From Ignavibacteria bacterium (lineage in GTDB: Bacteria; Bacteroidota; Ignavibacteria; Ignavibacteriales; Ignavibacteriaceae): a DNA stretch of 64,000 bases. The stretch spans positions 1-64,000 of the forward strand of contig JAUXVN010000013.1 of NCBI GenBank assembly GCA_030684555.1, read 5' to 3'. The translations under genes and the position numbers were made by a program. Every line of letters starts with the position of its first letter. Positions within the stretch are counted from its first letter, which is position 1. Below, piece by piece: positions 1 to 64,000 of the stretch. The notes beneath the pieces are model-generated. The model was not told where the DNA came from. It searched no databases and saw nothing but the letters and a program-made list of their open reading frames with translations.

Positions 1-236
1 CCCGAATAATTTTTTCAAGGTCGAGCCACTTTTTGCTAATTTTCCTCGCTACATCTGCTTCTATATCGGATTTGAGGTAAAATTCGCATTGTTGTTTAGA
101 TTGGTACGCACAAGTTACTTTGGTGGGGTTGTTTGAAATAACTTTCTAAAAGCAATGGAGAAAAATGGAATTATCGCTCTGAATGTTCGTTTTTCTCAAT
201 GATTCATATTTCTGTGGATAAACTATTTCTTTCTTG
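1..236. other. Left-edge region without an intact gene
   Basis: No complete reading frame is present. A stop-free stretch on the minus strand runs off the left edge (about 1-150) and could encode the sequence CAYQSKQQCEFYLKSDIEAD, but it has no start codon and I do not recognise it. It may be the end of a gene lying outside the window or decayed coding DNA. It adjoins a transposase fossil, which favours decay. Confidence 0.3.
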
Positions 237-442
237 AAAGTTCTGTTCAAGGGTTCAGTGTTTATCGCTCCTTACATTGATTATTATAACATTAAAAAAC
301 TTCATGCTTCAATATCTTATTTTACTCTGGAAGGTCATTTACTAACCGTAAGAAGGAGAAACTTGAAGTAAGGGAGCAGAAATTGCTCAAAGTAGAATTA
401 CTTAGAACTGGGTTTTGGTTATACAATAAATTGGTCGCTTAA
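237..442 (+). pseudogene. Remnant of an rve-type (DDE integrase core) transposase C-terminus
   Basis: The frame starting at 237 reads YIDYYNIKKLHASISYFT around 273-326. This matches the C-terminal rve_3 pattern of IS3/IS481-like transposases (Y-I-D-Y-Y-N-x-x-R-L-H-S-A-I-G-Y-x-T-P). A second frame, shifted by one base and open from about 341 to its stop at 440-442, continues with KEKLEVREQKL, like the charged tail of the same proteins. There is no start codon and no catalytic core, and the join needs a frameshift, so this is a dead fragment. Family assignment rests on motif memory only. Confidence 0.5.
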
Positions 443-591
443 TTGATTATTTTTATACCAACATTTTTTTTGTATCTGTTCCGATGAAGTAGCACATAAT
501 TAACAATAATTATTTCTTTTTTCAAAGTTAACACGTGGATTTAGATCGTTAAAACTGTGGGGAGATATGAATTAGAAAAAATTTATTAAAC
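443..591. other. AT-rich spacer, nothing recognised
   Basis: Non-coding AT-rich DNA between the transposase remnant and the terminator of the DUF6600 gene. I see no reading frame or structured element in it. Confidence 0.4.
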
Positions 592-624
592 AAAAAAATC
601 CCCCTCTTATTCTGAGGGGGAAAA
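592..624 (-). terminator. Rho-independent terminator of the DUF6600 gene
   Basis: A perfect 7-bp stem (CCCCCTC at 600-606, GAGGGGG at 614-620) with a 7-base loop. It is followed on the minus strand by a run of T (A-run 592-598 on the plus strand). It lies 36 bases past the stop codon of the minus-strand gene. Confidence 0.85.
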
Positions 625-656
625 TTGATTCAATATTTTGGTTCTAATTATTTAAG

Positions 657-1982
657 TTATCTTCTTCTTGTTGTTGTTGTTTCACTGTTACTTTTCTCTC
701 TTGATGAACTTCTGTCGGTAGTTGAAGTTCGAGTTTCCGGTTTCGACTCACTTGAAGTTCGACTAATATTTGATTCATTCCTTCTAACATCTGTGTTCCT
801 TTCAATGTTTCGAGTTTCAGTTTGTGGTGCAGGAGTTACAGTCCTAACTTCTTCTCGTTTTGGAGTTGGAGTAGTTTGTTTAATCGGCACTTCACTTCTT
901 ACTTCACTTTTCACTTCAGTATTTCTTACTTCTCGAGTAACTTCAGTTTTTCTTTGTTCAGTTCGTTCCGGGATATTCTGTTTTACTGTTTCTCGCACAG
1001 CCGGTGTTGATGTTCTAGTTTCAGTTTTTCGCTCAACAACTTTTGGCTTTTCTTCTGTAACATTTGTACGTGTTTGAGCCGTACTCCGGTCAGCATTTAC
1101 AGTTTCCCGGGTTGACTTACTATCTTCTTTTACAGTCTGACGTGTTTCTACAGTTCTACCGATTTGAATTGTTGAAGCATCAAGATTAGTTTTTCTACTG
1201 CTTTTTTCAATTTTTAGATCTCTTGAATCTGCTGTTCTAACATCTAAAGGTTGACGGATTTCAATTCTATCATTATTCCTTACAATAGGTTCTCTGTCAG
1301 TTCCAACCGTCCCTGAACGAATTATTTCAGTCTCACGAATTTTCGTATTTGATGCTCTCTCAACAATTCTTGGATCAATACTACGGTTCATTATTCTATC
1401 TCTTTCATATACATAATCAAGTTGCGATTTTGTTCCCCGGTAAATTCTGTCACGATATTTTTTTGAAACATAATGACCATATACATTTGATGAATTAAAG
1501 TGTTTGATAGCTACAAATTTCCACCAACCTATACTTATCACATATGTTTTCGAATATCTTACCCCGTAATTCATGTTATACATCGCATAAGGTGGAAGCG
1601 GTGCCCAACCGATATAGTCATTATCGTATCTCCACTCTACCCATGCAGGTGCCCACTCATAATCAGGAACCCATATCCATCCGTAGTAATCATCAAAATG
1701 CCATCTGCCATAATGATATACTATATGTCCATAAACTTCGTAACTGTCCCAATACCAGCCATGATTACTCCATATCCATTTGCCATGGGCATATGGAGAC
1801 CATCTACCAAATGAATCATACGGACGCCAAACCACCAGACCATCATTCATCTCAATCCATTTACCGTGAGATGTAAGATTTGTATAAAAATAATCTGAGA
1901 CCCCTCTCCGTTTAGCATTACTAAAATCTGCCGTGAATAATAATACTAGAAGGGTTGACAATATGAACAATTTTGCTTTCAT
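657..1982 (-). CDS. DUF6600-type W/Y-rich secreted protein with charged repeat-like tail
   Basis: 441 residues from the ATG at 1982, preceded by GAGG about 7 bases upstream; a longer frame to 2015 lacks such a site. An N-terminal signal peptide (MKAKLFILSTLLVLLF, ending near SNA-K) is followed to about residue 200 by a block very rich in Trp and Tyr. Repeats of the form G-R/K-W-x-W and Y-G-W-I-W-V-P-D-Y-E-W-A-P-A-W-V lead to GWAPLPP, the hallmark of DUF6600. The second half (about 210-441) is low-complexity, rich in R, T, E and S, and probably disordered. The domain's function is unknown; a cell-surface or periplasmic location is likely. On the minus strand TAAATTTG at 2035-2028 resembles a Bacteroidota -7 element, but no matching -33 is seen. 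Confidence 0.8.
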   Translation of the reverse strand: MKAKLFILSTLLVLLFTADFSNAKRRGVSDYFYTNLTSHGKWIEMNDGLVVWRPYDSFGRWSPYAHGKWIWSNHGWYWDSYEVYGHIVYHYGRWHFDDYYGWIWVPDYEWAPAWVEWRYDNDYIGWAPLPPYAMYNMNYGVRYSKTYVISIGWWKFVAIKHFNSSNVYGHYVSKKYRDRIYRGTKSQLDYVYERDRIMNRSIDPRIVERASNTKIRETEIIRSGTVGTDREPIVRNNDRIEIRQPLDVRTADSRDLKIEKSSRKTNLDASTIQIGRTVETRQTVKEDSKSTRETVNADRSTAQTRTNVTEEKPKVVERKTETRTSTPAVRETVKQNIPERTEQRKTEVTREVRNTEVKSEVRSEVPIKQTTPTPKREEVRTVTPAPQTETRNIERNTDVRRNESNISRTSSESKPETRTSTTDRSSSREKSNSETTTTRRR

Positions 1983-2128
1983 GATATACCTCGTTGTTTG
2001 ATTAAGATGAGTCAATCTTTATGCCAACAAATTTATTCGGTTTTGGTAGATATTTAGATTGGTGAAGTAGATAATGTTCATAATAGTGAACAGAATAACC
2101 TATCTATTGGACAAATTCTTAAACAAGT

Positions 2129-2160
2129 TTTGCACTATAGAAAGATTTTGAATAGTTTTG
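2129..2160 (+). promoter_or_regulatory. Bacteroidota-type promoter
   Basis: TTTG at 2129-2132, a 20-base spacer, then TAGTTTTG at 2153-2160, fitting the Bacteroidota TTTG / TAnnTTTG consensus. It would start transcription a few bases downstream, just before the lipoprotein gene at 2181. The same spacing recurs at 9869 and 51948. Confidence 0.6.
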
Positions 2161-2180
2161 ACCAACAAATTTTATAATCA

Positions 2181-3065
2181 ATGTTAAGAATGAAAATGTT
2201 AAATCAATTGAGACTAACAAATAAGCTTCTGATCATTCTCAGTGTAATGACAATAACACTGTCATCAGGCTGTTCGGATAAAAAAACTATATATGAATTG
2301 TCATCCTACCAAAACTACTTCGATAGTTTAAAGATTGATCTTGTACATTCAATACCTTCGGCTGCAAATTATTATTTGAAAAATATTAAATCCCTCTCTG
2401 TTGAAAAACGAGATTCGGCTTTCTTTATTTTTACTCATTATTACTATAAAGTAAAATTTAAATTAAATGATAGTCTGATGTATGACCTTGATTTGCTAAA
2501 CAAATTAGAGAATAAAGCTTTTAATAAAGATTCTGTTGTTACCGGATTTAAGAAAATTGTAAGCGAGAGCGGATTTAAGCTTAATCAATCTGAAGGGTAT
2601 TATTACGTAGAAGAATCCCCTAATTATTTATACTCGAAGTTCGGGAAATACGTCTCCCCCGCTATTTCGGAATATCTATCCATTAGGAAAAAAGAATTGA
2701 ATGAGGGATTTGCACAAGATGCGGCTCTAATGATTTCCTTTAAAAGTATTACACAACGAATTTTAACCTGGCAAGATTATTTAATCAAATTTCCGGATTC
2801 ATATTATTCATCACAAGTGAATTCTTATACAAACATGTACATAAATGCTTTATTAGGCGGACTTGACAACTCTCCTATTTTTGATGAAAATCGATTACTA
2901 CTTCCTGAAGTAAAAAAAGCGTATGATTACTTTATTCAGAAAAGTGATTCGACTGAAAATTTTCTATTGATAAATGATTTATATAAAAAACTTGAAAAGA
3001 ATTCCTTTAAAGTGAATGATGAAATTTTAGATCTCATCAACAGCAGACATGAATCAAATGAATAA
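2181..3065 (+). CDS. Lipoprotein of unknown function
   Basis: About 294 residues. A short basic N-terminus and a hydrophobic stretch end in the lipobox LSSGC (Cys near 31), so the protein should be a lipid-anchored envelope protein. The mature part is mostly alpha-helical-looking, rich in K, S, Y and D, with no domain I recognise. There are alternative in-frame ATG codons at 2190, 2196 and 2202 and no clear Shine-Dalgarno, so the exact start is open; all keep the lipobox. It is followed after 24 bases by the RlpA-like lipoprotein and probably shares its promoter. A tie to cell-wall metabolism is possible from that neighbour only. Confidence 0.7.
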   Translation: MLRMKMLNQLRLTNKLLIILSVMTITLSSGCSDKKTIYELSSYQNYFDSLKIDLVHSIPSAANYYLKNIKSLSVEKRDSAFFIFTHYYYKVKFKLNDSLMYDLDLLNKLENKAFNKDSVVTGFKKIVSESGFKLNQSEGYYYVEESPNYLYSKFGKYVSPAISEYLSIRKKELNEGFAQDAALMISFKSITQRILTWQDYLIKFPDSYYSSQVNSYTNMYINALLGGLDNSPIFDENRLLLPEVKKAYDYFIQKSDSTENFLLINDLYKKLEKNSFKVNDEILDLINSRHESNE

Positions 3066-3089
3066 ATATTCTTTCGATTTCAAGATTTA

Positions 3090-3548
3090 ATGAGAAGAAA
3101 ATTAAACATAATATTTTTGCTTTTTATTACTTCACTCTTTATAAACGGCTGTAGTCCCGCATTAAGATATTCTGAAGATGTTTATACAGAATCCTCCTCA
3201 AATTATGATTCTCTTTTATTTAATCACTTAAAATATTCTAAATCATTACAAAGTGAAGTTGGAGTTGCATCATTCTATGCTAAAAAATTTAATGGTAGGA
3301 AAACATCAAGTGGAGAGATTTTTAATAATAAACACTTAACTGCGGCACACAAGGATTTCCCTTTTAACACTATTATCAGAATTACAAATAAAAGTAACAA
3401 TAAATTTGTAGTTGTTCGGATAAATGACCGCATTCCCAAGAGTAACAAAAGAATAATAGACATAACAGAAAGAGCTGCAAAAACAATTGGGATGATCAGA
3501 GAAGGTATAACTGAAGTTATAATTGACGTCCTTCAGTGGGGTGATTAA
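3090..3548 (+). CDS. rlpA: RlpA-like lipoprotein (double-psi beta-barrel), putative septal ring lytic transglycosylase
   Basis: 152 residues. Signal and lipobox FINGC at about 17-21, then a double-psi beta-barrel domain (about 55-150). The barrel starts GVASFYAKKFNGRKTSSGE and carries VVVRINDR and RIIDITERAAKTIGM. The Glu of SGE and the Asp of NDR correspond to the catalytic pair proposed for RlpA proteins, which cleave denuded glycan strands at the division site. No SPOR domain follows, so it is a short RlpA form. The usual GPF-x-x-GR sequence is replaced by IPKSNKR, a mild divergence. It is the second gene after the promoter at 2129. Confidence 0.8.
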   Translation: MRRKLNIIFLLFITSLFINGCSPALRYSEDVYTESSSNYDSLLFNHLKYSKSLQSEVGVASFYAKKFNGRKTSSGEIFNNKHLTAAHKDFPFNTIIRITNKSNNKFVVVRINDRIPKSNKRIIDITERAAKTIGMIREGITEVIIDVLQWGD

Positions 3549-3663
3549 TATTTTTATGAGTATTTACTATTGGTTTTATTTATTTACCTTTTTTCTCTTA
3601 TAAAATATTCATGCTTAGAATAGAAATCAGTAAAACAACTTTTATGATTGGAGAATTTCTGTA

Positions 3664-4545
3664 ATGCTAACTTTGGAACCCCATGAAGGTTTTATAAATG
3701 TTGAAGGTGGTAAAATATGGTACAAAATTGTTGGAGCCCAAAAAAGTAAAACTCCGCTTGTAGTTATTCATGGCGGACCCGGTGCAACTCACGATTATTT
3801 AGAATCCATTGCAGAACTATCGGACGAACGCCCAATTATTTTTTATGATCAACTCGGAAGCGGTAACTCAGACTTGCCTGCTGATAATTCATTATGGAAT
3901 GTTGAGAGATTTGTTAATGAACTTGATTCAATTATAAAACAATTAACCACTGATAAAGTTCATCTTCTTGGGCAATCATGGGGAACGATGTTGGCTGTTG
4001 ACTATATGTTAACGAGAAAAAATCAGCAAGTCACCAGTTTGATTTTATCAGCCCCATGTTTAAGTGCTGAATTGTGGGTGAAGGATCAAAAAAAATATTT
4101 ATCCGAATTTGAAATTGAGATTCAGCATATTATTAATGAAGCTGAAATTAATAAAGATTTCAGTTCATCAGAATATCAAAATGCGATGATGCTTTACTAC
4201 CGTAAACATATGTGTAATATGCATGTATGGCCGGAGATGCTCCAACGAACCTTTGCAAAAATGGGACAATCAGTCTACAATTATATGTGGGGTGCCAGCG
4301 AATTTACGGTAACAGGCACTTTAAAAAATTATAACAGAGTAAAAGAATTAAAGAATATTAAAATTCCGGTACTTTTTACAGCGGGTAGATATGATGAAGC
4401 ATCACCCGAATCAACTCGAATTTATAAAGATAATCTGCCTGGATCAGAGATTTACATTTTTGAAGATGCGACTCACAGCCATCATCTTGAAAAAACAGAT
4501 GAATATAACTCCTTAATTAGAGCTTTTCTGAACAAAGTGAATTGA
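3664..4545 (+). CDS. Proline iminopeptidase-family alpha/beta hydrolase
   Basis: 293 residues with the full alpha/beta hydrolase set: oxyanion motif HGGPGATHDY near 38-47, YDQLGSGNS, nucleophile elbow GQSWGT near 102-107, acidic residue in RYDEASPE, and catalytic His in DATHSHHLE near the C-terminus. HGGPG plus GQSWGG/T is typical of peptidase family S33 (proline iminopeptidase, tricorn-interacting factor F1), which release N-terminal proline or other residues from peptides in the cytoplasm. There is no signal peptide. GGAG lies 10 bases before the ATG. The true substrate cannot be read from the sequence. It converges with transketolase, only 25 bases away. Confidence 0.85.
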   Translation: MLTLEPHEGFINVEGGKIWYKIVGAQKSKTPLVVIHGGPGATHDYLESIAELSDERPIIFYDQLGSGNSDLPADNSLWNVERFVNELDSIIKQLTTDKVHLLGQSWGTMLAVDYMLTRKNQQVTSLILSAPCLSAELWVKDQKKYLSEFEIEIQHIINEAEINKDFSSSEYQNAMMLYYRKHMCNMHVWPEMLQRTFAKMGQSVYNYMWGASEFTVTGTLKNYNRVKELKNIKIPVLFTAGRYDEASPESTRIYKDNLPGSEIYIFEDATHSHHLEKTDEYNSLIRAFLNKVN

Positions 4546-4570
4546 ATAATTAACAACTATAAAACATGGT

Positions 4571-6583
4571 TTACTTCAACCATTCATTGATTTTTTCGGC
4601 TACATGTTTTCCGGTTAATCCAAACTTTTCAGCCAGAGTTTGATATGGTCCGGAAACTCCAAAACCATTTATTCCTATAGTCAATAACCTTTGTCGGAAT
4701 ATATCTCCCCACCCCATCATTGAAGCTGCTTCAATAACAACTACCGGAACATTATTTGGGAATAATGAGTTTTTAAATTCTTCACTCTGTTGTTTATAAA
4801 GTTCTAATGATGGAATTGAAATTACACGAATAGAAAATTTATCACTCAAAATCTGTTTTGCCTCAACCGCTACAGGTACTTCTGATCCGCTTGCAGCAAT
4901 AATTAAATCCATTTTTTCAGCATTCTTATCGGAAACAATGTAGGCTCCATTTAATGTATCCGAAGGTTTAAATTCACTTGGACGTTCAAATGAATCAATT
5001 TTTTGTCTTGTTAAAATTAATGCAACAGGGTTCTTCTTGTTTTGAATTGCATAATACCAGGACATTGCTGTTTCAATCCCATCTGCAGGACGAAATATTG
5101 TAATATTGGGAATTAATCTTAATGCTGAAAGATGTTCCACCGGTTGATGGGTAGGACCATCTTCCCCAACAAATATCGAATCATGTGTAAAAACGTAAGT
5201 TGTCGGAAGATGCATTATCGAAGCGAGTCTGATTGAAGGTCTCATATAATCTGAAAAGACAAAAAAAGTAGCTCCAAAAACTCTGAAACCGCCATATGCA
5301 GTTATGCCATTCATTATGCTACCCATAGCGTGCTCTCTGATTCCAAAATGAAAATTTTTCCCTGAAAAATCATTACAGGTAATTGCAGAAAACTTATTCA
5401 TAAAAGTATTAGTAGATGGAGCTAAATCAGCTGATCCTCCAACGAAATTGGGAACTAATTCGGCTATCTTTTGAATTACTTTACTTGAAAGTGATCGTGT
5501 TGCATTTGATTCTTTGGGAACAGCATTTAACAACTCTTCTTTTAGATTCTCAGGGGAATAATTCGATAAGTATTTATCCAATAATTCAGCTTTCTCTGAA
5601 TTATCAGTTTTCCATTTATCAAATTTTGAAGACCATTTTTTATAATAATTTTCAAGCTCTTCTTTTCTTTGCGAAAAGAGACTACTGACTTCTTCAGGAA
5701 CATAAAATTCTTTATCAGTAGGGAACCCAAGATTTTCTTTTGTCTTGAGCAATTCTTCTTTACCGAGAGGTGAACCATGTACCTCAGCAGTATTTACTTT
5801 ATTTGGACTTCCAAATCCTATTTGTGATTTACAAATAATAATTGTTGGTTTAGTTTTATTTTGATGAGCCAATTTAATTGCTTTACGAATTTCTTCGTGA
5901 TCATAAGCATTCACTTCAATAACTGCCCAACCATACGATTCAAATCGTTTATGAATATCTTCCGAAAAAGTTAGTTCGGTTTTTCCCTCAATCGTAATAT
6001 TATTATCATCATAGAAGAAAATTAAATTATCAAGTTTAAGATGCCCCGCAATAGAAGCAGCTTCATGTGAGATGCCTTCCATAAGATCACCGTCGCTTAC
6101 AATTGCATAAATGTAATTGTTTCGAAAAACTTCATTGTTTTCATCTGCAAATCGAGCGTGCATCATTTTTGATGCAATCGTCATTCCTATAGAATTAGAA
6201 AATCCTTGTCCCAAAGGACCGGTTGTAGTTTCAATACCGGGAATCAACCCAAATTCAGGGTGACCGGCAGTTCTGCTTCCCCATTGTCTGAAAGATTTTA
6301 ATTCATCTAATGAAACATCGTAACCGCTAAGATGCAGTAAGGAATATAAAAGCATCGACCCATGCCCTGCTGAAAGTACAAATCTGTCACGGTTTATCCA
6401 TTCAGGTTGATTAGGATTGTGAACGAGAAATTCAGTCCAAAGAATAGTCGCAACATCCGCCATCCCCATGGGCATTCCGGGATGCCCTGAATTAGCTTTC
6501 TGAATTGCTTCTGCCGAAAGCAGTCTAATTGTATTCGCCGCAAGAGTTGTTATATTTTTATTTGATGAAGGTATCTCTGACAT
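4571..6583 (-). CDS. tkt: Transketolase
   Basis: 670 residues, the normal length for a full transketolase. It transfers two-carbon ketol units between sugar phosphates in the pentose phosphate pathway, using thiamine diphosphate. Visible family marks are SGHPGMPMG near 32-40, HGSMLLYSLLHL, GPLGQGFSNSIGM, the ThDP/metal-binding GD-type motif SDGDLMEG followed by DDNN, the central pyrimidine-binding part with FGIREHAMG, and THDSIFVGEDGPTHQPVEHL. All three domains are present. It lies 94 bases downstream of speA on the same strand and may be transcribed alone. Confidence 0.96.
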   Translation of the reverse strand: MSEIPSSNKNITTLAANTIRLLSAEAIQKANSGHPGMPMGMADVATILWTEFLVHNPNQPEWINRDRFVLSAGHGSMLLYSLLHLSGYDVSLDELKSFRQWGSRTAGHPEFGLIPGIETTTGPLGQGFSNSIGMTIASKMMHARFADENNEVFRNNYIYAIVSDGDLMEGISHEAASIAGHLKLDNLIFFYDDNNITIEGKTELTFSEDIHKRFESYGWAVIEVNAYDHEEIRKAIKLAHQNKTKPTIIICKSQIGFGSPNKVNTAEVHGSPLGKEELLKTKENLGFPTDKEFYVPEEVSSLFSQRKEELENYYKKWSSKFDKWKTDNSEKAELLDKYLSNYSPENLKEELLNAVPKESNATRSLSSKVIQKIAELVPNFVGGSADLAPSTNTFMNKFSAITCNDFSGKNFHFGIREHAMGSIMNGITAYGGFRVFGATFFVFSDYMRPSIRLASIMHLPTTYVFTHDSIFVGEDGPTHQPVEHLSALRLIPNITIFRPADGIETAMSWYYAIQNKKNPVALILTRQKIDSFERPSEFKPSDTLNGAYIVSDKNAEKMDLIIAASGSEVPVAVEAKQILSDKFSIRVISIPSLELYKQQSEEFKNSLFPNNVPVVVIEAASMMGWGDIFRQRLLTIGINGFGVSGPYQTLAEKFGLTGKHVAEKINEWLK

Positions 6584-6677
6584 TTTATATCCAATTTTTT
6601 ATCTTTTTACAAACAGTTATTTTAATTTCAATTTGGGGTGATATTTTAATCGACTGAGAAATTAATTTAATTACTTT

Positions 6678-8570
6678 TTATTCGAGATAAGTATATCCGT
6701 ACAAACCTGATCGGTAGTTTGATAAAAACTCTTTCCCTTCCTCAGCAGTAATTATTCCTGCTTTTACAGACGACATAACCCAGGTTTCAACAATTCGAAC
6801 AAGTTTTTTTGCACTATACTGGACATAATCAAGAACTTCAGCAACTGATTCTCCATCAATTATCTGATCTATTTTATATCCGTTTTCATCAACGGAAATA
6901 TGCACTGCATTTGTATCACCAAATAAATTATGAAGATCACCAAGTATCTCTTGATATGCTCCAACTAAGAAAACACCTATATAATACGGTTCTTTATTAT
7001 TTAGTGAATGTACAGGTAAATAATAGGAGAAGTTTCGTGTTGAAATGAAGCTGTCAATTTTACCGTCTGAATCACAAGTAATATCCTGAATGGTTGCAGA
7101 TCTTTCTGGTTTTTCATCTAATCTTTGAATTGGAATTATCGGGAATATTTGATCTATCGCCCATGAATCAGGTAAAGATTGAAATACGGAGAAGTTACAG
7201 AAATATTTATCCGAGAGTAATTTTTTAAGGTATGTTAATTCATCAGGGGCATGTTTAACTTCATTCAACATTGATTGCAATTCTTTTGCAATAGTCCAGA
7301 ATAGCCTTTCAATTTTTGCCCGTGTTTTTAGGTCGAGCATACCAAGACTAAACCGATCAAGTACTTCTTCACGAATCTGTAGTGCATCATGCCAGGTTTC
7401 AAGCATTTTTGGCTGATTTAAATTCTCCCATAAAGAATACAATTCATGTAATAATTCATGGTCATCTTTGTTTAAAACTTCATCATCATCCCAAACAGGA
7501 AGTGTGGAGGATTCCAAAACTTGAAAAACCAGCACAGAATGGTGTGCAGTTAATGCCCGCCCTGATTCAGTTATAATATTAGGATGAGGTAAATCATTTT
7601 TATCACTCACATCAGCCATTGTTGCAACTGCATCATTCAGATATTCTTGAATCGAATAATTTACAGAACTTTCACTGTTTGAAGAACGTGTTCCGTCATA
7701 ATCAATTCCCAATCCCCCGCCGATATCAACAAATGAAACCTTAAACCCGAGTTTGTGTAATTGAACATAAAACTGAGAAGCTTCGCGTATTGCTATTTTA
7801 AATCTTCTAATTTTATTTATCTGGCTCCCAATATGAAAATGAACAAGTTTAAGAGTATCCTTCATTTTATTTTTTTCAAGAAAATCAAGTGCATCCAATA
7901 GTTCACTTGAAGTCAATCCGAACTTGCTGACATCACCGCCGGAGTCTTCCCACTTACCACTTCCAGAACTTGCGAGCTTAATTCTGATTCCTATATTAGG
8001 TCTTACTTTGTGTTGTTTTGCAATTCTGGTAATAAGTTTTAGTTCATTAAGTTTTTCAACTACAAGGAAAATTTTTCGTCCCATTTTTTGAGCGAGAATT
8101 GCAAGTTCAATATAATTTTCATCTTTATAACCATTACAAATTATAAGCGAATCATTATCAGTATTAATTGCAATAACCGCATGAAGTTCAGGTTTGGAAC
8201 CGGCTTCTAGACCAATGTTGAATTTTTTTCCGTGAGCTACAATTTCTTCAACAACGGGACGCATTTGATTTACTTTTATCGGATAGATTATAAAGTTTTG
8301 AGCTTTGAAGTTGTACTCTTCTGCAGCTATCTTAAAACTGTTCGCCATTTTTTCTATTCTGCTATCGAGAATATCAGTAAATCTTAAAAGAACAGGTGTT
8401 GATACATCCCGAAGCTGCAATTCATCTATAACTTCTTTAAGATCAACTTTCACACCGTTCCCTTTTGGTGTTACCGAAACATGTCCTTTTTCATTAATTG
8501 AAAAAAAGTTAATACCCCAGCCTTTGATATTATAAAGTTCAGCTGAATCTTCAATGCGCCATTTTCTCAT
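6678..8570 (-). CDS. speA: Biosynthetic arginine decarboxylase
   Basis: 630 residues, close to E. coli SpeA (658). It decarboxylates arginine to agmatine with pyridoxal phosphate, the first step of putrescine/spermidine synthesis by the agmatine route. The N-terminus has the SpeA pattern YNIKGWGINFFSINEKGH. The PLP lysine is K99 in YPIKVNQ. HFHIGSQI, the glycine-rich GGGLGIDYDGT and SGRALTAHHS follow, and the C-terminal beta domain ends YRSGLYGYTYLE. No agmatine-processing enzyme is in the window. A 14-bp palindrome (8663-8676) lies upstream, of unknown meaning. Confidence 0.96.
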   Translation of the reverse strand: MRKWRIEDSAELYNIKGWGINFFSINEKGHVSVTPKGNGVKVDLKEVIDELQLRDVSTPVLLRFTDILDSRIEKMANSFKIAAEEYNFKAQNFIIYPIKVNQMRPVVEEIVAHGKKFNIGLEAGSKPELHAVIAINTDNDSLIICNGYKDENYIELAILAQKMGRKIFLVVEKLNELKLITRIAKQHKVRPNIGIRIKLASSGSGKWEDSGGDVSKFGLTSSELLDALDFLEKNKMKDTLKLVHFHIGSQINKIRRFKIAIREASQFYVQLHKLGFKVSFVDIGGGLGIDYDGTRSSNSESSVNYSIQEYLNDAVATMADVSDKNDLPHPNIITESGRALTAHHSVLVFQVLESSTLPVWDDDEVLNKDDHELLHELYSLWENLNQPKMLETWHDALQIREEVLDRFSLGMLDLKTRAKIERLFWTIAKELQSMLNEVKHAPDELTYLKKLLSDKYFCNFSVFQSLPDSWAIDQIFPIIPIQRLDEKPERSATIQDITCDSDGKIDSFISTRNFSYYLPVHSLNNKEPYYIGVFLVGAYQEILGDLHNLFGDTNAVHISVDENGYKIDQIIDGESVAEVLDYVQYSAKKLVRIVETWVMSSVKAGIITAEEGKEFLSNYRSGLYGYTYLE

Positions 8571-8700
8571 CGATCAAATATTTCCTGTAAAGATTGTTAA
8601 ATTTTCCTGATTTAATGGAATAAATTACGAAAAAAGTTGAAGTTATTTCATTCTTTTATGAGTAAAAGTACTTTTATAAAAGTTTTGAGTTGTTGTCAGG

Positions 8701-9789
8701 TCAAATATTATAATCAATTTTCGTCAATTTTACTTTTAGCCAATGGAAATCTCCTTTTGGCAATTTCCATGTAACATCCATATCAATTGGGATTTTAATT
8801 CCATTTAGATATTCATTTTTATTTGAAGTTATAACCCATGGATATTTTTCCGCCTTATCATCTGAGCCCATGTATCTCAAAGCTTCAAATCTTTTAAATT
8901 CACCAGATTCATCAAAAAAGAAGGCTGCGTTTACACTCACTCCATTATAAGTCATAGTAACTTCGGCAGAAAGTGAATCAATACTTTTCCAGTTGATGTA
9001 CGAACAAATAGCGGCTGAAGGAAACCAAACAATTTCACCCAAATATCTTTGCATTGTTCCCTCGTTTATTTTCTCATTGGAAACATCAACGACACTAAAT
9101 AATGAGTATAGTTTAATAAGCATTTTACCTTTTCCCGAAACGAACAAATCACGTCCTTTTACAAAAACAAATGGATTCATCTCTAAATCAACAGTCCATA
9201 TAAAAGCAGGTTTTTCTATAGAAAAGTATTGAATTGCCTTTCCATCATACCAATCAACTTGGTCTGATTCCAAACGTATTTTTGCTGATTGCTCTAATCT
9301 TACTGAAAATACTTTTTCCTTACCGACTGCACCTGAATTTATAACCCAATTTCTTACAGGATGTGGTAGTTTATCCAATTCGCTTAACTCAAGTTTTGAA
9401 TTATTTTTTGTTAATTCAGAAAATATGTTCTGCTGTTCAAGCGCTGCATATCGGTTAAAATTCCAAACACCGTATGCAATGACAATCAATAACAGGATTA
9501 TAAAATTTGGTATAGTACCGTATTTTGCATCATTCCATGAAAAAATAATCACGATTTGCGAAAGAATAATTGCGGTTAGTCCAGCCATCCACCAGACATC
9601 TTTTTGAAATATGAAAAGAAATAGAGTTATCAAAAAAAGTATTGTTGAAATTAACCAAACAATTCCAACAGGTTTAGATATTGGCATTGTTAGCTGTTCA
9701 AGTTGAGCAAGTTTATAGGCTTTCAAAAATCCTAATAGATGGATAAATCCATGAATAAAGAGCATAAGAGTGAATACAATACGCAGCAT
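8701..9789 (-). CDS. DUF6544 family membrane protein
   Basis: 362 residues. The first ~130 form four or five hydrophobic segments (residues ~5-20, 40-60, 65-90, 95-115). A soluble domain follows that begins LPHPVRNWVINSGAVGKEKV, the characteristic start of DUF6544. The domain continues with a beta-rich body containing GRDLFVSGKGKMLIKLYSLF, a pattern also common in this family. Function is unknown. The start codon is at 9789, at the edge of the divergent region shared with the ArsR-type regulator, so the regulator could also affect it. No enzyme motif is visible. Confidence 0.75.
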   Translation of the reverse strand: MLRIVFTLMLFIHGFIHLLGFLKAYKLAQLEQLTMPISKPVGIVWLISTILFLITLFLFIFQKDVWWMAGLTAIILSQIVIIFSWNDAKYGTIPNFIILLLIVIAYGVWNFNRYAALEQQNIFSELTKNNSKLELSELDKLPHPVRNWVINSGAVGKEKVFSVRLEQSAKIRLESDQVDWYDGKAIQYFSIEKPAFIWTVDLEMNPFVFVKGRDLFVSGKGKMLIKLYSLFSVVDVSNEKINEGTMQRYLGEIVWFPSAAICSYINWKSIDSLSAEVTMTYNGVSVNAAFFFDESGEFKRFEALRYMGSDDKAEKYPWVITSNKNEYLNGIKIPIDMDVTWKLPKGDFHWLKVKLTKIDYNI

Positions 9790-9868
9790 ATTTAATAAAC
9801 TCCATAAAAGTTATTATCTGATATATCAAATTAACCAAACCAAATTGAATTTATTACACAAAAATAAA

Positions 9869-9899
9869 TTGACAAAGCTCTAGAATAAATGTATTTTTG
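9869..9899 (+). promoter_or_regulatory. Promoter of the ArsR/GIY-YIG cassette
   Basis: TTGACA at 9869-9874 and TATTTTTG at 9892-9899. This reads both as a sigma-70-like -35 with 17-base spacing and as the Bacteroidota form TTG-N20-TAnnTTTG. It is 33 bases before the ArsR start codon and directly abuts the palindrome at 9901. Confidence 0.65.
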
Positions 9900-9900
9900 T

Positions 9901-9916
9901 TTCGATACTTATCGAA
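9901..9916. promoter_or_regulatory. Perfect inverted repeat, candidate ArsR operator
   Basis: TTCGATA-CT-TATCGAA: two perfect 7-base arms around 2 bases. It sits immediately downstream of the predicted promoter, over the likely transcription start, and 15 bases before the ArsR-family start codon. This is where an autorepressor would bind. Binding is inferred, not shown. Confidence 0.6.
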
Positions 9917-9931
9917 TTACTTTAGGGAAGC

Positions 9932-10507
9932 ATGGATATACAACAAAGCATCGAAATAATGAAATCACTTGCAGACACAAGCCGTTTGCATGTGATTAAT
10001 TCTTTATTCGAAAAACCACAGTATGTTGAAGAACTATCGAATCGGCTTAACCTTGCTGCTTCTACAGTTTCCTTTCACTTGAAGAAATTAGAAAAAGCCG
10101 GATTAGTATCAAAAATTAAAGAGCAGTATTATTTCGTCTATAAAATAAATGATGAAATTCTAAACCTCACTTTGAGAAAATTCATCTCTTTCGAAAATCT
10201 TGAGAAATTTAATCAGGAGAAACGGATTACAGACTATCGTAATAAGGTTATTAAATCTTTTTTTAAGAAAAATAAATTGATAAAACTCCCGGTTCAGCAC
10301 AAAAAAAGATTGATAATTCTGGATGAAATAATAAACTCATTCGAGATTGGGAAGAAGTATGATGAACCAACATTAGATAAAATTATTAATAAATTTTTTG
10401 ATGATCATTGTACGATCAGGCGATTGTTCATAGAGGAAGGAATGATGAAAAGAGAAAACAGTATTTATGAACGAATTATGAATAAGATAGAGGTTCGAAA
10501 TGATTAA
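9932..10507 (+). CDS. ArsR-family transcriptional regulator with C-terminal DUF2087
   Basis: 191 residues. Residues ~1-85 form an ArsR-type winged helix: IMKSLADTSRLHVINSL, then LAASTVSFHLKKLEKAGLV as the recognition helix. Residues ~110-190 match DUF2087 (KRLIILDEIINSFEIGKKYDEPTLDKIIN...DDHCTIRRLFIEEGMMKRE). No CxC or ELCVCDL metal-binding motif is seen, so a metal sensor role is not supported. AGGGA lies about 6 bases before the ATG. It overlaps the next gene by 8 bases, implying translational coupling. The operator-like palindrome at 9901-9916 suggests autoregulation. The inducing signal is unknown. Confidence 0.85.
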   Translation: MDIQQSIEIMKSLADTSRLHVINSLFEKPQYVEELSNRLNLAASTVSFHLKKLEKAGLVSKIKEQYYFVYKINDEILNLTLRKFISFENLEKFNQEKRITDYRNKVIKSFFKKNKLIKLPVQHKKRLIILDEIINSFEIGKKYDEPTLDKIINKFFDDHCTIRRLFIEEGMMKRENSIYERIMNKIEVRND

Positions 10508-10856
10508 TAAGAAAGAATTAAAGCAAAAATATAAAGAGACTTTACCTCCAATGGGGATTTACCAAATTAGAAACGTTGTTAATGGTAAAATTTTAGTTGG
10601 AAGCAGTAAGAATTTACACGGTAAAGCAAACAGCTTTAAGTTTCAACTCAAACATGGAAGTCATATGAATTCCGATCTCCAGCGTGAATTTATTGAATTT
10701 GGAGAAGACAAATTTTTATTTGAAATCATCGATTACCTTGAACCTAAAGAAGGTACCGATTATGATTATACCGATGATTTATCAACTCTCGAAATGTTGT
10801 GGCTTGAGAAACTGCAACCGTACCTTGAAAAGGGATACAATAAAACAAAAAGGTGA
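10500..10856 (+). CDS. GIY-YIG-like protein coupled to the ArsR/DUF2087 regulator
   Basis: 118 residues. GIY is at 19-21 and the second motif reads LVG (32-34) instead of YIG, followed by SSKNL. The conserved arginine expected about eight residues later aligns with K42, while a glutamate (E98) in a TLEMLWLEKLQPY helix aligns with the conserved Glu. GIY-YIG enzymes cut DNA; here two of the usual catalytic residues (the second Tyr and the Arg) are changed, so nuclease activity is doubtful. Proteins of this kind are known as partners of ArsR/DUF2087 regulators in other bacteria (recalled, not searched). The gene ends one base before the convergent cobO stop. Confidence 0.7.
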   Translation: MINKKELKQKYKETLPPMGIYQIRNVVNGKILVGSSKNLHGKANSFKFQLKHGSHMNSDLQREFIEFGEDKFLFEIIDYLEPKEGTDYDYTDDLSTLEMLWLEKLQPYLEKGYNKTKR

Positions 10857-11390
10857 CTATGATTCAATTCCTTTACGTGAAAGTATACCGTTGGTGTAGT
10901 AGTGCTTAATCTCTTTCATTTCAGTTACAAGATCCGCCGCTGCTATCAACTCATCGGGGCAATAACGACCGGTTAATATTAACTCTACTTGCGCCGGTTT
11001 ATTTTTAATTACATTTAATAAATCAGTTGTAGTTAGTAATCCAAAATAAACCGAAACACAAGCTTCATCAAGAATCACCAGATCATATTCTCCGGAGTTC
11101 ATCACCTGAATAGCTTTATTAATTGCAAATTTTGCTTTTTCAATTTCTTCAGCGGGAGCTGGCTCTTTTTTGTAGACAAAATCATCGCCACAGTATTGTT
11201 CGATCGTAATAAATTCGTTTAACAGTTCTAGGCTATTCAATTCGTTGTAAGGATATTCCTTCATAAATTGAATTATGAAAGATTTTAATCCATAACCGGC
11301 TGCTCTCGCTGCTTGTCCAATTGCTGCAGTTGTTTTTCCTTTGCCATTGCCGGTATAAATTTGTGTGAATCCTCTTTCAAGTCTGGACAT
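10857..11390 (-). CDS. cobO: Cob(I)yrinic acid a,c-diamide adenosyltransferase (CobO/BtuR type)
   Basis: 177 residues, usual CobO/BtuR length. It transfers the adenosyl group of ATP to the cobalt of corrinoids, giving adenosylcobalamin. The P-loop is GNGKGKTTAA (14-23). QFMKEYPYNE, LVILDEACVSVYFGLL and LTGRYCPDELIAAADLVTEM are family signatures. No other cobalamin gene and no cobalamin riboswitch are in the window, so salvage is as likely as synthesis. The stop codon touches that of the GIY-YIG-like gene on the other strand, leaving no room for a terminator. Confidence 0.93.
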   Translation of the reverse strand: MSRLERGFTQIYTGNGKGKTTAAIGQAARAAGYGLKSFIIQFMKEYPYNELNSLELLNEFITIEQYCGDDFVYKKEPAPAEEIEKAKFAINKAIQVMNSGEYDLVILDEACVSVYFGLLTTTDLLNVIKNKPAQVELILTGRYCPDELIAAADLVTEMKEIKHYYTNGILSRKGIES

Positions 11391-11463
11391 AAAAATTATC
11401 TAAATAATATTGATTAATTTATTTCCTGCCATATTTTATTAGACTTCTTACAATCAAGTATTC

Positions 11464-12945
11464 TCATCTTAACAGAATCATTTTTTTTGTTTCTACAAAA
11501 TTACCACAACGCAATTGATAATAATAAATACCGGATGGAAGATTTTCATTTTGTTTAATATTGAAGTCAACTTCATAGCTGCCGTTTTGAAGTATTTCAT
11601 TTAGGATTGTAAAGATTTCTTCACCCAAGGTATTAAAAACTTTTAGCGTTGTTGTTAAACCTTGTTCAACTCCGTTTGGTATTTGAAATTTAATTTTTGT
11701 AGATGGATTAAAAGGATTCGGATAATTCTGGTGAAGTGTAAATCCAGGTTCTTCTGTAACAATTATATTATCGCGCGCTGTCGATAAAGGCTTATATCGT
11801 TTCTCGATTTCATTCCAAAGCTGAGGTTTTGCTCTGTCATATCCTAAAGCCCACATTCCTATTCCTTTATAATTCTTTGATTCAGCAAGGTCATATTTTA
11901 AACCTAAGCTCGAATCATCATCATACCAGACTTGATACCAGGTAGTATCTCTAAAAAAGCGATACCAGGGGACTTTATTATCGCTCGCCCATAATCTTCC
12001 ATAAATACTTGCGGAATCTACATCATGCATAAATCGTGTGGAGGAGACATATTTTAAAACTGCTGAATGTGGTAACTCTGTTAATGTCTTCCATTTTTCA
12101 CCATAATAAGGAACACCGAGTATAAGTTTTTCCGGGCGATTAATTGTAGCCCAACTATAAGAATTATTAACGACATAATTAATATTGTACGTTCCTCCGC
12201 TTAATGGGGCGCTGGCACCGGAAGTTGTGCTCCAACTACCGTAAAATGAATATCCCATAATAAAAATATAATCACATGATTCTACAAGTCCTTTTAAATC
12301 CCATCCGCCCCAATTAATTGAGGGTCCGGCAAATGAAACTTCTGCATCTGGTCTAAAAAAATTAATAAATTCTGTAAGTTCATACATAAAATTATTAAGA
12401 ACCGCTCCCCGATCTTCACTTTTCAGATGTTCAAAATCAATATTAATTCCGTCAAATTGATATTGAATCATCTTATCTTTTACTTGATTAAAAAAATTAG
12501 TTTTGGCAACTGTATTCCTCATAATATTTTTAATCTGAAGAGGTTCAAAATTAACTGCGGTCAATATGACTTTTACTCCATTGAGATGTGCTTTATTAAT
12601 TACATCTGTCCATGGCCAATAATAGGGATTAAAAACATTTCCCATACTATCAACGGTAAAATCAAATAAAGCTATATGAGTCAGTAAATCGTAGCGGATA
12701 TAATTTCTCGAATTATAATATTCCCAAAATGGCAAGTAGCCAAAAACCGTTTTTGTTAATTCACTTTTATTAAATTGAAGCGGAATAATATCTTTACCGC
12801 TCTCATCAAATTCACTATTACGATTTTTTATATTTTTATTCTCAAGAAAATCTCTTTTATGAATAGAAATCGATTCTTGTCCATTAATCGAAATTGTAAC
12901 AAGCGCTATAAAAAATATAATATTTGTGATTATTAAAAATTTCAT
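11464..12945 (-). CDS. Secreted glycoside hydrolase family 18 protein with type IX sorting domain
   Basis: 493 residues. A signal peptide (about 1-22) is followed by a GH18 TIM-barrel (about 65-390) opening with FGYLPFWEYYN. The catalytic signature DGINIDFE (DGxxxDxE) is intact, with the final Glu as proton donor, and later elements such as FIMGYSFYGSW and GIGMWALGYD are present. The C-terminus holds the type IX secretion sorting domain NYPNPFNPSTKIKF, ending MILLR. GH18 enzymes act on N-acetylglucosamine polymers such as chitin or peptidoglycan; the substrate is not defined here. It overlaps the upstream NYN gene by 4 bases (ATGA), so the two are coupled. Confidence 0.88.
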   Translation of the reverse strand: MKFLIITNIIFFIALVTISINGQESISIHKRDFLENKNIKNRNSEFDESGKDIIPLQFNKSELTKTVFGYLPFWEYYNSRNYIRYDLLTHIALFDFTVDSMGNVFNPYYWPWTDVINKAHLNGVKVILTAVNFEPLQIKNIMRNTVAKTNFFNQVKDKMIQYQFDGINIDFEHLKSEDRGAVLNNFMYELTEFINFFRPDAEVSFAGPSINWGGWDLKGLVESCDYIFIMGYSFYGSWSTTSGASAPLSGGTYNINYVVNNSYSWATINRPEKLILGVPYYGEKWKTLTELPHSAVLKYVSSTRFMHDVDSASIYGRLWASDNKVPWYRFFRDTTWYQVWYDDDSSLGLKYDLAESKNYKGIGMWALGYDRAKPQLWNEIEKRYKPLSTARDNIIVTEEPGFTLHQNYPNPFNPSTKIKFQIPNGVEQGLTTTLKVFNTLGEEIFTILNEILQNGSYEVDFNIKQNENLPSGIYYYQLRCGNFVETKKMILLR

Positions 12946-13403
12946 TCGTTATCATTCTCAAACAAATGCTTGAAATAATCAAGTTCTGCGGAAGAAGGTT
13001 CAGGTTTTTCTTCAAGTTCAATTGTTAACTTATTATCCAAATCTTTATAAAATTCATCCGAAGTTTTAACGTGACAACCGCAGGCACGCGCAAAATCAAA
13101 TATTTCTAAATCTGAAGAAATAACGTATAAGTTTTTAGGATTTTTTGACTGAGAAATATCCGACTTAATAATTGTATCGGCGGGTTCGCTGTTCGAGTAG
13201 ATTATTTTCATTTTATGTGAGCGAATCGCTATTTTTTGAAAACCGTCAAAGTATAAAAACACCTTACAATTTCTTCCATAAAAAAAACGATCCAGTAAAT
13301 GGACTAACTGTTCCCTCTCATCTCCCTTCTTATTTTTGCTGAAAGAAGTAAGACTTTTCGCTTTACCGAACAGATTATTTCCATCTATTAAATAGTGAAT
13401 CAT
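12942..13403 (-). CDS. NYN domain protein (YacP/Rae1-like PIN-fold RNase)
   Basis: 153 residues. It starts YLIDGNNLFGKAK, with the invariant Asp and Asn of the NYN/PIN fold, then REQLVHLLDRFFYGRNCKVFLYFDG, ADTIIKSDI and VISSDLEIFDFARACGCHV; these acidic residues form the usual metal-binding pocket. Bacillus YacP/Rae1 is a ribosome-associated endoribonuclease, so an RNase role is plausible but inferred. It is unusual to see it coupled by a 4-base overlap to a secreted glycoside hydrolase; the link may be only transcriptional. Confidence 0.8.
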   Translation of the reverse strand: MIHYLIDGNNLFGKAKSLTSFSKNKKGDEREQLVHLLDRFFYGRNCKVFLYFDGFQKIAIRSHKMKIIYSNSEPADTIIKSDISQSKNPKNLYVISSDLEIFDFARACGCHVKTSDEFYKDLDNKLTIELEEKPEPSSAELDYFKHLFENDNE

Positions 13404-13499
13404 TATAATTCGATTGTTGAAATTAGTTAATAAAATTTATTCGGTGATTAATTTATAAAAATATGATGATAAAAAATAGGAGGCTTAAAATGACTTTAG

Positions 13500-16118
13500 C
13501 TATCTTCTACCGCTGAAGAATCTATCTGTTTTTGTAACTTTTAAATCCTGTAACTGAGGTGCTTTAACCCTTATTTCAAAACGGTAACCTCGATATGAGC
13601 CAATTGGATTCCATGTGAAATTCATTAACCAGCAATGCAAATCACGACTTATCATAATTTGAGGGGCTGAGAATTGCTTATTCACAATGTCGTAACTTCC
13701 GCTGGTGGTGAATTTCCAATTAGGAGTTAGGTTGAAATCTAAACTTCCACTTACTGTAATAAACTTATTCGGTTTTAGAGGATTACTTTTAGATAAACCA
13801 TAATTGTAATTTAATGATATGCTCCATGGGATTGTAAAATCAGCCTCCTTGTCATCGTATAAACCTTTATAAGTACTCCCTGTTTGCTGTTGATACGCTG
13901 ATTCTTCATCTTGAATCTTTGCCCCCTCTGTAGGTTGGGATTGAGATTTTAATCTATCCCCTGAAAGTGAAGCGCTAATAGAGAAATTGAAATTTTTCAT
14001 TCTTGCTAATGCGCCATCATCTAAAACAAATTGATTTACTTCATGATTTATTTTTGTATCATACTTATAAAGTGAATAAGTTGAATTACCGGCAAAACTC
14101 AAGAAGTCTGAAATTTGAGTTCTATAGCTGACGAAAATATCGGAGAACTTTAAACTATCCGCTGCAAAATTATAACTTATATTTGCCGAAAGATTTAATA
14201 ATTGCAATTTATTCTCTTTAGCAGTTGTATCACGCGGGTCAACCATAGTTTTCATTTCAAAAATATTATCTAATCTGAAAGCCAAAGATTGAGACTCTCC
14301 CGAACCGGCTCCTCCAAATATTTCCCTTTGATACTTATTATATTTTATTTCTTTGCCGGAAGTATCATTATATGTTCCAAAATATCCCCATTTTTTCTCT
14401 GAAAAATCGGGCTGATAATTGTAAGATAGAGCAGGAGAAATAGTATGCCGAATCGCTGCTATACCCATTCTGTTCGGTTGTAAAATTCCATAAAGTTTAG
14501 TTGATGCTGAAACGCCCATATTAAATGTTCTTACAAAACCGAGTCGTTTAACATCATTAAAATAGACTGTGTCGGTTCCTGTTTTTGGTGAAAGACCCGT
14601 TACTACTTCAACTTGTTTATTATACCATAGTTCGCGATAACTAACATTCGGATTAAAATTTATATAACCGATTTTTGTAGAAAACCCCATACCAACGTTA
14701 TGATTAATACCACCACGAATATTTAATTGACCTTTTTCCTTTAATCTTCTATTCTGAAACTGTCCGTTATAATTAATGCCAAATTTCTCGTACCACTCTT
14801 CTTCACCAACACGTTTTTTCTTCCTGAACGGATAAAACTGAGATTTACTAAAACTCATATTAGGCAGATACTCAGTGATATCTCCTGTTTCAAGATTTTG
14901 ATTTCTGGAATAGTTTAATGATAAACTACTTCCGAATTCTTCCCAATTTTTGTAGTAAGATGCATTTGAAACGATATCATTTCTCAAAAGTTGATTATAA
15001 TCAGTACTATTTTGATTAATAAAATTACCCGATAGAAATTCCAAATTGACATCAAAACGTGAAGTTGGTGTTAAAGTTTGATTATGCACCCATCTAATTC
15101 TCCAATCTTGTTGATCGGTCCTATCGGCATCAGTAATTTCACCTGTATGTAATTTCGAAAATCCACCTTCTACAGTTCCGGAAAATGAATATCGTTTAAC
15201 ATACCGAAAACGGCTTGCAAGTGAATAACCACCTTTGGTATAATAGTCAGCAGTAAGATTAGCATCCATATAATCATTGATTGCCCAGAAGTAACCAAAT
15301 CTTGAAAAATATCGACCGTAACCGGGGCGGTCTCCAATTGCGGGAGGGATAATTCCTGAGCGTCTACCCGACTGTAAAGGGAAAACAGCAAACGGTAATG
15401 GAATAGGAAATGGAACACCTCCAAATGTCAACCAAATCCATTTTCCGATCATCTGTTCTTTTTGAATCACTTTCATTTCATGACCGATAAAACAGTAATG
15501 AGGAACTTCTGCATCACAGGTTGTGTAAACTCCGTTCTCTACAAAAAAAACATCTTTACTCACTTTTTTAATTTTCGCACCGGAGTAAGAAGTATTATCA
15601 CTTTCAGTTGCGGCATAAGTTATAAAACCTCTTGTTGTTTTAAAATTATATCGCATTCTTGTCCCTTTGTATTCTTCCCCTTTATCATTAAGTACAGGGG
15701 TTTGCAGCTCCTTATTACTGGTTGAATCATAACCGTAACTGAAGGCTTCGACATTACTTGTTTCAAAGTCAACATCAATTTTACCGGACTTCAGATTTGT
15801 TTCTTTATAGCGAAGATCACCGGAGCCGTAGATATACATTTTTTTTATTTTAAGATCGAATATTAGTGAATCCGTAGCAGAGGAAAATATAATAGAATCA
15901 ATGTCAGATTTAGTAGTCGTGACTAACGAATCGCTAACTTCGGCAGAATCTGGAATGGAGAGATTTAATGAATCAACCTCAGTCAAAGTAGTATCGCTTA
16001 CCTGAAATATCTGTGGTTGGAATAAAAATAATTTCTCAGAAATAGAGTTCACATCTGATTTTAATTCAATCATCAGTAGAAGTATAAGCGAAAAACAGAT
16101 GTAAATAGTTTGTTTCAT
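13500..16118 (-). CDS. lptD: LPS-assembly outer membrane protein LptD
   Basis: 872 residues. After a signal peptide comes a beta-taco LptA-like region (about 85-200, with IYGSGDLRYKETNLKSGKI and VFFVENGVYTTCD), then a large beta-barrel with many alternating aromatic strands to the C-terminus. The stretch PFPIPLPFAVFPLQSGRRSG followed by PGYGRYFSRFGYF is typical of Bacteroidota LptD. The protein inserts lipopolysaccharide into the outer leaflet; its partners LptB, LptA and LptC lie about 26 kb away at 41827-44508. Few cysteines are seen, so the E. coli disulfide pattern does not apply. It lies 38 bases downstream of the ROK kinase gene. Confidence 0.88.
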   Translation of the reverse strand: MKQTIYICFSLILLLMIELKSDVNSISEKLFLFQPQIFQVSDTTLTEVDSLNLSIPDSAEVSDSLVTTTKSDIDSIIFSSATDSLIFDLKIKKMYIYGSGDLRYKETNLKSGKIDVDFETSNVEAFSYGYDSTSNKELQTPVLNDKGEEYKGTRMRYNFKTTRGFITYAATESDNTSYSGAKIKKVSKDVFFVENGVYTTCDAEVPHYCFIGHEMKVIQKEQMIGKWIWLTFGGVPFPIPLPFAVFPLQSGRRSGIIPPAIGDRPGYGRYFSRFGYFWAINDYMDANLTADYYTKGGYSLASRFRYVKRYSFSGTVEGGFSKLHTGEITDADRTDQQDWRIRWVHNQTLTPTSRFDVNLEFLSGNFINQNSTDYNQLLRNDIVSNASYYKNWEEFGSSLSLNYSRNQNLETGDITEYLPNMSFSKSQFYPFRKKKRVGEEEWYEKFGINYNGQFQNRRLKEKGQLNIRGGINHNVGMGFSTKIGYINFNPNVSYRELWYNKQVEVVTGLSPKTGTDTVYFNDVKRLGFVRTFNMGVSASTKLYGILQPNRMGIAAIRHTISPALSYNYQPDFSEKKWGYFGTYNDTSGKEIKYNKYQREIFGGAGSGESQSLAFRLDNIFEMKTMVDPRDTTAKENKLQLLNLSANISYNFAADSLKFSDIFVSYRTQISDFLSFAGNSTYSLYKYDTKINHEVNQFVLDDGALARMKNFNFSISASLSGDRLKSQSQPTEGAKIQDEESAYQQQTGSTYKGLYDDKEADFTIPWSISLNYNYGLSKSNPLKPNKFITVSGSLDFNLTPNWKFTTSGSYDIVNKQFSAPQIMISRDLHCWLMNFTWNPIGSYRGYRFEIRVKAPQLQDLKVTKTDRFFSGRR

Positions 16119-16156
16119 GGACTAATTAATATTTAAAACTTTCATCAGGAATAGAG

Positions 16157-17119
16157 TTAATTCTTATAAAATACTAGAGATGATGCCCCTTTAATGCCTG
16201 CATCATTACTTAGTTTTGCGGGTAAAATTTTAATCCTCGGTTGAAGAGATTTTAACACTCTCTCACGCATTGATAATTCTATTGAGTCGAAAAGTTTCTC
16301 TCCAAATCCTGCAACTCCCCCACCGATAATAATTGAAGTTATATCCATAAGATTTGCAACAGATGCTAACGCATACCCAATATGATTTCCTAATTGTTGA
16401 ATAATACTGTTTGCAAATTGATCACCTTGAATAACCGCATCTGAAATAACTTTTGGAGTGAGTGAATCAAAATTATTATTCACAAGAGAAAATATTAAAG
16501 ACGATTTATTTGATTCATATTCCTTTACAACACGATTAATCAAATAACTGTTACCTGCATAAACTTCGATACATCCAAACGAACCGCAATTGCATTTATC
16601 TCCTTTATAATCAATTGATAAATGACCTATTTCTCCTGCAGCTCCGGTCTCGCCACGGAAAAGTTTTCTTTCAAAAATAATTCCTCCGCCGACTCCAGTT
16701 CCAAGAGTAATCATTAAGAATGAATTTAACTTTTTCCCGGCACCGAATATCATTTCACCAATTGCTGCGGCGTTGGCGTCATTCTCGACAAATGTATCAA
16801 GTTTAAATTCTTTAGAAATAATTTTCCCGAGATGAATTTTTCCCCAACCCGGTAAATTTGGAGGATTCTCAACTGTTCCTCTCTTAATCGATATTACTCC
16901 TGGAGCACCGATACCTATTCCCGTGATTTTGTAATCAGATTTATCGAGTAAATCTTTTATCCCTCGTTTAATCTGCTTAATAACTTTTTCCGGACCTTCA
17001 TTAGCCTTAGAATCAAGAAATGTTTTTTTTACAATTTTGCCATCTGATGTTACCAATCCAAACTTTATAAAAGTTCCACCGAGGTCAACACCAACCGCAT
17101 ATTTAATATTTTTACTCAT
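16157..17119 (-). CDS. ROK-family sugar kinase (glucokinase-like)
   Basis: 320 residues. The phosphate-binding start is AVGVDLGGTFIKFGLV, followed by GIGIGAPGVI, ENDANAAAIGEMIFGAG and LGTGVGGGIIFERKLFRG. The ROK signature GEIGHLSID leads to the zinc site C-N-C-G-x-x-G-C-I-E and the late GGGVAGFG. These proteins phosphorylate glucose or related hexoses with ATP; without an attached winged helix it is a kinase rather than a repressor. It sits in a run with a lipoprotein and a Gfo/Idh oxidoreductase; the exact sugar cannot be told from sequence. Confidence 0.88.
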   Translation of the reverse strand: MSKNIKYAVGVDLGGTFIKFGLVTSDGKIVKKTFLDSKANEGPEKVIKQIKRGIKDLLDKSDYKITGIGIGAPGVISIKRGTVENPPNLPGWGKIHLGKIISKEFKLDTFVENDANAAAIGEMIFGAGKKLNSFLMITLGTGVGGGIIFERKLFRGETGAAGEIGHLSIDYKGDKCNCGSFGCIEVYAGNSYLINRVVKEYESNKSSLIFSLVNNNFDSLTPKVISDAVIQGDQFANSIIQQLGNHIGYALASVANLMDITSIIIGGGVAGFGEKLFDSIELSMRERVLKSLQPRIKILPAKLSNDAGIKGASSLVFYKN

Positions 17120-17132
17120 ACAACTTTTCTAT

Positions 17133-17741
17133 TTACTTATCTTTGAATTCCATATCAACTAATTTAATTTCACTCGGATATGTAATTGAACCAAGCGCTG
17201 TTGAAACCGTTGGTCTTACATAAACCTCAATTGAGGATGATCTTCCGCCATTACCGCTTATTTGTAACATCAAATTAATTAACGACTCGTAACCTTTATT
17301 CTTAAACATCGAGACTAAATCGAATGATAATTGAATCGGAATATTTACAACATCACCTGTCCCGGGAACTGATACCGCATTGCCTAAATTTCCGGAAACA
17401 ACTTCTTTGCCGTCAAGAATAAATCTAAACGGTAATGAAGTAATTGATGCATCCGTTCTTGGAAAGCCGCCTGTACCATCATTTGGATTTTTTGCTTCAA
17501 CATTGATTGTTAGTGTTACCGGTAATTTACCGTTTGCAAAACTTGAAGTGAATTTTACAGCATCCATTGGTGAAAAATCGGAGATACGTGATTTTCCATC
17601 AAGCCCAATTCCTGCCACTCGAATATTATTTGTTACACCCATTTTGAATTTTAATCTGGTTAGATTTACATAAGTCTGATACACACTACAACTTTGGATA
17701 AATAACAACATAACAAAGATTACAAATAATAATTTTTTCAT
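17133..17741 (-). CDS. LEA type 2-like lipoprotein
   Basis: 202 residues. The signal ends in the lipobox FIQSC (Cys18). The mature part reads LPVTLTINVEAKNPN...SLPFRFILDGKEVVSGNLG...VPGTGDVVNIPIQLSFDLVSMF. This has the beta-sandwich pattern of LEA type 2 / WHy domains (strand, NPN turn, hydrophobic strand, G-rich turn, VPxxL). Such domains occur in desiccation and envelope proteins, but the role here is unknown. It lies 13 bases upstream of the ROK kinase and 14 bases downstream of the oxidoreductase, so probably in one transcript. Confidence 0.65.
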   Translation of the reverse strand: MKKLLFVIFVMLLFIQSCSVYQTYVNLTRLKFKMGVTNNIRVAGIGLDGKSRISDFSPMDAVKFTSSFANGKLPVTLTINVEAKNPNDGTGGFPRTDASITSLPFRFILDGKEVVSGNLGNAVSVPGTGDVVNIPIQLSFDLVSMFKNKGYESLINLMLQISGNGGRSSSIEVYVRPTVSTALGSITYPSEIKLVDMEFKDK

Positions 17742-17755
17742 AATTATCCTTTTAA

Positions 17756-18751
17756 TTAGAGTACTTTTTTAATTGAGTCTTCAATTTTTTCGATTATCAT
17801 TCTTGCTACTTTCAAGGCACGTAATCCATCTTCGCCTGAGACAATAGGTTTCTCATTATTTTGGATGGATAAAATGAATAATCTTAATTCATACATAAGT
17901 GCATTAACTTCTATCTGTTCAGGCTGTTCATAAATAACTTTTTTCTTACGGTCACCTATACCAATTTCGCCATAATTTATATGTGCTGAATCAACTTGTT
18001 CATTGGCAGGGACAAGTCGAAAAACTTCAGAAACCCCTGTGGTAAAATCGAGAGAAATATAATTATCTTTCTGGAATATTCTCATTTTTCTCATTTTCTT
18101 TTGTGAGATTCTGCTTGCGGTAACATTTGCAATTGCACCATTCTCAAATTCAATTCGAGCATTTGCAATATCAATTGTATCAGAGACAACTGCTACACCA
18201 CTTGCATCAACTTTTGCAACTTCACTTTTTACTAAACTTAAGATAATATCAATATCATGAATCATTAAATCAAGTACAACCGCCACATCAGTACCGCGCG
18301 GATTGAACTGCGCAAGTCTATCTGTTTGAATAAACTTTGGTTCGATATTATATTTTTCAAGTGCTAAAAGCGCAGGATTAAATCGTTCAATATGTCCTAC
18401 TTGAAGATTCAATCTTTTTTCAGTTGCAGTTTTTACCAAATCTTCAGCTTCCTCAATAGTTACCGTTATTGGTTTTTCGATAAAAATATGCACTCCTTTT
18501 TCAAGACAATACTTTCCGATTTCATGGTGTGCACTTGTAATAGCCGCAATAGATACGGCGTCGACTTCATTCAGTAGTTCATCAATAGTGTTAAATAATT
18601 TACAATTGAATTCTTTTGCAACTGATTCAGCTTGAGTTGAATCTTTATCATAAACACCGATTAATTTACATTCTTCTATTAAGGCAAACATTTTTGTGTG
18701 AAGTTTACCAAGATGTCCTGTTCCGATTACACCGACTTTAATTTTTTCCAT
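17756..18751 (-). CDS. Gfo/Idh/MocA family NAD(P)-dependent oxidoreductase
   Basis: 331 residues. The Rossmann motif GVIGTGHLGKLH is at 8-19, then the conserved EKPIT near 93-97, and the C-terminal beta-sheet domain with GHIERFNPA and DLMIHDIDIIL. The His-x-x-x-Asp pair in MIHDIDI fits the family active site. These enzymes oxidise or reduce sugars and related polyols; UDP-GlcNAc-derived or inositol substrates are possible, but none can be assigned. The start overlaps the upstream plug gene by 14 bases. Confidence 0.85.
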   Translation of the reverse strand: MEKIKVGVIGTGHLGKLHTKMFALIEECKLIGVYDKDSTQAESVAKEFNCKLFNTIDELLNEVDAVSIAAITSAHHEIGKYCLEKGVHIFIEKPITVTIEEAEDLVKTATEKRLNLQVGHIERFNPALLALEKYNIEPKFIQTDRLAQFNPRGTDVAVVLDLMIHDIDIILSLVKSEVAKVDASGVAVVSDTIDIANARIEFENGAIANVTASRISQKKMRKMRIFQKDNYISLDFTTGVSEVFRLVPANEQVDSAHINYGEIGIGDRKKKVIYEQPEQIEVNALMYELRLFILSIQNNEKPIVSGEDGLRALKVARMIIEKIEDSIKKVL

Positions 18752-20048
18752 TTTTATTATTCATGTTAATTGTTGAATAGCCAATTATTCTGTCATATCC
18801 TCCGAATGAAGGATCATTATAAAAAATAAATACACGATATATGTGAGAAGTTTCGAAAAGATTTCCTTCAAGAAAATTCCAGTCAATTTCATCACCGTTT
18901 TTGGTTACATAAAGATAATCGTAAATGCCTCGTTTTAAAGGAATTGTAAGGGTGAAGAGACCGTCTGAATTTCCCATTTTATATTTGTCATCGATAATCC
19001 AATTATTGAATGCACCGCTTAAATAGATGTCTGAATAAAATGGATCGGGTGGACGGATGGTGAATCTCACATTAAGATAATCTGAATAGACATCATTATA
19101 ATCACTTAGAATAAACCCGCCGTTTAGATCTTTCGTTCCCCGTTTATAAAATCGCGAAGTCTCAATTCTATCTCTTTGTGCATAAACTTCCTTTAAATTA
19201 AAATTTGTATACTGCTTAAGGTTTGCCAAACGATATTCATTGCCGGGCGTAATTCCTTTTGCAATGAAGTTAAAATTTCTATTTCCATCCCAATAAAATT
19301 CTGAGTATGAATTTTTTTTATCTTTTGTAATCACAGTAGGATAAAATATTTTTTGATTTTCTATAATCTCTGTAGCAATTACATTTTGAGGGAAAAATTC
19401 AAATGGAAGATTAAATCCTATATCAAAAATAAATGATTTTGCGAGATCGGAAGGAGAATAATATTTATCAGACCTTATTTCTGTATCTGATTTAATATTC
19501 AAATCGATCAGGTTTTCAGCTACAATAAATCGACCTTTTGCATATATTTTTGAAGTATCATTTACTGCTGTAACAAAAAACATCCACTTACCAGAAAACG
19601 GGAAATTAATATAACCATTGTTGTTTGGGAAAGATGATTTATAATGATATTGTGCCCCTGTTATGGTAACATGAAGTTTCACAAAATCTATAAATGGAAC
19701 AATCTCATTCCCCCGATTAAGTAAAAAAGTATTATTAACCGGATTCCAATTTCGATCACAAAACCGGAAATAAATACTTAACTCCGGATATGAATTAGAT
19801 TGGACATCAAACTCGATTGTAATAAATCCGGATGATTCACTACTGTTAAGTATTAAAGGAAACGAAGTCTGATCATCACCGGAATAAACTTGAAGACTCT
19901 TTACATTGAGTTGCGCAGGAATAGAAACTTGCACAAAAATCAATAGTAATAAAAGTAACTTAACCCGGGAAATTAGTTTTCTATTATACTTAAAATATTT
20001 CAATACACTTAATAGACTGCAACGGCACGTAGATTTTAACCGGTTCAT
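18738..20048 (-). CDS. Type IX secretion plug-like protein (DUF5103)
   Basis: Up to 436 residues. A signal-type hydrophobic stretch (VKLLLLLLIFVQVSIPAQ) precedes a beta-rich domain beginning LQVYSGDDQTSFPLI, then FITIEFDVQS, IYFRFCDRNWNPV and YKSSFPNNNGYINFPFSGKW. This is the pattern of DUF5103, now described as the T9SS plug that closes the SprA channel. The ATG at 20048 lies inside the preceding 77-residue gene and gives a 28-residue lead before the hydrophobic core. A TTG at 20003 would give a normal signal peptide and a 14-base overlap, so the start is uncertain. Three T9SS cargo proteins in the window support the assignment. Confidence 0.75.
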   Translation of the reverse strand: MNRLKSTCRCSLLSVLKYFKYNRKLISRVKLLLLLLIFVQVSIPAQLNVKSLQVYSGDDQTSFPLILNSSESSGFITIEFDVQSNSYPELSIYFRFCDRNWNPVNNTFLLNRGNEIVPFIDFVKLHVTITGAQYHYKSSFPNNNGYINFPFSGKWMFFVTAVNDTSKIYAKGRFIVAENLIDLNIKSDTEIRSDKYYSPSDLAKSFIFDIGFNLPFEFFPQNVIATEIIENQKIFYPTVITKDKKNSYSEFYWDGNRNFNFIAKGITPGNEYRLANLKQYTNFNLKEVYAQRDRIETSRFYKRGTKDLNGGFILSDYNDVYSDYLNVRFTIRPPDPFYSDIYLSGAFNNWIIDDKYKMGNSDGLFTLTIPLKRGIYDYLYVTKNGDEIDWNFLEGNLFETSHIYRVFIFYNDPSFGGYDRIIGYSTINMNNKNGKN

Positions 20049-20223
20049 TTTCTCTCATAGTTTCGAGCATCAAACCATCATCAAAAGCATTGGTAAGTGT
20101 CCCACTTTTGAAAACGATTTCATAAATTGGTGAATTAGAATTCGGGTCCATTACAATTCCATAATTTTCGTGCATTGTAATACTTAAAGTTTTCCCGATA
20201 AAATCGTTCCAGTTTACTTTCAT
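19990..20223 (-). CDS. Small conserved-looking protein of unknown function (77 residues)
   Basis: 77 residues, predicted to be mostly beta strand: GKTLSITMHENYGIVMD, IYEIVFKSGTLTNAFDDGLMLE, then VKIYVPLQSIKCIEIF. The pattern recalls small Sm-like or OB-like barrels that adapt or bind, but I cannot place it in a family. It is likely real: its ATG overlaps the stop of the upstream gene (ATGA), it keeps a strong hydrophobic/polar alternation, and its 3' end runs into the plug gene. Its tie to the T9SS plug is by position only. Confidence 0.6.
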   Translation of the reverse strand: MKVNWNDFIGKTLSITMHENYGIVMDPNSNSPIYEIVFKSGTLTNAFDDGLMLETMRENEPVKIYVPLQSIKCIEIF

Positions 20224-20945
20224 GGTCTCTCCGTTAAAGTGTTTTTTATTAATTGAATAAACTCTTTTTTATCTTCACAAAAATAATATGTGTCGATTAA
20301 ATGATCAGCCATCGCAAATTCTCCTGCATTGATATAATTCATGTAGATAGATGCGAAAGCAGATTCTAATAATTTTGATGTCTTGCAATTTTTCCCGTAT
20401 GACAACAAAAAATCTGTAACTACTGAAAAGATTTCCTCATTCTCTTTTAACAAAATATCAATACAGTCATCATAATCAGTTTCAAAACTTTCACCATTGA
20501 AAAATAATAGATTTAATGGTGAAAAAAAGAGATCAATATTTGCTGAATTGTTTAATTTATCGAAATTGGGAAAGCCTATTGCCAAAACAGTTAATCCCGA
20601 TTCTTCCGAATAGATCAGTTCAGGTTTTTTAACACCCGAATTGATTGTAGTGATTAACTCAATATTGTTTCCTAACGTGTAAACAAATAAAACAAAGTTT
20701 GGTATTGTTTTATTCATATCTTCAGAAATTATTAATAGTTCATAAATACCATCTTCATCAATATCATAATATTCAGTAGTTAGATTTGGATATTCAAGAA
20801 CATGAGTTTCAGAAGTTTCAGTTGAAACAATCGTTAGTAGATTATTTTCCCGGGTAATAATATAATTTCCAACCGTGTCAACTTGTGGGTAAAGAAGACA
20901 CGGTATAGAAACAAGTACAAACAACAAATAAATTATTTTTCCCAA
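20220..20945 (-). CDS. Secreted protein with one FG-GAP-like motif, unknown function
   Basis: 241 residues with a clear signal peptide (MGKIIYLLFVLVSIPCLLYPQ). Residues ~50-75 read TTEYYDIDEDGIYELLII, the D-x-D-x-D-G calcium-loop pattern of FG-GAP/VCBS propeller blades, but only one clear copy is present. The C-terminal third looks helical (YMNYINAGEFAMADHLIDTYYF). I know of no assigned function. It starts the four-base-coupled series with the 77-residue protein and the T9SS plug, and lies 16 bases downstream of pntB. Confidence 0.6.
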   Translation of the reverse strand: MGKIIYLLFVLVSIPCLLYPQVDTVGNYIITRENNLLTIVSTETSETHVLEYPNLTTEYYDIDEDGIYELLIISEDMNKTIPNFVLFVYTLGNNIELITTINSGVKKPELIYSEESGLTVLAIGFPNFDKLNNSANIDLFFSPLNLLFFNGESFETDYDDCIDILLKENEEIFSVVTDFLLSYGKNCKTSKLLESAFASIYMNYINAGEFAMADHLIDTYYFCEDKKEFIQLIKNTLTERP

Positions 20946-20961
20946 TGTTTATCTATAAATC

Positions 20962-22377
20962 TTAAGATAGATTCTTTAATTCATTATTCAATTTACCTAT
21001 CGCTTCTTTAGCATCACCAAAGTACATTAATGTATTTTGATTATAGAATAATTCATTGTCAATACCGGCATATCCGGCAGCCATAGATCGTTTAATAATA
21101 ATTACAGTTTTTGAATGATCTGCATTCAAGATTGGCATTCCGTAAATCGGAGAAGCAGGATTATTTCGAGCTGCAGGATTAACAACATCATTCGCTCCGA
21201 TAATTAAAGAAATATCTGTGTTAGCAAACTCTTCATTAATATCTTCAAGCGCATATAATTTTTCGTAAGGGACGTTTGATTCAGCAAGAAGTATGTTCAT
21301 GTGTCCCGGCATTCTACCCGCAACAGGGTGAATAGCAAACTTCACGTCACATCCTTTTTTATTAAGAATATCCATTAAATCCTTAACCGCATGTTGAGCT
21401 TGTGCAACAGCCATACCATAACCCGGAATTATCATAACGCTGCTTGCAGCATCAAAAATCATCGCAGCTTCTTCAGAGTCAATTGATTTTATATTTACTT
21501 CTTTTTTTGCACCGGAGGCTGCTTCTGCTGCAGCATTTTGTCCCCATCCTCCCATAACCACATTTAAGAGAGAACGGTTCATTGCTTTACACATGATATT
21601 TGTTAGAATAATTCCAGATGCACCAACTAACGCACCGGCAATAATCAACATATTATTATCGATTACAAAACCTGTCGCAGAGGCTGCAATACCTGAATAT
21701 GAATTGAGAAGTGAAATTGCAACCGGCATATCAGCCCCACCGATTGGGATGACTAAAAGAATTCCGAGTAAAAGTGAAACACCGAGGATTACTAAGAAAA
21801 GCGTTTGTTCTGTCGGATAAAAAACTCCAACTACCAACAAACCAAAAACCCCAACCAAAAGGAGTAAATTAAGTGGGTGCTGAAGTGGAAATTTAATAAC
21901 GTTCCCACTTACAATACCTTGCAATTTTCCAAAGGCTACTAATGATCCGGTAAATGTAATTCCACCTATTATTAAACTTAGTGCGATAGTAATTGCCATC
22001 TTAGCAGAAAATACTTCTACTCTCGTATTTGAAGGATCAAGAGTTTGCAAATACTCGGTAAGTCCAACTAATGCAGATGCACCGCCGCCGAAACCGTTCA
22101 ACAATCCAACCATTTGAGGCATGGCTGTCATCTCAACTTTAATTGCTATAAAACTACCGATTGCGGAGCCAATAACAATACCGGCAATGATGTATTGATA
22201 ACTAATAATATGTTCATTCAAAAGAGTAACAACAATTGCCAAAAACATACCAACTGCTGAATAGATGTTCCCTTTTCTTGCTTTTGTAGGGGAACTGAGC
22301 ATCTTTATTCCAAAAATGAATAGAAATGATGCAATCAAATAAACCGAATTTACTAAAATATCTTTGTATGCTTCCAT
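20962..22377 (-). CDS. pntB: NAD(P) transhydrogenase subunit beta
   Basis: 471 residues, the standard PntB length. The N-terminal half has nine or so membrane helices with [13 protein letters not shown] and [17 protein letters not shown]. The C-terminal NADP-binding domain III has [35 protein letters not shown]-like sequence, [11 protein letters not shown] and [10 protein letters not shown]. Together with the two alpha subunits it couples hydride transfer between NADH and NADP to proton movement across the inner membrane. It is last in the three-gene pnt operon. Confidence 0.97.
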   Translation of the reverse strand: [471 protein letters not shown]

Positions 22378-22384
22378 TTTTATC

Positions 22385-22669
22385 TCATTTCTTCTTGAAC
22401 ATCTTTAACATACGGTCAGTTACTAAGTAACCACCGACTACATTTATCGTTGCAAATATTATTGCAATTATACCGAGAACCGTAGCAACCTTGAAATCTT
22501 CTATTCCGGAAGCAATAATTGCCCCGACAATCGTTATTCCAGAAATTGCATTAGAACCCGACATCAACGGTGTATGCAGTGTCGGCGGGACTTTTGCTAT
22601 CAATTCAAATCCGACAAAGCATGCCAGTGCAAATATGTATATTAGCATGAAAAGATCTGTATGTTCCAT
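22385..22669 (-). CDS. pntAB: NAD(P) transhydrogenase subunit alpha, membrane part
   Basis: 94 residues, three membrane helices: LFMLIYIFALACFVGFEL, LHTPLMSGSNAISGI and IVGAIIASGI...ATVLGIIAIIFATINVVGGY. TPLMSGSNAISG is the family mark. In E. coli this region is fused to PntA; here it is separate, a common arrangement outside the enterics. It is 21 bases from pntAA and 7 bases from pntB. Confidence 0.95.
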   Translation of the reverse strand: MEHTDLFMLIYIFALACFVGFELIAKVPPTLHTPLMSGSNAISGITIVGAIIASGIEDFKVATVLGIIAIIFATINVVGGYLVTDRMLKMFKKK

Positions 22670-22690
22670 TTATAAATTCCTTTTAATTTA

Positions 22691-23827
22691 TTAAACCAAT
22701 GGTTTTATTCGTTGATTATATACTTCACCTTGATAAGAGATTAATGACTCTTTCACAATATCATTATTTAAATCAAGAGTGACAGTCCCTCCCTTACCAA
22801 TTTCTGTAAGAAGGGCTAAAATATTTTTCGAATACAATTCACTCGCCTGTGTGGGTATTAATCCTGGCAAATTAGTTTCACCTATTATCGTAACTCCGTG
22901 TTTAACAACTGTTTTATTCATTTCACTGAGTTCGCAATTTCCACCGAATTCAGCAGCCATGTCAAGAACAACAGATCCATGTTTCATGTTTTTAACCATT
23001 TCCTCAGTTACTAATACCGGAGCTTTTTTACCCGGGATTAATGCAGTTGTAATCACAATATCAGCTTGTGTAATGTGTTTAAATAAAACTTCTTTTTGCT
23101 TTTGAAGAAACTCGGCACTCTGTTCTTTAGCATAACCACGTTCATCTTGCAATGAAACATCCTGTTCAACTTCAATAAATCTTCCACCGAGACTTAAGAC
23201 TTCTTCTTTTACTGCTGTTCTAACATCAGAAACTTCTACAATTGCACCGAGACGTTTTGCAGTCCCAAGTGCTTGCAATCCGGCTACACCTGCCCCCATG
23301 ATTACAACTTTAGCAGGAGTGATTGTTCCGGCAGCAGTCATCAATAATGGGAAAATTTTACCGAGATGATTTGCTGCAAGTAGTACACTCTTATAACCTG
23401 CTAAATTACTTTGTGAACTAAGTGCATCCATTTTTTGTGCGCGTGTAATACGAGGAATAAAATCCATTGCAATTACATTTACACCAGCGGCAGCGCTCTC
23501 TTTTGCTAATTGAGGGTAGTTCAGTGGGAAGAAAAATGAGATTAACAAAGTCCCCTTTTTCATTAATTGAAGTTCATTGATTGATGAATCAACCACAGGA
23601 CGCTGAACCTTGCAAATTACGTCTGAAGCCTCAAACACTTCTTTAACATTTGACAATATTTTAGCACCTGCATTAATATAATTTTCATCTAAGAAATGAG
23701 CATTGAGACCCGCATTAGTCTCAACAACAATCTCAAAACCTAACTTAATAAGTTTCGAAGCGGTATCGGGTGTTATAGCTACTCTATTTTCCCCCGAGAG
23801 AATTTCCTTTGGAATTCCGATTACCAC
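22691..23827 (-). CDS. pntAA: NAD(P) transhydrogenase subunit alpha, soluble NAD-binding part
   Basis: 378 residues. It begins with GTG (GGAG about 8 bases upstream) and reads VIGIPKEILSGENRVAITPDT, the alanine dehydrogenase/PntA N-terminal pattern. The NAD site is VVIMGAGVAGLQALGTAKRLGA, and ITTALIPGKKAPVLVTEEMV and GSVVLDMAAEFGGNCELS follow. It ends where the fused PntA of E. coli would enter the membrane region, which is here encoded by pntAB. First gene of the operon; the 280-base region upstream is shared with the divergent ppk1. Confidence 0.96.
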   Translation of the reverse strand: MVIGIPKEILSGENRVAITPDTASKLIKLGFEIVVETNAGLNAHFLDENYINAGAKILSNVKEVFEASDVICKVQRPVVDSSINELQLMKKGTLLISFFFPLNYPQLAKESAAAGVNVIAMDFIPRITRAQKMDALSSQSNLAGYKSVLLAANHLGKIFPLLMTAAGTITPAKVVIMGAGVAGLQALGTAKRLGAIVEVSDVRTAVKEEVLSLGGRFIEVEQDVSLQDERGYAKEQSAEFLQKQKEVLFKHITQADIVITTALIPGKKAPVLVTEEMVKNMKHGSVVLDMAAEFGGNCELSEMNKTVVKHGVTIIGETNLPGLIPTQASELYSKNILALLTEIGKGGTVTLDLNNDIVKESLISYQGEVYNQRIKPLV

Positions 23828-24107
23828 AATAAATCTCCTTTTTCTGTATGATTAATTCTAATTATTATGCAAAAAATACGATTTTTAGGGTTTAGCGGCA
23901 AAATAAAAGAACGATTTGTTCAAGATATTTTCATTAATTGGTTTAACTCACGGTTAAAGAGTGATTCGAGCTGTTAATTACCATCCAAATCACTATTTTT
24001 AAGAATCCTCATGGGGGTTCAGTTAAGTTTACACCGCTTAATAAATAATTGACAAGATAAAATTCCCAATTTGTCTTATATTATCACACTTTAAAAATGA
24101 GATTTTT

Positions 24108-26222
24108 ATGTTAGGCAAGGAATTATTAAAAACTTATTCAAACAAAGAGAATTTTTTTAATCGTGATTTAAGTTGGATAGAGTTCAATAAAAGAGTTCTC
24201 GAAGAAGCACTCAATCCGGATTTACCAATTCTTGATAAGGTGAAATTTGTATCAATATTCTCATCTAACCTTGATGAGTTCTATATGATACGTGTGTCCG
24301 GGCTAAAAGAACAAGTTGCGGCAAATGTTTTGGAACCCACTATAGATGGGTTGACACCAAACGAACAGTTGCAGAAAATTGAGGCTGCAATCAAACCATT
24401 ACTCAAACAATTAATTGATTTATGGAAGAATGAAATTATTCCTACTTTAAAAGAGAATAATATTCATGTTTGTACTCTCGAAGATTTAACTGAACAGGAA
24501 CTTTCAGCTTTACAAGACTACTTCAAAAAAGAAATATTTCCTGTTCTAACACCGCTTGCTTTTGATCCGGGGAGACCTTTTCCATACATATCAAATCTGA
24601 GTCTTAGCCTTGCTGTGCTTATATTAAATCCTAAAGGGGAACAGCATTTTGCACGTGTAAAAGTACCGAGTATTTTACCAAGGCTCTTGCAAATCGATAC
24701 CATACTTCATCCTAAAAAAACACAGAATAATGGAAACTACTGTGCTAAGTTCATTTGGTTAGGTGATTTAATAAAAGCAAACCTGCAGCTCCTTTTCCCT
24801 AAGATGGAAGTAGTTGAAGCTCATCGTTTTAGGATTACAAGAGATACAGATATTGAACTTCAAGAAGATGAAGCAGATGATCTTCTACGTGTGATAGAAG
24901 AAAATATTCGCCAAAGAAGATTCGGTAGTGTTGTAAGACTTGAAGTAGAAAAAGATATGCCTGATTTCATGCTTGAGACGTTAATCGAAAATTTACAAAT
25001 CAAATCAAGTGATGTTCATATTCTTGATGGACCTTTAGCTTTAAGCGATATCATGCAATTATATAATTTGCCGCTTCATCAACTAAAAGAAAAATCATTT
25101 TATCCTGTTATTCCAAAAGTTTTTGAAGACGATGATGATATTTTTTCAATTATAAAGTATAAAAATATTTTACTTCATCACCCATTTGATTCATTTATTC
25201 CGGTCATCGATTTTATTAAAAAAGCTTCAAAAGATCCTGATGTGCTTGCTATTAAACAGACTTTATATCGTGTAGGAGCTAATTCACCCGTAGTAAAATA
25301 TCTCATTGAAGCCGCCGATAGAGGAAAACAAGTCGCTGTTTTAGTTGAACTGAAAGCAAGGTTTGATGAAGAAAATAATATCTACTGGGCTCGTGAACTT
25401 GAAAAAGCCGGCGCTCATGTTGTATATGGATTGGTTGGTTTGAAAACTCATTCAAAAATGACTCTTGTTGTTAGACGAGAAAATGAAGGTGTAAAACGAT
25501 ATGTTCATCTTGCAACCGGAAACTATAACGCAACTTCAGCAAAATTGTACACTGATTTGGGTTACTTTACAACCAATGAGGAGATCTGTTCCGATGTTTC
25601 TGATATTTTTAATTATTTGACAGGATACTCCAAACAAACAGAATTTAGAAAATTATGGGTTGCTCCAATAACATTGCGGAATAAACTTTTCTCCTATATT
25701 CTACAGGAGATCGAGAATGCTAAAATTGGAATTGCGTCAAGAATTATTTTAAAAGTCAATTCTTTAGTCGATCCACTTATTATTTCAGCGTTATATGAAG
25801 CTTCTAATGTCGGTGTAAAAATTGATTTAATTGTTAGAGGTATTTGTTGTCTCGTTCCACAAAAACCCGGTCTCAGCGAAAACATAAATGTAATTAGTAT
25901 TGTTGGAAGATATCTTGAACATAGCAGAATTTTCTATTTTTTTAATAATGGAAATGAAGAAGTATTTTTCAGCAGTGCGGATATTATGCAAAGAAATCTT
26001 GATAGACGTGTAGAGGTAACTTTTCCCATAGAAGATAAGAAAATAAAAGATTATGTTATCAACACCATTCTGAAGGTTTATTTAAAAGATAATTCTAAAG
26101 CGAGAGTTCTATCGTCAGGAATGGAATATGTGAATATAAATGATGGCCAAAAAGCAACTAATTCGCAAGAATGGTTTATGAAACATGTCATCAAAAAATC
26201 ACAAAAATTTACAAAAAAATAA
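24108..26222 (+). CDS. ppk1: Polyphosphate kinase 1
   Basis: 704 residues, full PPK1 length. It polymerises the gamma phosphate of ATP into polyphosphate. The N domain starts FFNRDLSWIEFNKRVLEEA. The catalytic part carries IKQTLYRVGANSPVV, LKARFDEENNI, H448 in KTHSKM (the autophosphorylated His of the family) and the second conserved His H605 in LEHSRIFYF. All family domains are present. No exopolyphosphatase is next to it; mrp follows after 40 bases, possibly co-transcribed. Upstream, TTGACA at 24049 is not at standard distance from a clear -10. Confidence 0.97.
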   Translation: MLGKELLKTYSNKENFFNRDLSWIEFNKRVLEEALNPDLPILDKVKFVSIFSSNLDEFYMIRVSGLKEQVAANVLEPTIDGLTPNEQLQKIEAAIKPLLKQLIDLWKNEIIPTLKENNIHVCTLEDLTEQELSALQDYFKKEIFPVLTPLAFDPGRPFPYISNLSLSLAVLILNPKGEQHFARVKVPSILPRLLQIDTILHPKKTQNNGNYCAKFIWLGDLIKANLQLLFPKMEVVEAHRFRITRDTDIELQEDEADDLLRVIEENIRQRRFGSVVRLEVEKDMPDFMLETLIENLQIKSSDVHILDGPLALSDIMQLYNLPLHQLKEKSFYPVIPKVFEDDDDIFSIIKYKNILLHHPFDSFIPVIDFIKKASKDPDVLAIKQTLYRVGANSPVVKYLIEAADRGKQVAVLVELKARFDEENNIYWARELEKAGAHVVYGLVGLKTHSKMTLVVRRENEGVKRYVHLATGNYNATSAKLYTDLGYFTTNEEICSDVSDIFNYLTGYSKQTEFRKLWVAPITLRNKLFSYILQEIENAKIGIASRIILKVNSLVDPLIISALYEASNVGVKIDLIVRGICCLVPQKPGLSENINVISIVGRYLEHSRIFYFFNNGNEEVFFSSADIMQRNLDRRVEVTFPIEDKKIKDYVINTILKVYLKDNSKARVLSSGMEYVNINDGQKATNSQEWFMKHVIKKSQKFTKK

Positions 26223-26262
26223 ATTTTATAAATGAAACAAATTTCACTTTTGGAGAGATTGA

Positions 26263-27369
26263 ATGAGTCAAATTAGCAAAGAAGGATTACTTAAGGCTTT
26301 AGCCCGGGTTGATGATCCAGACTTACACAAAGATTTAGTTACACTTAATATGGTAAATAATATAAAAATAGATGGGAACGATGTGTCTGTTGATATAGTT
26401 TTAACAACCCCGGCGTGCCCATTAAAAGATAAAATTGAAAGTGATTGTAGAGAAGCGATCACATCGGATTTCCCTCAAATCAAAAAATTAAATATTAATA
26501 TGACTTCAAAAGTTGCAACTCATAACTTTGCGGCTAAAAATGCCATAATCCCTGGAGTTAAAAATACCATAGCCGTAGCAAGCGGTAAAGGTGGTGTTGG
26601 TAAAAGTACAGTTGCAGTCAATTTGGCAGTTGCTTTAGCAAAAGAAGGAGCTTCAGTCGGTTTAATTGATGCTGATATTTATGGTCCAAGCATTCCGTTA
26701 ATGCTCGGAATAAAGGAGAAACCAAAAGTCTATCAGGATAAAGATACGATGAAAATGATTCCGCTTACCAACTTCGGAATTAAATTAATGTCAATCGGTT
26801 TTCTTATTGATGAAAATACACCGATAATTTGGCGGGGTCCAATGGCGAGTGGTGCGGTTAAACAATTTTTATCTGATGTTGATTGGGAAGAACTCGATTA
26901 TCTAATATTCGATATGCCTCCGGGAACAGGAGATATTCAATTAACATTATGCCAAACCATCCCACTTACAGGGGCAGTAATTGTTACAACTCCCCAAGAA
27001 GTTTCTCTGACCGATGCGAGAAAAGCACTTAAAATGTTTGCTCGCGTAAATGTTCCTGTTTTAGGCGTTGTTGAAAACATGAGCTGCTTTATAGCCCCTG
27101 ATACAGGATTGAAATATGATATCTTCGGTACAGGCGGCGGTCAAAAACTTGCAGATGAAGAAAATGTTCCATTCTTGGGAGGTATTCCATTACATCAAAA
27201 TGTAAGAGTTGGTGGAGATAAAGGAATTCCGATAGTTTACGATTTACCGGATTCAGAACACGCAAAAACAATCACTGCAATTGCTAAAAATTTAGCACAG
27301 CAAATCAGCATTAGAAATCTCGGTGCAGATTCTTTACCTATTGAAATATTAATTGGAGATAATAATTAA
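26263..27369 (+). CDS. mrp: Mrp/ApbC-family Fe-S cluster carrier ATPase lacking the CxxC pair
   Basis: 368 residues. An N-terminal MIP18 (DUF59) domain (about 5-85, with TTPACPLKDKIESDC) is followed by a ParA/MRP P-loop domain: GKGGVGKSTVAVNLA, DADIYGPSIPLMLG, FDMPPGTGDIQLTL. The family holds a bridging 4Fe-4S cluster through CxxC near the C-terminus; the aligned segment here (M273-S-C-F-I-A-P-D-T-G282) has Ala278 and Thr281 at those places and only one nearby Cys (275). So a carrier role is uncertain. GGAGAG precedes the ATG. A NifU-type scaffold gene follows at once. Confidence 0.9.
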   Translation: MSQISKEGLLKALARVDDPDLHKDLVTLNMVNNIKIDGNDVSVDIVLTTPACPLKDKIESDCREAITSDFPQIKKLNINMTSKVATHNFAAKNAIIPGVKNTIAVASGKGGVGKSTVAVNLAVALAKEGASVGLIDADIYGPSIPLMLGIKEKPKVYQDKDTMKMIPLTNFGIKLMSIGFLIDENTPIIWRGPMASGAVKQFLSDVDWEELDYLIFDMPPGTGDIQLTLCQTIPLTGAVIVTTPQEVSLTDARKALKMFARVNVPVLGVVENMSCFIAPDTGLKYDIFGTGGGQKLADEENVPFLGGIPLHQNVRVGGDKGIPIVYDLPDSEHAKTITAIAKNLAQQISIRNLGADSLPIEILIGDNN

Positions 27370-27373
27370 TAAT

Positions 27374-27598
27374 ATGGAAGAACGAATTAAAAATGCGCTT
27401 GAAGGGATTAGACCATATTTAAAAGCTGACGGTGGAGATGTAGAATTGGTTAATGTTTCTAAAGATGGAATTGTTCAAGTAAAACTATTAGGAGCATGCA
27501 GTTCATGCCCGATGTCGCAAATGACTTTACGTGCCGGTGTGGAACGGGCATTGATTAGAGCAGTACCCGGGATAAGAAGGGTCGAAGCAGTTTCTTAA
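27374..27598 (+). CDS. NifU C-terminal domain protein (Fe-S scaffold/carrier)
   Basis: 74 residues from the ATG at 27374 (a longer frame reaches into mrp to 27353 but is less likely). The protein reads IRPYLKADGGDVELV, then LLGACSSCPMSQMTL with the CxxC that binds a 4Fe-4S cluster, and ends VPGIRRVEAV. This is the NfuA/NifU C-terminal domain. It starts 4 bases after the mrp stop, so the two are almost certainly co-expressed. Confidence 0.9.
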   Translation: MEERIKNALEGIRPYLKADGGDVELVNVSKDGIVQVKLLGACSSCPMSQMTLRAGVERALIRAVPGIRRVEAVS

Positions 27599-27667
27599 GT
27601 TATAGATCTTTAATGTTTAATTAATAAAAATATTGAATAATCTCCCATTACTGGTTTAGCTTTGCCT

Positions 27668-28726
27668 ATGAATCAACTAAACATAACTGATAGCTCTGTG
27701 ATTCAGAAAACTTTTCTGATTACATCAATTTTATTAACGCTTATCATTGTATACCTCTTTTCTGATATTGTATTGATTTTGGGTATTTCCATTTTATTGA
27801 GCCTGCTCTTCGATCCAGTTGTAAAATATTTTGAGAGAAATGGTTTAGGAAGGCTGCCATCAACAATTACAGTATTCGGGTTGGTTTCCTTTTTATTCTA
27901 TTTTGCATTTTCTGTTTTTATTCCAAACATAGTAAGACAACTGAATTCTCTCGGTCAAACATTAAAAGATTTTTCAATTCAGGATAAGATTACTGCAGTT
28001 GAAGTTTATCTGAATAAAATTTTCTTTTTCCTCCCATCGGATATAATTTCAAAACAAGTTGAACAATTTCTTTCAAGTTCAGTTGAAAATGCTTTCTTCC
28101 AATTCACTACAGTCATACCGAACATTTTCTCAGTCCTAATTTTTATGGTTCTTATTCCCTTCACTACATTTTTTATTGTTAAAGATCATTCAAAATTAAC
28201 CAGGGGAATTTTAAATCTTCTCCCAAATAAATACTTTGAAATGTCCTACTGGATTATAAAGAAGATCACTCAACAACTTGGTAGATATGTTCGAGGCTGG
28301 GTACTCGATGCAACTTTTGTTGGACTTGCTTGTGGATTGAGTTTTTATATTTTAGGAATTGATAATGCAACAGCATTAGGAATTATCGCAGGTCTTGGAC
28401 ATTTAGTTCCTTATTTTGGTCCGATGATTGGGGGGATTCCGGCTATTGCTTTGTCTATAATTCAGAACGGAGATTTATCCTCAGTTCCGTTTATACTCTT
28501 TGCGTTGATGGGTATTTATATCGTTGATAATGGTGTTGTTCAACCATATGTTTTTTCAAAAAGTGTTGACATGCATCCATTGATAATAATTTTACTCATT
28601 GTGGCGGGTAGTCAGCTTTTCGGAATTTTTGGGATGTTACTGGCTGTTCCAACTGCAACAGTAATTAGAACAGCAGCTACCGAAATCTATTTTGCTTTAA
28701 AGAATTATAAAATTGCAAGATTATAA
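27668..28726 (+). CDS. AI-2E/PerM family membrane transporter
   Basis: 352 residues from the ATG at 27668 (a TTG at 27662 is also in frame). It has about eight membrane segments: LITSILLTLIIVYLFSDIVLILGISILLSLLF, VFGLVSFLFYFAFSVF, VLIFMVLIPFTTFFIV and a C-terminal set. Family marks are the paired PYFGPMIGGIPAI and GVVQPYVFSKSVDMHPL. Members export autoinducer-2 or act as Na+/H+ antiporters; the substrate is unknown. The gene converges on moxR with a 2-base gap. Confidence 0.88.
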   Translation: MNQLNITDSSVIQKTFLITSILLTLIIVYLFSDIVLILGISILLSLLFDPVVKYFERNGLGRLPSTITVFGLVSFLFYFAFSVFIPNIVRQLNSLGQTLKDFSIQDKITAVEVYLNKIFFFLPSDIISKQVEQFLSSSVENAFFQFTTVIPNIFSVLIFMVLIPFTTFFIVKDHSKLTRGILNLLPNKYFEMSYWIIKKITQQLGRYVRGWVLDATFVGLACGLSFYILGIDNATALGIIAGLGHLVPYFGPMIGGIPAIALSIIQNGDLSSVPFILFALMGIYIVDNGVVQPYVFSKSVDMHPLIIILLIVAGSQLFGIFGMLLAVPTATVIRTAATEIYFALKNYKIARL

Positions 28727-28728
28727 AA

Positions 28729-29727
28729 TCAAGCTTCATCAATCAATTTATTAATGACACTAACTGTGCTCATTCCTTCAGCTTCTGCATTAAAGTTCAC
28801 AATAATTCTATGACGCAAAACCGGAATTAAGACTGATTTAACATCATCAATATTGGGAGTAAATCTACCGGAAATTACTGCTTTACTTTTTGCAGCTAAA
28901 ATTAAATACTGAGATGCTCGAGGACCTGCACCCCATCTTACCCAATCCTTCACAAATTTTGGTGCTGTTTCGCCATTTGGTCGAGTTTTAGAAACGAATT
29001 TCACTGCCCATTCTATCACGTTATCAGCTACAGGTACTTTTCTTATTAAGTCCTGAAAAACTATCAACTGCTCAGCAGATACCACTTTATTAAGTTGCTG
29101 CTGATATTGACTCGTAGTTGATCTAACAATTTCAACCTCTTCATTATAGGAGGGATAATCTAACCAAAGATTAAACATAAATCGATCAAGTTGAGCTTCA
29201 GGAAGCGGGTATGTTCCCTCTTGTTCAATAGGATTTTGTGTTGCCAAAACAAAAAATGGTTCATCAAGTAAGTATGATTTCCCTGCTATCGTTACCCGGT
29301 GTTCTTGCATAGCTTCAAGCAGAGCTGCTTGTGTTTTTGGTGGTGTTCTGTTTATTTCATCTGCCAAAACTACATTCGCAAAAATTGGACCTGAAATAAA
29401 ACGGAACTCTCTCTTTTTAGTTATAGGATCTTCTTCAATGATTTCCGTTCCGGTAATATCACTTGGCATTAAATCCGGTGTAAATTGAATTCTATTAAAC
29501 TTAAGGTCAATCACATTTGCAAGTGTTTTTATTAATAGCGTTTTAGCAAGTCCGGGAACACCAACGAGCAAACAATGACCGCGCGATAAGAGCGAAATAA
29601 GAAGATGATCTATCGTATCATCTTGTCCAACAATAACTTTTGCAATTTCCGATTTGATTTTGTTGACTGATTCTTTTAACGAATGTACTACTGCAACATC
29701 ATCATTTAATGATAAATTTTCTTTCAA
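28729..29727 (-). CDS. MoxR-family AAA+ ATPase
   Basis: 332 residues. Walker A GVPGLAKT, Walker B VVLADEINRTPPKTQAALLEAMQE, FFVLATQNPIEQEGTYPLPEAQLDRF with sensor 1 and the arginine finger region, then the C-terminal lid with WGAGPRASQYLILAAK. MoxR ATPases help assemble or activate envelope complexes, normally with DUF58/VWA partners, which are not present here. It follows the foldase genes by 8 bases, so it is probably their operon mate; this order also occurs in other Bacteroidota as I recall. Confidence 0.9.
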   Translation of the reverse strand: MKENLSLNDDVAVVHSLKESVNKIKSEIAKVIVGQDDTIDHLLISLLSRGHCLLVGVPGLAKTLLIKTLANVIDLKFNRIQFTPDLMPSDITGTEIIEEDPITKKREFRFISGPIFANVVLADEINRTPPKTQAALLEAMQEHRVTIAGKSYLLDEPFFVLATQNPIEQEGTYPLPEAQLDRFMFNLWLDYPSYNEEVEIVRSTTSQYQQQLNKVVSAEQLIVFQDLIRKVPVADNVIEWAVKFVSKTRPNGETAPKFVKDWVRWGAGPRASQYLILAAKSKAVISGRFTPNIDDVKSVLIPVLRHRIIVNFNAEAEGMSTVSVINKLIDEA

Positions 29728-29735
29728 AGAAAGTC

Positions 29736-31007
29736 CTATAATTTAATTTCCCAGTATATTTTCGACTTCAATTCTTCCATCCATTCAGAATAAAGTTTTT
29801 GCTTTTTATATTCTTCACTAAGTCGTTTAACATCAGCAAAATCAATATTAAGATCGGGTTTGTGTTGAGGGATTCTCTTTTCCAAAAAAACTATGTGATA
29901 ACCATAGGTATCTGCTGAATAGTCAACGCGCTTCGGAAAACTGATTTCACCTTCTTTTAATTTGCCCACGGCATCCAACAAATTTTTATCTAATTGATTC
30001 AGGTAAAAAGTCCCGAGAGCACCACCGAATGGTACTGTTTCTTTATCATCGCTATATTTTTTGGCAAGATCATAAAATGATTGATTAAACCTAACGATCG
30101 AATCTCTAATCTCTGTTAAAAACTCAATTGCTGATAAATCTGCTTCATCGTCAGCTTTAACTTTAATAAGAATATGCCTGGTATGTATTGACTCTCCCCT
30201 TCTCTCTAAAAGTTGAATGATGTGAAATCCAACAGGAGATTCAATCACTGAAGAAATCTCACCGTCCTGTAATGCAAAGGCGGCAGATTCAAATTCCGGG
30301 AAAAATACTCCGCGTTTCACAAACCCCAAATCTCCTCCTTGAACGGCGCTTCCCGGATCTTCAGAATTTTCTTTTGCCAACAATGCAAAGTCTGCTCCAC
30401 TTTTGATGGAATCAAGAAGTAATGATGCTTTTTCAAAATACTTTGTTTTCAAAGTTGTTGAAGTTTTCGGATTTCTAAAGATGTGTGATACTTTTACCTT
30501 TTCAGGAATTACTCCGAGACTATCTTTATACATTTCAAAAAAATCTTCAACCTCTCTTCTTGATGATTCGATAAATCCGAATTTTTTGTCCTGCATTTTC
30601 TGCACCAACACATTCTTCCGAATATCGTCACGCAATTCCCGTTTTATTTTTTCAAAGCCCATTCCATATACTTGCTCAACTCTCTCACGAGAGCCATATT
30701 GCTGAACAAACATCTCAAGTTGATAATCTAATTGTCGTGTGACTTCATCTTCGGTTACCATAATCGAATCTATTAATGCTTGAGCAAGCAAAAGTTTTTC
30801 ATCAATTAATAATTTGAGAACTTGTTCACGAACTGCCGGATCATTTGGTTCAAGTTTACGTTGTGAAGCTAATAAATTTGCCTGGAAATTAATTTCACTT
30901 AAAAGTATAACTTCGTTATCAACTATTGCAGCAATCTTATCAACTGTTTGTTGAGGATAAATTGTTGCACACGATAGTATGATAAATATTGCGAAAATGG
31001 TTTTCAT
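29736..31007 (-). CDS. surA: SurA-like periplasmic peptidyl-prolyl isomerase
   Basis: 423 residues from the ATG at 31007, which begins a clear signal peptide (MKTIFAIFIILSCATIYPQQ); the longer frame to 31067 overlaps the neighbour heavily. The SurA N-domain reads VDKIAAIVDNEVILLSEIN. Two parvulin (PPIC) domains follow: VSHIFRNPKTS...SGADFALLAKENSEDPGSAVQGGDLGFV...GFHIIQL, and HTRHILIKVKADDE...FYDLAKKYSDDKETVPFGGALGTF...GYHIVFLEKR. The arrangement is that of SurA, the chaperone for outer-membrane barrels such as LptD. Third gene of the foldase run. Confidence 0.92.
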   Translation of the reverse strand: MKTIFAIFIILSCATIYPQQTVDKIAAIVDNEVILLSEINFQANLLASQRKLEPNDPAVREQVLKLLIDEKLLLAQALIDSIMVTEDEVTRQLDYQLEMFVQQYGSRERVEQVYGMGFEKIKRELRDDIRKNVLVQKMQDKKFGFIESSRREVEDFFEMYKDSLGVIPEKVKVSHIFRNPKTSTTLKTKYFEKASLLLDSIKSGADFALLAKENSEDPGSAVQGGDLGFVKRGVFFPEFESAAFALQDGEISSVIESPVGFHIIQLLERRGESIHTRHILIKVKADDEADLSAIEFLTEIRDSIVRFNQSFYDLAKKYSDDKETVPFGGALGTFYLNQLDKNLLDAVGKLKEGEISFPKRVDYSADTYGYHIVFLEKRIPQHKPDLNIDFADVKRLSEEYKKQKLYSEWMEELKSKIYWEIKL

Positions 31008-31014
31008 GTATTTC

Positions 31015-31824
31015 CTATTTATTAAATTCAATTTCGTTGCTGTTATAAAGTTCTTTAAGGTATTCATCTAATAATTCTATTCTTCTTCTTTGCAAATAAC
31101 TATTTTTTACATCTGTAGAGATAACAAAATATGGAGGTGTTGTATCTTTTGAGTATTTGTCAATCATTTGTACTACTGAAAAATCACCATTTTCCAGAGG
31201 TATAACCGGACTTATCTCTCCCGGATTCATCTCTCTTGCAATTCGAGCTAAAATTCCTGATAAAAATCTATATTCAGGAAGAAAATAATCCGTTCTTGAA
31301 GAAACAACATTTGGAGTAGTTGTTATACTTTTGGAAGCTTTGTTCCAGTCACTTTCGACTAAAATATTTCTGAATACAATTGCTTTTTCTTCGTTATCAA
31401 AAACTATCTGATTAATAAAATATGAATCAGAAATAGTTTTGAAAACCGCTTTGTTTTTGTTGTAGAACTCTTCAAGTTCTTTTTCATTTATTTCAGAAAT
31501 TTTTTCTTGAAGATATTGGTTTACCCAGAGTGTTTTTGCTAATTCTTTATTTGACAATTCTGAAAGCCGGGTATACTCTTTTGATTCAGTTAAACCTTCC
31601 TTTACCGCCTGCTGGAATAATAATTCATTATTAATCCAATTGCGGATATACTCGTTTCGCTCGAATCTTTTAATGTTTAGAGAATCCCCCGGAATCACAA
31701 TATCCGAATTGTATAAAGCCGTATTATTAACCCGAACAATGGCTTCATCGTCACTTTTTTTATCTCCGCAGCTTAGAAAAATAACTGCGGAGATTATTAA
31801 TACTAAAATAGAACTCTTATTCAC
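31015..31824 (-). CDS. SurA-N-type periplasmic lipoprotein, foldase-like
   Basis: 269 residues. Signal with lipobox FLSCG (Cys19), then a helical SurA-N-like segment (YIRNWINNELLFQQAVKEGLTESKEYTRL...) and a long helical linker. A weak PPIase-like region follows: VSSRTDYFLPEYRFLSGILARIAREMNPGEISPVIPLENGDFSVVQMIDK. The isomerase site is hard to see, so it may be a chaperone rather than an enzyme. It sits between two PPIC proteins, overlapping the upstream one by 8 bases. Confidence 0.65.
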   Translation of the reverse strand: MNKSSILVLIISAVIFLSCGDKKSDDEAIVRVNNTALYNSDIVIPGDSLNIKRFERNEYIRNWINNELLFQQAVKEGLTESKEYTRLSELSNKELAKTLWVNQYLQEKISEINEKELEEFYNKNKAVFKTISDSYFINQIVFDNEEKAIVFRNILVESDWNKASKSITTTPNVVSSRTDYFLPEYRFLSGILARIAREMNPGEISPVIPLENGDFSVVQMIDKYSKDTTPPYFVISTDVKNSYLQRRRIELLDEYLKELYNSNEIEFNK

Positions 31825-33817
31825 CTTTAAAGGCTTTTGTTAATTCACTTTTAAATACTTCAGGTTTGTATAATTTTTTCAAATAATCGACATAAGCATT
31901 TTCAAGTCTCTTGCTTTCCTCTTCCTGGAATGAGCCGGAAACTTCTGCTTTTGCTTCTTCGAAAGTTTTAGTTCTTGTTTTATCTTTTTGAATTAATCGA
32001 AGTATCACAAAACCGCCGCTGTTTGGAAAAGGTTCTGTAAATTCTCCCGATCTAACTAATTCATTTGCCTTTATTGCAAGTGGATTGGAATTGGCATCAA
32101 CTAAGTCATACATACCTAATTTTTCTTTCATGCCGTAACGCTCGGTATATTTTTCAACTAATCCGGTAAAATCTTCACCGTCCTTAAGTTGTTTATATAG
32201 TGAATTTGCTACACTGTCGTTACGTACAAAGATTTCTTGATATGAAACTCTGTCAGTCCAATTGTATTTTGATTTATTTTTATCATAATGAGCAAAAAGC
32301 CGGGTACTATCTAATTCGATTTTACCCCATACTTCTTCATCCTGAAGTTTAAAAATAAAAATACCGTTTTTATAATCATCCATTAAAGCTGCAAATTCAG
32401 GATTGATTTTATCAAGATTCAATGCTTCGAGTTCAAGTGCATATTCATCACTTTTTTTCTGAACTATCTGATTGACTGCTTCGCTGGTTAAGAATTTATT
32501 ATTAAAATCATTAACTGTTTTTAATGAATAGAATAAAGAATCAACTATTACAGACAATCCTGTAAATGAGAATAATTCTGCATCTTTAATTTGGTTACGC
32601 CATTCAGCTTCCCAGTACTCAGAACCAATTCTAACAGAATCACCATGTTTAATAATAAAAGCTACGGTCGATTCATTTAACTTGTAGTTATATTTTTTCT
32701 TTAGATCTGCATTAAAGGCTTCGAGTTCGGTATTATATCTGAATTGTTTATAAATCTTTTTAAGATTCTCTTTATCCTCTTCAAAAGATGGATAAGGTTT
32801 CTTTTCAGTCAATTTAATTATATGAAAACCATAATTTGTTTTTACGACATCAGAGATTTCATCCACATTCAATTTGAATGCAGCTTCATCAAATTCTTTG
32901 ATCATCATTCTACGTTCAAAATAATTTAAATCGCCGCCGTTTCTTTTTGATCCTGTATCTTTTGAAAATCTTTCAGCAACTTCAGCAAAACTTTTACCTT
33001 CTTTAAGAAGTAGTTTTACGGAATCAATTCGTGCGATTGCGAATGCGGTATCAGGTTTCCCTTCATCATCAAAAAAATCAACCAATACATGGCTCGCTCT
33101 TATTTGAGGAACTCTTTCCTGCTTTTCTGTAACTTTAATTACATGATAGCCGAATCTTGTTTTTACAGGTGAAGGATAAATTCCACCTATTTTTGTTTCA
33201 TATGCTGCATCTTCAAATTCGGGAATCAACATTCCGGCGGTAATGTAGTAAATATCTCCACCCGATTTTTTCGAAAATTGGTCGTCAGAATATTTTTCGG
33301 CGAGTTCATCGAAACTTTCACCTTTATTAATTTTCTCAATAATTTCGGTAGCAAGTTTTTTTGCACCTTCATCACCTAAGGTATCGGGACGAATCATTAT
33401 ATGACTGCAACGAAGTTCATATTTTCTCTTTTCATAAAGATCTTTTATTGCAGGTTCAACTAAATATTTTTCCAAAAGATAAGTTACTCCAACTTTCTTT
33501 TTATAGTCGAGTAATTCACTCTGTAAATCAGCATCTTTTTCATAACCTCTTACAGAAGCATCCATCAATTTCATTTTAAAGTTAGAATAAAGATTTAGAA
33601 AATTCTCTAATTGAGGGATCGAATCATTTTTTGCATTTTCCAAACCACCTGAATTCTTTGCGTAGGCTTTTTCGAATTCACCCATAGTAATTTGACTTTT
33701 ATCAAATTTTACAAGTGTAATATCAGAATGTTGTGTAGCACAGGAAGACAATAGTATTGAAGCTGTGAGCAAAAAAGAAAAAATTGAAATACGAACAACC
33801 ATCGTTAGTTTCTCCAT
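31817..33817 (-). CDS. Parvulin-type peptidyl-prolyl isomerase lipoprotein
   Basis: 666 residues. Lipobox LSSCA (Cys26) after the signal, a SurA/PrsA-like N-domain, then two PPIC domains. The first reads RCSHIMIRPDTLGD...FDELAEKYSDDQFSKKSGGDIYYI...GYHVIKV. The second reads RASHVLVDFFDDEG...FAEVAERFSKDTGSKRNGGDLNYF...GFHIIKL. The C-terminal part has a third, diverged copy (YQEIFVRND...FTGLVEKYTERYGMKEKLGMYDL). Probably an outer-membrane-anchored foldase of the periplasm. First gene of the run to moxR. Confidence 0.85.
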   Translation of the reverse strand: MEKLTMVVRISIFSFLLTASILLSSCATQHSDITLVKFDKSQITMGEFEKAYAKNSGGLENAKNDSIPQLENFLNLYSNFKMKLMDASVRGYEKDADLQSELLDYKKKVGVTYLLEKYLVEPAIKDLYEKRKYELRCSHIMIRPDTLGDEGAKKLATEIIEKINKGESFDELAEKYSDDQFSKKSGGDIYYITAGMLIPEFEDAAYETKIGGIYPSPVKTRFGYHVIKVTEKQERVPQIRASHVLVDFFDDEGKPDTAFAIARIDSVKLLLKEGKSFAEVAERFSKDTGSKRNGGDLNYFERRMMIKEFDEAAFKLNVDEISDVVKTNYGFHIIKLTEKKPYPSFEEDKENLKKIYKQFRYNTELEAFNADLKKKYNYKLNESTVAFIIKHGDSVRIGSEYWEAEWRNQIKDAELFSFTGLSVIVDSLFYSLKTVNDFNNKFLTSEAVNQIVQKKSDEYALELEALNLDKINPEFAALMDDYKNGIFIFKLQDEEVWGKIELDSTRLFAHYDKNKSKYNWTDRVSYQEIFVRNDSVANSLYKQLKDGEDFTGLVEKYTERYGMKEKLGMYDLVDANSNPLAIKANELVRSGEFTEPFPNSGGFVILRLIQKDKTRTKTFEEAKAEVSGSFQEEESKRLENAYVDYLKKLYKPEVFKSELTKAFKGE

Positions 33818-34057
33818 AGTTTATTTGTTATGAGTCATTTATTATAAAATAAAAAATCTGAATTGATGTAGTAACCAAGTGAATAATCAGTTAAGAAAGG
33901 TTTCCCTTTATAATTTTAAAATTCCTAATTTTTAAACGTAAATTTTACTGAAGTCCCCCTTGAAAAGCAAGGTAAATTGACGGAAATGAGAGAGAATATG
34001 GTTTTTATGAAATGATGTTTTTCAGTTCAGTTCGGCTATTCTTATTTATTGGTCAAC

Positions 34058-34978
34058 TTATGTTTTTATAATCTTATATCTATCAATTTTCAAATTCTTC
34101 AATTGAACCAATATTGCTCCCATGGCAGCTATAAGCATTCCGAAACTTTCTTTTAAAGTAACAATTTCATCATTAAATAACCATGCCAAAATTGCTATTT
34201 GAACTAACATTGTACCATTAATAATGCTTGATTCCATAGCTGAAAGTGTTCTCAGTGTGATATTCCAAATTGTAAACGCAAAAGCCGTATTGATAACTGC
34301 CAACCAGAGCAAATAAATTACAGACGTTGAACTGAGTTGAGGAATTCCATCTAATAAATAACCTGAAAATATCAATATTAATGAACCTATTCCCATACTT
34401 ATCGCAGTTACAACAATCGGCGATAGATTACCTTCACGATTAATGTTTCTCCCGAGTATTGCTGAGAGTGCATTAGCTAAAACTCCAATAATCATAACAA
34501 AAATACCGACTAAAGTATTATCGAATAAATCTAACGGTAGGAAGTAAATCAAAATTCCGAAAATAAAAATTGAACTCCCTATCCACTGTAATCGAGTCGG
34601 TTTTTCGTTGAGTAGTCGTATTCCTAAAATTGCTACAAGAATTGGAGTAAAGTTCAACATCAAACTTACAGTTACCGATGGAAGTAAAAACAGCCCTAAA
34701 AACTGTGCCCCTTGTGTAAATGAATAAAAAATAATTCCAAGTAAAATGAGTTTTAGCCATTGTGATTTAGTAAGAGATTTAATTTCATTCAAATATTTTT
34801 TTTGAACTAAAAATGGAATGAAACATAAAAAGGCTAATCCGTACCTCAATCCCGCATAAGTGATTGGAGGAATTTCTGCCAATCCCCATTTAATTATAAT
34901 GAATGAAGTTGACCATAAAAAAGTAACTAATAAAGCTTGCAGTATAACCACGAAATGTGAGCTTGCAGAAAGTTTCAT
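34058..34978 (-). CDS. EamA-family (DMT superfamily) transporter
   Basis: 306 residues with ten hydrophobic helices in two EamA repeats. The first starts LQALLVTFLWSTSFIIIKWGLAEIPPITYAGLRYGLAFL. The second runs about IGVLANALSAILGRNINREGNLSPIVVTAISMGIGS to AAMGAILVQLK. Substrates of such permeases are amino acids, nucleosides or other metabolites; none can be assigned. It stands alone, with AT-rich spacers on both sides. Confidence 0.85.
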   Translation of the reverse strand: MKLSASSHFVVILQALLVTFLWSTSFIIIKWGLAEIPPITYAGLRYGLAFLCFIPFLVQKKYLNEIKSLTKSQWLKLILLGIIFYSFTQGAQFLGLFLLPSVTVSLMLNFTPILVAILGIRLLNEKPTRLQWIGSSIFIFGILIYFLPLDLFDNTLVGIFVMIIGVLANALSAILGRNINREGNLSPIVVTAISMGIGSLILIFSGYLLDGIPQLSSTSVIYLLWLAVINTAFAFTIWNITLRTLSAMESSIINGTMLVQIAILAWLFNDEIVTLKESFGMLIAAMGAILVQLKNLKIDRYKIIKT

Positions 34979-35214
34979 TTTGAGTGTAAGGTTTTAACTG
35001 AAAAAAATTGGAAATTACTAATAATTAAGTTGCTTAATATTTTTTGATTTAGCAAACAAACCCTCCTAACCTATTGATTTTTTAAAAAGGGGAAGTAAAA
35101 AAAGCCTGAAGTTTAAAAATGAAGTCTGAGGAACGCTAAACACAGCAATTTAGTTTTTCAACATTAAATGATTACAGAAAATCTCGTTATATTTTAACAA
35201 TCCTTTTATCTGGA

Positions 35215-35236
35215 GGTCGAGAACCATTTCTCGACC
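35215..35236. repeat. Hairpin 1 of the cluster
   Basis: GGTCGAGAA - CCAT - TTCTCGACC: a perfect 9-bp stem with a 4-base loop. It shares the core TCGAGAA / TTCTCGA with hairpin 3. Confidence 0.8.
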
Positions 35237-35274
35237 GGGGACTTTCTATAGAATATCCAATTTCTAAAATGTAA

Positions 35275-35294
35275 GGAACGGTCGCGACCGTTCC
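35275..35294. repeat. Hairpin 2 of the cluster (20-bp palindrome)
   Basis: GGAACGGTCGCGACCGTTCC, a perfect 20-base palindrome. It is much more GC-rich than the surrounding DNA and shares the half GGTCG/CGACC with hairpin 1. Confidence 0.8.
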
Positions 35295-35382
35295 CTACAA
35301 CAAAAATGGATATATCGAGATAATCCTTAACCCGCTTTTCACTATTTGTAAAGATTCTGTAACAACCGCTCCACTTACATGA

Positions 35383-35406
35383 CTGTCGAGAAATAGTTCT
35401 CGACAG
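35383..35406. repeat. Hairpin 3 of the cluster
   Basis: CTGTCGAGAA - ATAG - TTCTCGACAG: a perfect 10-bp stem with a 4-base loop, nearly the same design as hairpin 1. No T-run follows on either strand, so it is not a terminator. Confidence 0.8.
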
Positions 35407-35516
35407 CCGAGTGATAGCCGCACGGAAAAATACTACCTTAATCAACTCTCTCATAAAATAATGAGCAAATTCTTCCTTATATTGCAACCAATTTTTAACA
35501 ATCCTTTGAGTAACAA

Positions 35517-37199
35517 ATGGCCATCGAACCTAATAAAATAATATACTCCATGATCGGAGTCAGTAAATACTATAACCAAAAACCGATTTTGAAAGATATT
35601 TATCTTTCCTACTTCTATGGGGCTAAAATCGGTGTAATCGGATTAAATGGATCTGGAAAAAGTTCCTTATTAAAAATACTTGCCGGTGTTGATAAGGAAA
35701 TAAATGGTGAAACAGTAATCGCTCCCGGTTTCACTGTCGGTTATCTTGAACAAGAACCGGCATTGGATGAATCCAAAACCGTCAAAGCAATAGTTGAAGA
35801 GAGTGTTCAGAAAATTGTCGACACAATTAATGAATTTAATGCAATTAATGAAAAATTTGCAGAACCGATGTCTGATGATGAGATGACCGAACTTCTTGAA
35901 CGTCAAGGAATTGTTCAAGAGAAATTAGACGCGATGAATGCGTGGGATTTAGACTCCCGTCTTGAAATGGCAATGGATGCGCTCCGCTGCCCTCCCGGAG
36001 ATACACTTGTAAAGGTTTTATCAGGAGGTGAAAAAAGACGTGTGGCTCTTTGTCGTCTCCTTTTACAAAAACCTGATATTCTTTTGCTTGATGAACCAAC
36101 AAACCATCTCGATGCTGAAACAGTTGCATGGCTCGAAAAACATCTTCAACAATATGAAGGGACTGTAATTGCAGTAACTCACGATAGATATTTTCTTGAT
36201 AATGTTGCCGGATGGATTCTTGAACTTGACAGAGGTGAAGGGATTCCATGGAAGGGTAATTATTCTTCTTGGTTGGAACAGAAACAAAATCGTCTTAGAG
36301 TAGAAGAGAAAAAAGAGAGTGACAGACAAAAAACTCTTCAACGTGAACTTGAATGGATAAAGATGTCACCCAAAGCCCGTCATACAAAATCGAAAGCGAG
36401 AATTAATTCTTATGAAGAATTGTTGAATCAAAGAACTGATCAACAGATAAAAGATCTTCAAATATTCATTCCCCCCGGACCACGATTAGGAAATATCGTT
36501 ATCGATTGCGAAGATGCTGCAAAATCGTATGGCGATAATATTTTATTTGAAGAGATGACTTTTTCAATTCCGGCAGGAGCAATTGTTGGAATCATAGGAC
36601 CAAACGGTGCAGGTAAAACAACTCTATTTAAATTAATCACCGGTGTCGAAACTGCCGATAAAGGGATTGTAAAAGTTGGCGAAACTGTAAAATTAGCTCA
36701 TGTAGATCAATTCAGAGATGACCTTGATCCAAATAAATCAATTTGGGAATTGATTTCCGGTGGTAATGATACAATCGAACTTGGGAACAGATCAGTAAAT
36801 TCAAGAGCATACGTAGCTCAGTTTAATTTTTCCGGCGGTGATCAACAGAAAAAAGTTAATATTCTTTCCGGAGGTGAACGAAACAGAGTTCACTTAGCTA
36901 TGATGTTAAAAAAAGGGGCAAATGTACTTCTTCTTGATGAACCGACAAATGATCTTGATGTAAATACGATGCGTGCTCTTGAAGAAGCAATTGAATCTTT
37001 TGCAGGTTGTGCTCTTATTATAAGTCACGACCGTTGGTTTCTTGATAGAATTGCAACTCATATTCTTGCATTTGAAGGCGACAGCAAAGTTGTTTGGTTT
37101 GATGGGAATTATACCGAGTATGAAGAAAAGAGAAAAGAGCGTTTGGGTATTGATGCATCACAACCGCATCGAATAAAATATAGACATTTAACGAGATAA
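35517..37199 (+). CDS. ettA: Energy-dependent translational throttle protein EttA (ABC-F)
   Basis: 560 residues, usual EttA length. Two ABC domains: Walker A GLNGSGKSS with signature LSGGEKRRVALCRLLLQKPD and DEPTNHLD, and Walker [10 protein letters not shown] with LSGGERNRVHLAMMLKKGAN and DEPTNDLD. The domains are joined by the basic P-site-interacting linker (SPKARHTKSKARINSYEEL). ABC-F proteins lack membrane parts; EttA binds the ribosomal E site and gates the first translocation according to the ADP/ATP ratio. It ends in a strong terminator at 37206. Confidence 0.95.
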   Translation: MAIEPNKIIYSMIGVSKYYNQKPILKDIYLSYFYGAKIGVIGLNGSGKSSLLKILAGVDKEINGETVIAPGFTVGYLEQEPALDESKTVKAIVEESVQKIVDTINEFNAINEKFAEPMSDDEMTELLERQGIVQEKLDAMNAWDLDSRLEMAMDALRCPPGDTLVKVLSGGEKRRVALCRLLLQKPDILLLDEPTNHLDAETVAWLEKHLQQYEGTVIAVTHDRYFLDNVAGWILELDRGEGIPWKGNYSSWLEQKQNRLRVEEKKESDRQKTLQRELEWIKMSPKARHTKSKARINSYEELLNQRTDQQIKDLQIFIPPGPRLGNIVIDCEDAAKSYGDNILFEEMTFSIPAGAIVGIIGPNGAGKTTLFKLITGVETADKGIVKVGETVKLAHVDQFRDDLDPNKSIWELISGGNDTIELGNRSVNSRAYVAQFNFSGGDQQKKVNILSGGERNRVHLAMMLKKGANVLLLDEPTNDLDVNTMRALEEAIESFAGCALIISHDRWFLDRIATHILAFEGDSKVVWFDGNYTEYEEKRKERLGIDASQPHRIKYRHLTR

Positions 37200-37205
37200 G
37201 AAGTT

Positions 37206-37240
37206 GAGGCATCTCCTAACGGGAGATGCCTCTTATTTTA
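37206..37240 (+). terminator. Rho-independent terminator of ettA
   Basis: An 11-bp perfect stem (GAGGCATCTCC 37206-37216, GGAGATGCCTC 37222-37232), 5-base loop, then TTATTTTA. It lies just after the ettA stop and before the convergent lipoprotein gene. Confidence 0.9.
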
Positions 37241-37243
37241 CAA

Positions 37244-38218
37244 TCACTCCCCTATTTTCTTCAATAAAAATAACTCGTTTGAATGAATCGGTATATTTGC
37301 ATTTCCTGTTGAGTCGATGCTTCCTGAATAAGATTTATCTAATGTATATTCAGCAAAACCGGTATCGGGTGCCCAATCCCAATTCATCGATAATCCGGAA
37401 ACAGTTGTCAGCATCAAACCTACAAATCTTATTGAAGCCGGATTTCCGAAATCTGATTTGTTTATCCCGAATTGTAAAGTGCTTGAATTATACTGAAGCA
37501 GTAAATATGTAAGATTTCCCTTTGGTACCCAGCTTGTTGTCGATTCATTCCATTTGTAAAGTTTATTATTTTCGAAACCTACAATCGCAAGATAATCTGC
37601 ACCGATATAGTTAAGAGTGTAACCAAAATTAGTAATCGAGCTTCTCAGTCCGGTTGATGCATCAGAATCGGTATCAATAAAAATTCCGAATGAAATGCCC
37701 CCCGTTGTCGAAAACGGAGCAACCCAGGGGGAGGAGGCATCTGCTTTAAAATGTAATTGAGTTGAGGAATTTCTTACAAAAACTGTTTTAACATTCTTTT
37801 CCCAATCTTCATTTTTATCATTGATAATTTCGAGCCATTTGTACCCGACTTTTGCACGCATCGAATAGGTTTCATTACCATCACGGTCTTTGGTGGCAGC
37901 TTTAAGTACATAAGATTCTCCGCTTTGCGGATTAGCCGGTTTCCATTTAAAATCAAATCCGCTTATCCCTTTAGTTTTTGTGACTACTTTTACATCATTA
38001 ACATAAAAATCAACTTCCTCAACAGCATTGATATTTTGAAAACTGAATTTTATGGAGATTGAATCTTCAAATACAGAATTGTTAGTGGGAGAATCAAATG
38101 AGACTCTGAAATTAGAACCTGAATAGTCGGTACTTTTATCACAGCTTGTGAAAGAGAATCCGCACAATAACATCATGATTAAAAAGAACTGCTGATATTT
38201 TTTAATTTCAATTTTCAT
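37244..38218 (-). CDS. Lipoprotein with Ig-like domain and a beta-sandwich domain
   Basis: 324 residues. A signal with the lipobox FTSCD is followed by an Ig-like domain (about 35-125) in the pattern VSFDSPTNNSVFEDSISIKFSF...VDFYVNDVKV...YVLKAATKDRDGNE. A second beta-rich domain (about 130-300) has FGIFIDTDSDASTG and LQFGINKSDFG, recalling carbohydrate-binding (CBM9-like) or DOMON-like sandwiches; this is only a resemblance. It overlaps the upstream T9SS cargo gene by 4 bases, so the two products are made together and may work on the same substrate. Confidence 0.7.
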   Translation of the reverse strand: MKIEIKKYQQFFLIMMLLCGFSFTSCDKSTDYSGSNFRVSFDSPTNNSVFEDSISIKFSFQNINAVEEVDFYVNDVKVVTKTKGISGFDFKWKPANPQSGESYVLKAATKDRDGNETYSMRAKVGYKWLEIINDKNEDWEKNVKTVFVRNSSTQLHFKADASSPWVAPFSTTGGISFGIFIDTDSDASTGLRSSITNFGYTLNYIGADYLAIVGFENNKLYKWNESTTSWVPKGNLTYLLLQYNSSTLQFGINKSDFGNPASIRFVGLMLTTVSGLSMNWDWAPDTGFAEYTLDKSYSGSIDSTGNANIPIHSNELFLLKKIGE

Positions 38219-41200
38219 CTTACCACCATCATTTTATTAATTTTTTGGAAATTTGCTGTTCTGATTTCATAGAAGTAGATGCCGCTTGATAATGCCGATG
38301 CGTTAAAATCTACTTGATGGGAACCTGATTCCAGTGTTGTACTAATTAATGTTTTTACTTTTCTGCCGAGTATGTCATAAACATTAAGTGTTACAAATCC
38401 GCTTTTGTTAAGTGTAAAATTTATTCTTGTAATCGGATTAAATGGATTCGGATAATTACCGAAATCACTTATCACTTCACCTGTTTTTGTTATTGGTTTT
38501 TCTGAAGTCCCGAACGTGAAATTATTTTTTACAAACTCAATGGCGCTGTGTGCTGCTTCTCTTCCGAGTGTAACTGAATTAAGTGGTGAACTCCCCCGCT
38601 TAACAATCATAGCAACAATTATATCAATCGGTTTATTCTTCTCTAATCTGAAAGGTCCCGTATTTGTGTAAGTTCGTATATCAGTACCAAAACTTTGAAC
38701 CCATCCACTCTGAGTGACAGGATCACCGGAAAAAAGATACTTTGGATTTATCAACGAACAATCTACTCCCCCAAGGACTTCTCCCACAAAGTATGTACAT
38801 GGATTAGTTGGATTACCCATCCAATCCAAACCAAGCATAACAGCTCTATAATCTCTTACAGTAGGATTAAACCAGTGGGGAGGCTGGAGTAAATTTGTGT
38901 TAGAGGAAGTCAATCTCTGATTAGCTGCCCCCGGGTATTTTCCAACACCAATCGGATTTCCATACATCTGGAATGCAGTATCAAGCGGAGTGTCAATACC
39001 TTCTTCATAAATGCCATTTAAATTTACATCAGTAAAAGTTACACCCGGAATGTATGAGACAGGTCCCTGCACAATAGTATTAAAGAATGCAGGTACACTA
39101 TCTCCAAATACAGCATCAGGTTGTGTTTGATAAATATAAGTCGAGTTACAAAGCGTATCCGTCCCAATTCTATCATCAAGATAATCACCTAAATCGGGAT
39201 CATTAACAATTGAAAAATAAACATCTTCGATAGGTTTATTATCGGAGTTTTTATTTTCGATAGAATATCTAACGAAAAGTATTTCTGAAAGAAAATTATC
39301 TGAGCCTCCTTCCCAACCGAAAACCGATTGTTTAATTTCTATACCTAGAGGTTTTTGTTCATACCATCTTCTCATATTACTTGGTGTTCCATCGTTAAAA
39401 CAAGTCCATGCAGTATAATCACCCATTAAATCGGGTTTATCTTCATTGACATCCCAAATTCCATTTCCGTTTTTATCGATTGGATTATAGATACCGTCAT
39501 TATCACCATCAAAAAATTCCGCTCCGTCTGCAACTGCATAGCGCCATTCCTTCCACGATTCACCGAACGGAGTGTCTGAGGATTTAAGGATAAAAATGTT
39601 TCCCGATTTGGGACTCGTCAATGCAACTGAACCGGGGATATAATCCACGATTCTACTTGCAAAAAATACCATATTTCCTATGAGCTGATTATCTACATAT
39701 CCTGTCATTGCAAAACCACCGGAAAATAGAAATACTCCTCCGTCGAACCTCCCTCCATCAGTTCCGTTTATGAGCACATCTGCCAAAACTCCGTTGTTGT
39801 CAATGGGAAGTTTTAGTTTATTCACGTTAACTAATGTCGCCTTAGTAATATCTTTATACTGAACTACTTTGTTTTTGACATTAACAGTAGTCGAAGATCC
39901 TTTAATATTTTTTGCTATAAACTCATAATTCAATTTTTGAAATTCAACATCGAATGGTTGTATCATCCCACCTAAAACCGTTTTGTAAATATATTCTTTT
40001 CCTGTTTCAGGATGCAGATTAGGTTGTTTTTCGAAAAACATCTCCTTGGTTTTTCCGTCATCGCCGGTAAACTTAATCTTAAATTCTGATATGCTATCAA
40101 CCTCATAAATATTATATGAGGCTGTGAATGGAGAGAAATTATCAGGAAATTCTATTTCAATTGAAGATTTTTGAATTAGCGGAGATGGAGCGATGTCATA
40201 GTTTTCACCAAGAATTCCGATATAAAACTTCTTCGGATAAAAGAACATATTATCTATTTCAATATTATTTCCGCCTCTATCTGACTGCAATAGAAATGTA
40301 ACTTTATCACTATATGTTGTCATTACGAATTGAGAATCAATTCCCATGTATTTAGTTAATGGTTGATTTTCAGCCCATGTTATCCCATTATCTGAACTCT
40401 TAGAATAAAAGATATCATAATTATAATAAGTCGGATATACATTAGCGTTGAGCTGTTCCTTCCTTAATGTAAATAAAACATACATTTCATTTGTTGAAGT
40501 TTTTATTGTTCTACTATTAAAGACTATATCACCTAATCTTAATACTATTTTCTGAATGGACCATGTTTCTCCTTTATCTGAGGTAGTCCTTGAATATAGG
40601 TATTGTCCTGATATTGAATTAGTTGTCATCCTTGAATAATAAATTGTTAACGAACCATCCTCAGATTCAACAAAAGAACAACTTACGATATTGGAAAAAG
40701 CAGGGATACTCTTTGGGGTTGGCATTTCAGTTTCAGAATTAAATCTATATAAATAGCGACCATCGATTAAATAAGTTTCACCACTACTCGTTGTATAAAA
40801 AGATGTCTTTTCGGAGTAAAGTGAACTAAATTCTTTTTTATTTCCCCATGTCATACCTAAATCAGTCGAAACATTGAAGTAAATTACATAATAATTTGGT
40901 TGCTTAAAAAGAAGATATATTTTGTTATCCCCAACATGATGGGCATCGAACCAATAGACTCTATCAGTTTCTGCTTTCCCTTCAATTACTTTCACGGCAT
41001 TTGACCAAGTATATCCGGCATCGCTGCTCTCTCTTCGAATTAATGAGTAATTCTCCAAAGTAAAAAGAAGAAACTTCTGTTCGTTTATTTGAATTAATCT
41101 ATATTGTGAATTCTCGGATGCAATATCCGGCAGCGGTAACTTGTGAAAATCTTTTTGTTGGGGAAAAGTGAAGTCTAAAACAAAGACTAATTGAAGGAAA

Positions 41201-41235
41201 AAGAATAAGTAGAAATATCTTTTAGAACAGTTCAT
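38215..41235 (-). CDS. Large secreted protein with BNR/Asp-box repeats and type IX sorting domain
   Basis: 1006 residues. Signal peptide, then an N-terminal beta-propeller-like part (to about 330) with four S/T-x-D-x-G-x-T-W Asp-boxes: SSDAGYTWSN, STDLGMTWGN, TSDKGETWSI and SSDNGITWAE. These mark sialidase/BNR folds, but no catalytic FRIP motif is seen. The middle (about 450-900) has Ca-loop-like DGDNDGIYNPIDKNGNGIWD and unknown modules. The C-terminus is a T9SS sorting domain (NYPNPFNPITRINF...FYEIRTANFQKINKMMVVR). Most likely displayed or released at the cell surface. Coupled to the downstream lipoprotein gene by a 4-base overlap. Confidence 0.82.
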   Translation of the reverse strand: MNCSKRYFYLFFFLQLVFVLDFTFPQQKDFHKLPLPDIASENSQYRLIQINEQKFLLFTLENYSLIRRESSDAGYTWSNAVKVIEGKAETDRVYWFDAHHVGDNKIYLLFKQPNYYVIYFNVSTDLGMTWGNKKEFSSLYSEKTSFYTTSSGETYLIDGRYLYRFNSETEMPTPKSIPAFSNIVSCSFVESEDGSLTIYYSRMTTNSISGQYLYSRTTSDKGETWSIQKIVLRLGDIVFNSRTIKTSTNEMYVLFTLRKEQLNANVYPTYYNYDIFYSKSSDNGITWAENQPLTKYMGIDSQFVMTTYSDKVTFLLQSDRGGNNIEIDNMFFYPKKFYIGILGENYDIAPSPLIQKSSIEIEFPDNFSPFTASYNIYEVDSISEFKIKFTGDDGKTKEMFFEKQPNLHPETGKEYIYKTVLGGMIQPFDVEFQKLNYEFIAKNIKGSSTTVNVKNKVVQYKDITKATLVNVNKLKLPIDNNGVLADVLINGTDGGRFDGGVFLFSGGFAMTGYVDNQLIGNMVFFASRIVDYIPGSVALTSPKSGNIFILKSSDTPFGESWKEWRYAVADGAEFFDGDNDGIYNPIDKNGNGIWDVNEDKPDLMGDYTAWTCFNDGTPSNMRRWYEQKPLGIEIKQSVFGWEGGSDNFLSEILFVRYSIENKNSDNKPIEDVYFSIVNDPDLGDYLDDRIGTDTLCNSTYIYQTQPDAVFGDSVPAFFNTIVQGPVSYIPGVTFTDVNLNGIYEEGIDTPLDTAFQMYGNPIGVGKYPGAANQRLTSSNTNLLQPPHWFNPTVRDYRAVMLGLDWMGNPTNPCTYFVGEVLGGVDCSLINPKYLFSGDPVTQSGWVQSFGTDIRTYTNTGPFRLEKNKPIDIIVAMIVKRGSSPLNSVTLGREAAHSAIEFVKNNFTFGTSEKPITKTGEVISDFGNYPNPFNPITRINFTLNKSGFVTLNVYDILGRKVKTLISTTLESGSHQVDFNASALSSGIYFYEIRTANFQKINKMMVVR

Positions 41236-41572
41236 AATTTATCCTTAAAAATTTTGGATAACTGTCTTGATTTAACTATTTGAAATTAATCATTCTAAAA
41301 TAGTAATGCAAGACTTTAGGAACTGTTTTACAAAATAAGATGATATAATTTTACTCTTATTTGTCTAATTCAGTTTATTTATAGTGGTTTGGTTATAGTA
41401 ATTAACCTGAGAATTTTCTTTACAAACTAATAATTGAGCTAATTCGTCCTTTAATCATCCCGACATCTGATTATTGAGAGAAAGTGGAATGGCTAAAATT
41501 GTAAGTCACTGGCAAACAATGTACTAAATTTTTAGATATATGGATTTACTGAATTGACTGTGATTTTACGTT
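41236..41572. other. Long AT-rich upstream region, no gene
   Basis: The region before the 1006-residue secreted protein. It contains the AAGGAT ribosome-binding site of that gene at its left end, but otherwise no reading frame, hairpin or promoter that I can support. Confidence 0.4.
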
Positions 41573-41757
41573 ATGTTATCAATTAGAAATGTAAAAACAA
41601 AATCCGGATCTAATGTCCTTTAGAAAGTTTTTGTTAAGCATATAAAACTCGAGTGGTAAAACAAATCGGTAGCTCAAAGACGTGGGTAGAACTTTCTTAT
41701 TTAGTCTATAAAACAAATGAAAGTACTCTCAAAAGAGAAAAGGGACGGGTGATATAA
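41573..41757 (+). pseudogene. Remnant of an IS4/IS1634-type transposase N-terminus
   Basis: From the ATG at 41573 the frame reads MLSIRNVKTKSGSNVL and stops. A second frame, open at 41653-41757, reads VVKQIGSSKTWVELSYLVYK. Together these match the start of IS1634-type transposases (I-R-x-V-K-T-K-S-G-S ... V-V-K-x-I-G-S-S). At least one stop and one frameshift separate the parts and nothing after residue ~60 survives, so this is a fossil. Based on motif memory only. Confidence 0.5.
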
Positions 41758-41826
41758 AGCTTTTGGTTTACTTATTGCCACAACTTTTCTTCATTGCTTT
41801 ATAGATCACACTGTTTTTTAATTTTC

Positions 41827-42570
41827 TTATTCTTCATACCTATCTAATTTAAATTTTTCACCGAGATATAATTTTCGCACTTCTTGATCTTCAGCTAAGT
41901 TTTCAGCGGTGCCTGATCTAAAAATAAGTCCATTTATTAAAATATAGCCTTTATCCACAATACTTAGAGTTTCATGTACATTATGATCAGTAATTAGTAC
42001 TCCAATACCTCTATTCTTTAAACTTGCTACAATTGTCATAATATCTTCAACAGCAATTGGATCAACCCCTGCAAAAGGTTCATCAAGAAGGATGAAACCT
42101 GGATCCATTGCCAGGGAGCGTGCAATTTCAGTTCGTCTTCTTTCCCCGCCGCTAAGCTGCATCCCTAAACTTTTTCGAATGTGAGTTACGCTTAAATCTT
42201 CGAGAAGCTGCTCCATTTTTTCTTTACGTTCTTTTAAAGAAAGTGTAGTCATTTGAAGTACTGCCATAATGTTATCTTCAACACTCAGTTTTCTAAATAT
42301 CGATGCTTCCTGTGGCAGATAACCTATACCCATTCGTGCACGTTTGTACATTGGAACTTTAGTAATGTTTTGATCATCAAGAAAAACATTTCCTTCATTT
42401 GGTCGAATCATTCCAACCATCATATAAAAAGTGGTAGTTTTACCAGCTCCATTTGGACCAAGTAATCCAACTATCTCTCCTCTTGAAACTTCAACGGAAG
42501 CTTTGTTTACGACAGTTCTCTTTTTATATATCTTAATTAAATTTTCAGATCTAAAAGTTGTATATGCCAT
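41827..42570 (-). CDS. lptB: LPS export ABC transporter ATP-binding protein LptB
   Basis: 247 residues. Walker [18 protein letters not shown]-loop [18 protein letters not shown] (the LptB hallmark), signature [16 protein letters not shown], Walker [17 protein letters not shown] and H-switch [10 protein letters not shown]. It powers extraction of LPS from the inner membrane. Its membrane partners LptF/LptG are not in the window. Last gene of the lpt-kds run, 7 bases after lptA. Confidence 0.96.
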
Positions 42571-42577
42571 AGTCTTA

Positions 42578-43975
42578 TTACTTTGTAAAATTAAATTCTT
42601 TTTTTATGGTTAAAAGAAGTTGCTCTTTAACAGGTTTATCGGTATAAAAAATAAAATTTGGGAGTAGAAAAACCTGTTCTTTTCCTGCTACTAAATTTTC
42701 TGGATGATATTCACTGTTTGGATCTGCGTATAATCGAACTTTCTCAACTTTTTTATCGCTAAATTCAATTACTGCATCCTTAGAACTGGCTTTAATTAAG
42801 CCGTTCGGCTCTGTTTCCTCATAGAGAAAATAGATACTAAGTACATTCTCAAAAACTTCGGTGCGTTTAAGTCCATCATCATCAAAATGTAGTGTAACAT
42901 CTTTTCCTGTAATCTGATCATATCTTGAAGGATAATCAACATTTTGAGAAACAACTAAAGAGTTATTAATGACATCCATTTTTTTGATCCTCTTCTCTTC
43001 AAGATGAACAATAATAGTATCCCCGGAAAGTTGTGAATTCTCAAACCACATAACCGGTGTGGAGGTTGAGTCGCTGACTTTATATATATGAATTTTTTCA
43101 ACATCACGATAAAAAATGGTTAAATCATTTACAGAAGCAAAGTCATCTCTTAAAATTTTAACTGAATCTTTAGCAATAAATTTATTTGATGAATCACGAT
43201 ACGCTTCCATGATTACCGATTTAATTATCATAGTATCGATTGATGTAACAGAATCGGTGCTGCTTTTTGTGGTATCAATCTGAATTAATAAAGGATTGGA
43301 ATCGACTATGGAGTAATTTTTCAATCTATGATCTTCGAGATGATCACCAAAAATGATGGAGTTATTATCTGAGTTTTTGATAGCTACATTATTAAAAGCA
43401 AAGGTTGTTTGAGTGTTTCTCAAATGTACCAGACTATCTGCATAAATAACATTTGCGGTATCAACAATTTTTACATTGCCAGTGGAAATTGCTCTATCCT
43501 CTTGACGAAAATAAATTAATTTGTCTGAAGTCATTGTAGAAACAGTATCATATAGTTTCACACGATTTTCAAAAACCGCTTTGCTCTCATCAAAAAAATA
43601 TTCCCCGATCTTTGCGGTCAAAATAATTTTCCGATCATCAAGCTTTACACCCTTATCTGAGAATGATCTTCGTTCATTACCGTAATAAAATCCTTCGGGA
43701 GTTGTTATTGTTAAAGTATCTTGTGTAATAATTACATTCCCGATTAACTTTGCATTGTTTTGATCTAAATATTGAATAGCTAAATCACAAGTGATAACAA
43801 CGTTTCCCTGTGTTAGAACAACATCGTTGCGAACTTCCCGTATAGATTCACCGTTTTCCACTCTGCCGACAAGTTCTTTACCAATTACAGTTATCAGTTT
43901 TGATTCTGTTTGAGGGAAAAAATCGATAGCGAAGATTACGAATAAAAAGATGAAATATATAAATTTTGATTTCAT
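42578..43975 (-). CDS. lptA: LptA/OstA-like LPS transport protein (long form)
   Basis: 465 residues, more than twice the E. coli LptA. After a signal peptide comes an OstA beta-taco region with repeating strands: [95 protein letters not shown] further repeat region follows to the end. It should bridge the periplasm to LptD; long OstA proteins are usual in Bacteroidota. It overlaps lptC by 4 bases. Confidence 0.85.
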
Positions 43976-44508
43976 CTTAATGTATCTGGATTTGTTACGT
44001 AAACAGGTTTATATATGGTATAGTTTTTTAATTGCTGATCGGATTCTAAACCATATCCTTGAATGTTTTCAGTAGGGGTTATGATTGTTACAAATTTATC
44101 AGTAACAATCTTTTGATCCGAATTTCTCCACATTAGTTCTTCACTCGTTAGAGTAACTCCGCTATCATTCACAGCAATTACATTTTCTATCGCATATAGA
44201 TTTTTCGTTTTGTCATCGATTCTGCCCCGCATAGAAGTCATAGTAGTGGTCTTTATCTGGAATGGATTATAGAAATCAACCTTTACACTATCATCCAATA
44301 ATGTCTCCATTGATGTAGTGTAGACTCTTATATGACCTGACCATAATATAGCTTTTGTTTTACCTGAATCTGTGAAAAGGATTTTCGATTTCCAGCTTTC
44401 CTGAGCCGGTAATTCTTCAATTTTGAGTGTAGCATCAACAATAGGTTTAACCCGCTCTGAACCGCATCCGATTAATAATAAAAGAAAAACTAATAACATT
44501 TTTTTCAT
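43972..44508 (-). CDS. lptC: LPS export protein LptC
   Basis: 178 residues. It begins MKKMLLVFLLLLIGCGSE, where the lipobox LIGC makes it a lipoprotein form of LptC (E. coli LptC has a membrane anchor instead). The beta-strand pattern continues with WSGHIRVYTTSMETLLDDSVKVDFYN, MTSMRGRIDDKTKNLYAIENVIAVNDSGVTLTSEELMW and IQGYGLESDQQLKNYTI. It sits between lptA and kdsD with 4-base overlaps on both sides. Confidence 0.85.
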   Translation of the reverse strand: MKKMLLVFLLLLIGCGSERVKPIVDATLKIEELPAQESWKSKILFTDSGKTKAILWSGHIRVYTTSMETLLDDSVKVDFYNPFQIKTTTMTSMRGRIDDKTKNLYAIENVIAVNDSGVTLTSEELMWRNSDQKIVTDKFVTIITPTENIQGYGLESDQQLKNYTIYKPVYVTNPDTLR

Positions 44509-45482
44509 CGGACTTGTAATCCTAAGTTTAATAAATCATGCAAATGAACAATACCAATTGGTTTCTCAAATTCGTCTGCCACAATAAGCGATGTAATTTT
44601 GTAAGTCTCCATCGTCTGCAATGCAAATGAAGCAAGCACATCTTTAGAAATTATTTTAGGATTTTTACTCATTATATCGACTGCTTTTAGATCTTTTATG
44701 TCTAAAGTTTTTTCAAGTAATCTTCGTAAGTCACCATCAGTTATCACACCAACTAATTTCCCTTTATCATCAACCACCGAAGTTGTTCCAAGTCTTTTCG
44801 AGGTAATTTCTAAAATTGTATCTTTAATTGAAGCATCTTTTGATATAATAGGGACGTTCTCTCCCTTAATCATTATTTCACTAATCTTTAATGACAATCT
44901 TTTTCCTAAACTTCCTCCCGGATGAAGAAGAGCAAAATCTTGTTCAGTAAAACCTTTTCGCTCCAATAAACAGACTGATAGAGCATCACCCATTGCCAAC
45001 ATTGTTGTTGTTGATGCTGTTGGTGCTAAGTCAAAAGGACATGCCTCTTCTTTTACACAGACATTAAGAATAATATCGACATCAAGAGCAATTTTTGAAT
45101 TTAGGTTTCCAACCATTCCTATTAGAATTACTTCTAACCTTTTTAACATCGGTAATAAATTTACCAGTTCTTCAGTTGCACCGCTTTTTGATAAAAGAAT
45201 CACAACATCATCTTTCCGCACCATTCCCAAATCGCCGTGCAAAGCATCCGTAGGATGAAGAAATATTGCTGCGGTTCCGGTTGAATTCATAGTTGCAACA
45301 ATTTTTCGGGCAATTAAACCTGACTTTCCCATTCCGGTTAATACAACTCTTCCACGCGATTTAAAAATTTTATCAACAGCTTGAAAAAAAGAATCATCAA
45401 TACTATTTAATAAGTTTTGAACCGACTCAGCTTCAATTTTTACAACGTTCTTCCCGATTCTTATTATCTCATCTTTTGTCAC
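44505..45482 (-). CDS. kdsD: Arabinose-5-phosphate isomerase (KdsD/KpsF)
   Basis: 325 residues. A SIS domain (about 30-180; GMGKSGLIARKIVATMNSTGTAAIFLHPTDALHGDLGMV, SKSGATEEL, ACPFDLAPTASTTTMLAMGDALSV) is followed by two CBS domains (about 205-325; SKRLGTTSVVDDKGKLVGVITDGDLRR, YKITSLIVADEFEKPIGIVHLHDLL). It interconverts ribulose-5-P and arabinose-5-P, the first step towards Kdo. First gene of the kdsD-lptC-lptA-lptB run, the same order as E. coli except that kdsC is missing. Confidence 0.95.
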   Translation of the reverse strand: MTKDEIIRIGKNVVKIEAESVQNLLNSIDDSFFQAVDKIFKSRGRVVLTGMGKSGLIARKIVATMNSTGTAAIFLHPTDALHGDLGMVRKDDVVILLSKSGATEELVNLLPMLKRLEVILIGMVGNLNSKIALDVDIILNVCVKEEACPFDLAPTASTTTMLAMGDALSVCLLERKGFTEQDFALLHPGGSLGKRLSLKISEIMIKGENVPIISKDASIKDTILEITSKRLGTTSVVDDKGKLVGVITDGDLRRLLEKTLDIKDLKAVDIMSKNPKIISKDVLASFALQTMETYKITSLIVADEFEKPIGIVHLHDLLNLGLQVR

Positions 45483-45535
45483 AACTTAACCTTGATTTTC
45501 AAAATGAAAAGTAATTTCTTCAAATTAATTATACA

Positions 45536-46369
45536 TTAATAGTTTTTAACAACTCTATCAATTTTCTTTATTTCAATTAGAAGATTTTTTAATTCAGATA
45601 GAGGTAATTGACTATCTGCATCACTAAATGCTTCTTTAGGATTTGGATGAACTTCCAAAAACAAAACATCAATACCAACGGCGACAGCCGCTTTAGCTAA
45701 CGGTTTAATGAACTTTGGTTGTCCCCCGGAAAAACCACCTTGTCCCGGTAATTGAACCGAATGAGTAGCATCCATTACAACCGGGTATCCTAATTCTCGC
45801 ATTATAACCAATGACCTCATATCAACAACAAGATTATGATAACCAAAAGTTGAACCCCGTTCTGTTAACAATATTTTTTTATTCCCTGTGGAAACAACTT
45901 TATCCACAGCAAACTTCATGTCTTCCGGTGCAAGGAATTGTCCTTTTTTAATATTAACAACTTTGCCGGTTCTACCGGCAGCAAGTAACAAATCTGTTTG
46001 ACGACATAAAAAAGCAGGAATTTGTAACATGTCGACAAATTTGGCTGCTAATTCAGCTTCATGTTCAGTATGAATATCTGTAACGACCGGGATGTTAAGT
46101 TTTTGTTTTACATCATTTAATATCTTCAATGCTTCCTCATCACCCAATCCGGTAAAAGAATTCAAGCTGGTACGATTAGCTTTTTTATAACTCGCCTTAA
46201 AGATTAATGGGATTTCTAATTCTGAAGTTATATCAAAAATATTTTTAGATAATTCCTCAACTATTTTTTTGCTTTCAACAACGCAGGGACCAGCTATTAA
46301 CACAAATGGTAAATTATCCCCAATTTTAACATTTCCAATTTCAATCATTTTCATTTCCGAATTAATCAA
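45536..46369 (-). CDS. kdsA: 3-deoxy-8-phosphooctulonate synthase (Kdo8P synthase)
   Basis: 277 residues, right for KdsA. It condenses arabinose-5-P and phosphoenolpyruvate to Kdo-8-P. Marks: [91 protein letters not shown]. Cys in IPAFLCRQ is usual. In-frame ATGs at 46354 and 46348 are alternative starts; the one at 46369 overlaps ruvB by 8 bases. Confidence 0.96.
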
Positions 46370-47396
46370 ACATATTCAAGTTAGTTTGAGATTTACGCTT
46401 TCTATTAAACCTTTGATATGCAAGGTCACTTGCTTCTCTCCCACGCGGAGTTCGTTGAATAAATCCTTGCTGTATTAAAAATGGTTCGTAAACTTCTTCT
46501 ATTGTACCTGCATCTTCATTTACAGCAACCGCAAGATTATTAAGCCCAACCGGACCACCACCGAAACGATCAATAATAGTAAGAAGAATTTCTTTATCCA
46601 TTTCATCTAAACCAAATTCATCAACTTCTAATGCGGTCAATGCTTTTTGAGAAATATCCAAACTTATTTTATTACTATTTTCAAAGTCAGCAAAATCTCT
46701 TGTTCTTCTTAATAAGCGATTCGCTATTCTCGGTGTACCACGTGATCTTTTAGCAATTTCATATGAAGCATCTTCATCAATAGGAATATCTAAAATTCTT
46801 GATGAACGGGTAACAATTTTATTTATTAAAACCGCATCATAATAATCCAAACGTGATTTTATACCAAAACGGTCACGCAAAGGTGAAGTTAACATACCTG
46901 CACGCGTAGTCGCACCAATTAATGTATACTTTGGTAAACTAATTTGAACTGAACGTGCATTTGGTCCGCTGTCAATCATTATATCGAGCTTGTAATCTTC
47001 CATGGCAGAGTATAAAAACTCTTCGACAACCGGACTTAAACGATGAATTTCATCAATGAACAGGACTGAAAATTCTTCAAGATTAGTTAATATACCAGCA
47101 AGATCACCCGGTTTTTCGAGCACAGGACCGGATGTAGCTTTTAACTTAACTCCCATTTCATTTGCAATAATGTGAGCAAGTGTTGTTTTACCAAGTCCGG
47201 GAGGTCCGGTGAGTAATACGTGATCAAGTGCATCACCTCTTTTTTTCGCAGCCATTATAAAGATTTTTAAATTGTCGGTTATTTTCGATTGACCGACAAA
47301 ATCATCAAATCTTACGGGACGAAGAGTTTGTTCAACTTGACCATCATCTGCTTGTGGTGAACCTGTTGTATTTAAGGATTTTCTCAAATTACTCAA
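46362..47396 (-). CDS. ruvB: Holliday junction branch migration helicase RuvB
   Basis: 344 residues. [15 protein letters not shown] opens the AAA+ domain; Walker [16 protein letters not shown], Walker [43 protein letters not shown] with sensor and arginine finger, [18 protein letters not shown], and the winged helix ending [16 protein letters not shown]. RuvA and RuvC are elsewhere. Co-transcription with kdsA (8-base overlap) joins DNA repair and Kdo synthesis in one run. Confidence 0.97.
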
Positions 47397-47401
47397 CTTT
47401 A

Positions 47402-48496
47402 TTATGTTACGAGAGCTTTATTTCTAATATTAAATAAGTATAACAATAGGACGAGTCCAATCATAGAAGCAATCATAATCAACGCTACGATAATAGTCGT
47501 TATTGGATCAAGTGATCGATTGAAATATTTTATCAATCCAACATTCCATGGGCTTCCATAAAGAATTAATAAGTGTACAACATAAATCAATAAAGTATTT
47601 CTTCCTAAAAGTATAAGGATTTTGGGAATTGTATTCATTTTTATTGAGATAAACGAAAACAATGATGTTAATAGTAAGACAATTCCAATTCGAATAAAAA
47701 CCAAATTGGGACTCGTAGTCCAGAAATAGCTTTTACCCCAAAAATAAATTTCAAGTCTATCAAAAATCAGTGCTGAAATTATGAATACAATTCCAATAAT
47801 TATTAACCCGATTGAAAACTTGACCGTTCTAAAGACTTGAGCATTCTTCGCAAGGTAACTTCCTAATATTGCGCCACCGAACAGATACGTTAACCATGGG
47901 AATAGTGGGAAATTTGATCCTGTTCCCTTATACATATATCCTGCAAAAAATGGGTGTAGAAATTCCTTCCAATTAATATTTTCGAAAAGAGCATAACCCA
48001 GGATATTTATTCCCATAAAAATTGGAAATATAATAAAGTCACTGATTTTAATTTTGTCCGAGATATAAAATGCGAGCAAAATAAATAATAACCCAAAACC
48101 AATTAGCTGTAAAACATCAACTGCAAAGAAAATATTCCATTGTTGAATACCAACATCTTTAAAATAAAAAACATACGGAGTTGGATATCGCAGTAAATAA
48201 CCCAAACCAATTAAAAGTAGAACTCTTTGAATTCCTCTCATTACTCTAGGATTTTTTTTGAATGGTTCTTTATGCAATCGGAATAAATAAGTGAAAGTTG
48301 TACCGGCTGTAAATAAAAATATCGGGGCAGTCATTCCCCGATTGTTAAACCAAAAAGCAAAAAAGGGATTACTCATAACTCTAAATTCATCACCCAACAA
48401 AACATCCACAGTATGACCCTGAACCATATTTAACACGGCGAAAGCGCGTATTAGGTCTAAAAATATCACACGGTTTTTATTTGAATTTTGAGTCAT
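47402..48496 (-). CDS. Membrane acyltransferase, heparan-alpha-glucosaminide N-acetyltransferase-like (DUF1624)
   Basis: 364 residues with about ten membrane helices. It starts [23 protein letters not shown], with the H in the first helix pair that DUF1624/HGSNAT proteins share, then [22 protein letters not shown] and [18 protein letters not shown], and ends with [18 protein letters not shown]. Such proteins transfer acetyl groups across membranes to sugars or amines, so modification of a surface glycan is possible. It lies 5 bases upstream of ruvB on the same strand. Confidence 0.75.
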
Positions 48497-48541
48497 ACCT
48501 AAAAAACTAATATTCTAAAATCGTAAGAAATAATACAACAT

Positions 48542-49003
48542 TTATTTTACTCTTACTATCATTTCAATTTCAACGGGCGCATTTAATGGTAATTCACTGA
48601 CACCGACTGCACTTCTTGTATGTTCACCTTTGTCGTCAAAAATTTTCTGCAATAATTCTGATGCACCATTTGCCACTTTTGGTTGATTGGTAAAAGATTC
48701 TGCACTGCTCACAAACACTGTTAATTTAACTATCTGATCAATTTCTTCTAATGAACCTATAACCGATTGAACAGCACCAAGACAGTTCAAAATAGAAATT
48801 GCTGCAGCTTCCTGTGCTTCTTCTTCCGAAACTTCTTTCCCAACTTTTCCCTTATATTTTAGCTCACCATTAATAAAAGGAAGCTGCCCTGAAGTATAAA
48901 CATAATTATCGACTTTAATTGCCGGAATATATGCTGCGAGTGGTTTTGCCGGTTGTGGAATTTGGATATTTAATTCTTTAAGTCTTTCTTCAATTTGTTT
49001 CAT
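48542..49003 (-). CDS. ridA: RidA (YjgF/YER057c/UK114) family imine deaminase
   Basis: 153 residues, typical length, though the family core is about 125. YTSGQLPFINGELKYKGKVG, then QVYSVIGSLEEIDQIVKLTVFV-like sequence, and TRSAVGVSELPLNAPVEIEMIV, with the Arg that binds the imine substrate. It hydrolyses reactive enamines/imines released by PLP enzymes. It diverges from mazG with a 66-base gap. Confidence 0.9.
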   Translation of the reverse strand: MKQIEERLKELNIQIPQPAKPLAAYIPAIKVDNYVYTSGQLPFINGELKYKGKVGKEVSEEEAQEAAAISILNCLGAVQSVIGSLEEIDQIVKLTVFVSSAESFTNQPKVANGASELLQKIFDDKGEHTRSAVGVSELPLNAPVEIEMIVRVK

Positions 49004-49069
49004 TTTTCTACCCTGATAGTTTATTTTAACTTCTTATTAATTAATTCTATTTTGAAAAGGAAATATATA

Positions 49070-49831
49070 ATGTCCGATGTCAAATTTAATGAATTTGTCG
49101 ATATAGTAAAAAGATTAAGAAAAGAATGCCCCTGGGATAAGGAACAATCTAATGATTCAATAAAAGCAGCAACACTTGAAGAAGCTTACGAAGTGGTTCA
49201 TGCTATTGATGACAATGATTTTGATGAATTGAAAAAGGAATTAGGTGACTTGCTGCTACACGTTGTATTTCATACTATCATTGCAGAAGAAAGCGGACAT
49301 TTCACAATTGATGAAGTGATAAATTCAATAAGTGAAAAAATGATTAGACGACATCCACATATTTTTTCCGATGTTGAAGTGAATAACTCCAATGATGTTA
49401 AAAAGAATTGGGAAACAATTAAGTTAGCAGAAGGACGCTCATCTGTTCTGGATGGATTACCCTCAGCAATGCCTGCTTTATTACGTGCTCATAGGATGCA
49501 GGAAAAAGCTTCAAAGGTTGGGTTTGATTGGAATAATAAAAAAGATGTTTGGGACAAAGTTGTTGAGGAAATTAATGAACTTCAGGAAATTGAGGATACA
49601 GTTTTACAAGATAAAATTGAAGAAGAATTTGGTGATATTCTATTTGCTTTAACAAATTACTCCAGGTTTCTTAATATAAATCCGGAAAATGCGTTAAGAA
49701 AAGCCTGCAATAAATTTGAGAAACGCTTTAGATTTATTGAGCAAAAACTTGATGATAAAGGAAGTCATATCACCAAATCAAACTTAGAAGAAATGGAAAC
49801 TTATTGGAATGAAAGCAAAAGAGAAATTTAA
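49070..49831 (+). CDS. mazG: Nucleoside triphosphate pyrophosphohydrolase MazG
   Basis: 253 residues from the ATG at 49070, preceded by AAAGGAAA; the frame upstream to 48995 overlaps ridA and is less likely. Two MazG domains: RKECPWDKEQSNDSIKAATLEEAYEVVHAIDD with ELGDLLLHVVFHTIIAEE, and a second with EEINELQEIEDT...EEEFGDILFALTNYSRF. The E-E-x-x-E/D metal-binding clusters are present. It removes non-canonical NTPs and pyrophosphate from NTPs. Ends 4 bases before phoH on the other strand. Confidence 0.93.
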   Translation: MSDVKFNEFVDIVKRLRKECPWDKEQSNDSIKAATLEEAYEVVHAIDDNDFDELKKELGDLLLHVVFHTIIAEESGHFTIDEVINSISEKMIRRHPHIFSDVEVNNSNDVKKNWETIKLAEGRSSVLDGLPSAMPALLRAHRMQEKASKVGFDWNNKKDVWDKVVEEINELQEIEDTVLQDKIEEEFGDILFALTNYSRFLNINPENALRKACNKFEKRFRFIEQKLDDKGSHITKSNLEEMETYWNESKREI

Positions 49832-49834
49832 AAA

Positions 49835-50797
49835 TTATCTCTTTTCTCGATCATAAAATTTTTCGTAAGCGTCAATTATATCTTTTACTAAACGGTGTCT
49901 TACTACATCACTTTTATCAAAGTAAACAAATCCAATGCCTTTGATATTTTTCAAGATTTCTTGAGCTTTTACCAAACCGCTAACTTGTTTTATTGGTAAA
50001 TCAATCTGTGTGATGTCGCCGGTAATAATGGCTTTAGAACTTGATCCAAGCCGGGTCAAGAACATTTTCATTTGTGTATCAGTAGCATTCTGTGCTTCAT
50101 CAAGAATTACGTACGAGTAATTAAGGGTTCTTCCCCGCATATAAGCAAGTGGAACTATCTCAATTAATTTTTTTTCGATAAAGTTTTTAAGTTTTTCTTG
50201 TGGCAGCATTTCGTCAAGTGCATCGTATAATGGACGAAGATAAGGATCTATTTTTTCTCTAAAATCTCCAGGTAAAAAACCGAGACTTTCACCAGCCTCA
50301 ACTGCCGGTCTAGCCAATACTATTTTATTAACAATACCTTTTTTCATAGCCGCAACTGCCAGTGCCACAGCAAGATATGTTTTACCGGTTCCCGCAGGTC
50401 CGATTGAGAAACAGATATCATTCTCCTGGATAGCTTGAATATATTTTTGTTGCCCCGGAGTTTTAGCTTTTATAGCTTCGTTTTTAGTGTATAATATAAC
50501 TGAATCGTATTCTTTATCTTGAAGATTACCGTTCGAATGGAGAGCTAAATCTAATATTGTCGAAACGTCTGTATTCCGGAGTTTACCGCTGGTATTCAAA
50601 ACATATGACATTTCCCGAATTACCTTCTCAGCTAAATTAACATCGGTTTCTTCACCACGAATCAGAATATTTTCTCCGCGGACAGAAATATTGGTATTGA
50701 ATCGGTTTTCTAAAAGTCTAAGATTATTATCATTTGCTCCCAGTAATGATAACATATCGATATTTTCGAGAACTAATCGGCGTTCAAATTCAGACAT
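49835..50797 (-). CDS. PhoH-family ATPase
   Basis: 320 residues. An N-terminal KH-like part (about 20-80) precedes the PhoH ATPase: IGPAGTGKTYLAVALAVAAMKK, VLARPAVEAGESLGFLPGD, YVILDEAQNATDTQMKMFLTRLG (Walker B), ITGDITQIDLP. PhoH proteins act in RNA metabolism in many bacteria (ybeZ type). Not coupled to other genes here. Confidence 0.9.
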   Translation of the reverse strand: MSEFERRLVLENIDMLSLLGANDNNLRLLENRFNTNISVRGENILIRGEETDVNLAEKVIREMSYVLNTSGKLRNTDVSTILDLALHSNGNLQDKEYDSVILYTKNEAIKAKTPGQQKYIQAIQENDICFSIGPAGTGKTYLAVALAVAAMKKGIVNKIVLARPAVEAGESLGFLPGDFREKIDPYLRPLYDALDEMLPQEKLKNFIEKKLIEIVPLAYMRGRTLNYSYVILDEAQNATDTQMKMFLTRLGSSSKAIITGDITQIDLPIKQVSGLVKAQEILKNIKGIGFVYFDKSDVVRHRLVKDIIDAYEKFYDREKR

Positions 50798-50810
50798 ATC
50801 TTCCTTTCTA

Positions 50811-50848
50811 AATAAAAAAAGCCCTTATCATAAAAATGAAAAGGGCTT
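50811..50848 (-). terminator. Terminator of the LysM-lipoprotein pair
   Basis: AAGCCCTT (50819-50826) pairs with AAGGGCTT (50841-50848). On the minus strand the stem is followed by a T-run (A-run 50812-50820 on the plus strand). It lies 29 bases past the LysM gene stop. Confidence 0.8.
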
Positions 50849-50877
50849 AAAACTAAACAAGATTTGTTAAAAAACTA

Positions 50878-51561
50878 TTATTGAACAGGAGCAGGTTTGT
50901 AATTCTTTTTGATTCTGTCATATTTAGCTTTTTCTTCTTCAGTTAAATTCGGGATTTTGAAGTTTTGTTTTGGGAAAATTAAATCAGGGTTTTTAATCTG
51001 ATCTCTATTTGCATTGTAGATTTTATTCCATGCAAAACCGTTGCCGTAATGTTCTTTTTTACGGGCAATTCCCCAAAGGTGATCACCTTTAACAACTGTA
51101 TAACTAATTTCTGTTGGAGCATCTACCCAATCAGCTAACATTTTTGGTAACTGATTAAAAACTTTATCATAAAATTCAGGTAAAGCACCAGCTTTATTCA
51201 TTTGAAGGGCTGCTAAATCTTTTTCACGATCAGCTTTAGGTCCTTCTTTTCTTCTTATTTTTCCTTCTAATTCAGAAACTGCTTTTCTATAATTATCAAC
51301 ATCTGATTTAGATGAATTTACCAATTTATATAAATCATCCATACAATCATCATAAGATTGCATATTTGCTAAATTGGTTTTTAAATTATTGACATCGGTT
51401 TGAAGAGTACCAGATTCTTTTTGTAGACTTTCTTTACGTGCTTTCAAACGATTCATTTCAGCCTGCCATTGTTCCATGGTCATTTCTTCCTGAGCAAAGG
51501 TAGAAATTGAAAGAACGAACGACAGAGCAAAGAACATTGCGAAAAACTTATTTAATTTCAT
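50878..51561 (-). CDS. Secreted coiled-coil and LysM protein
   Basis: 227 residues. Signal peptide (ends near TFA-QEE), then a long charged heptad region (about 25-120; MEQWQAEMNRLKARKESLQKE...). A LysM domain follows (about 155-205: YTVVKGDHLWGIARKKEHYGNGF...NPDLIFPKQNFKIP), which binds peptidoglycan glycan. The protein probably attaches to the cell wall by LysM and spans the periplasm by the coiled coil. A strong Shine-Dalgarno GGAGG precedes it, as it does the lipoprotein gene just upstream. Confidence 0.8.
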   Translation of the reverse strand: MKLNKFFAMFFALSFVLSISTFAQEEMTMEQWQAEMNRLKARKESLQKESGTLQTDVNNLKTNLANMQSYDDCMDDLYKLVNSSKSDVDNYRKAVSELEGKIRRKEGPKADREKDLAALQMNKAGALPEFYDKVFNQLPKMLADWVDAPTEISYTVVKGDHLWGIARKKEHYGNGFAWNKIYNANRDQIKNPDLIFPKQNFKIPNLTEEEKAKYDRIKKNYKPAPVQ

Positions 51562-51594
51562 AAAATTCCTCCGTTTAAATTCTTTAATTGAAAA

Positions 51595-51873
51595 TTACTT
51601 TTTAATTTTCTCTAAATTAGCTTGAGTTTCTTGCTTCAATTTTGCACACTCTTGTAAGCGTTTGTTTTTTTCTGCAATTTCTTTATCAAGTCTGCTTCTT
51701 TCATCTTTTGCTGCATTCAAATCTCTCTCTAATGATGAAATTTCTTTTTTAAGAGATTCTAATTCTGCAAGTTGTTCAAGAGAAGGACCACTGCTGCATC
51801 CTGCAACGAAAGCAGTAACTAATATAAACACGCCAACTACTGCCATGTTTTTAACACCATTCAGTATCTTCAT
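51595..51873 (-). CDS. Small coiled-coil lipoprotein
   Basis: 92 residues. The lipobox VAGC (Cys26) is followed by heptad-rich QLAELESLKKEISSLERD...LDKEIAEKNKRLQECAKLKQ, a single long helix. It resembles Lpp/OmpA-linker type small lipoproteins in general design, not in sequence. The start at 51873 has GGAGGAAATCCT ahead, the same leader as the next gene 33 bases downstream, and the pair shares the promoter at 51948-51917. Confidence 0.75.
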   Translation of the reverse strand: MKILNGVKNMAVVGVFILVTAFVAGCSSGPSLEQLAELESLKKEISSLERDLNAAKDERSRLDKEIAEKNKRLQECAKLKQETQANLEKIKK

Positions 51874-51916
51874 AGGATTTCCTCCGTTTAAGTTATTTTT
51901 TTAGTTAAAGTGATTT

Positions 51917-51948
51917 CAAATTTAGTCTAAGTGAACCTTAGTTTCAAG
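51917..51948 (-). promoter_or_regulatory. Promoter of the lipoprotein-LysM pair
   Basis: On the minus strand CTTG (51948-51945), 20 bases, TAAATTTG (51924-51917): the Bacteroidota TTG-N20-TAnnTTTG form seen also at 2129 and 9869. It lies 43 bases before the lipoprotein start codon. Confidence 0.6.
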
Positions 51949-52061
51949 AAAAATCGTTTCATCCGCTTTGTAAAATAAAGAAATTTCGTAACTAAATACA
52001 AATTCTTTTTGTTTTGTTCATTATTATTTCGTCAAAACATCCAAAATGTCTTAAAGGTTTC

Positions 52062-52745
52062 CTAAATCAAACGCCGCTCAATAAAACTTGTATACGAATT
52101 CCCGGCAATTATAATATGATCAAAAATTGGAATTTCAAATATTTTCCCAACCTCAATCAGCTTTTTTGTGATGGCTATATCCTCATTACTCGGTTCAGGG
52201 TTCCCGCTCGGATGGTTGTGTACCAAAATTAAATTCTTTGCATTGTTATCAATCGCTACTTTGAAAACTTCCCTTGGATGAACTATACTTGAATCCAAAT
52301 TTCCAACTGATACTTCTTCCCACTTTATAATTTTATTTGATGAGCCTAAACAGACGACTAAAAATCTCTCTTTAATTTCATCCTTCAATCTTGGAATAAA
52401 ATAATCAGCAACATCCTGCGGTGAAGTAATTTTATTATCTGACATCCATTTTGATTCAGAATAAGCAATTCTTTTTCCGACTTCGAAAGCTGCTAAAAGC
52501 GTTGCAGCCTTATCTTTTCCTATTCCGCCAATTTTGGTTAGTACGCCTAAACTTAATGTTGAAAGAACTGCCAAATTTTTATGACCTTGAGTCAACTCGC
52601 GTGCGACTTCTAAAACGGTTTTCCCTTTTATTCCAGTCCTCAACATGATAGCAATTAATTCAGAATCGGAAAGGTTTTGCGCGCCTCTCAGTATTAGTTT
52701 CTCACGGGGTCTGTCATCTTCCGGTAATTCTTTGACACTACTCAT
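52062..52745 (-). CDS. radC: RadC-family protein (JAMM domain)
   Basis: 227 residues. An N-terminal helix-hairpin-helix part (about 10-90: LSDSELIAIMLRTGIKGKTVLEVARELT, LTKIGGIGKDKAATLLAAFEVGKRI) precedes the MPN/JAMM domain, with VHPREVFKVAIDNNAKNLILVHNHPSGNPEPSNED giving the H-x-H-x-S...D zinc site. RadC was named for a radiation phenotype that does not hold, so its function is unknown. It begins 21 bases after the TPR/binding-protein gene. Confidence 0.9.
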   Translation of the reverse strand: MSSVKELPEDDRPREKLILRGAQNLSDSELIAIMLRTGIKGKTVLEVARELTQGHKNLAVLSTLSLGVLTKIGGIGKDKAATLLAAFEVGKRIAYSESKWMSDNKITSPQDVADYFIPRLKDEIKERFLVVCLGSSNKIIKWEEVSVGNLDSSIVHPREVFKVAIDNNAKNLILVHNHPSGNPEPSNEDIAITKKLIEVGKIFEIPIFDHIIIAGNSYTSFIERRLI

Positions 52746-52765
52746 AAATCTCTCGTTACTAATAT

Positions 52766-54505
52766 TTATTTTGATTCATATCTAAAAATATCAACTAGTT
52801 CAAAAATATTATTGCGATACCTAACTACATTAAGAGAGCTATTTATTCTTGTGTTATCAAAAATTAAACTATTATGAAATCCGGCATGTGTTTTATCCGA
52901 TTTCATTAGAGCAGAATAATTTTTATTTCCGACAGCACTATTTCCAAAAACTCCGAGTAAAAAAGAAGCCGCGTCATAACCATAAATGACATTCCTATTA
53001 ACTTCCTTTTTTGTGATCTCATAATATTTTTTTGAAAAACTAATATATGCATGGTCTCGATAATCTACAAAATAATCTGAAGTAATCGTTAATCTCTTAC
53101 TTAATTGTGAAAAATTGTCAAGTCCTTTTACGTTCATCCAATCCTGGTTTCCATAAATTGGTACATTGATTGAATTTCTAAGCAATGATGATAATAACAA
53201 ATTTGCTGTTGCTGTTTCGGAAATCGGAGCATAAATACCATCGAATTTATTCTTTTTAAGAGCTGCCACAACTTGATTGAGATTACTTGATTTGGATGGA
53301 TATTTTGCAATCTCTGTTATCACTCCCCCGTTTTTTTTGAACTCTTCAATAAATGAATCTGCTAAGTTAACAGAATATCCATCTTTTGAATGAATAACAG
53401 CAATATTCTTCTTGTTTTCAACAAAACTTATAAACTGAGCCATAACCTTTCCGCGCATAACGAATGAAGGATTAGCTTGATAAAAATTTTTTGATTTTAT
53501 AGTAAGACTATCTCCGGTTGCAGTGGGTGAAAGAATCGGAATATTTCTTGAATCGAAGTACTTTAGTGTTAGTTCAACATCATTCGTGTGCATTGGTGCA
53601 AAAATTCCAACAAACTCAATATCTTTTACTTCTTCGGCAAGTGATTGAATAATATTTTCATCACCTTTTATATCCTTTATAAGCAAACCGATTTTTTCAT
53701 AATTACCCCTGTTAAATTCATCAAAGGCATATTTAATGCCTTCGAGAGCATCACGACTGGTTGTTCTTACATCAGCATATTCTGAAGTCAATGATAATAA
53801 AACGAGAATAGTTTTTTGTGATTTATCCGGTATTAGTTTTTCTGATTCAGTAATATTCTCATTATATAAATTTTTAGCTGAAGCATATTCTGGAGCACTT
53901 TTGTAATTATCAATGATAATCTTAAAGTTCTCATTTGCTTTAAGGTTTTCGTTAAAGTATTTATACAGTTTACCAAGTATTAAAAGTAAAACCGGACGCA
54001 CTTTTATATTCTGATTTTCTGCGAGAGTCGTTTTAAGTTTATTTATATCCAATTTCTCAAAGAAAATTGTTTCAACAAGTAATTTCGACTTTGAGATATA
54101 GTTATCAGACTTTGAATTATTTAATATTTCGAGTAGAACTGTAACTGCTTCTTCAAATTTTTGCTGTTCAATATATGAAACAGCCAATGTAAATTTAGCT
54201 TCATCAATGAATTTGGAATTACCGAATTGTCTAATGAAACGGATGAGGTGTTGTTCGCCTAATTTATGTTTTTTTTGATTGAGTAAAATTTTACCTATGA
54301 ATAATGTTGAGGCTGTGGTTTTGTCAGAATACTCGTACTGATTTGCTATTCTATTGAAGGTTTCAAGAGCATCGTTATATTGGCTTGAATCATAGAGAGT
54401 AGTTGCGATTAAAAATTCGGTATTTATGTCAGGATAACTTTGCTCATCGGTTTGAGCAATTATCTGAAATAAAGTCAAAGATATTAATAATAAAACTCCC
54501 TTCAT
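52766..54505 (-). CDS. TPR plus periplasmic ligand-binding protein fusion (LpoA-like architecture)
   Basis: 579 residues. Signal peptide (MKGVLLLISLTLFQIIA, no lipobox), TPR-type helical repeats (about 25-200), then a type I periplasmic binding-protein domain (about 225-570): ILVLLSLTSEYADVRTTSRDALEGIKYAFDEFNR, FVGIFAPMHTNDVELTLKYF, PILSPTATGDSLT, FDGIYAPISETATANLLLSS, IYGNQDWMNVKG, YGYDAASFLLGVFG. No ABC permease or ATPase is nearby, so uptake is unlikely. The same domain order occurs in LpoA, the outer-membrane activator of penicillin-binding protein 1A, but LpoA is a lipoprotein; the role here is inferred. Confidence 0.75.
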   Translation of the reverse strand: MKGVLLLISLTLFQIIAQTDEQSYPDINTEFLIATTLYDSSQYNDALETFNRIANQYEYSDKTTASTLFIGKILLNQKKHKLGEQHLIRFIRQFGNSKFIDEAKFTLAVSYIEQQKFEEAVTVLLEILNNSKSDNYISKSKLLVETIFFEKLDINKLKTTLAENQNIKVRPVLLLILGKLYKYFNENLKANENFKIIIDNYKSAPEYASAKNLYNENITESEKLIPDKSQKTILVLLSLTSEYADVRTTSRDALEGIKYAFDEFNRGNYEKIGLLIKDIKGDENIIQSLAEEVKDIEFVGIFAPMHTNDVELTLKYFDSRNIPILSPTATGDSLTIKSKNFYQANPSFVMRGKVMAQFISFVENKKNIAVIHSKDGYSVNLADSFIEEFKKNGGVITEIAKYPSKSSNLNQVVAALKKNKFDGIYAPISETATANLLLSSLLRNSINVPIYGNQDWMNVKGLDNFSQLSKRLTITSDYFVDYRDHAYISFSKKYYEITKKEVNRNVIYGYDAASFLLGVFGNSAVGNKNYSALMKSDKTHAGFHNSLIFDNTRINSSLNVVRYRNNIFELVDIFRYESK

Positions 54506-54508
54506 TCC

Positions 54509-55438
54509 CTAACCATCCGATATTTCAATTTCAACTTCAACTTTTAATTCAGGAATATTTTTCAATGCAGATAAGACTAATTGATTTTCAGAATCAAATT
54601 TTAGAGATGTTTCAAAATAATTTCTTGCAAGCGGAAGATCATTTTCAATTACAGCGATTAGTCCGAGTTGTGCATAAATATCTGCTGAACCCTCTTCTGA
54701 AAGTGAAAGATATTTATCGAAATATTGTTTTGCTTTTTCATAATCATTTGATTTGAAATATATCTTTCCTGCCCAGGCGTAAACATCGTTGTCAATCTTC
54801 TTGAAGCGTAATGCTTTTTTAATTCTTTCAATAGAATGTTCGTTCATCCCCAAATAATAATAAATAATCGCATAGATAAAATGAAGTTCGTAATAACTTT
54901 CAAAATAATTTTCTGCAGTCTTAATATATTTTAATGCCTCTTCGTATCTATTAAGATTGATATTTGCTTTAGCAAGATGAATATATGCATCCGGTAAAAA
55001 TTCAGAGGTTCTATCAAGTGCCACAAACTTTTGAAAACTGATATTCGCAAGCTCGAATTCTTTTAGCATATAATGAGAATATCCGTTAATAAAGGCGATT
55101 GTCAGGTCGAAATCGGGATTTAGGAACTCTAAAGTCTCAAGAGTCTCATCCCATTTCTCATTTCGGAATAAAAAATGAGCAAGGTAAAGTCGAAGCTCCT
55201 TATCTTCCGGCGACAAGCTAATTAATTCCGTTAGAAGATTATGAGCAGCTTCAATATTTTGAAGTTTTTCGTATAACGCTATTAATTTATAGTAAGGTTC
55301 TTTTTGTGCAGGAAAGGTATCGATGATTGAATTATAAATTTGAACTGCATGAAGTAATTTACCTTCAGCTTCTAAACTTTCCGCTTTATTTATTTTGTGT
55401 CGTAATTCTACTTTTTCTGCTGCTTTGTTCATTCCCAC
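54509..55438 (-). CDS. TPR-repeat protein
   Basis: 309 residues, almost wholly tetratricopeptide repeats, e.g. [91 protein letters not shown] and [33 protein letters not shown]. No signal peptide is seen, so it is probably cytoplasmic and serves protein-protein contact. It starts inside the end of guaA (10-base overlap) and ends 3 bases before the next gene. Confidence 0.8.
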
Positions 55439-56970
55439 TCAATTGTTGACGGTGGTTTTGAACTGATATCATAAACCACTCTGTTAATGCCTTTTACTTT
55501 GTTTATAATTTTATTTGATACATCAGCTAAGAATTCCGAATCAAATCGAAACCAATCGGCTGTCATTCCATCTGTAGATGTAACTGCTCGAAGTGTCATC
55601 ACATTTTCGTAAGTACGTGAATCTCCCATAACTCCAACTGATTGAACAGGAAGAAGTACAGCAAATGCCTGCCAAATATCATTATAAATTCCGGCATTTT
55701 TTATTTCCTTGATGAAAATATTATCTGCTTCGCGCAATATTGACAATCTCTTTCTTGTTACTTCACCAATTACGCGAACAGCCAATCCCGGTCCAGGGAA
55801 TGGATGACGTTCGATGAATTCAGCCGGAATATTTAAATCTTTTCCGACCTTTCGAACTTCATCTTTAAACAATTCTCTGAACGGTTCAATCAATTTCAAA
55901 TTCATTTTTTCAGGAAGTCCGCCGACATTATGATGTGTTTTAATTGTTGCCGATTTCCCTTTAACTGAAACTGATTCAATCACATCCGGATATAAAGTTC
56001 CCTGCACTAAAAATTCTGCATTCTCTATTTTTAAAGCTTCCGACTCAAATACTTCGATGAAAGTATTCCCAATAATTTTTCGTTTTTGTTCCGGCTCAGA
56101 AACCCCGGCAAGTCTATTTAAAAACAAGTCGACTGCATCAATACATTTAACATTAAGATGAAGACTTTCATTAAACATCTTCATTATTTTTTTGCTTTCA
56201 TGCTTACGCATCAAACCGTTGTCAATATGAATACAAGTGAGCGCATCACCGATAGCTTTTTGAACAAGAACCGCAGCTACAGTTGAGTCTACACCACCGC
56301 TTAAAGCGCAGATAACATTTTTATTCCCTGTTTTTGCTTTTATCTCTTTGACAGTAGTTGAAATAAAATTTGAAGAATTCCATTTTGCCGAACAACCGCA
56401 AATATCATATACAAAATTGTGGATTATCTTCTTCCCTTCTTCAGTGTGGTTTACTTCCGGATGAAATTGGACTCCAAATATTTTCTTCTTCTGATTTTCA
56501 ATAGCACAAAATGAAGTATGATCTGAAGAGGCTGTTACACAAAAATTTTCAGGTATGTTAGTCACAAGATCGCCGTGGCTCATCCAAACATAAGAATACT
56601 CAAGAACATTTTTAAGAAGAAGAGAATTCTCTTCCCGATGTAAACTTGCTTTCCCATATTCGCGATCATCCGCCGGTTCAACTTTTCCGCCTAATTTTGA
56701 ACATATAAGCTGCAGTCCATAACAAATTCCGAGAAGTGGGATATTCAAATCAAATATTTCGGAATCAATTGAAGGGGCACCTTCATCATAAACGCTCAAT
56801 GGTCCGCCTGAAAGGATTATTCCTTTGGGCTTTCGCTTCTTAATTTCTTCAATTGATATTGTATGGGGTGTTATTACTGAAAAGACATTGATTTCTCTTA
56901 CTCTTCGTGCGATGAGCTGTGTATATTGAGAACCAAAATCAATTATAAGTATTTCTTCTGAATGCTGCAT
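55429..56970 (-). CDS. guaA: GMP synthase (glutamine-hydrolysing)
   Basis: 513 residues. A class I glutamine amidotransferase domain (about 5-190: [33 protein letters not shown] with the catalytic Cys, [15 protein letters not shown]) is fused to the PP-loop ATP pyrophosphatase ([15 protein letters not shown]) and the C-terminal dimer domain ending [17 protein letters not shown]. It converts XMP to GMP. A 6-bp hairpin (56996-57011) lies in its 5' region; no purine riboswitch can be seen. Confidence 0.97.
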
Positions 56971-57021
56971 GACCTTATTGAATACTTTAATTACAACCGC
57001 TCTTTAGCGGTGCAAAGATTG

Positions 57022-57057
57022 AATAAACGAAGTTAAACTAAATCAACTTCGTTTATT
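57022..57057 (-). terminator. Probable terminator after gcvH
   Basis: A perfect 13-bp stem, AATAAACGAAGTT (57022-57034) and AACTTCGTTTATT (57045-57057), loop of 10. It begins 15 bases after the gcvH stop on the minus strand. No T-run follows, but a second small hairpin (ACCGCT-CTTT-AGCGGT, 56996-57011) lies just beyond, so one of the pair could end or attenuate transcription before guaA. Confidence 0.55.
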
Positions 57058-57071
57058 ATAAATGTATAGAA

Positions 57072-57452
57072 TTATTGACCGATTAAAGTTTTGTAAGATT
57101 CTGAATCTAATAAAGTATCCAATTCAGAAGGATTTGACAATTCAACTTTTACCATCCAGCCTTCTCCATATGGATCGGCATTAATTGTTTCAGGGCTGTC
57201 TGTAAGTTTTGAATTTAACTCAACTACTTTACCTGAAACAGGTGCAAGAAGTTCACTTACAGTTTTAACCGCTTCAATGGTACCAAAATTAGCACCGGCA
57301 GTTAATGAACTTAAATTGGGGTCTATATCTACAAAAACAACATCGCCCAATTCCCCTTGTGCATATTCTGTAATTCCGATTGTGCCAATATTTCCTTCAA
57401 CACGAATCCATTCATGATCGTTAGTATATTTTAAATCTGATGGAATATTCAT
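57072..57452 (-). CDS. gcvH: Glycine cleavage system H protein
   Basis: 126 residues, standard length. It carries the lipoyl arm of the glycine decarboxylase complex; the lipoylated Lys is K63 in GTIEAVKTVSEL. HEWIRVEGNIGTIGITEYAQGELGDVVFVDID and GEGWMVKVELSN are family marks. The P and T proteins are not in the window. GGAG precedes the ATG. It sits with accC/accB upstream, so it could also act as a lipoate carrier. Confidence 0.96.
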   Translation of the reverse strand: MNIPSDLKYTNDHEWIRVEGNIGTIGITEYAQGELGDVVFVDIDPNLSSLTAGANFGTIEAVKTVSELLAPVSGKVVELNSKLTDSPETINADPYGEGWMVKVELSNPSELDTLLDSESYKTLIGQ

Positions 57453-57475
57453 TTTGTTCTCCGCTTCAATTAAAA

Positions 57476-58819
57476 TTAATGTTTATCTTTTAAGAAAGAA
57501 TCAAGGAAAGAAGTATCAAAATTTCCACTTAAAAATCTTTCATCTTCAAGTACTTTAAGATGAAAATCAATAGTGGTTTTGATTCCCTCAACAGTAAATT
57601 CTTCCAATGCTCTTCTTGCTCTATTAACTGCATGCTCTCTATTTTTTCCCCATACAATAAGCTTTGCAATTAATGAATCATAATAAGGGGAAATTACATA
57701 AGATTGATAAATATGAGAATCAATCCGTACACCAAATCCCCCGGGGAAATGAAGTGACTCAATTTTGCCTGGTGAAGGTCTAAAATTATGTTCAGGATCC
57801 TCAGCATTTATTCTAAACTCAATAGAATGTCCGATAGGTTCTTTTGGCAGGGTTTCAACTTCCTTACCCATTGCAACAAGTATTTGTTGACGAATTAAAT
57901 CAACATCATAAATCATTTCAGTTACAGGATGCTCAACTTGAATACGAGTATTCATCTCCATGAAGTAGAAATTTTTATGCTTATCAACTAAAAATTCTAT
58001 TGTCCCAACGCCTTCATAATTAACTGATTTTGCTCCTTTAATTGCCGCTTCCCCCATTTTATTACGGAGTTCGGGATCGATGATTGGTGAGGGAGCTTCT
58101 TCAATTAATTTTTGATGTCTTCTTTGAACCGAACAATCGCGTTCACCATAATGATATACATTACCGAACTGATCACCTAAAATTTGAATTTCGATATGCC
58201 TTGGATTCTCAATAAACTTTTCGATGTAAACATCACCGTTAGCAAAGGCTGCTTCAGCTTCTACTTTAGCGGTCTTGAAAGCATTTTCAAATTCACTTTC
58301 TTCCCAAACAATGCGCATCCCTTTACCACCGCCACCGGCAGATGCTTTAATAATTACGGGATAACCTATATCTCCGGCAATAACTTTTCCATCTTGAAGA
58401 TGAGGAACAATACCGTCACTACCTGGAATTACCGGTACACCGCTTTTTTTCATGGTATCTTTTGCGGCTGATTTATCCCCCATCATAGAAATCATTTCAG
58501 GAGAAGGTCCGATAAACTTGATATTCGATTCAGCACATATTTCCGAGAACGAGGCATTTTCAGCAAGGAAACCATAACCGGGGTGAATTGCATCTGCACC
58601 TGTAATTTGTGCGGCTGAAATGATAGAGGGAATTTTTAAATAACTTTCTTTACTTGATGTTGGTCCGATGCAAACTGCTTCATCGGCAAAAGTGACATGT
58701 AACGAATTTTTATCTGCTTCAGAATAAACTGCAACTGTTTTAAGTCCCAACTCTTTGCAGGTTCTTATAACGCGTAAAGCAATTTCTCCGCGATTAGCAA
58801 TTAATACTTTATTAAACAA
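57476..58819 (-). CDS. accC: Acetyl-CoA carboxylase biotin carboxylase subunit
   Basis: 447 residues. [32 protein letters not shown], the ATP-grasp loop [42 protein letters not shown], and [25 protein letters not shown] are standard. It carboxylates the biotin on AccB with ATP and bicarbonate, the first half-reaction of fatty-acid synthesis. 24 bases after accB; the AccA/AccD transferase subunits are elsewhere. Confidence 0.97.
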
Positions 58820-58843
58820 ATTTTTTCCAATTCTATTTTTTGA

Positions 58844-59311
58844 TTAACCAAGCTGAATTAAAAAGAGGGGTTGATTATATTCAACCGGTTTACCGTTTTC
58901 AACTAAAATTTTTACAACTTTACCGGATACATCTGATTCAATCTCATTCATCAATTTCATGGCTTCAACAATACAGAGTATTGAACCGGCTGAAACATTT
59001 TCTCCCACTTTAACATAAGCATCAGCATCAGGAGCAGGGGCACGATAAAAAGTTCCGACCATCGGGGAGAGAACCTCGTGAACATCAACTTTTGCTTCCT
59101 CTTTTGATGATTGCTTAGTTTCAACTTCTACTGAGTTTTGTTGAGATGCCTGTGTAGATTGCAGCATCGGTATTTGCGGTTGATATGCAACTTGCTGGGT
59201 TTTAACCTTTTTAGAAATTCTAATATAATTATTGTCTTCTTCAAGTTCTAATTCTGTAACTTCACTACTTTCAACTAACTTTACTAAACGTTTGATCAGA
59301 TTAAAATCCAT
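58844..59311 (-). CDS. accB: Acetyl-CoA carboxylase biotin carboxyl carrier protein
   Basis: 155 residues from the ATG at 59311, preceded by AGAGGAA; the frame extends to 59380 without a better site. N-terminal [29 protein letters not shown] is followed by a Gln/Ser-rich linker and the biotinyl domain, with [10 protein letters not shown] carrying the biotin lysine. First gene of the accB-accC-gcvH run. Confidence 0.94.
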
Positions 59312-59541
59312 TTGTATTCCTCTTTTATATTTTCCGAATTCTTTTGATTTGCCTCTTTTAGATTGAAAAGAATATACCAAACCATTCTGATTCTATTTAA
59401 ATTAGGCTAAATTTTATTTTTTGAGTGAAAGAATAAATGTCTCCAAAAAACGTTCAAAAATAGGGATAAAGTGGTACTAAGTCAAGGAGAGTAAATTTTG
59501 GTTGAAAGGTTGATTTTGAAGAGGAATAATTGGCATTTTTA

Positions 59542-59592
59542 CCTCACCCCTTGCCCCTCTCCTAAAAAAAATAGAAGAGGGGTATGGGCAAA
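59542..59592. repeat. Imperfect inverted repeat, dispersed-repeat-like
   Basis: CCTCACCCCTTGCCCCTCTCC followed by an A-run and AGAGGGG...GGGCAA; CCCCTCT (59554-59560) pairs with AGAGGGG (59576-59582). It is much more GC-rich than its surroundings and resembles a motif often dispersed between genes in related genomes (from memory). It follows the stop of the FG-GAP gene and might help end its transcript. Confidence 0.5.
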
Positions 59593-59598
59593 GTTAAA

Positions 59599-61410
59599 CT
59601 ATTTCATTAAGGACATTTTAATTGTTTTTGTAAAATTACCAAAACGAATTTCTGCGATGTAAGTACCGCTCGCTACTTTTACACCGTAATTGTTTGTACC
59701 ATTCCAGTTAATTTCGAAAGCACCTTTGTTAAAATCTTCGTTATTGATTAAAGTGTTTACTTCTTTTCCTAAAACGTCATAAATTTTTAATGAAATTTTA
59801 TTATTAAGAGGTAATGTAAATCTGATAACAGTTTCCGGATTAAATGGATTAGGATAATTTTGTTCTAAAACATAGTCACTAGGAGTAATAAGTGTTAATT
59901 CTCTTACTTCAATTCCGCTTCCGGTTGTTCTTTCCAACACTCTAATAGAAAATCTTTTTGGATTTTGAACCATTGTTTTAGTTGTATCATATTGCTGAGT
60001 TCCACTATTAAACACTAAGTTTCTGATGGTAATACTATCAGCAAGAGCCTGGTAAGGAAGAATAATATCTTCTTTTCCGTCGTTATCAAAATCTGTGTAT
60101 CGTCCATGAAATTTTGAGACGAACGCTGTTTGTCTACCGTAAGTTGTATCAATTGTTCCTAAAGAATCTTTAGTAGTTATTGACAAATAAACAGTTGAAT
60201 CTCCTTTATAAAGAACACTTGTAATCCAGTTTGAAGGATTGGTTTTATCCCCACCTTGGAATTCAGCACTAAGAATATTATACGGATAACTTGATGAGAA
60301 GTAAAGGTTTGGTTTTCCATTACCATCAATATCGCCATAACCATATCCGAAAAGTGCGGTTTTCATTATGTCTGAAAAATCTATCATGAAAATATTTGTT
60401 GAATCAATTCGATCTGTAGTTTGTCCTGGAGCATAATGAATTCCAACCGCTTTACCAGCATTTGTACTTCCTGTTGCTGGATATATCGGTAAATAAACTT
60501 CATCTCGACCGTCACCATCAACGTCAAATGACATACCACCGAAAAGAGCTACATCATCAAAAGCACCGCCTGCAAAGTAGTTAGCTTTTCCGGTATTGGT
60601 ATCAGCTAAAACATAAGTGTCAGGTCCTGTTACTCTCATTGGTGATACGTTTAATAAATTCCAGTTGTGAATCAATATTTCAGGATTACCAGTCCCATCA
60701 AAATCTGCGGCAATCATTGCATAAGGTGATCCAGCTGCAATTCCATAAGCGGCTAATTGAGTTCTTACACCGGCATATTCAACATTAAAACCTGAAAAAC
60801 CTGGATTATCAGTTGCCCAGTCTCCGGTTGCGCTCACTACGTAATATTTGTCATTATCATTCGGAGCAGAATTATAAGCAACACTTAATTCTTTAACACC
60901 ATCACCGTCAAAATCTCCAATTTCCATATATTCACAATTACCGCTAATCCCAGAGAAATAATTGATATCTATTGTTTGTGAGGGTTGAGTCCCGAAATTG
61001 AAACTGCCTGCAACACCATCCCATTCATAGATAAAAATACCATTGTTATTACTCTGGTAGATAACTTCAATTAATCCGTCATTATCCAAATCTCCAAACA
61101 TAACATAACGAGGTGTTGATGCACCACCGTTTGGAGGAGTAGGACTAGACCAAACTAACTGAAGTGAATCATTTCCGGCACTTGCAAATACATGTACAAC
61201 CCCTTGTGAGCTATAATTTGTAAAAGCCATTAATGAAGTTCCATTATTGAAAGGATTTGCTACATAGCCCATACCTCTGATGGATTTCAAACCTGAAAGA
61301 ACGGGATCTTCAACCGGGTAATTGTACCCCGTAACGACCGTTGGGGATTGCCCAAATGTTATTGTTCCACCTAATAAAATTAGAAAAAGAACTGTTAATA
61401 ATTTGTTCAT
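59599..61410 (-). CDS. Secreted FG-GAP/VCBS-repeat protein with type IX sorting domain
   Basis: 603 residues. Signal peptide, then a beta-propeller-like body with six D-x-D-x-D-G loops typical of FG-GAP/VCBS blades: DLDNDGLIE, DFDGDGVKE, DFDGTGNPE, DVDGDGRDE, DIDGNGKPN and DFDNDGKED. Calcium is expected in these loops. The last 80 residues form the T9SS sorting domain: NYPNPFNPETVIRF...ISLKIYDVLGKEVNTLI...EIRFGNFTKTIKMSLMK. It should be exported through the outer membrane and may bind surfaces or polymers. GGAG precedes the ATG. Confidence 0.85.
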   Translation of the reverse strand: MNKLLTVLFLILLGGTITFGQSPTVVTGYNYPVEDPVLSGLKSIRGMGYVANPFNNGTSLMAFTNYSSQGVVHVFASAGNDSLQLVWSSPTPPNGGASTPRYVMFGDLDNDGLIEVIYQSNNNGIFIYEWDGVAGSFNFGTQPSQTIDINYFSGISGNCEYMEIGDFDGDGVKELSVAYNSAPNDNDKYYVVSATGDWATDNPGFSGFNVEYAGVRTQLAAYGIAAGSPYAMIAADFDGTGNPEILIHNWNLLNVSPMRVTGPDTYVLADTNTGKANYFAGGAFDDVALFGGMSFDVDGDGRDEVYLPIYPATGSTNAGKAVGIHYAPGQTTDRIDSTNIFMIDFSDIMKTALFGYGYGDIDGNGKPNLYFSSSYPYNILSAEFQGGDKTNPSNWITSVLYKGDSTVYLSITTKDSLGTIDTTYGRQTAFVSKFHGRYTDFDNDGKEDIILPYQALADSITIRNLVFNSGTQQYDTTKTMVQNPKRFSIRVLERTTGSGIEVRELTLITPSDYVLEQNYPNPFNPETVIRFTLPLNNKISLKIYDVLGKEVNTLINNEDFNKGAFEINWNGTNNYGVKVASGTYIAEIRFGNFTKTIKMSLMK

Positions 61411-61448
61411 TACTTCTCCTTTGTTTGTTGTTAAAAATAGAAATTACT

Positions 61449-62135
61449 CTATTCTACTTGTGATAAATATCTATCAATCTCACGTATATATGCTGATTTA
61501 GCATAATCTTTTTTTACTCTTACGAAAATCTCTTTAGCTTCAGCTTTATTTTTTAAGTGTAGAAAATTTATTCCTGCAAACATTAAATACTTAGGATTTA
61601 AAACATTTTCTTCAGAAACTTTTGAAGCATTAATATATAATTCTGCGGCTTCTTTATATTCATTTTTAACTTCTTTACATGCTGCGAGTCCTGCAAGTGA
61701 GGTTGCTTTGAATAAATCATTTCCGCCACTATAACTGCCATAATATTTTTCAGCTTCATCAAATTTGGCAAGGGCATAATAAGCATTTGCAAGATAGATT
61801 TTTGCAGCTTCGCCGTTTTCAGTGCCGCTGTACATTTCTGCGATCTTCTTTAAACCGATTATTTTGGTACCAGCTCTACCGTTAATTGCTTCCTGGTAAG
61901 AACCAGCATCGTAAATTGGCATAACGCGTGCTAATTCTAAATTGGCAACTTCGTTATCGATATTTTTATTGTTCGTATATAAAACAACAGCCAGAATTAT
62001 AACTGCTAAAGCACCAACACCTATCAGTATATTTCTCTTATGTTCATCAAAAACAGCAATCGCTTGATAATAAAATGTTACCAATCGATCTTCTTTCATT
62101 TCTTTTCTCGAAAATTTTTTCTTCTGTCCTAACAT
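61449..62135 (-). CDS. Membrane-anchored TPR protein (YfgM-like design)
   Basis: 228 residues. A basic cytoplasmic N-terminus (KKKFSRKEMKEDRLVTFYYQ), one membrane helix (about 36-53: NILIGVGALAVIILAVVLY) and about five tetratricopeptide-like repeats (AAKIYLANAYYALAKFDEAEKYY, ATSLAGLAACKEVKNEYKEAAELYINA, YLMFAGINFLHLKNKAEAKEIFVRV). The layout is that of YfgM, a periplasmic chaperone linked to BamB and the Sec translocon, but sequence identity cannot be judged. It lies 38 bases upstream of the FG-GAP gene. Confidence 0.75.
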   Translation of the reverse strand: MLGQKKKFSRKEMKEDRLVTFYYQAIAVFDEHKRNILIGVGALAVIILAVVLYTNNKNIDNEVANLELARVMPIYDAGSYQEAINGRAGTKIIGLKKIAEMYSGTENGEAAKIYLANAYYALAKFDEAEKYYGSYSGGNDLFKATSLAGLAACKEVKNEYKEAAELYINASKVSEENVLNPKYLMFAGINFLHLKNKAEAKEIFVRVKKDYAKSAYIREIDRYLSQVE

Positions 62136-62177
62136 TTAGTTCACTACTCCGGTTTATTTAAGTTTAATAAATTAATT

Positions 62178-63236
62178 TTAATTCTTTTTTGATTCAATTC
62201 TAATATGATTTGAGAAAATCCAGGCTTTATCACCAATATATACTTCCACCCTGTAAACACCCGGTTCATCAACTTCAAAAATTGATTGATGATTTTCCAT
62301 CACACTGACACAAACACCATTTTTAATAATTTTTATCGTTCCTTTATGTCCGGGAAGATAAACTTTTAGTTTTAAACCTTTTTCAAATGGAGCGGTCTCC
62401 CCCATTTGATAATTATGTCTTCCTTTAGAAGCAATAAAACGAAAACCGGTTGCATCACCATGATAATAATTTGAGACGAAACAATTTCCATCTCTTAAGG
62501 AATTTAGAATAATTTCCTTGGTTGTAGTTATGCTTTCCGGATTTTGTTCATTTACAAAATTTCTATCTGTTAAAATATGAGTTCTTATTGATTTGAACAA
62601 TACTTTATAGGGAAAAACTTCAACTTCTACAAATCCGAGAACATTAACTTTGTGTGCGTGCGCATCAATTCCGCCGATGCCAATTACTTTTCTTTTAAGA
62701 CTTAATTTATCCCACAGTTCAAGTGTCTCGATAGGAGGAGCAATTATTGTTTTTAAAGGATGAAGAAAGGATTGATATTTATTTTGTTCGGTTAAATTTT
62801 CCATCCACTCTGACATGTGATTCCAAATTTCAATTCCTGTAAAATCTTCAGTATCCCATTCTGTCCATGGATACGGAGGATGCTCTTTCATTGAATTTCT
62901 TTTTTCATGGGGATGTGCCAGGAAACCTATTCCACCGGCTTTTTTCACTCTTTTAACATAATCTTTTGCCGGGAGGCGAGTTGAAAAAGTTTCATTAATT
63001 CCCAAAGCGATGTAATGATTTTTATTTTCTTTATCATTTATTTCGCAGCCGACAAGCATGAATGTTTTACCATAAAAACCTTCGAATCCTTCTTGAAGGG
63101 CGCGCAGAGTATTATGATCTGTCAGGACAATAAAATCGAGTCCAACCTCATTTGCAATTTCAGCAATTTCACCTGCATCGCCTGAGCCATCAGAAAAATT
63201 AGAGTGCATGTGAATTGCACCTACATATTCATTCAT
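62178..63236 (-). CDS. PHP-domain metal-dependent phosphoesterase with C-terminal beta domain
   Basis: 352 residues. A PHP domain (about 1-235) with H9-x-H11 (AIHMHSNFSDGSGD), LTDHNTLRA, GFLAHPHEKRNSM and GGIDAHAHKVN supplies the metal-binding histidines and aspartates. The C-terminal ~100 residues (GDATGFRFIASKGRHNYQ...LKLKVYLPGHKGTIKIIKNGVCV...DEPGVYRVEVYIGDKAWIFSNHIRIE) are all beta and Ig-like. PHP enzymes hydrolyse phosphoesters or amides; the substrate here is unknown. No signal peptide. TATCTTTG (63267-63260, minus) fits the -7 element of a promoter. Confidence 0.8.
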   Translation of the reverse strand: MNEYVGAIHMHSNFSDGSGDAGEIAEIANEVGLDFIVLTDHNTLRALQEGFEGFYGKTFMLVGCEINDKENKNHYIALGINETFSTRLPAKDYVKRVKKAGGIGFLAHPHEKRNSMKEHPPYPWTEWDTEDFTGIEIWNHMSEWMENLTEQNKYQSFLHPLKTIIAPPIETLELWDKLSLKRKVIGIGGIDAHAHKVNVLGFVEVEVFPYKVLFKSIRTHILTDRNFVNEQNPESITTTKEIILNSLRDGNCFVSNYYHGDATGFRFIASKGRHNYQMGETAPFEKGLKLKVYLPGHKGTIKIIKNGVCVSVMENHQSIFEVDEPGVYRVEVYIGDKAWIFSNHIRIESKKN

Positions 63237-63296
63237 TCGCTTTAGTAAATTTATTTATACAAAGATAGGAATAATGAAGATGGAATAAAAATAACA

Positions 63297-63329
63297 TAAA
63301 AAAGCCTGCCGGGCAATGGCAGGCTTTTT
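63297..63329 (-). terminator. Terminator of the barrel gene (bidirectional-looking)
   Basis: AAAGCCTGCC (63301-63310) pairs with GGCAGGCTTT (63318-63327), 7-base loop, with an A-run before and a T-run after, so it can act in either direction. It ends the gene at 63353 on the minus strand. Confidence 0.85.
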
Positions 63330-63352
63330 ATTACAAAATAAAATTTAATTTA

Positions 63353-64000
63353 TTACCAGTAGAAAGCTAAAGTAAATAATCCCTGGCTTCCTGTACCAAT
63401 AGATGTTGAACTTCCCATTTTTGTAGTTGAAGTTATACCACCGGAGGTAATTGAATAGTCAGCACGTGATAAGCTGTTAAAACCGAGACGGTATTCTGCA
63501 GCAAGACTTACGTTATCATAAATATAATATTCAACACCTAATAAAGCATAAAGACTCAAATTTGTTCCGGCGTTGAAAGCAGGATCATCTTTGATAACTG
63601 TTTGAGAGCCGCCGTTGGCATAAGGACTTTTTTCTTCACTCGTAATAGACCGGAATCCAAATCCACCGCCAAAATAAGGGCTTAATTTACCAACTACCAT
63701 ATGATACTCAAATGCAGCACCAACACCAATTGTTGTTACTGATGATTCACCGTCATTACCGGCAGCTGCACCGGTCCATGGAGTAACACTTGATACCATT
63801 GCAAACTGTACAACACCGCGGACAGCCATTCTGTTGTTCAAATAATATTTAGCTCCAACACCACCATCGAATGCATTGGCTCTAAGTACACTTAAACCAT
63901 CAAATTGAAATAATATGGCTTTATTATCATCACTATTCTGTGCAAAGATATTTAAGTTTGCACTCATCACTAAAAGCAGGGCTGCTACTAATAGCTTTTT
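63353..64000 (-). CDS. Outer membrane beta-barrel protein, 5' end cut by the window
   Basis: About 215 residues in the window; the frame stays open to 64000 and reads KKLLVAALLLVMSANLNIFAQ, a signal peptide whose start lies outside, so the GTG at 63970 is not the start. The mature part alternates polar and aromatic/hydrophobic residues in strands (GGVGAKYYLNNRMAVRGVVQFAMV, GVGAAFEYHMVVGKLSPYFGGGFGF, LYALLGVEYYIYDNVSLAAEYRLGF) and ends FTLAFYW with a C-terminal aromatic. This is an OmpA/OmpW-like 8-strand barrel pattern. Confidence 0.8.
   Translation of the reverse strand, partial: KKLLVAALLLVMSANLNIFAQNSDDNKAILFQFDGLSVLRANAFDGGVGAKYYLNNRMAVRGVVQFAMVSSVTPWTGAAAGNDGESSVTTIGVGAAFEYHMVVGKLSPYFGGGFGFRSITSEEKSPYANGGSQTVIKDDPAFNAGTNLSLYALLGVEYYIYDNVSLAAEYRLGFNSLSRADYSITSGGITSTTKMGSSTSIGTGSQGLFTLAFYW

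Follow-up and report, generated by a model that had tools for sequence, protein, structure and literature searches.

Introduction

In setting the locus described here beside its closest known counterparts, we take COG3860 to be the DUF2087 family. A GIY-YIG protein of Symbiobacterium thermophilum (GI 51893458) was described as combining a LuxR-type wHTH, COG3860 and GIY-YIG (Dunin-Horkawicz et al. 2006, PMC1564403). BtmL of Streptomyces scabies, the single relative found to have been studied, is a cobalt-independent positive modulator of btmD in the bottromycin cluster (PMC7113386); nucleic-acid binding by DUF2087 was proposed by Rigden (2011), as that paper cites the work. For the GIY-YIG class, the catalytically relevant residues are Tyr6, Tyr17, Arg27, His31, Glu74/75 and Asn87/90, and an alanine mutant, R27A, has been used as a catalytic mutant of I-BmoI (PMC3161791).

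Layout of the locus

The locus lies in a 64,000-nucleotide stretch of DNA from an Ignavibacteria bacterium (contig JAUXVN010000013.1), the whole of which is called the window below. Its features are as follows.

9869..9897, + strand: sigma-70-like promoter, with -35 TTGACA at 9869-9874, a 17-nt spacer and -10 TATTTT at 9892-9897 (motif score 10/12)
9901..9916, no strand: predicted operator, TTCGATA and TATCGAA around a central CT (single genome site at <=1 mismatch; conserved before linked genes)
9932..10507, + strand: ArsR-DUF2087 regulator gene, 191 aa (ORF list, Pfam; AlphaFold2 pLDDT 92)
9977..10114, + strand: ArsR (HTH_5) domain, aa 16-61, without canonical metal ligands (Pfam; structure match)
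10274..10474, + strand: DUF2087 domain, aa 115-181 (Pfam; predicted secondary structure, winged-helix topology)
10500..10507, + strand: 8-nt gene overlap, ATGATTAA (ORF coordinates)
10500..10856, + strand: GIY-YIG-fold protein gene, 118 aa, with an N-terminal helix (ORF list, Pfam, fold match)
10857..11390, - strand: convergent cobO/btuR gene, outside the module and marking its end (ORF list, Pfam)

The stop codons of the GIY-YIG gene and cobO abut head-on at 10854-10859 with zero spacer, and in the nearest relative, L043, the convergent neighbour is also cobO, in a near-identical arrangement. On the other side a divergent gene (8701-9789, - strand) encodes a DUF6544/DUF6920 protein and starts some 110 nt from the operator. 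The surroundings of the module in the window are ordinary chromosomal genes. No conserved third gene was found across the compared loci, bar a second ArsR-DUF2087 paralogue in Anaerolineales: in six loci of that group (L061, L068, L070, L074, L079 and L097) the order is ArsR-DUF2087, GIY-YIG, second ArsR-DUF2087, with the paralogue directly downstream and lacking a TTCGATA site of its own. One Ignavibacteria locus with a fused pair (L024) has a gene sharing 8 nt with the fused regulator in which a GyrI-like small-molecule-binding domain may be recognised by eye, possibly hinting at a ligand.

An ArsR-type regulator with DUF2087 but no metal site, followed by a GIY-YIG-like gene overlapping it by eight bases, had been proposed by a sequence-only reading of this DNA, and this description is borne out. 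The regulator matches Pfam HTH_5/ArsR (1.5e-14) and DUF2087 (PF09860; 2.9e-20, 72.6 bits against a gathering score of 22.4), as well as NF033788 (58.6 bits against a cut-off of 55). Structure comparison of the ArsR domain retrieves ArsR, SrnR and CzrA at Z values of 13-14.5, in agreement with an ArsR/SmtB winged helix, and the order of an N-terminal helix-turn-helix (HTH) and then a DUF2087 domain scoring above the gathering threshold is that of BtmL-like regulators. No Cys or His occupies the usual ArsR metal positions (alpha3N and alpha5) of the regulator, whose sole Cys sits in DUF2087. Metal sensing by this protein appears unlikely, since the ligand site is missing and its relative BtmL is cobalt-independent (PMC7113386), and a metal-sensor reading was rejected on these grounds. 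The helix-strand-helix-helix-strand-strand order of DUF2087, taken from predicted secondary structure only, corresponds to a winged-helix topology.

A conserved predicted operator

The promoter noticed in the sequence-only reading, TTGACA-17-TATTTT, was recovered, although taken alone it is at chance level, 14 promoter-like sites being seen where 14.2 are expected. TTGA[CA] lies some 30-33 nt 5' of the operator in most linked loci. The adjoining palindrome had been called perfect, which is true of its 7-nt arms but not of its 2-nt centre, CT, which is asymmetric (a 7-2-7 arrangement). Its position, just 3' of the -10 element and 15 nt ahead of the regulator start codon, gives the operon a conserved operator overlapping its own promoter, as in autoregulated operons. 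The copy of TTCGATAnnTATCGAA at 9901-9916 is the sole site in the 4.34-Mb genome, even with one mismatch allowed, so that the predicted control would be limited to its own operon.

The significance of the palindrome comes from its conservation at the equivalent place before linked genes. Exact copies stand in the same place ahead of linked or fused genes at L010/L093, L051, L073, L079 and L092, reaching Chloroflexota (L079) and Spirochaetota (L092); no exact copy was found in the solo GIY-YIG loci. With up to two mismatches allowed and duplicate promoters removed, the operator is present in 18 of 19 promoters of GIY-linked ArsR-DUF2087 genes, drawn from several phyla, and in 7 of 35 promoters of ArsR-DUF2087 genes without GIY-YIG (Fisher p=2e-8), mostly 40-60 nt ahead of the ArsR domain in the linked loci, where TTGAC often begins 32-33 nt before the site. 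Shuffled promoters, used as a control, almost never score as high. Only two of 71 solo GIY-YIG upstream regions contain the site, and both belong to divergent pairs from Myxococcales (L086 and L116), in which one operator lies between the two genes and faces both. That the operator accompanies the GIY-YIG gene even after rearrangement of the operon is the strongest indication that the regulator targets this gene. At L092 and at some loci of Chloroflexota, symmetrical bases continue well past the core (TCTAA...TTAGA).

A wider regulon was considered and rejected: near-matches elsewhere in 12 genomes numbered 18, close to the 11 of a reversed-pattern control, and no other conserved target emerged. 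Four extra sites were inspected: one lies ahead of an ArsR gene outside the module, and at the remaining three no connection with the module could be seen. Separately, tandem ArsR-DUF2087 genes in Chloroflexota (L172, L179, L186 and L189) have this operator too but lack a GIY-YIG gene, and other ArsR-DUF2087 genes without GIY-YIG (L139, L170 and others) often have a related site such as TTAGATAnnTATCTAA, perhaps a second operator specificity.

Pairing and fusion across genomes

Among 198 genomes of the window's phylum, 25 encode the GIY-YIG family, 9 encode DUF2087 and 6 encode both (Fisher p=1.5e-4). Each of the six has the two genes side by side on one strand, fused in one case, and DUF2087 lies directly upstream of the GIY-YIG family in 6 of its 9 copies; this adjacency outweighs co-occurrence as evidence of pairing. 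For other phyla, where the DUF2087 loci were the best-scoring matches and not a random draw, a GIY-YIG gene is next door or fused in 13 of 29 sampled Bacillota loci and in none of 29 from Chloroflexota. The neighbourhood that the sequence-only reading expected of DUF2087 is thus seen in Ignavibacteria and Bacillota but not in the Chloroflexota sample. When GTDB contigs were searched for the GIY-YIG family, 80 loci from many phyla came up, a few of them duplicating a genome already reached, with DUF2087 directly upstream or fused in 29 and divergent in 2. All but one of 26 linked loci have regulator and GIY-YIG genes that overlap by at most 11 nt or stand at most 36 nt apart (gaps of -11 to +36). 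Such recurrence of the pair and its control site across distant bacteria indicates a real conserved unit.

Solo GIY-YIG relatives are nevertheless the majority (73 of 110 loci), and 19 of the 25 GIY-YIG genomes of the window's phylum lack any DUF2087 gene, so the protein can act without an ArsR-DUF2087 regulator. A 69-row tree, on which resolution is weak, has about 15 changes of the linkage label and 6 of the fused label; its well-supported branches force at least two changes for each.

A single open reading frame encodes regulator and GIY-YIG in Ignavibacteria (L024 and L073), Spirochaetota (L092) and Bacillota (L096, L101, L103, L104, L111 and L113). Pfam finds ArsR and DUF2087 in the fusions of the first two groups, and DUF2087 in those of Bacillota, whose head is of another kind than ArsR and, on visual inspection, would combine a CxxC...H...H motif with a LuxR-like HTH after it. 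The heads of the fusions vary, then, and the DUF2087-GIY-YIG part is constant: fusion in three phyla with two different DNA-binding heads suggests a link with DUF2087 itself. No Pfam GIY-YIG match was listed at E<=0.001 for the seven fused proteins scanned, which shows the domain to be highly degenerate. Conserved adjacency, near-overlap, recurrent fusion and an operator found solely at its own promoter all favour the dedicated regulatory module that had been proposed from the DNA of the window.

A GIY-YIG fold with an eroded active site

The 118-residue protein matches Pfam GIY-YIG at 1.4e-4, exactly at the gathering score, and contains no NUMOD or other domain. I-TevI is its only confident PDB sequence match. 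Its AlphaFold2 model (pLDDT 90) superimposes on the I-TevI catalytic domain with a Z score of 15.2 and an rmsd of 1.4 A over 91 residues at 32% identity, the next fold family, UvrC, following far behind (Z 7.9), and the GIY-YIG fold can be assigned to it. With neither NUMOD nor zinc-finger part, and with its gene in a chromosomal operon, it does not have the make-up of a homing endonuclease of the I-TevI type.

At the key I-TevI positions the window protein has Tyr6, Leu17, Lys27, Phe31, His40, Glu75 and Asn90. The second Tyr of the GIY-YIG motif and the catalytic Arg are accordingly replaced, by Leu and Lys, respectively, while the catalytic Glu and Asn are both kept. The same erosion is seen in its relatives: Arg27 is kept in 10 of 109 and Tyr17 in 8 of 109, and not one of 11 fused loci keeps Arg27. 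The earlier reading of the second protein as like a nucleic-acid enzyme is not supported as it stands, both residues being lost in about 90% of members. Glu75 (94/110), Asn90 (90/110) and, mostly, His40 are kept, so that residual or altered catalysis may persist. The family has also a hallmark of its own, a near-invariant Asn at I-TevI position 29 (107/109). We read this pattern as the loss of ordinary nuclease activity with retention of a conserved surface or pocket; disarming a nuclease that is fused to a binder of its own operator would be sensible, and the label 'nuclease' is probably wrong for most of the family members studied here.

Proposed mechanism and alternatives

We give even chances to the locus being a self-contained autoregulatory two-gene module in which a pseudo-nuclease, stripped of catalytic residues, serves as the non-cleaving partner of the regulator. 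Its anatomy, the conservation and single-copy occurrence of its operator, the coupling and fusion of its genes, the residue losses and the predicted fold can be read from sequence, and the following steps would build on them. A dimer of the ArsR-DUF2087 protein would bind the palindrome at its own promoter, directly 3' of the -10 element, and would repress the operon; repression, as opposed to activation, is suggested by the position of the operator. The second gene, translationally coupled to the first, would yield an I-TevI-fold protein without catalytic residues, most likely working without DNA cleavage as the partner of the regulator. This protein probably contacts DUF2087, to which it is fused in several lineages, and may carry or transmit a signal that lifts or tightens repression. 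The co-regulatory role of the pseudo-nuclease is proposed on account of fusion, coupling and residue loss taken together. Autoregulation at a private operator is the best supported part of the mechanism: the anatomy and conservation of the site are observed, and from these we infer repression. More tentatively, a nuclease-fold pseudoenzyme might have taken on the part of a sensory or co-regulatory subunit in a bacterial repressor, its catalytically stripped GIY-YIG domain acting by way of DUF2087, which would be joined to one or another DNA-binding head interchangeably.

The main alternative, which we consider rather unlikely, is that the GIY-YIG protein is an active, non-standard nuclease of DNA or RNA, repressed by ArsR-DUF2087 and released on stress or invasion. 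Tight control of such an enzyme would be sensible, and the frequent retention of Glu75, Asn90 and His40 would favour an altered chemistry; the window protein has all three together with Tyr6, and one relative (L112) retains all five scored residues (Tyr6, Tyr17, Arg27, Glu75 and Asn90). The general loss of Tyr17 and Arg27, the latter complete among fused loci, speaks against it, as do the Phe that 41 of 72 solo copies have in place of Tyr6 and the nature of the defence-system matches, which are only to generic HTH and homing-endonuclease models.

The partnership could also be illusory, the GIY-YIG gene being a mere downstream target whose product never touches the regulator and does some unrelated house-keeping job, as in solo copies, with fusion and adjacency reflecting operon economy. 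The many solo copies, the genomes without DUF2087, the frequent changes of linkage on the tree and the divergent pairs, which share an operator but not a transcript, all suit such a view; we hold it improbable in the light of the fusions in three phyla to two DNA-binding heads, ArsR in Ignavibacteria and Spirochaetota and another in Bacillota.

That the protein is a domesticated homing-endonuclease remnant, a near-neutral selfish relic whose fused forms no longer cut but still bind DNA and repress themselves, would fit with I-TevI being closest in both fold and profile and an autorepressor at an operator (PMC2988022), but is highly improbable where neither a NUMOD domain nor an intron or any homing context is seen, the surroundings are ordinary chromosomal genes, and the conservation of the Asn at position 29 in the family and of the operator across phyla argues for maintained function.

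Two further candidates were rejected. As a defence system the module finds little in PADLOC, where the regulator is matched by generic HTH/CARF regulators and the second protein by a model for homing endonucleases, alongside two weak UzuA matches. A toxin-antitoxin pair is at odds with the common occurrence of solo GIY-YIG copies in the absence of any DUF2087 gene.

Comparison with known systems

Routine annotation gives 'DUF2087 domain-containing protein' and 'GIY-YIG nuclease family protein' for two genes that, on the present evidence, make up a genuine and recurring unit, predicted to control itself and possessing a well-defined operator of 16 bp. This operator allows direct in vitro testing of the system, and the fused proteins offer a one-polypeptide form for structure work.

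Like the Bacillota fusions found here, which are of the same architecture class, the Symbiobacterium protein unites a regulator head, COG3860 and GIY-YIG in one chain; its DNA-binding head differs from that of the window pair. The paper describing it (PMC1564403) gives it a single sentence and includes neither an operator nor an active-site analysis nor a separate-gene version. The DUF2087/GIY-YIG fusion was thus mentioned in 2006, whereas the ArsR-headed version, its operator and the active-site loss appear undescribed, no account of them having been found in the PMC papers searched.

BtmL resembles the window regulator in its ArsR-like N-terminus without metal ligands, its C-terminal DUF2087 and its similar size, but belongs to a bottromycin cluster, and GIY-YIG goes unmentioned in PMC7113386. 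The ArsR/SmtB repressors CzrA and SrnR share with the window regulator the winged-helix DNA-binding domain and a short inverted-repeat operator at their own promoter; the window regulator differs in lacking metal-binding residues and in its additional DUF2087.

The GIY-YIG protein and the I-TevI catalytic domain (1LN0, 1MK0) have a common fold over 91 residues. The former lacks Tyr17, Arg27, NUMOD and the zinc-finger part and has an extra N-terminal helix, and, unlike in I-TevI, DNA binding in the module is supplied by a separate gene. I-TevI represses its own gene (PMC2988022), an instructive parallel to the module rather than a family assignment.
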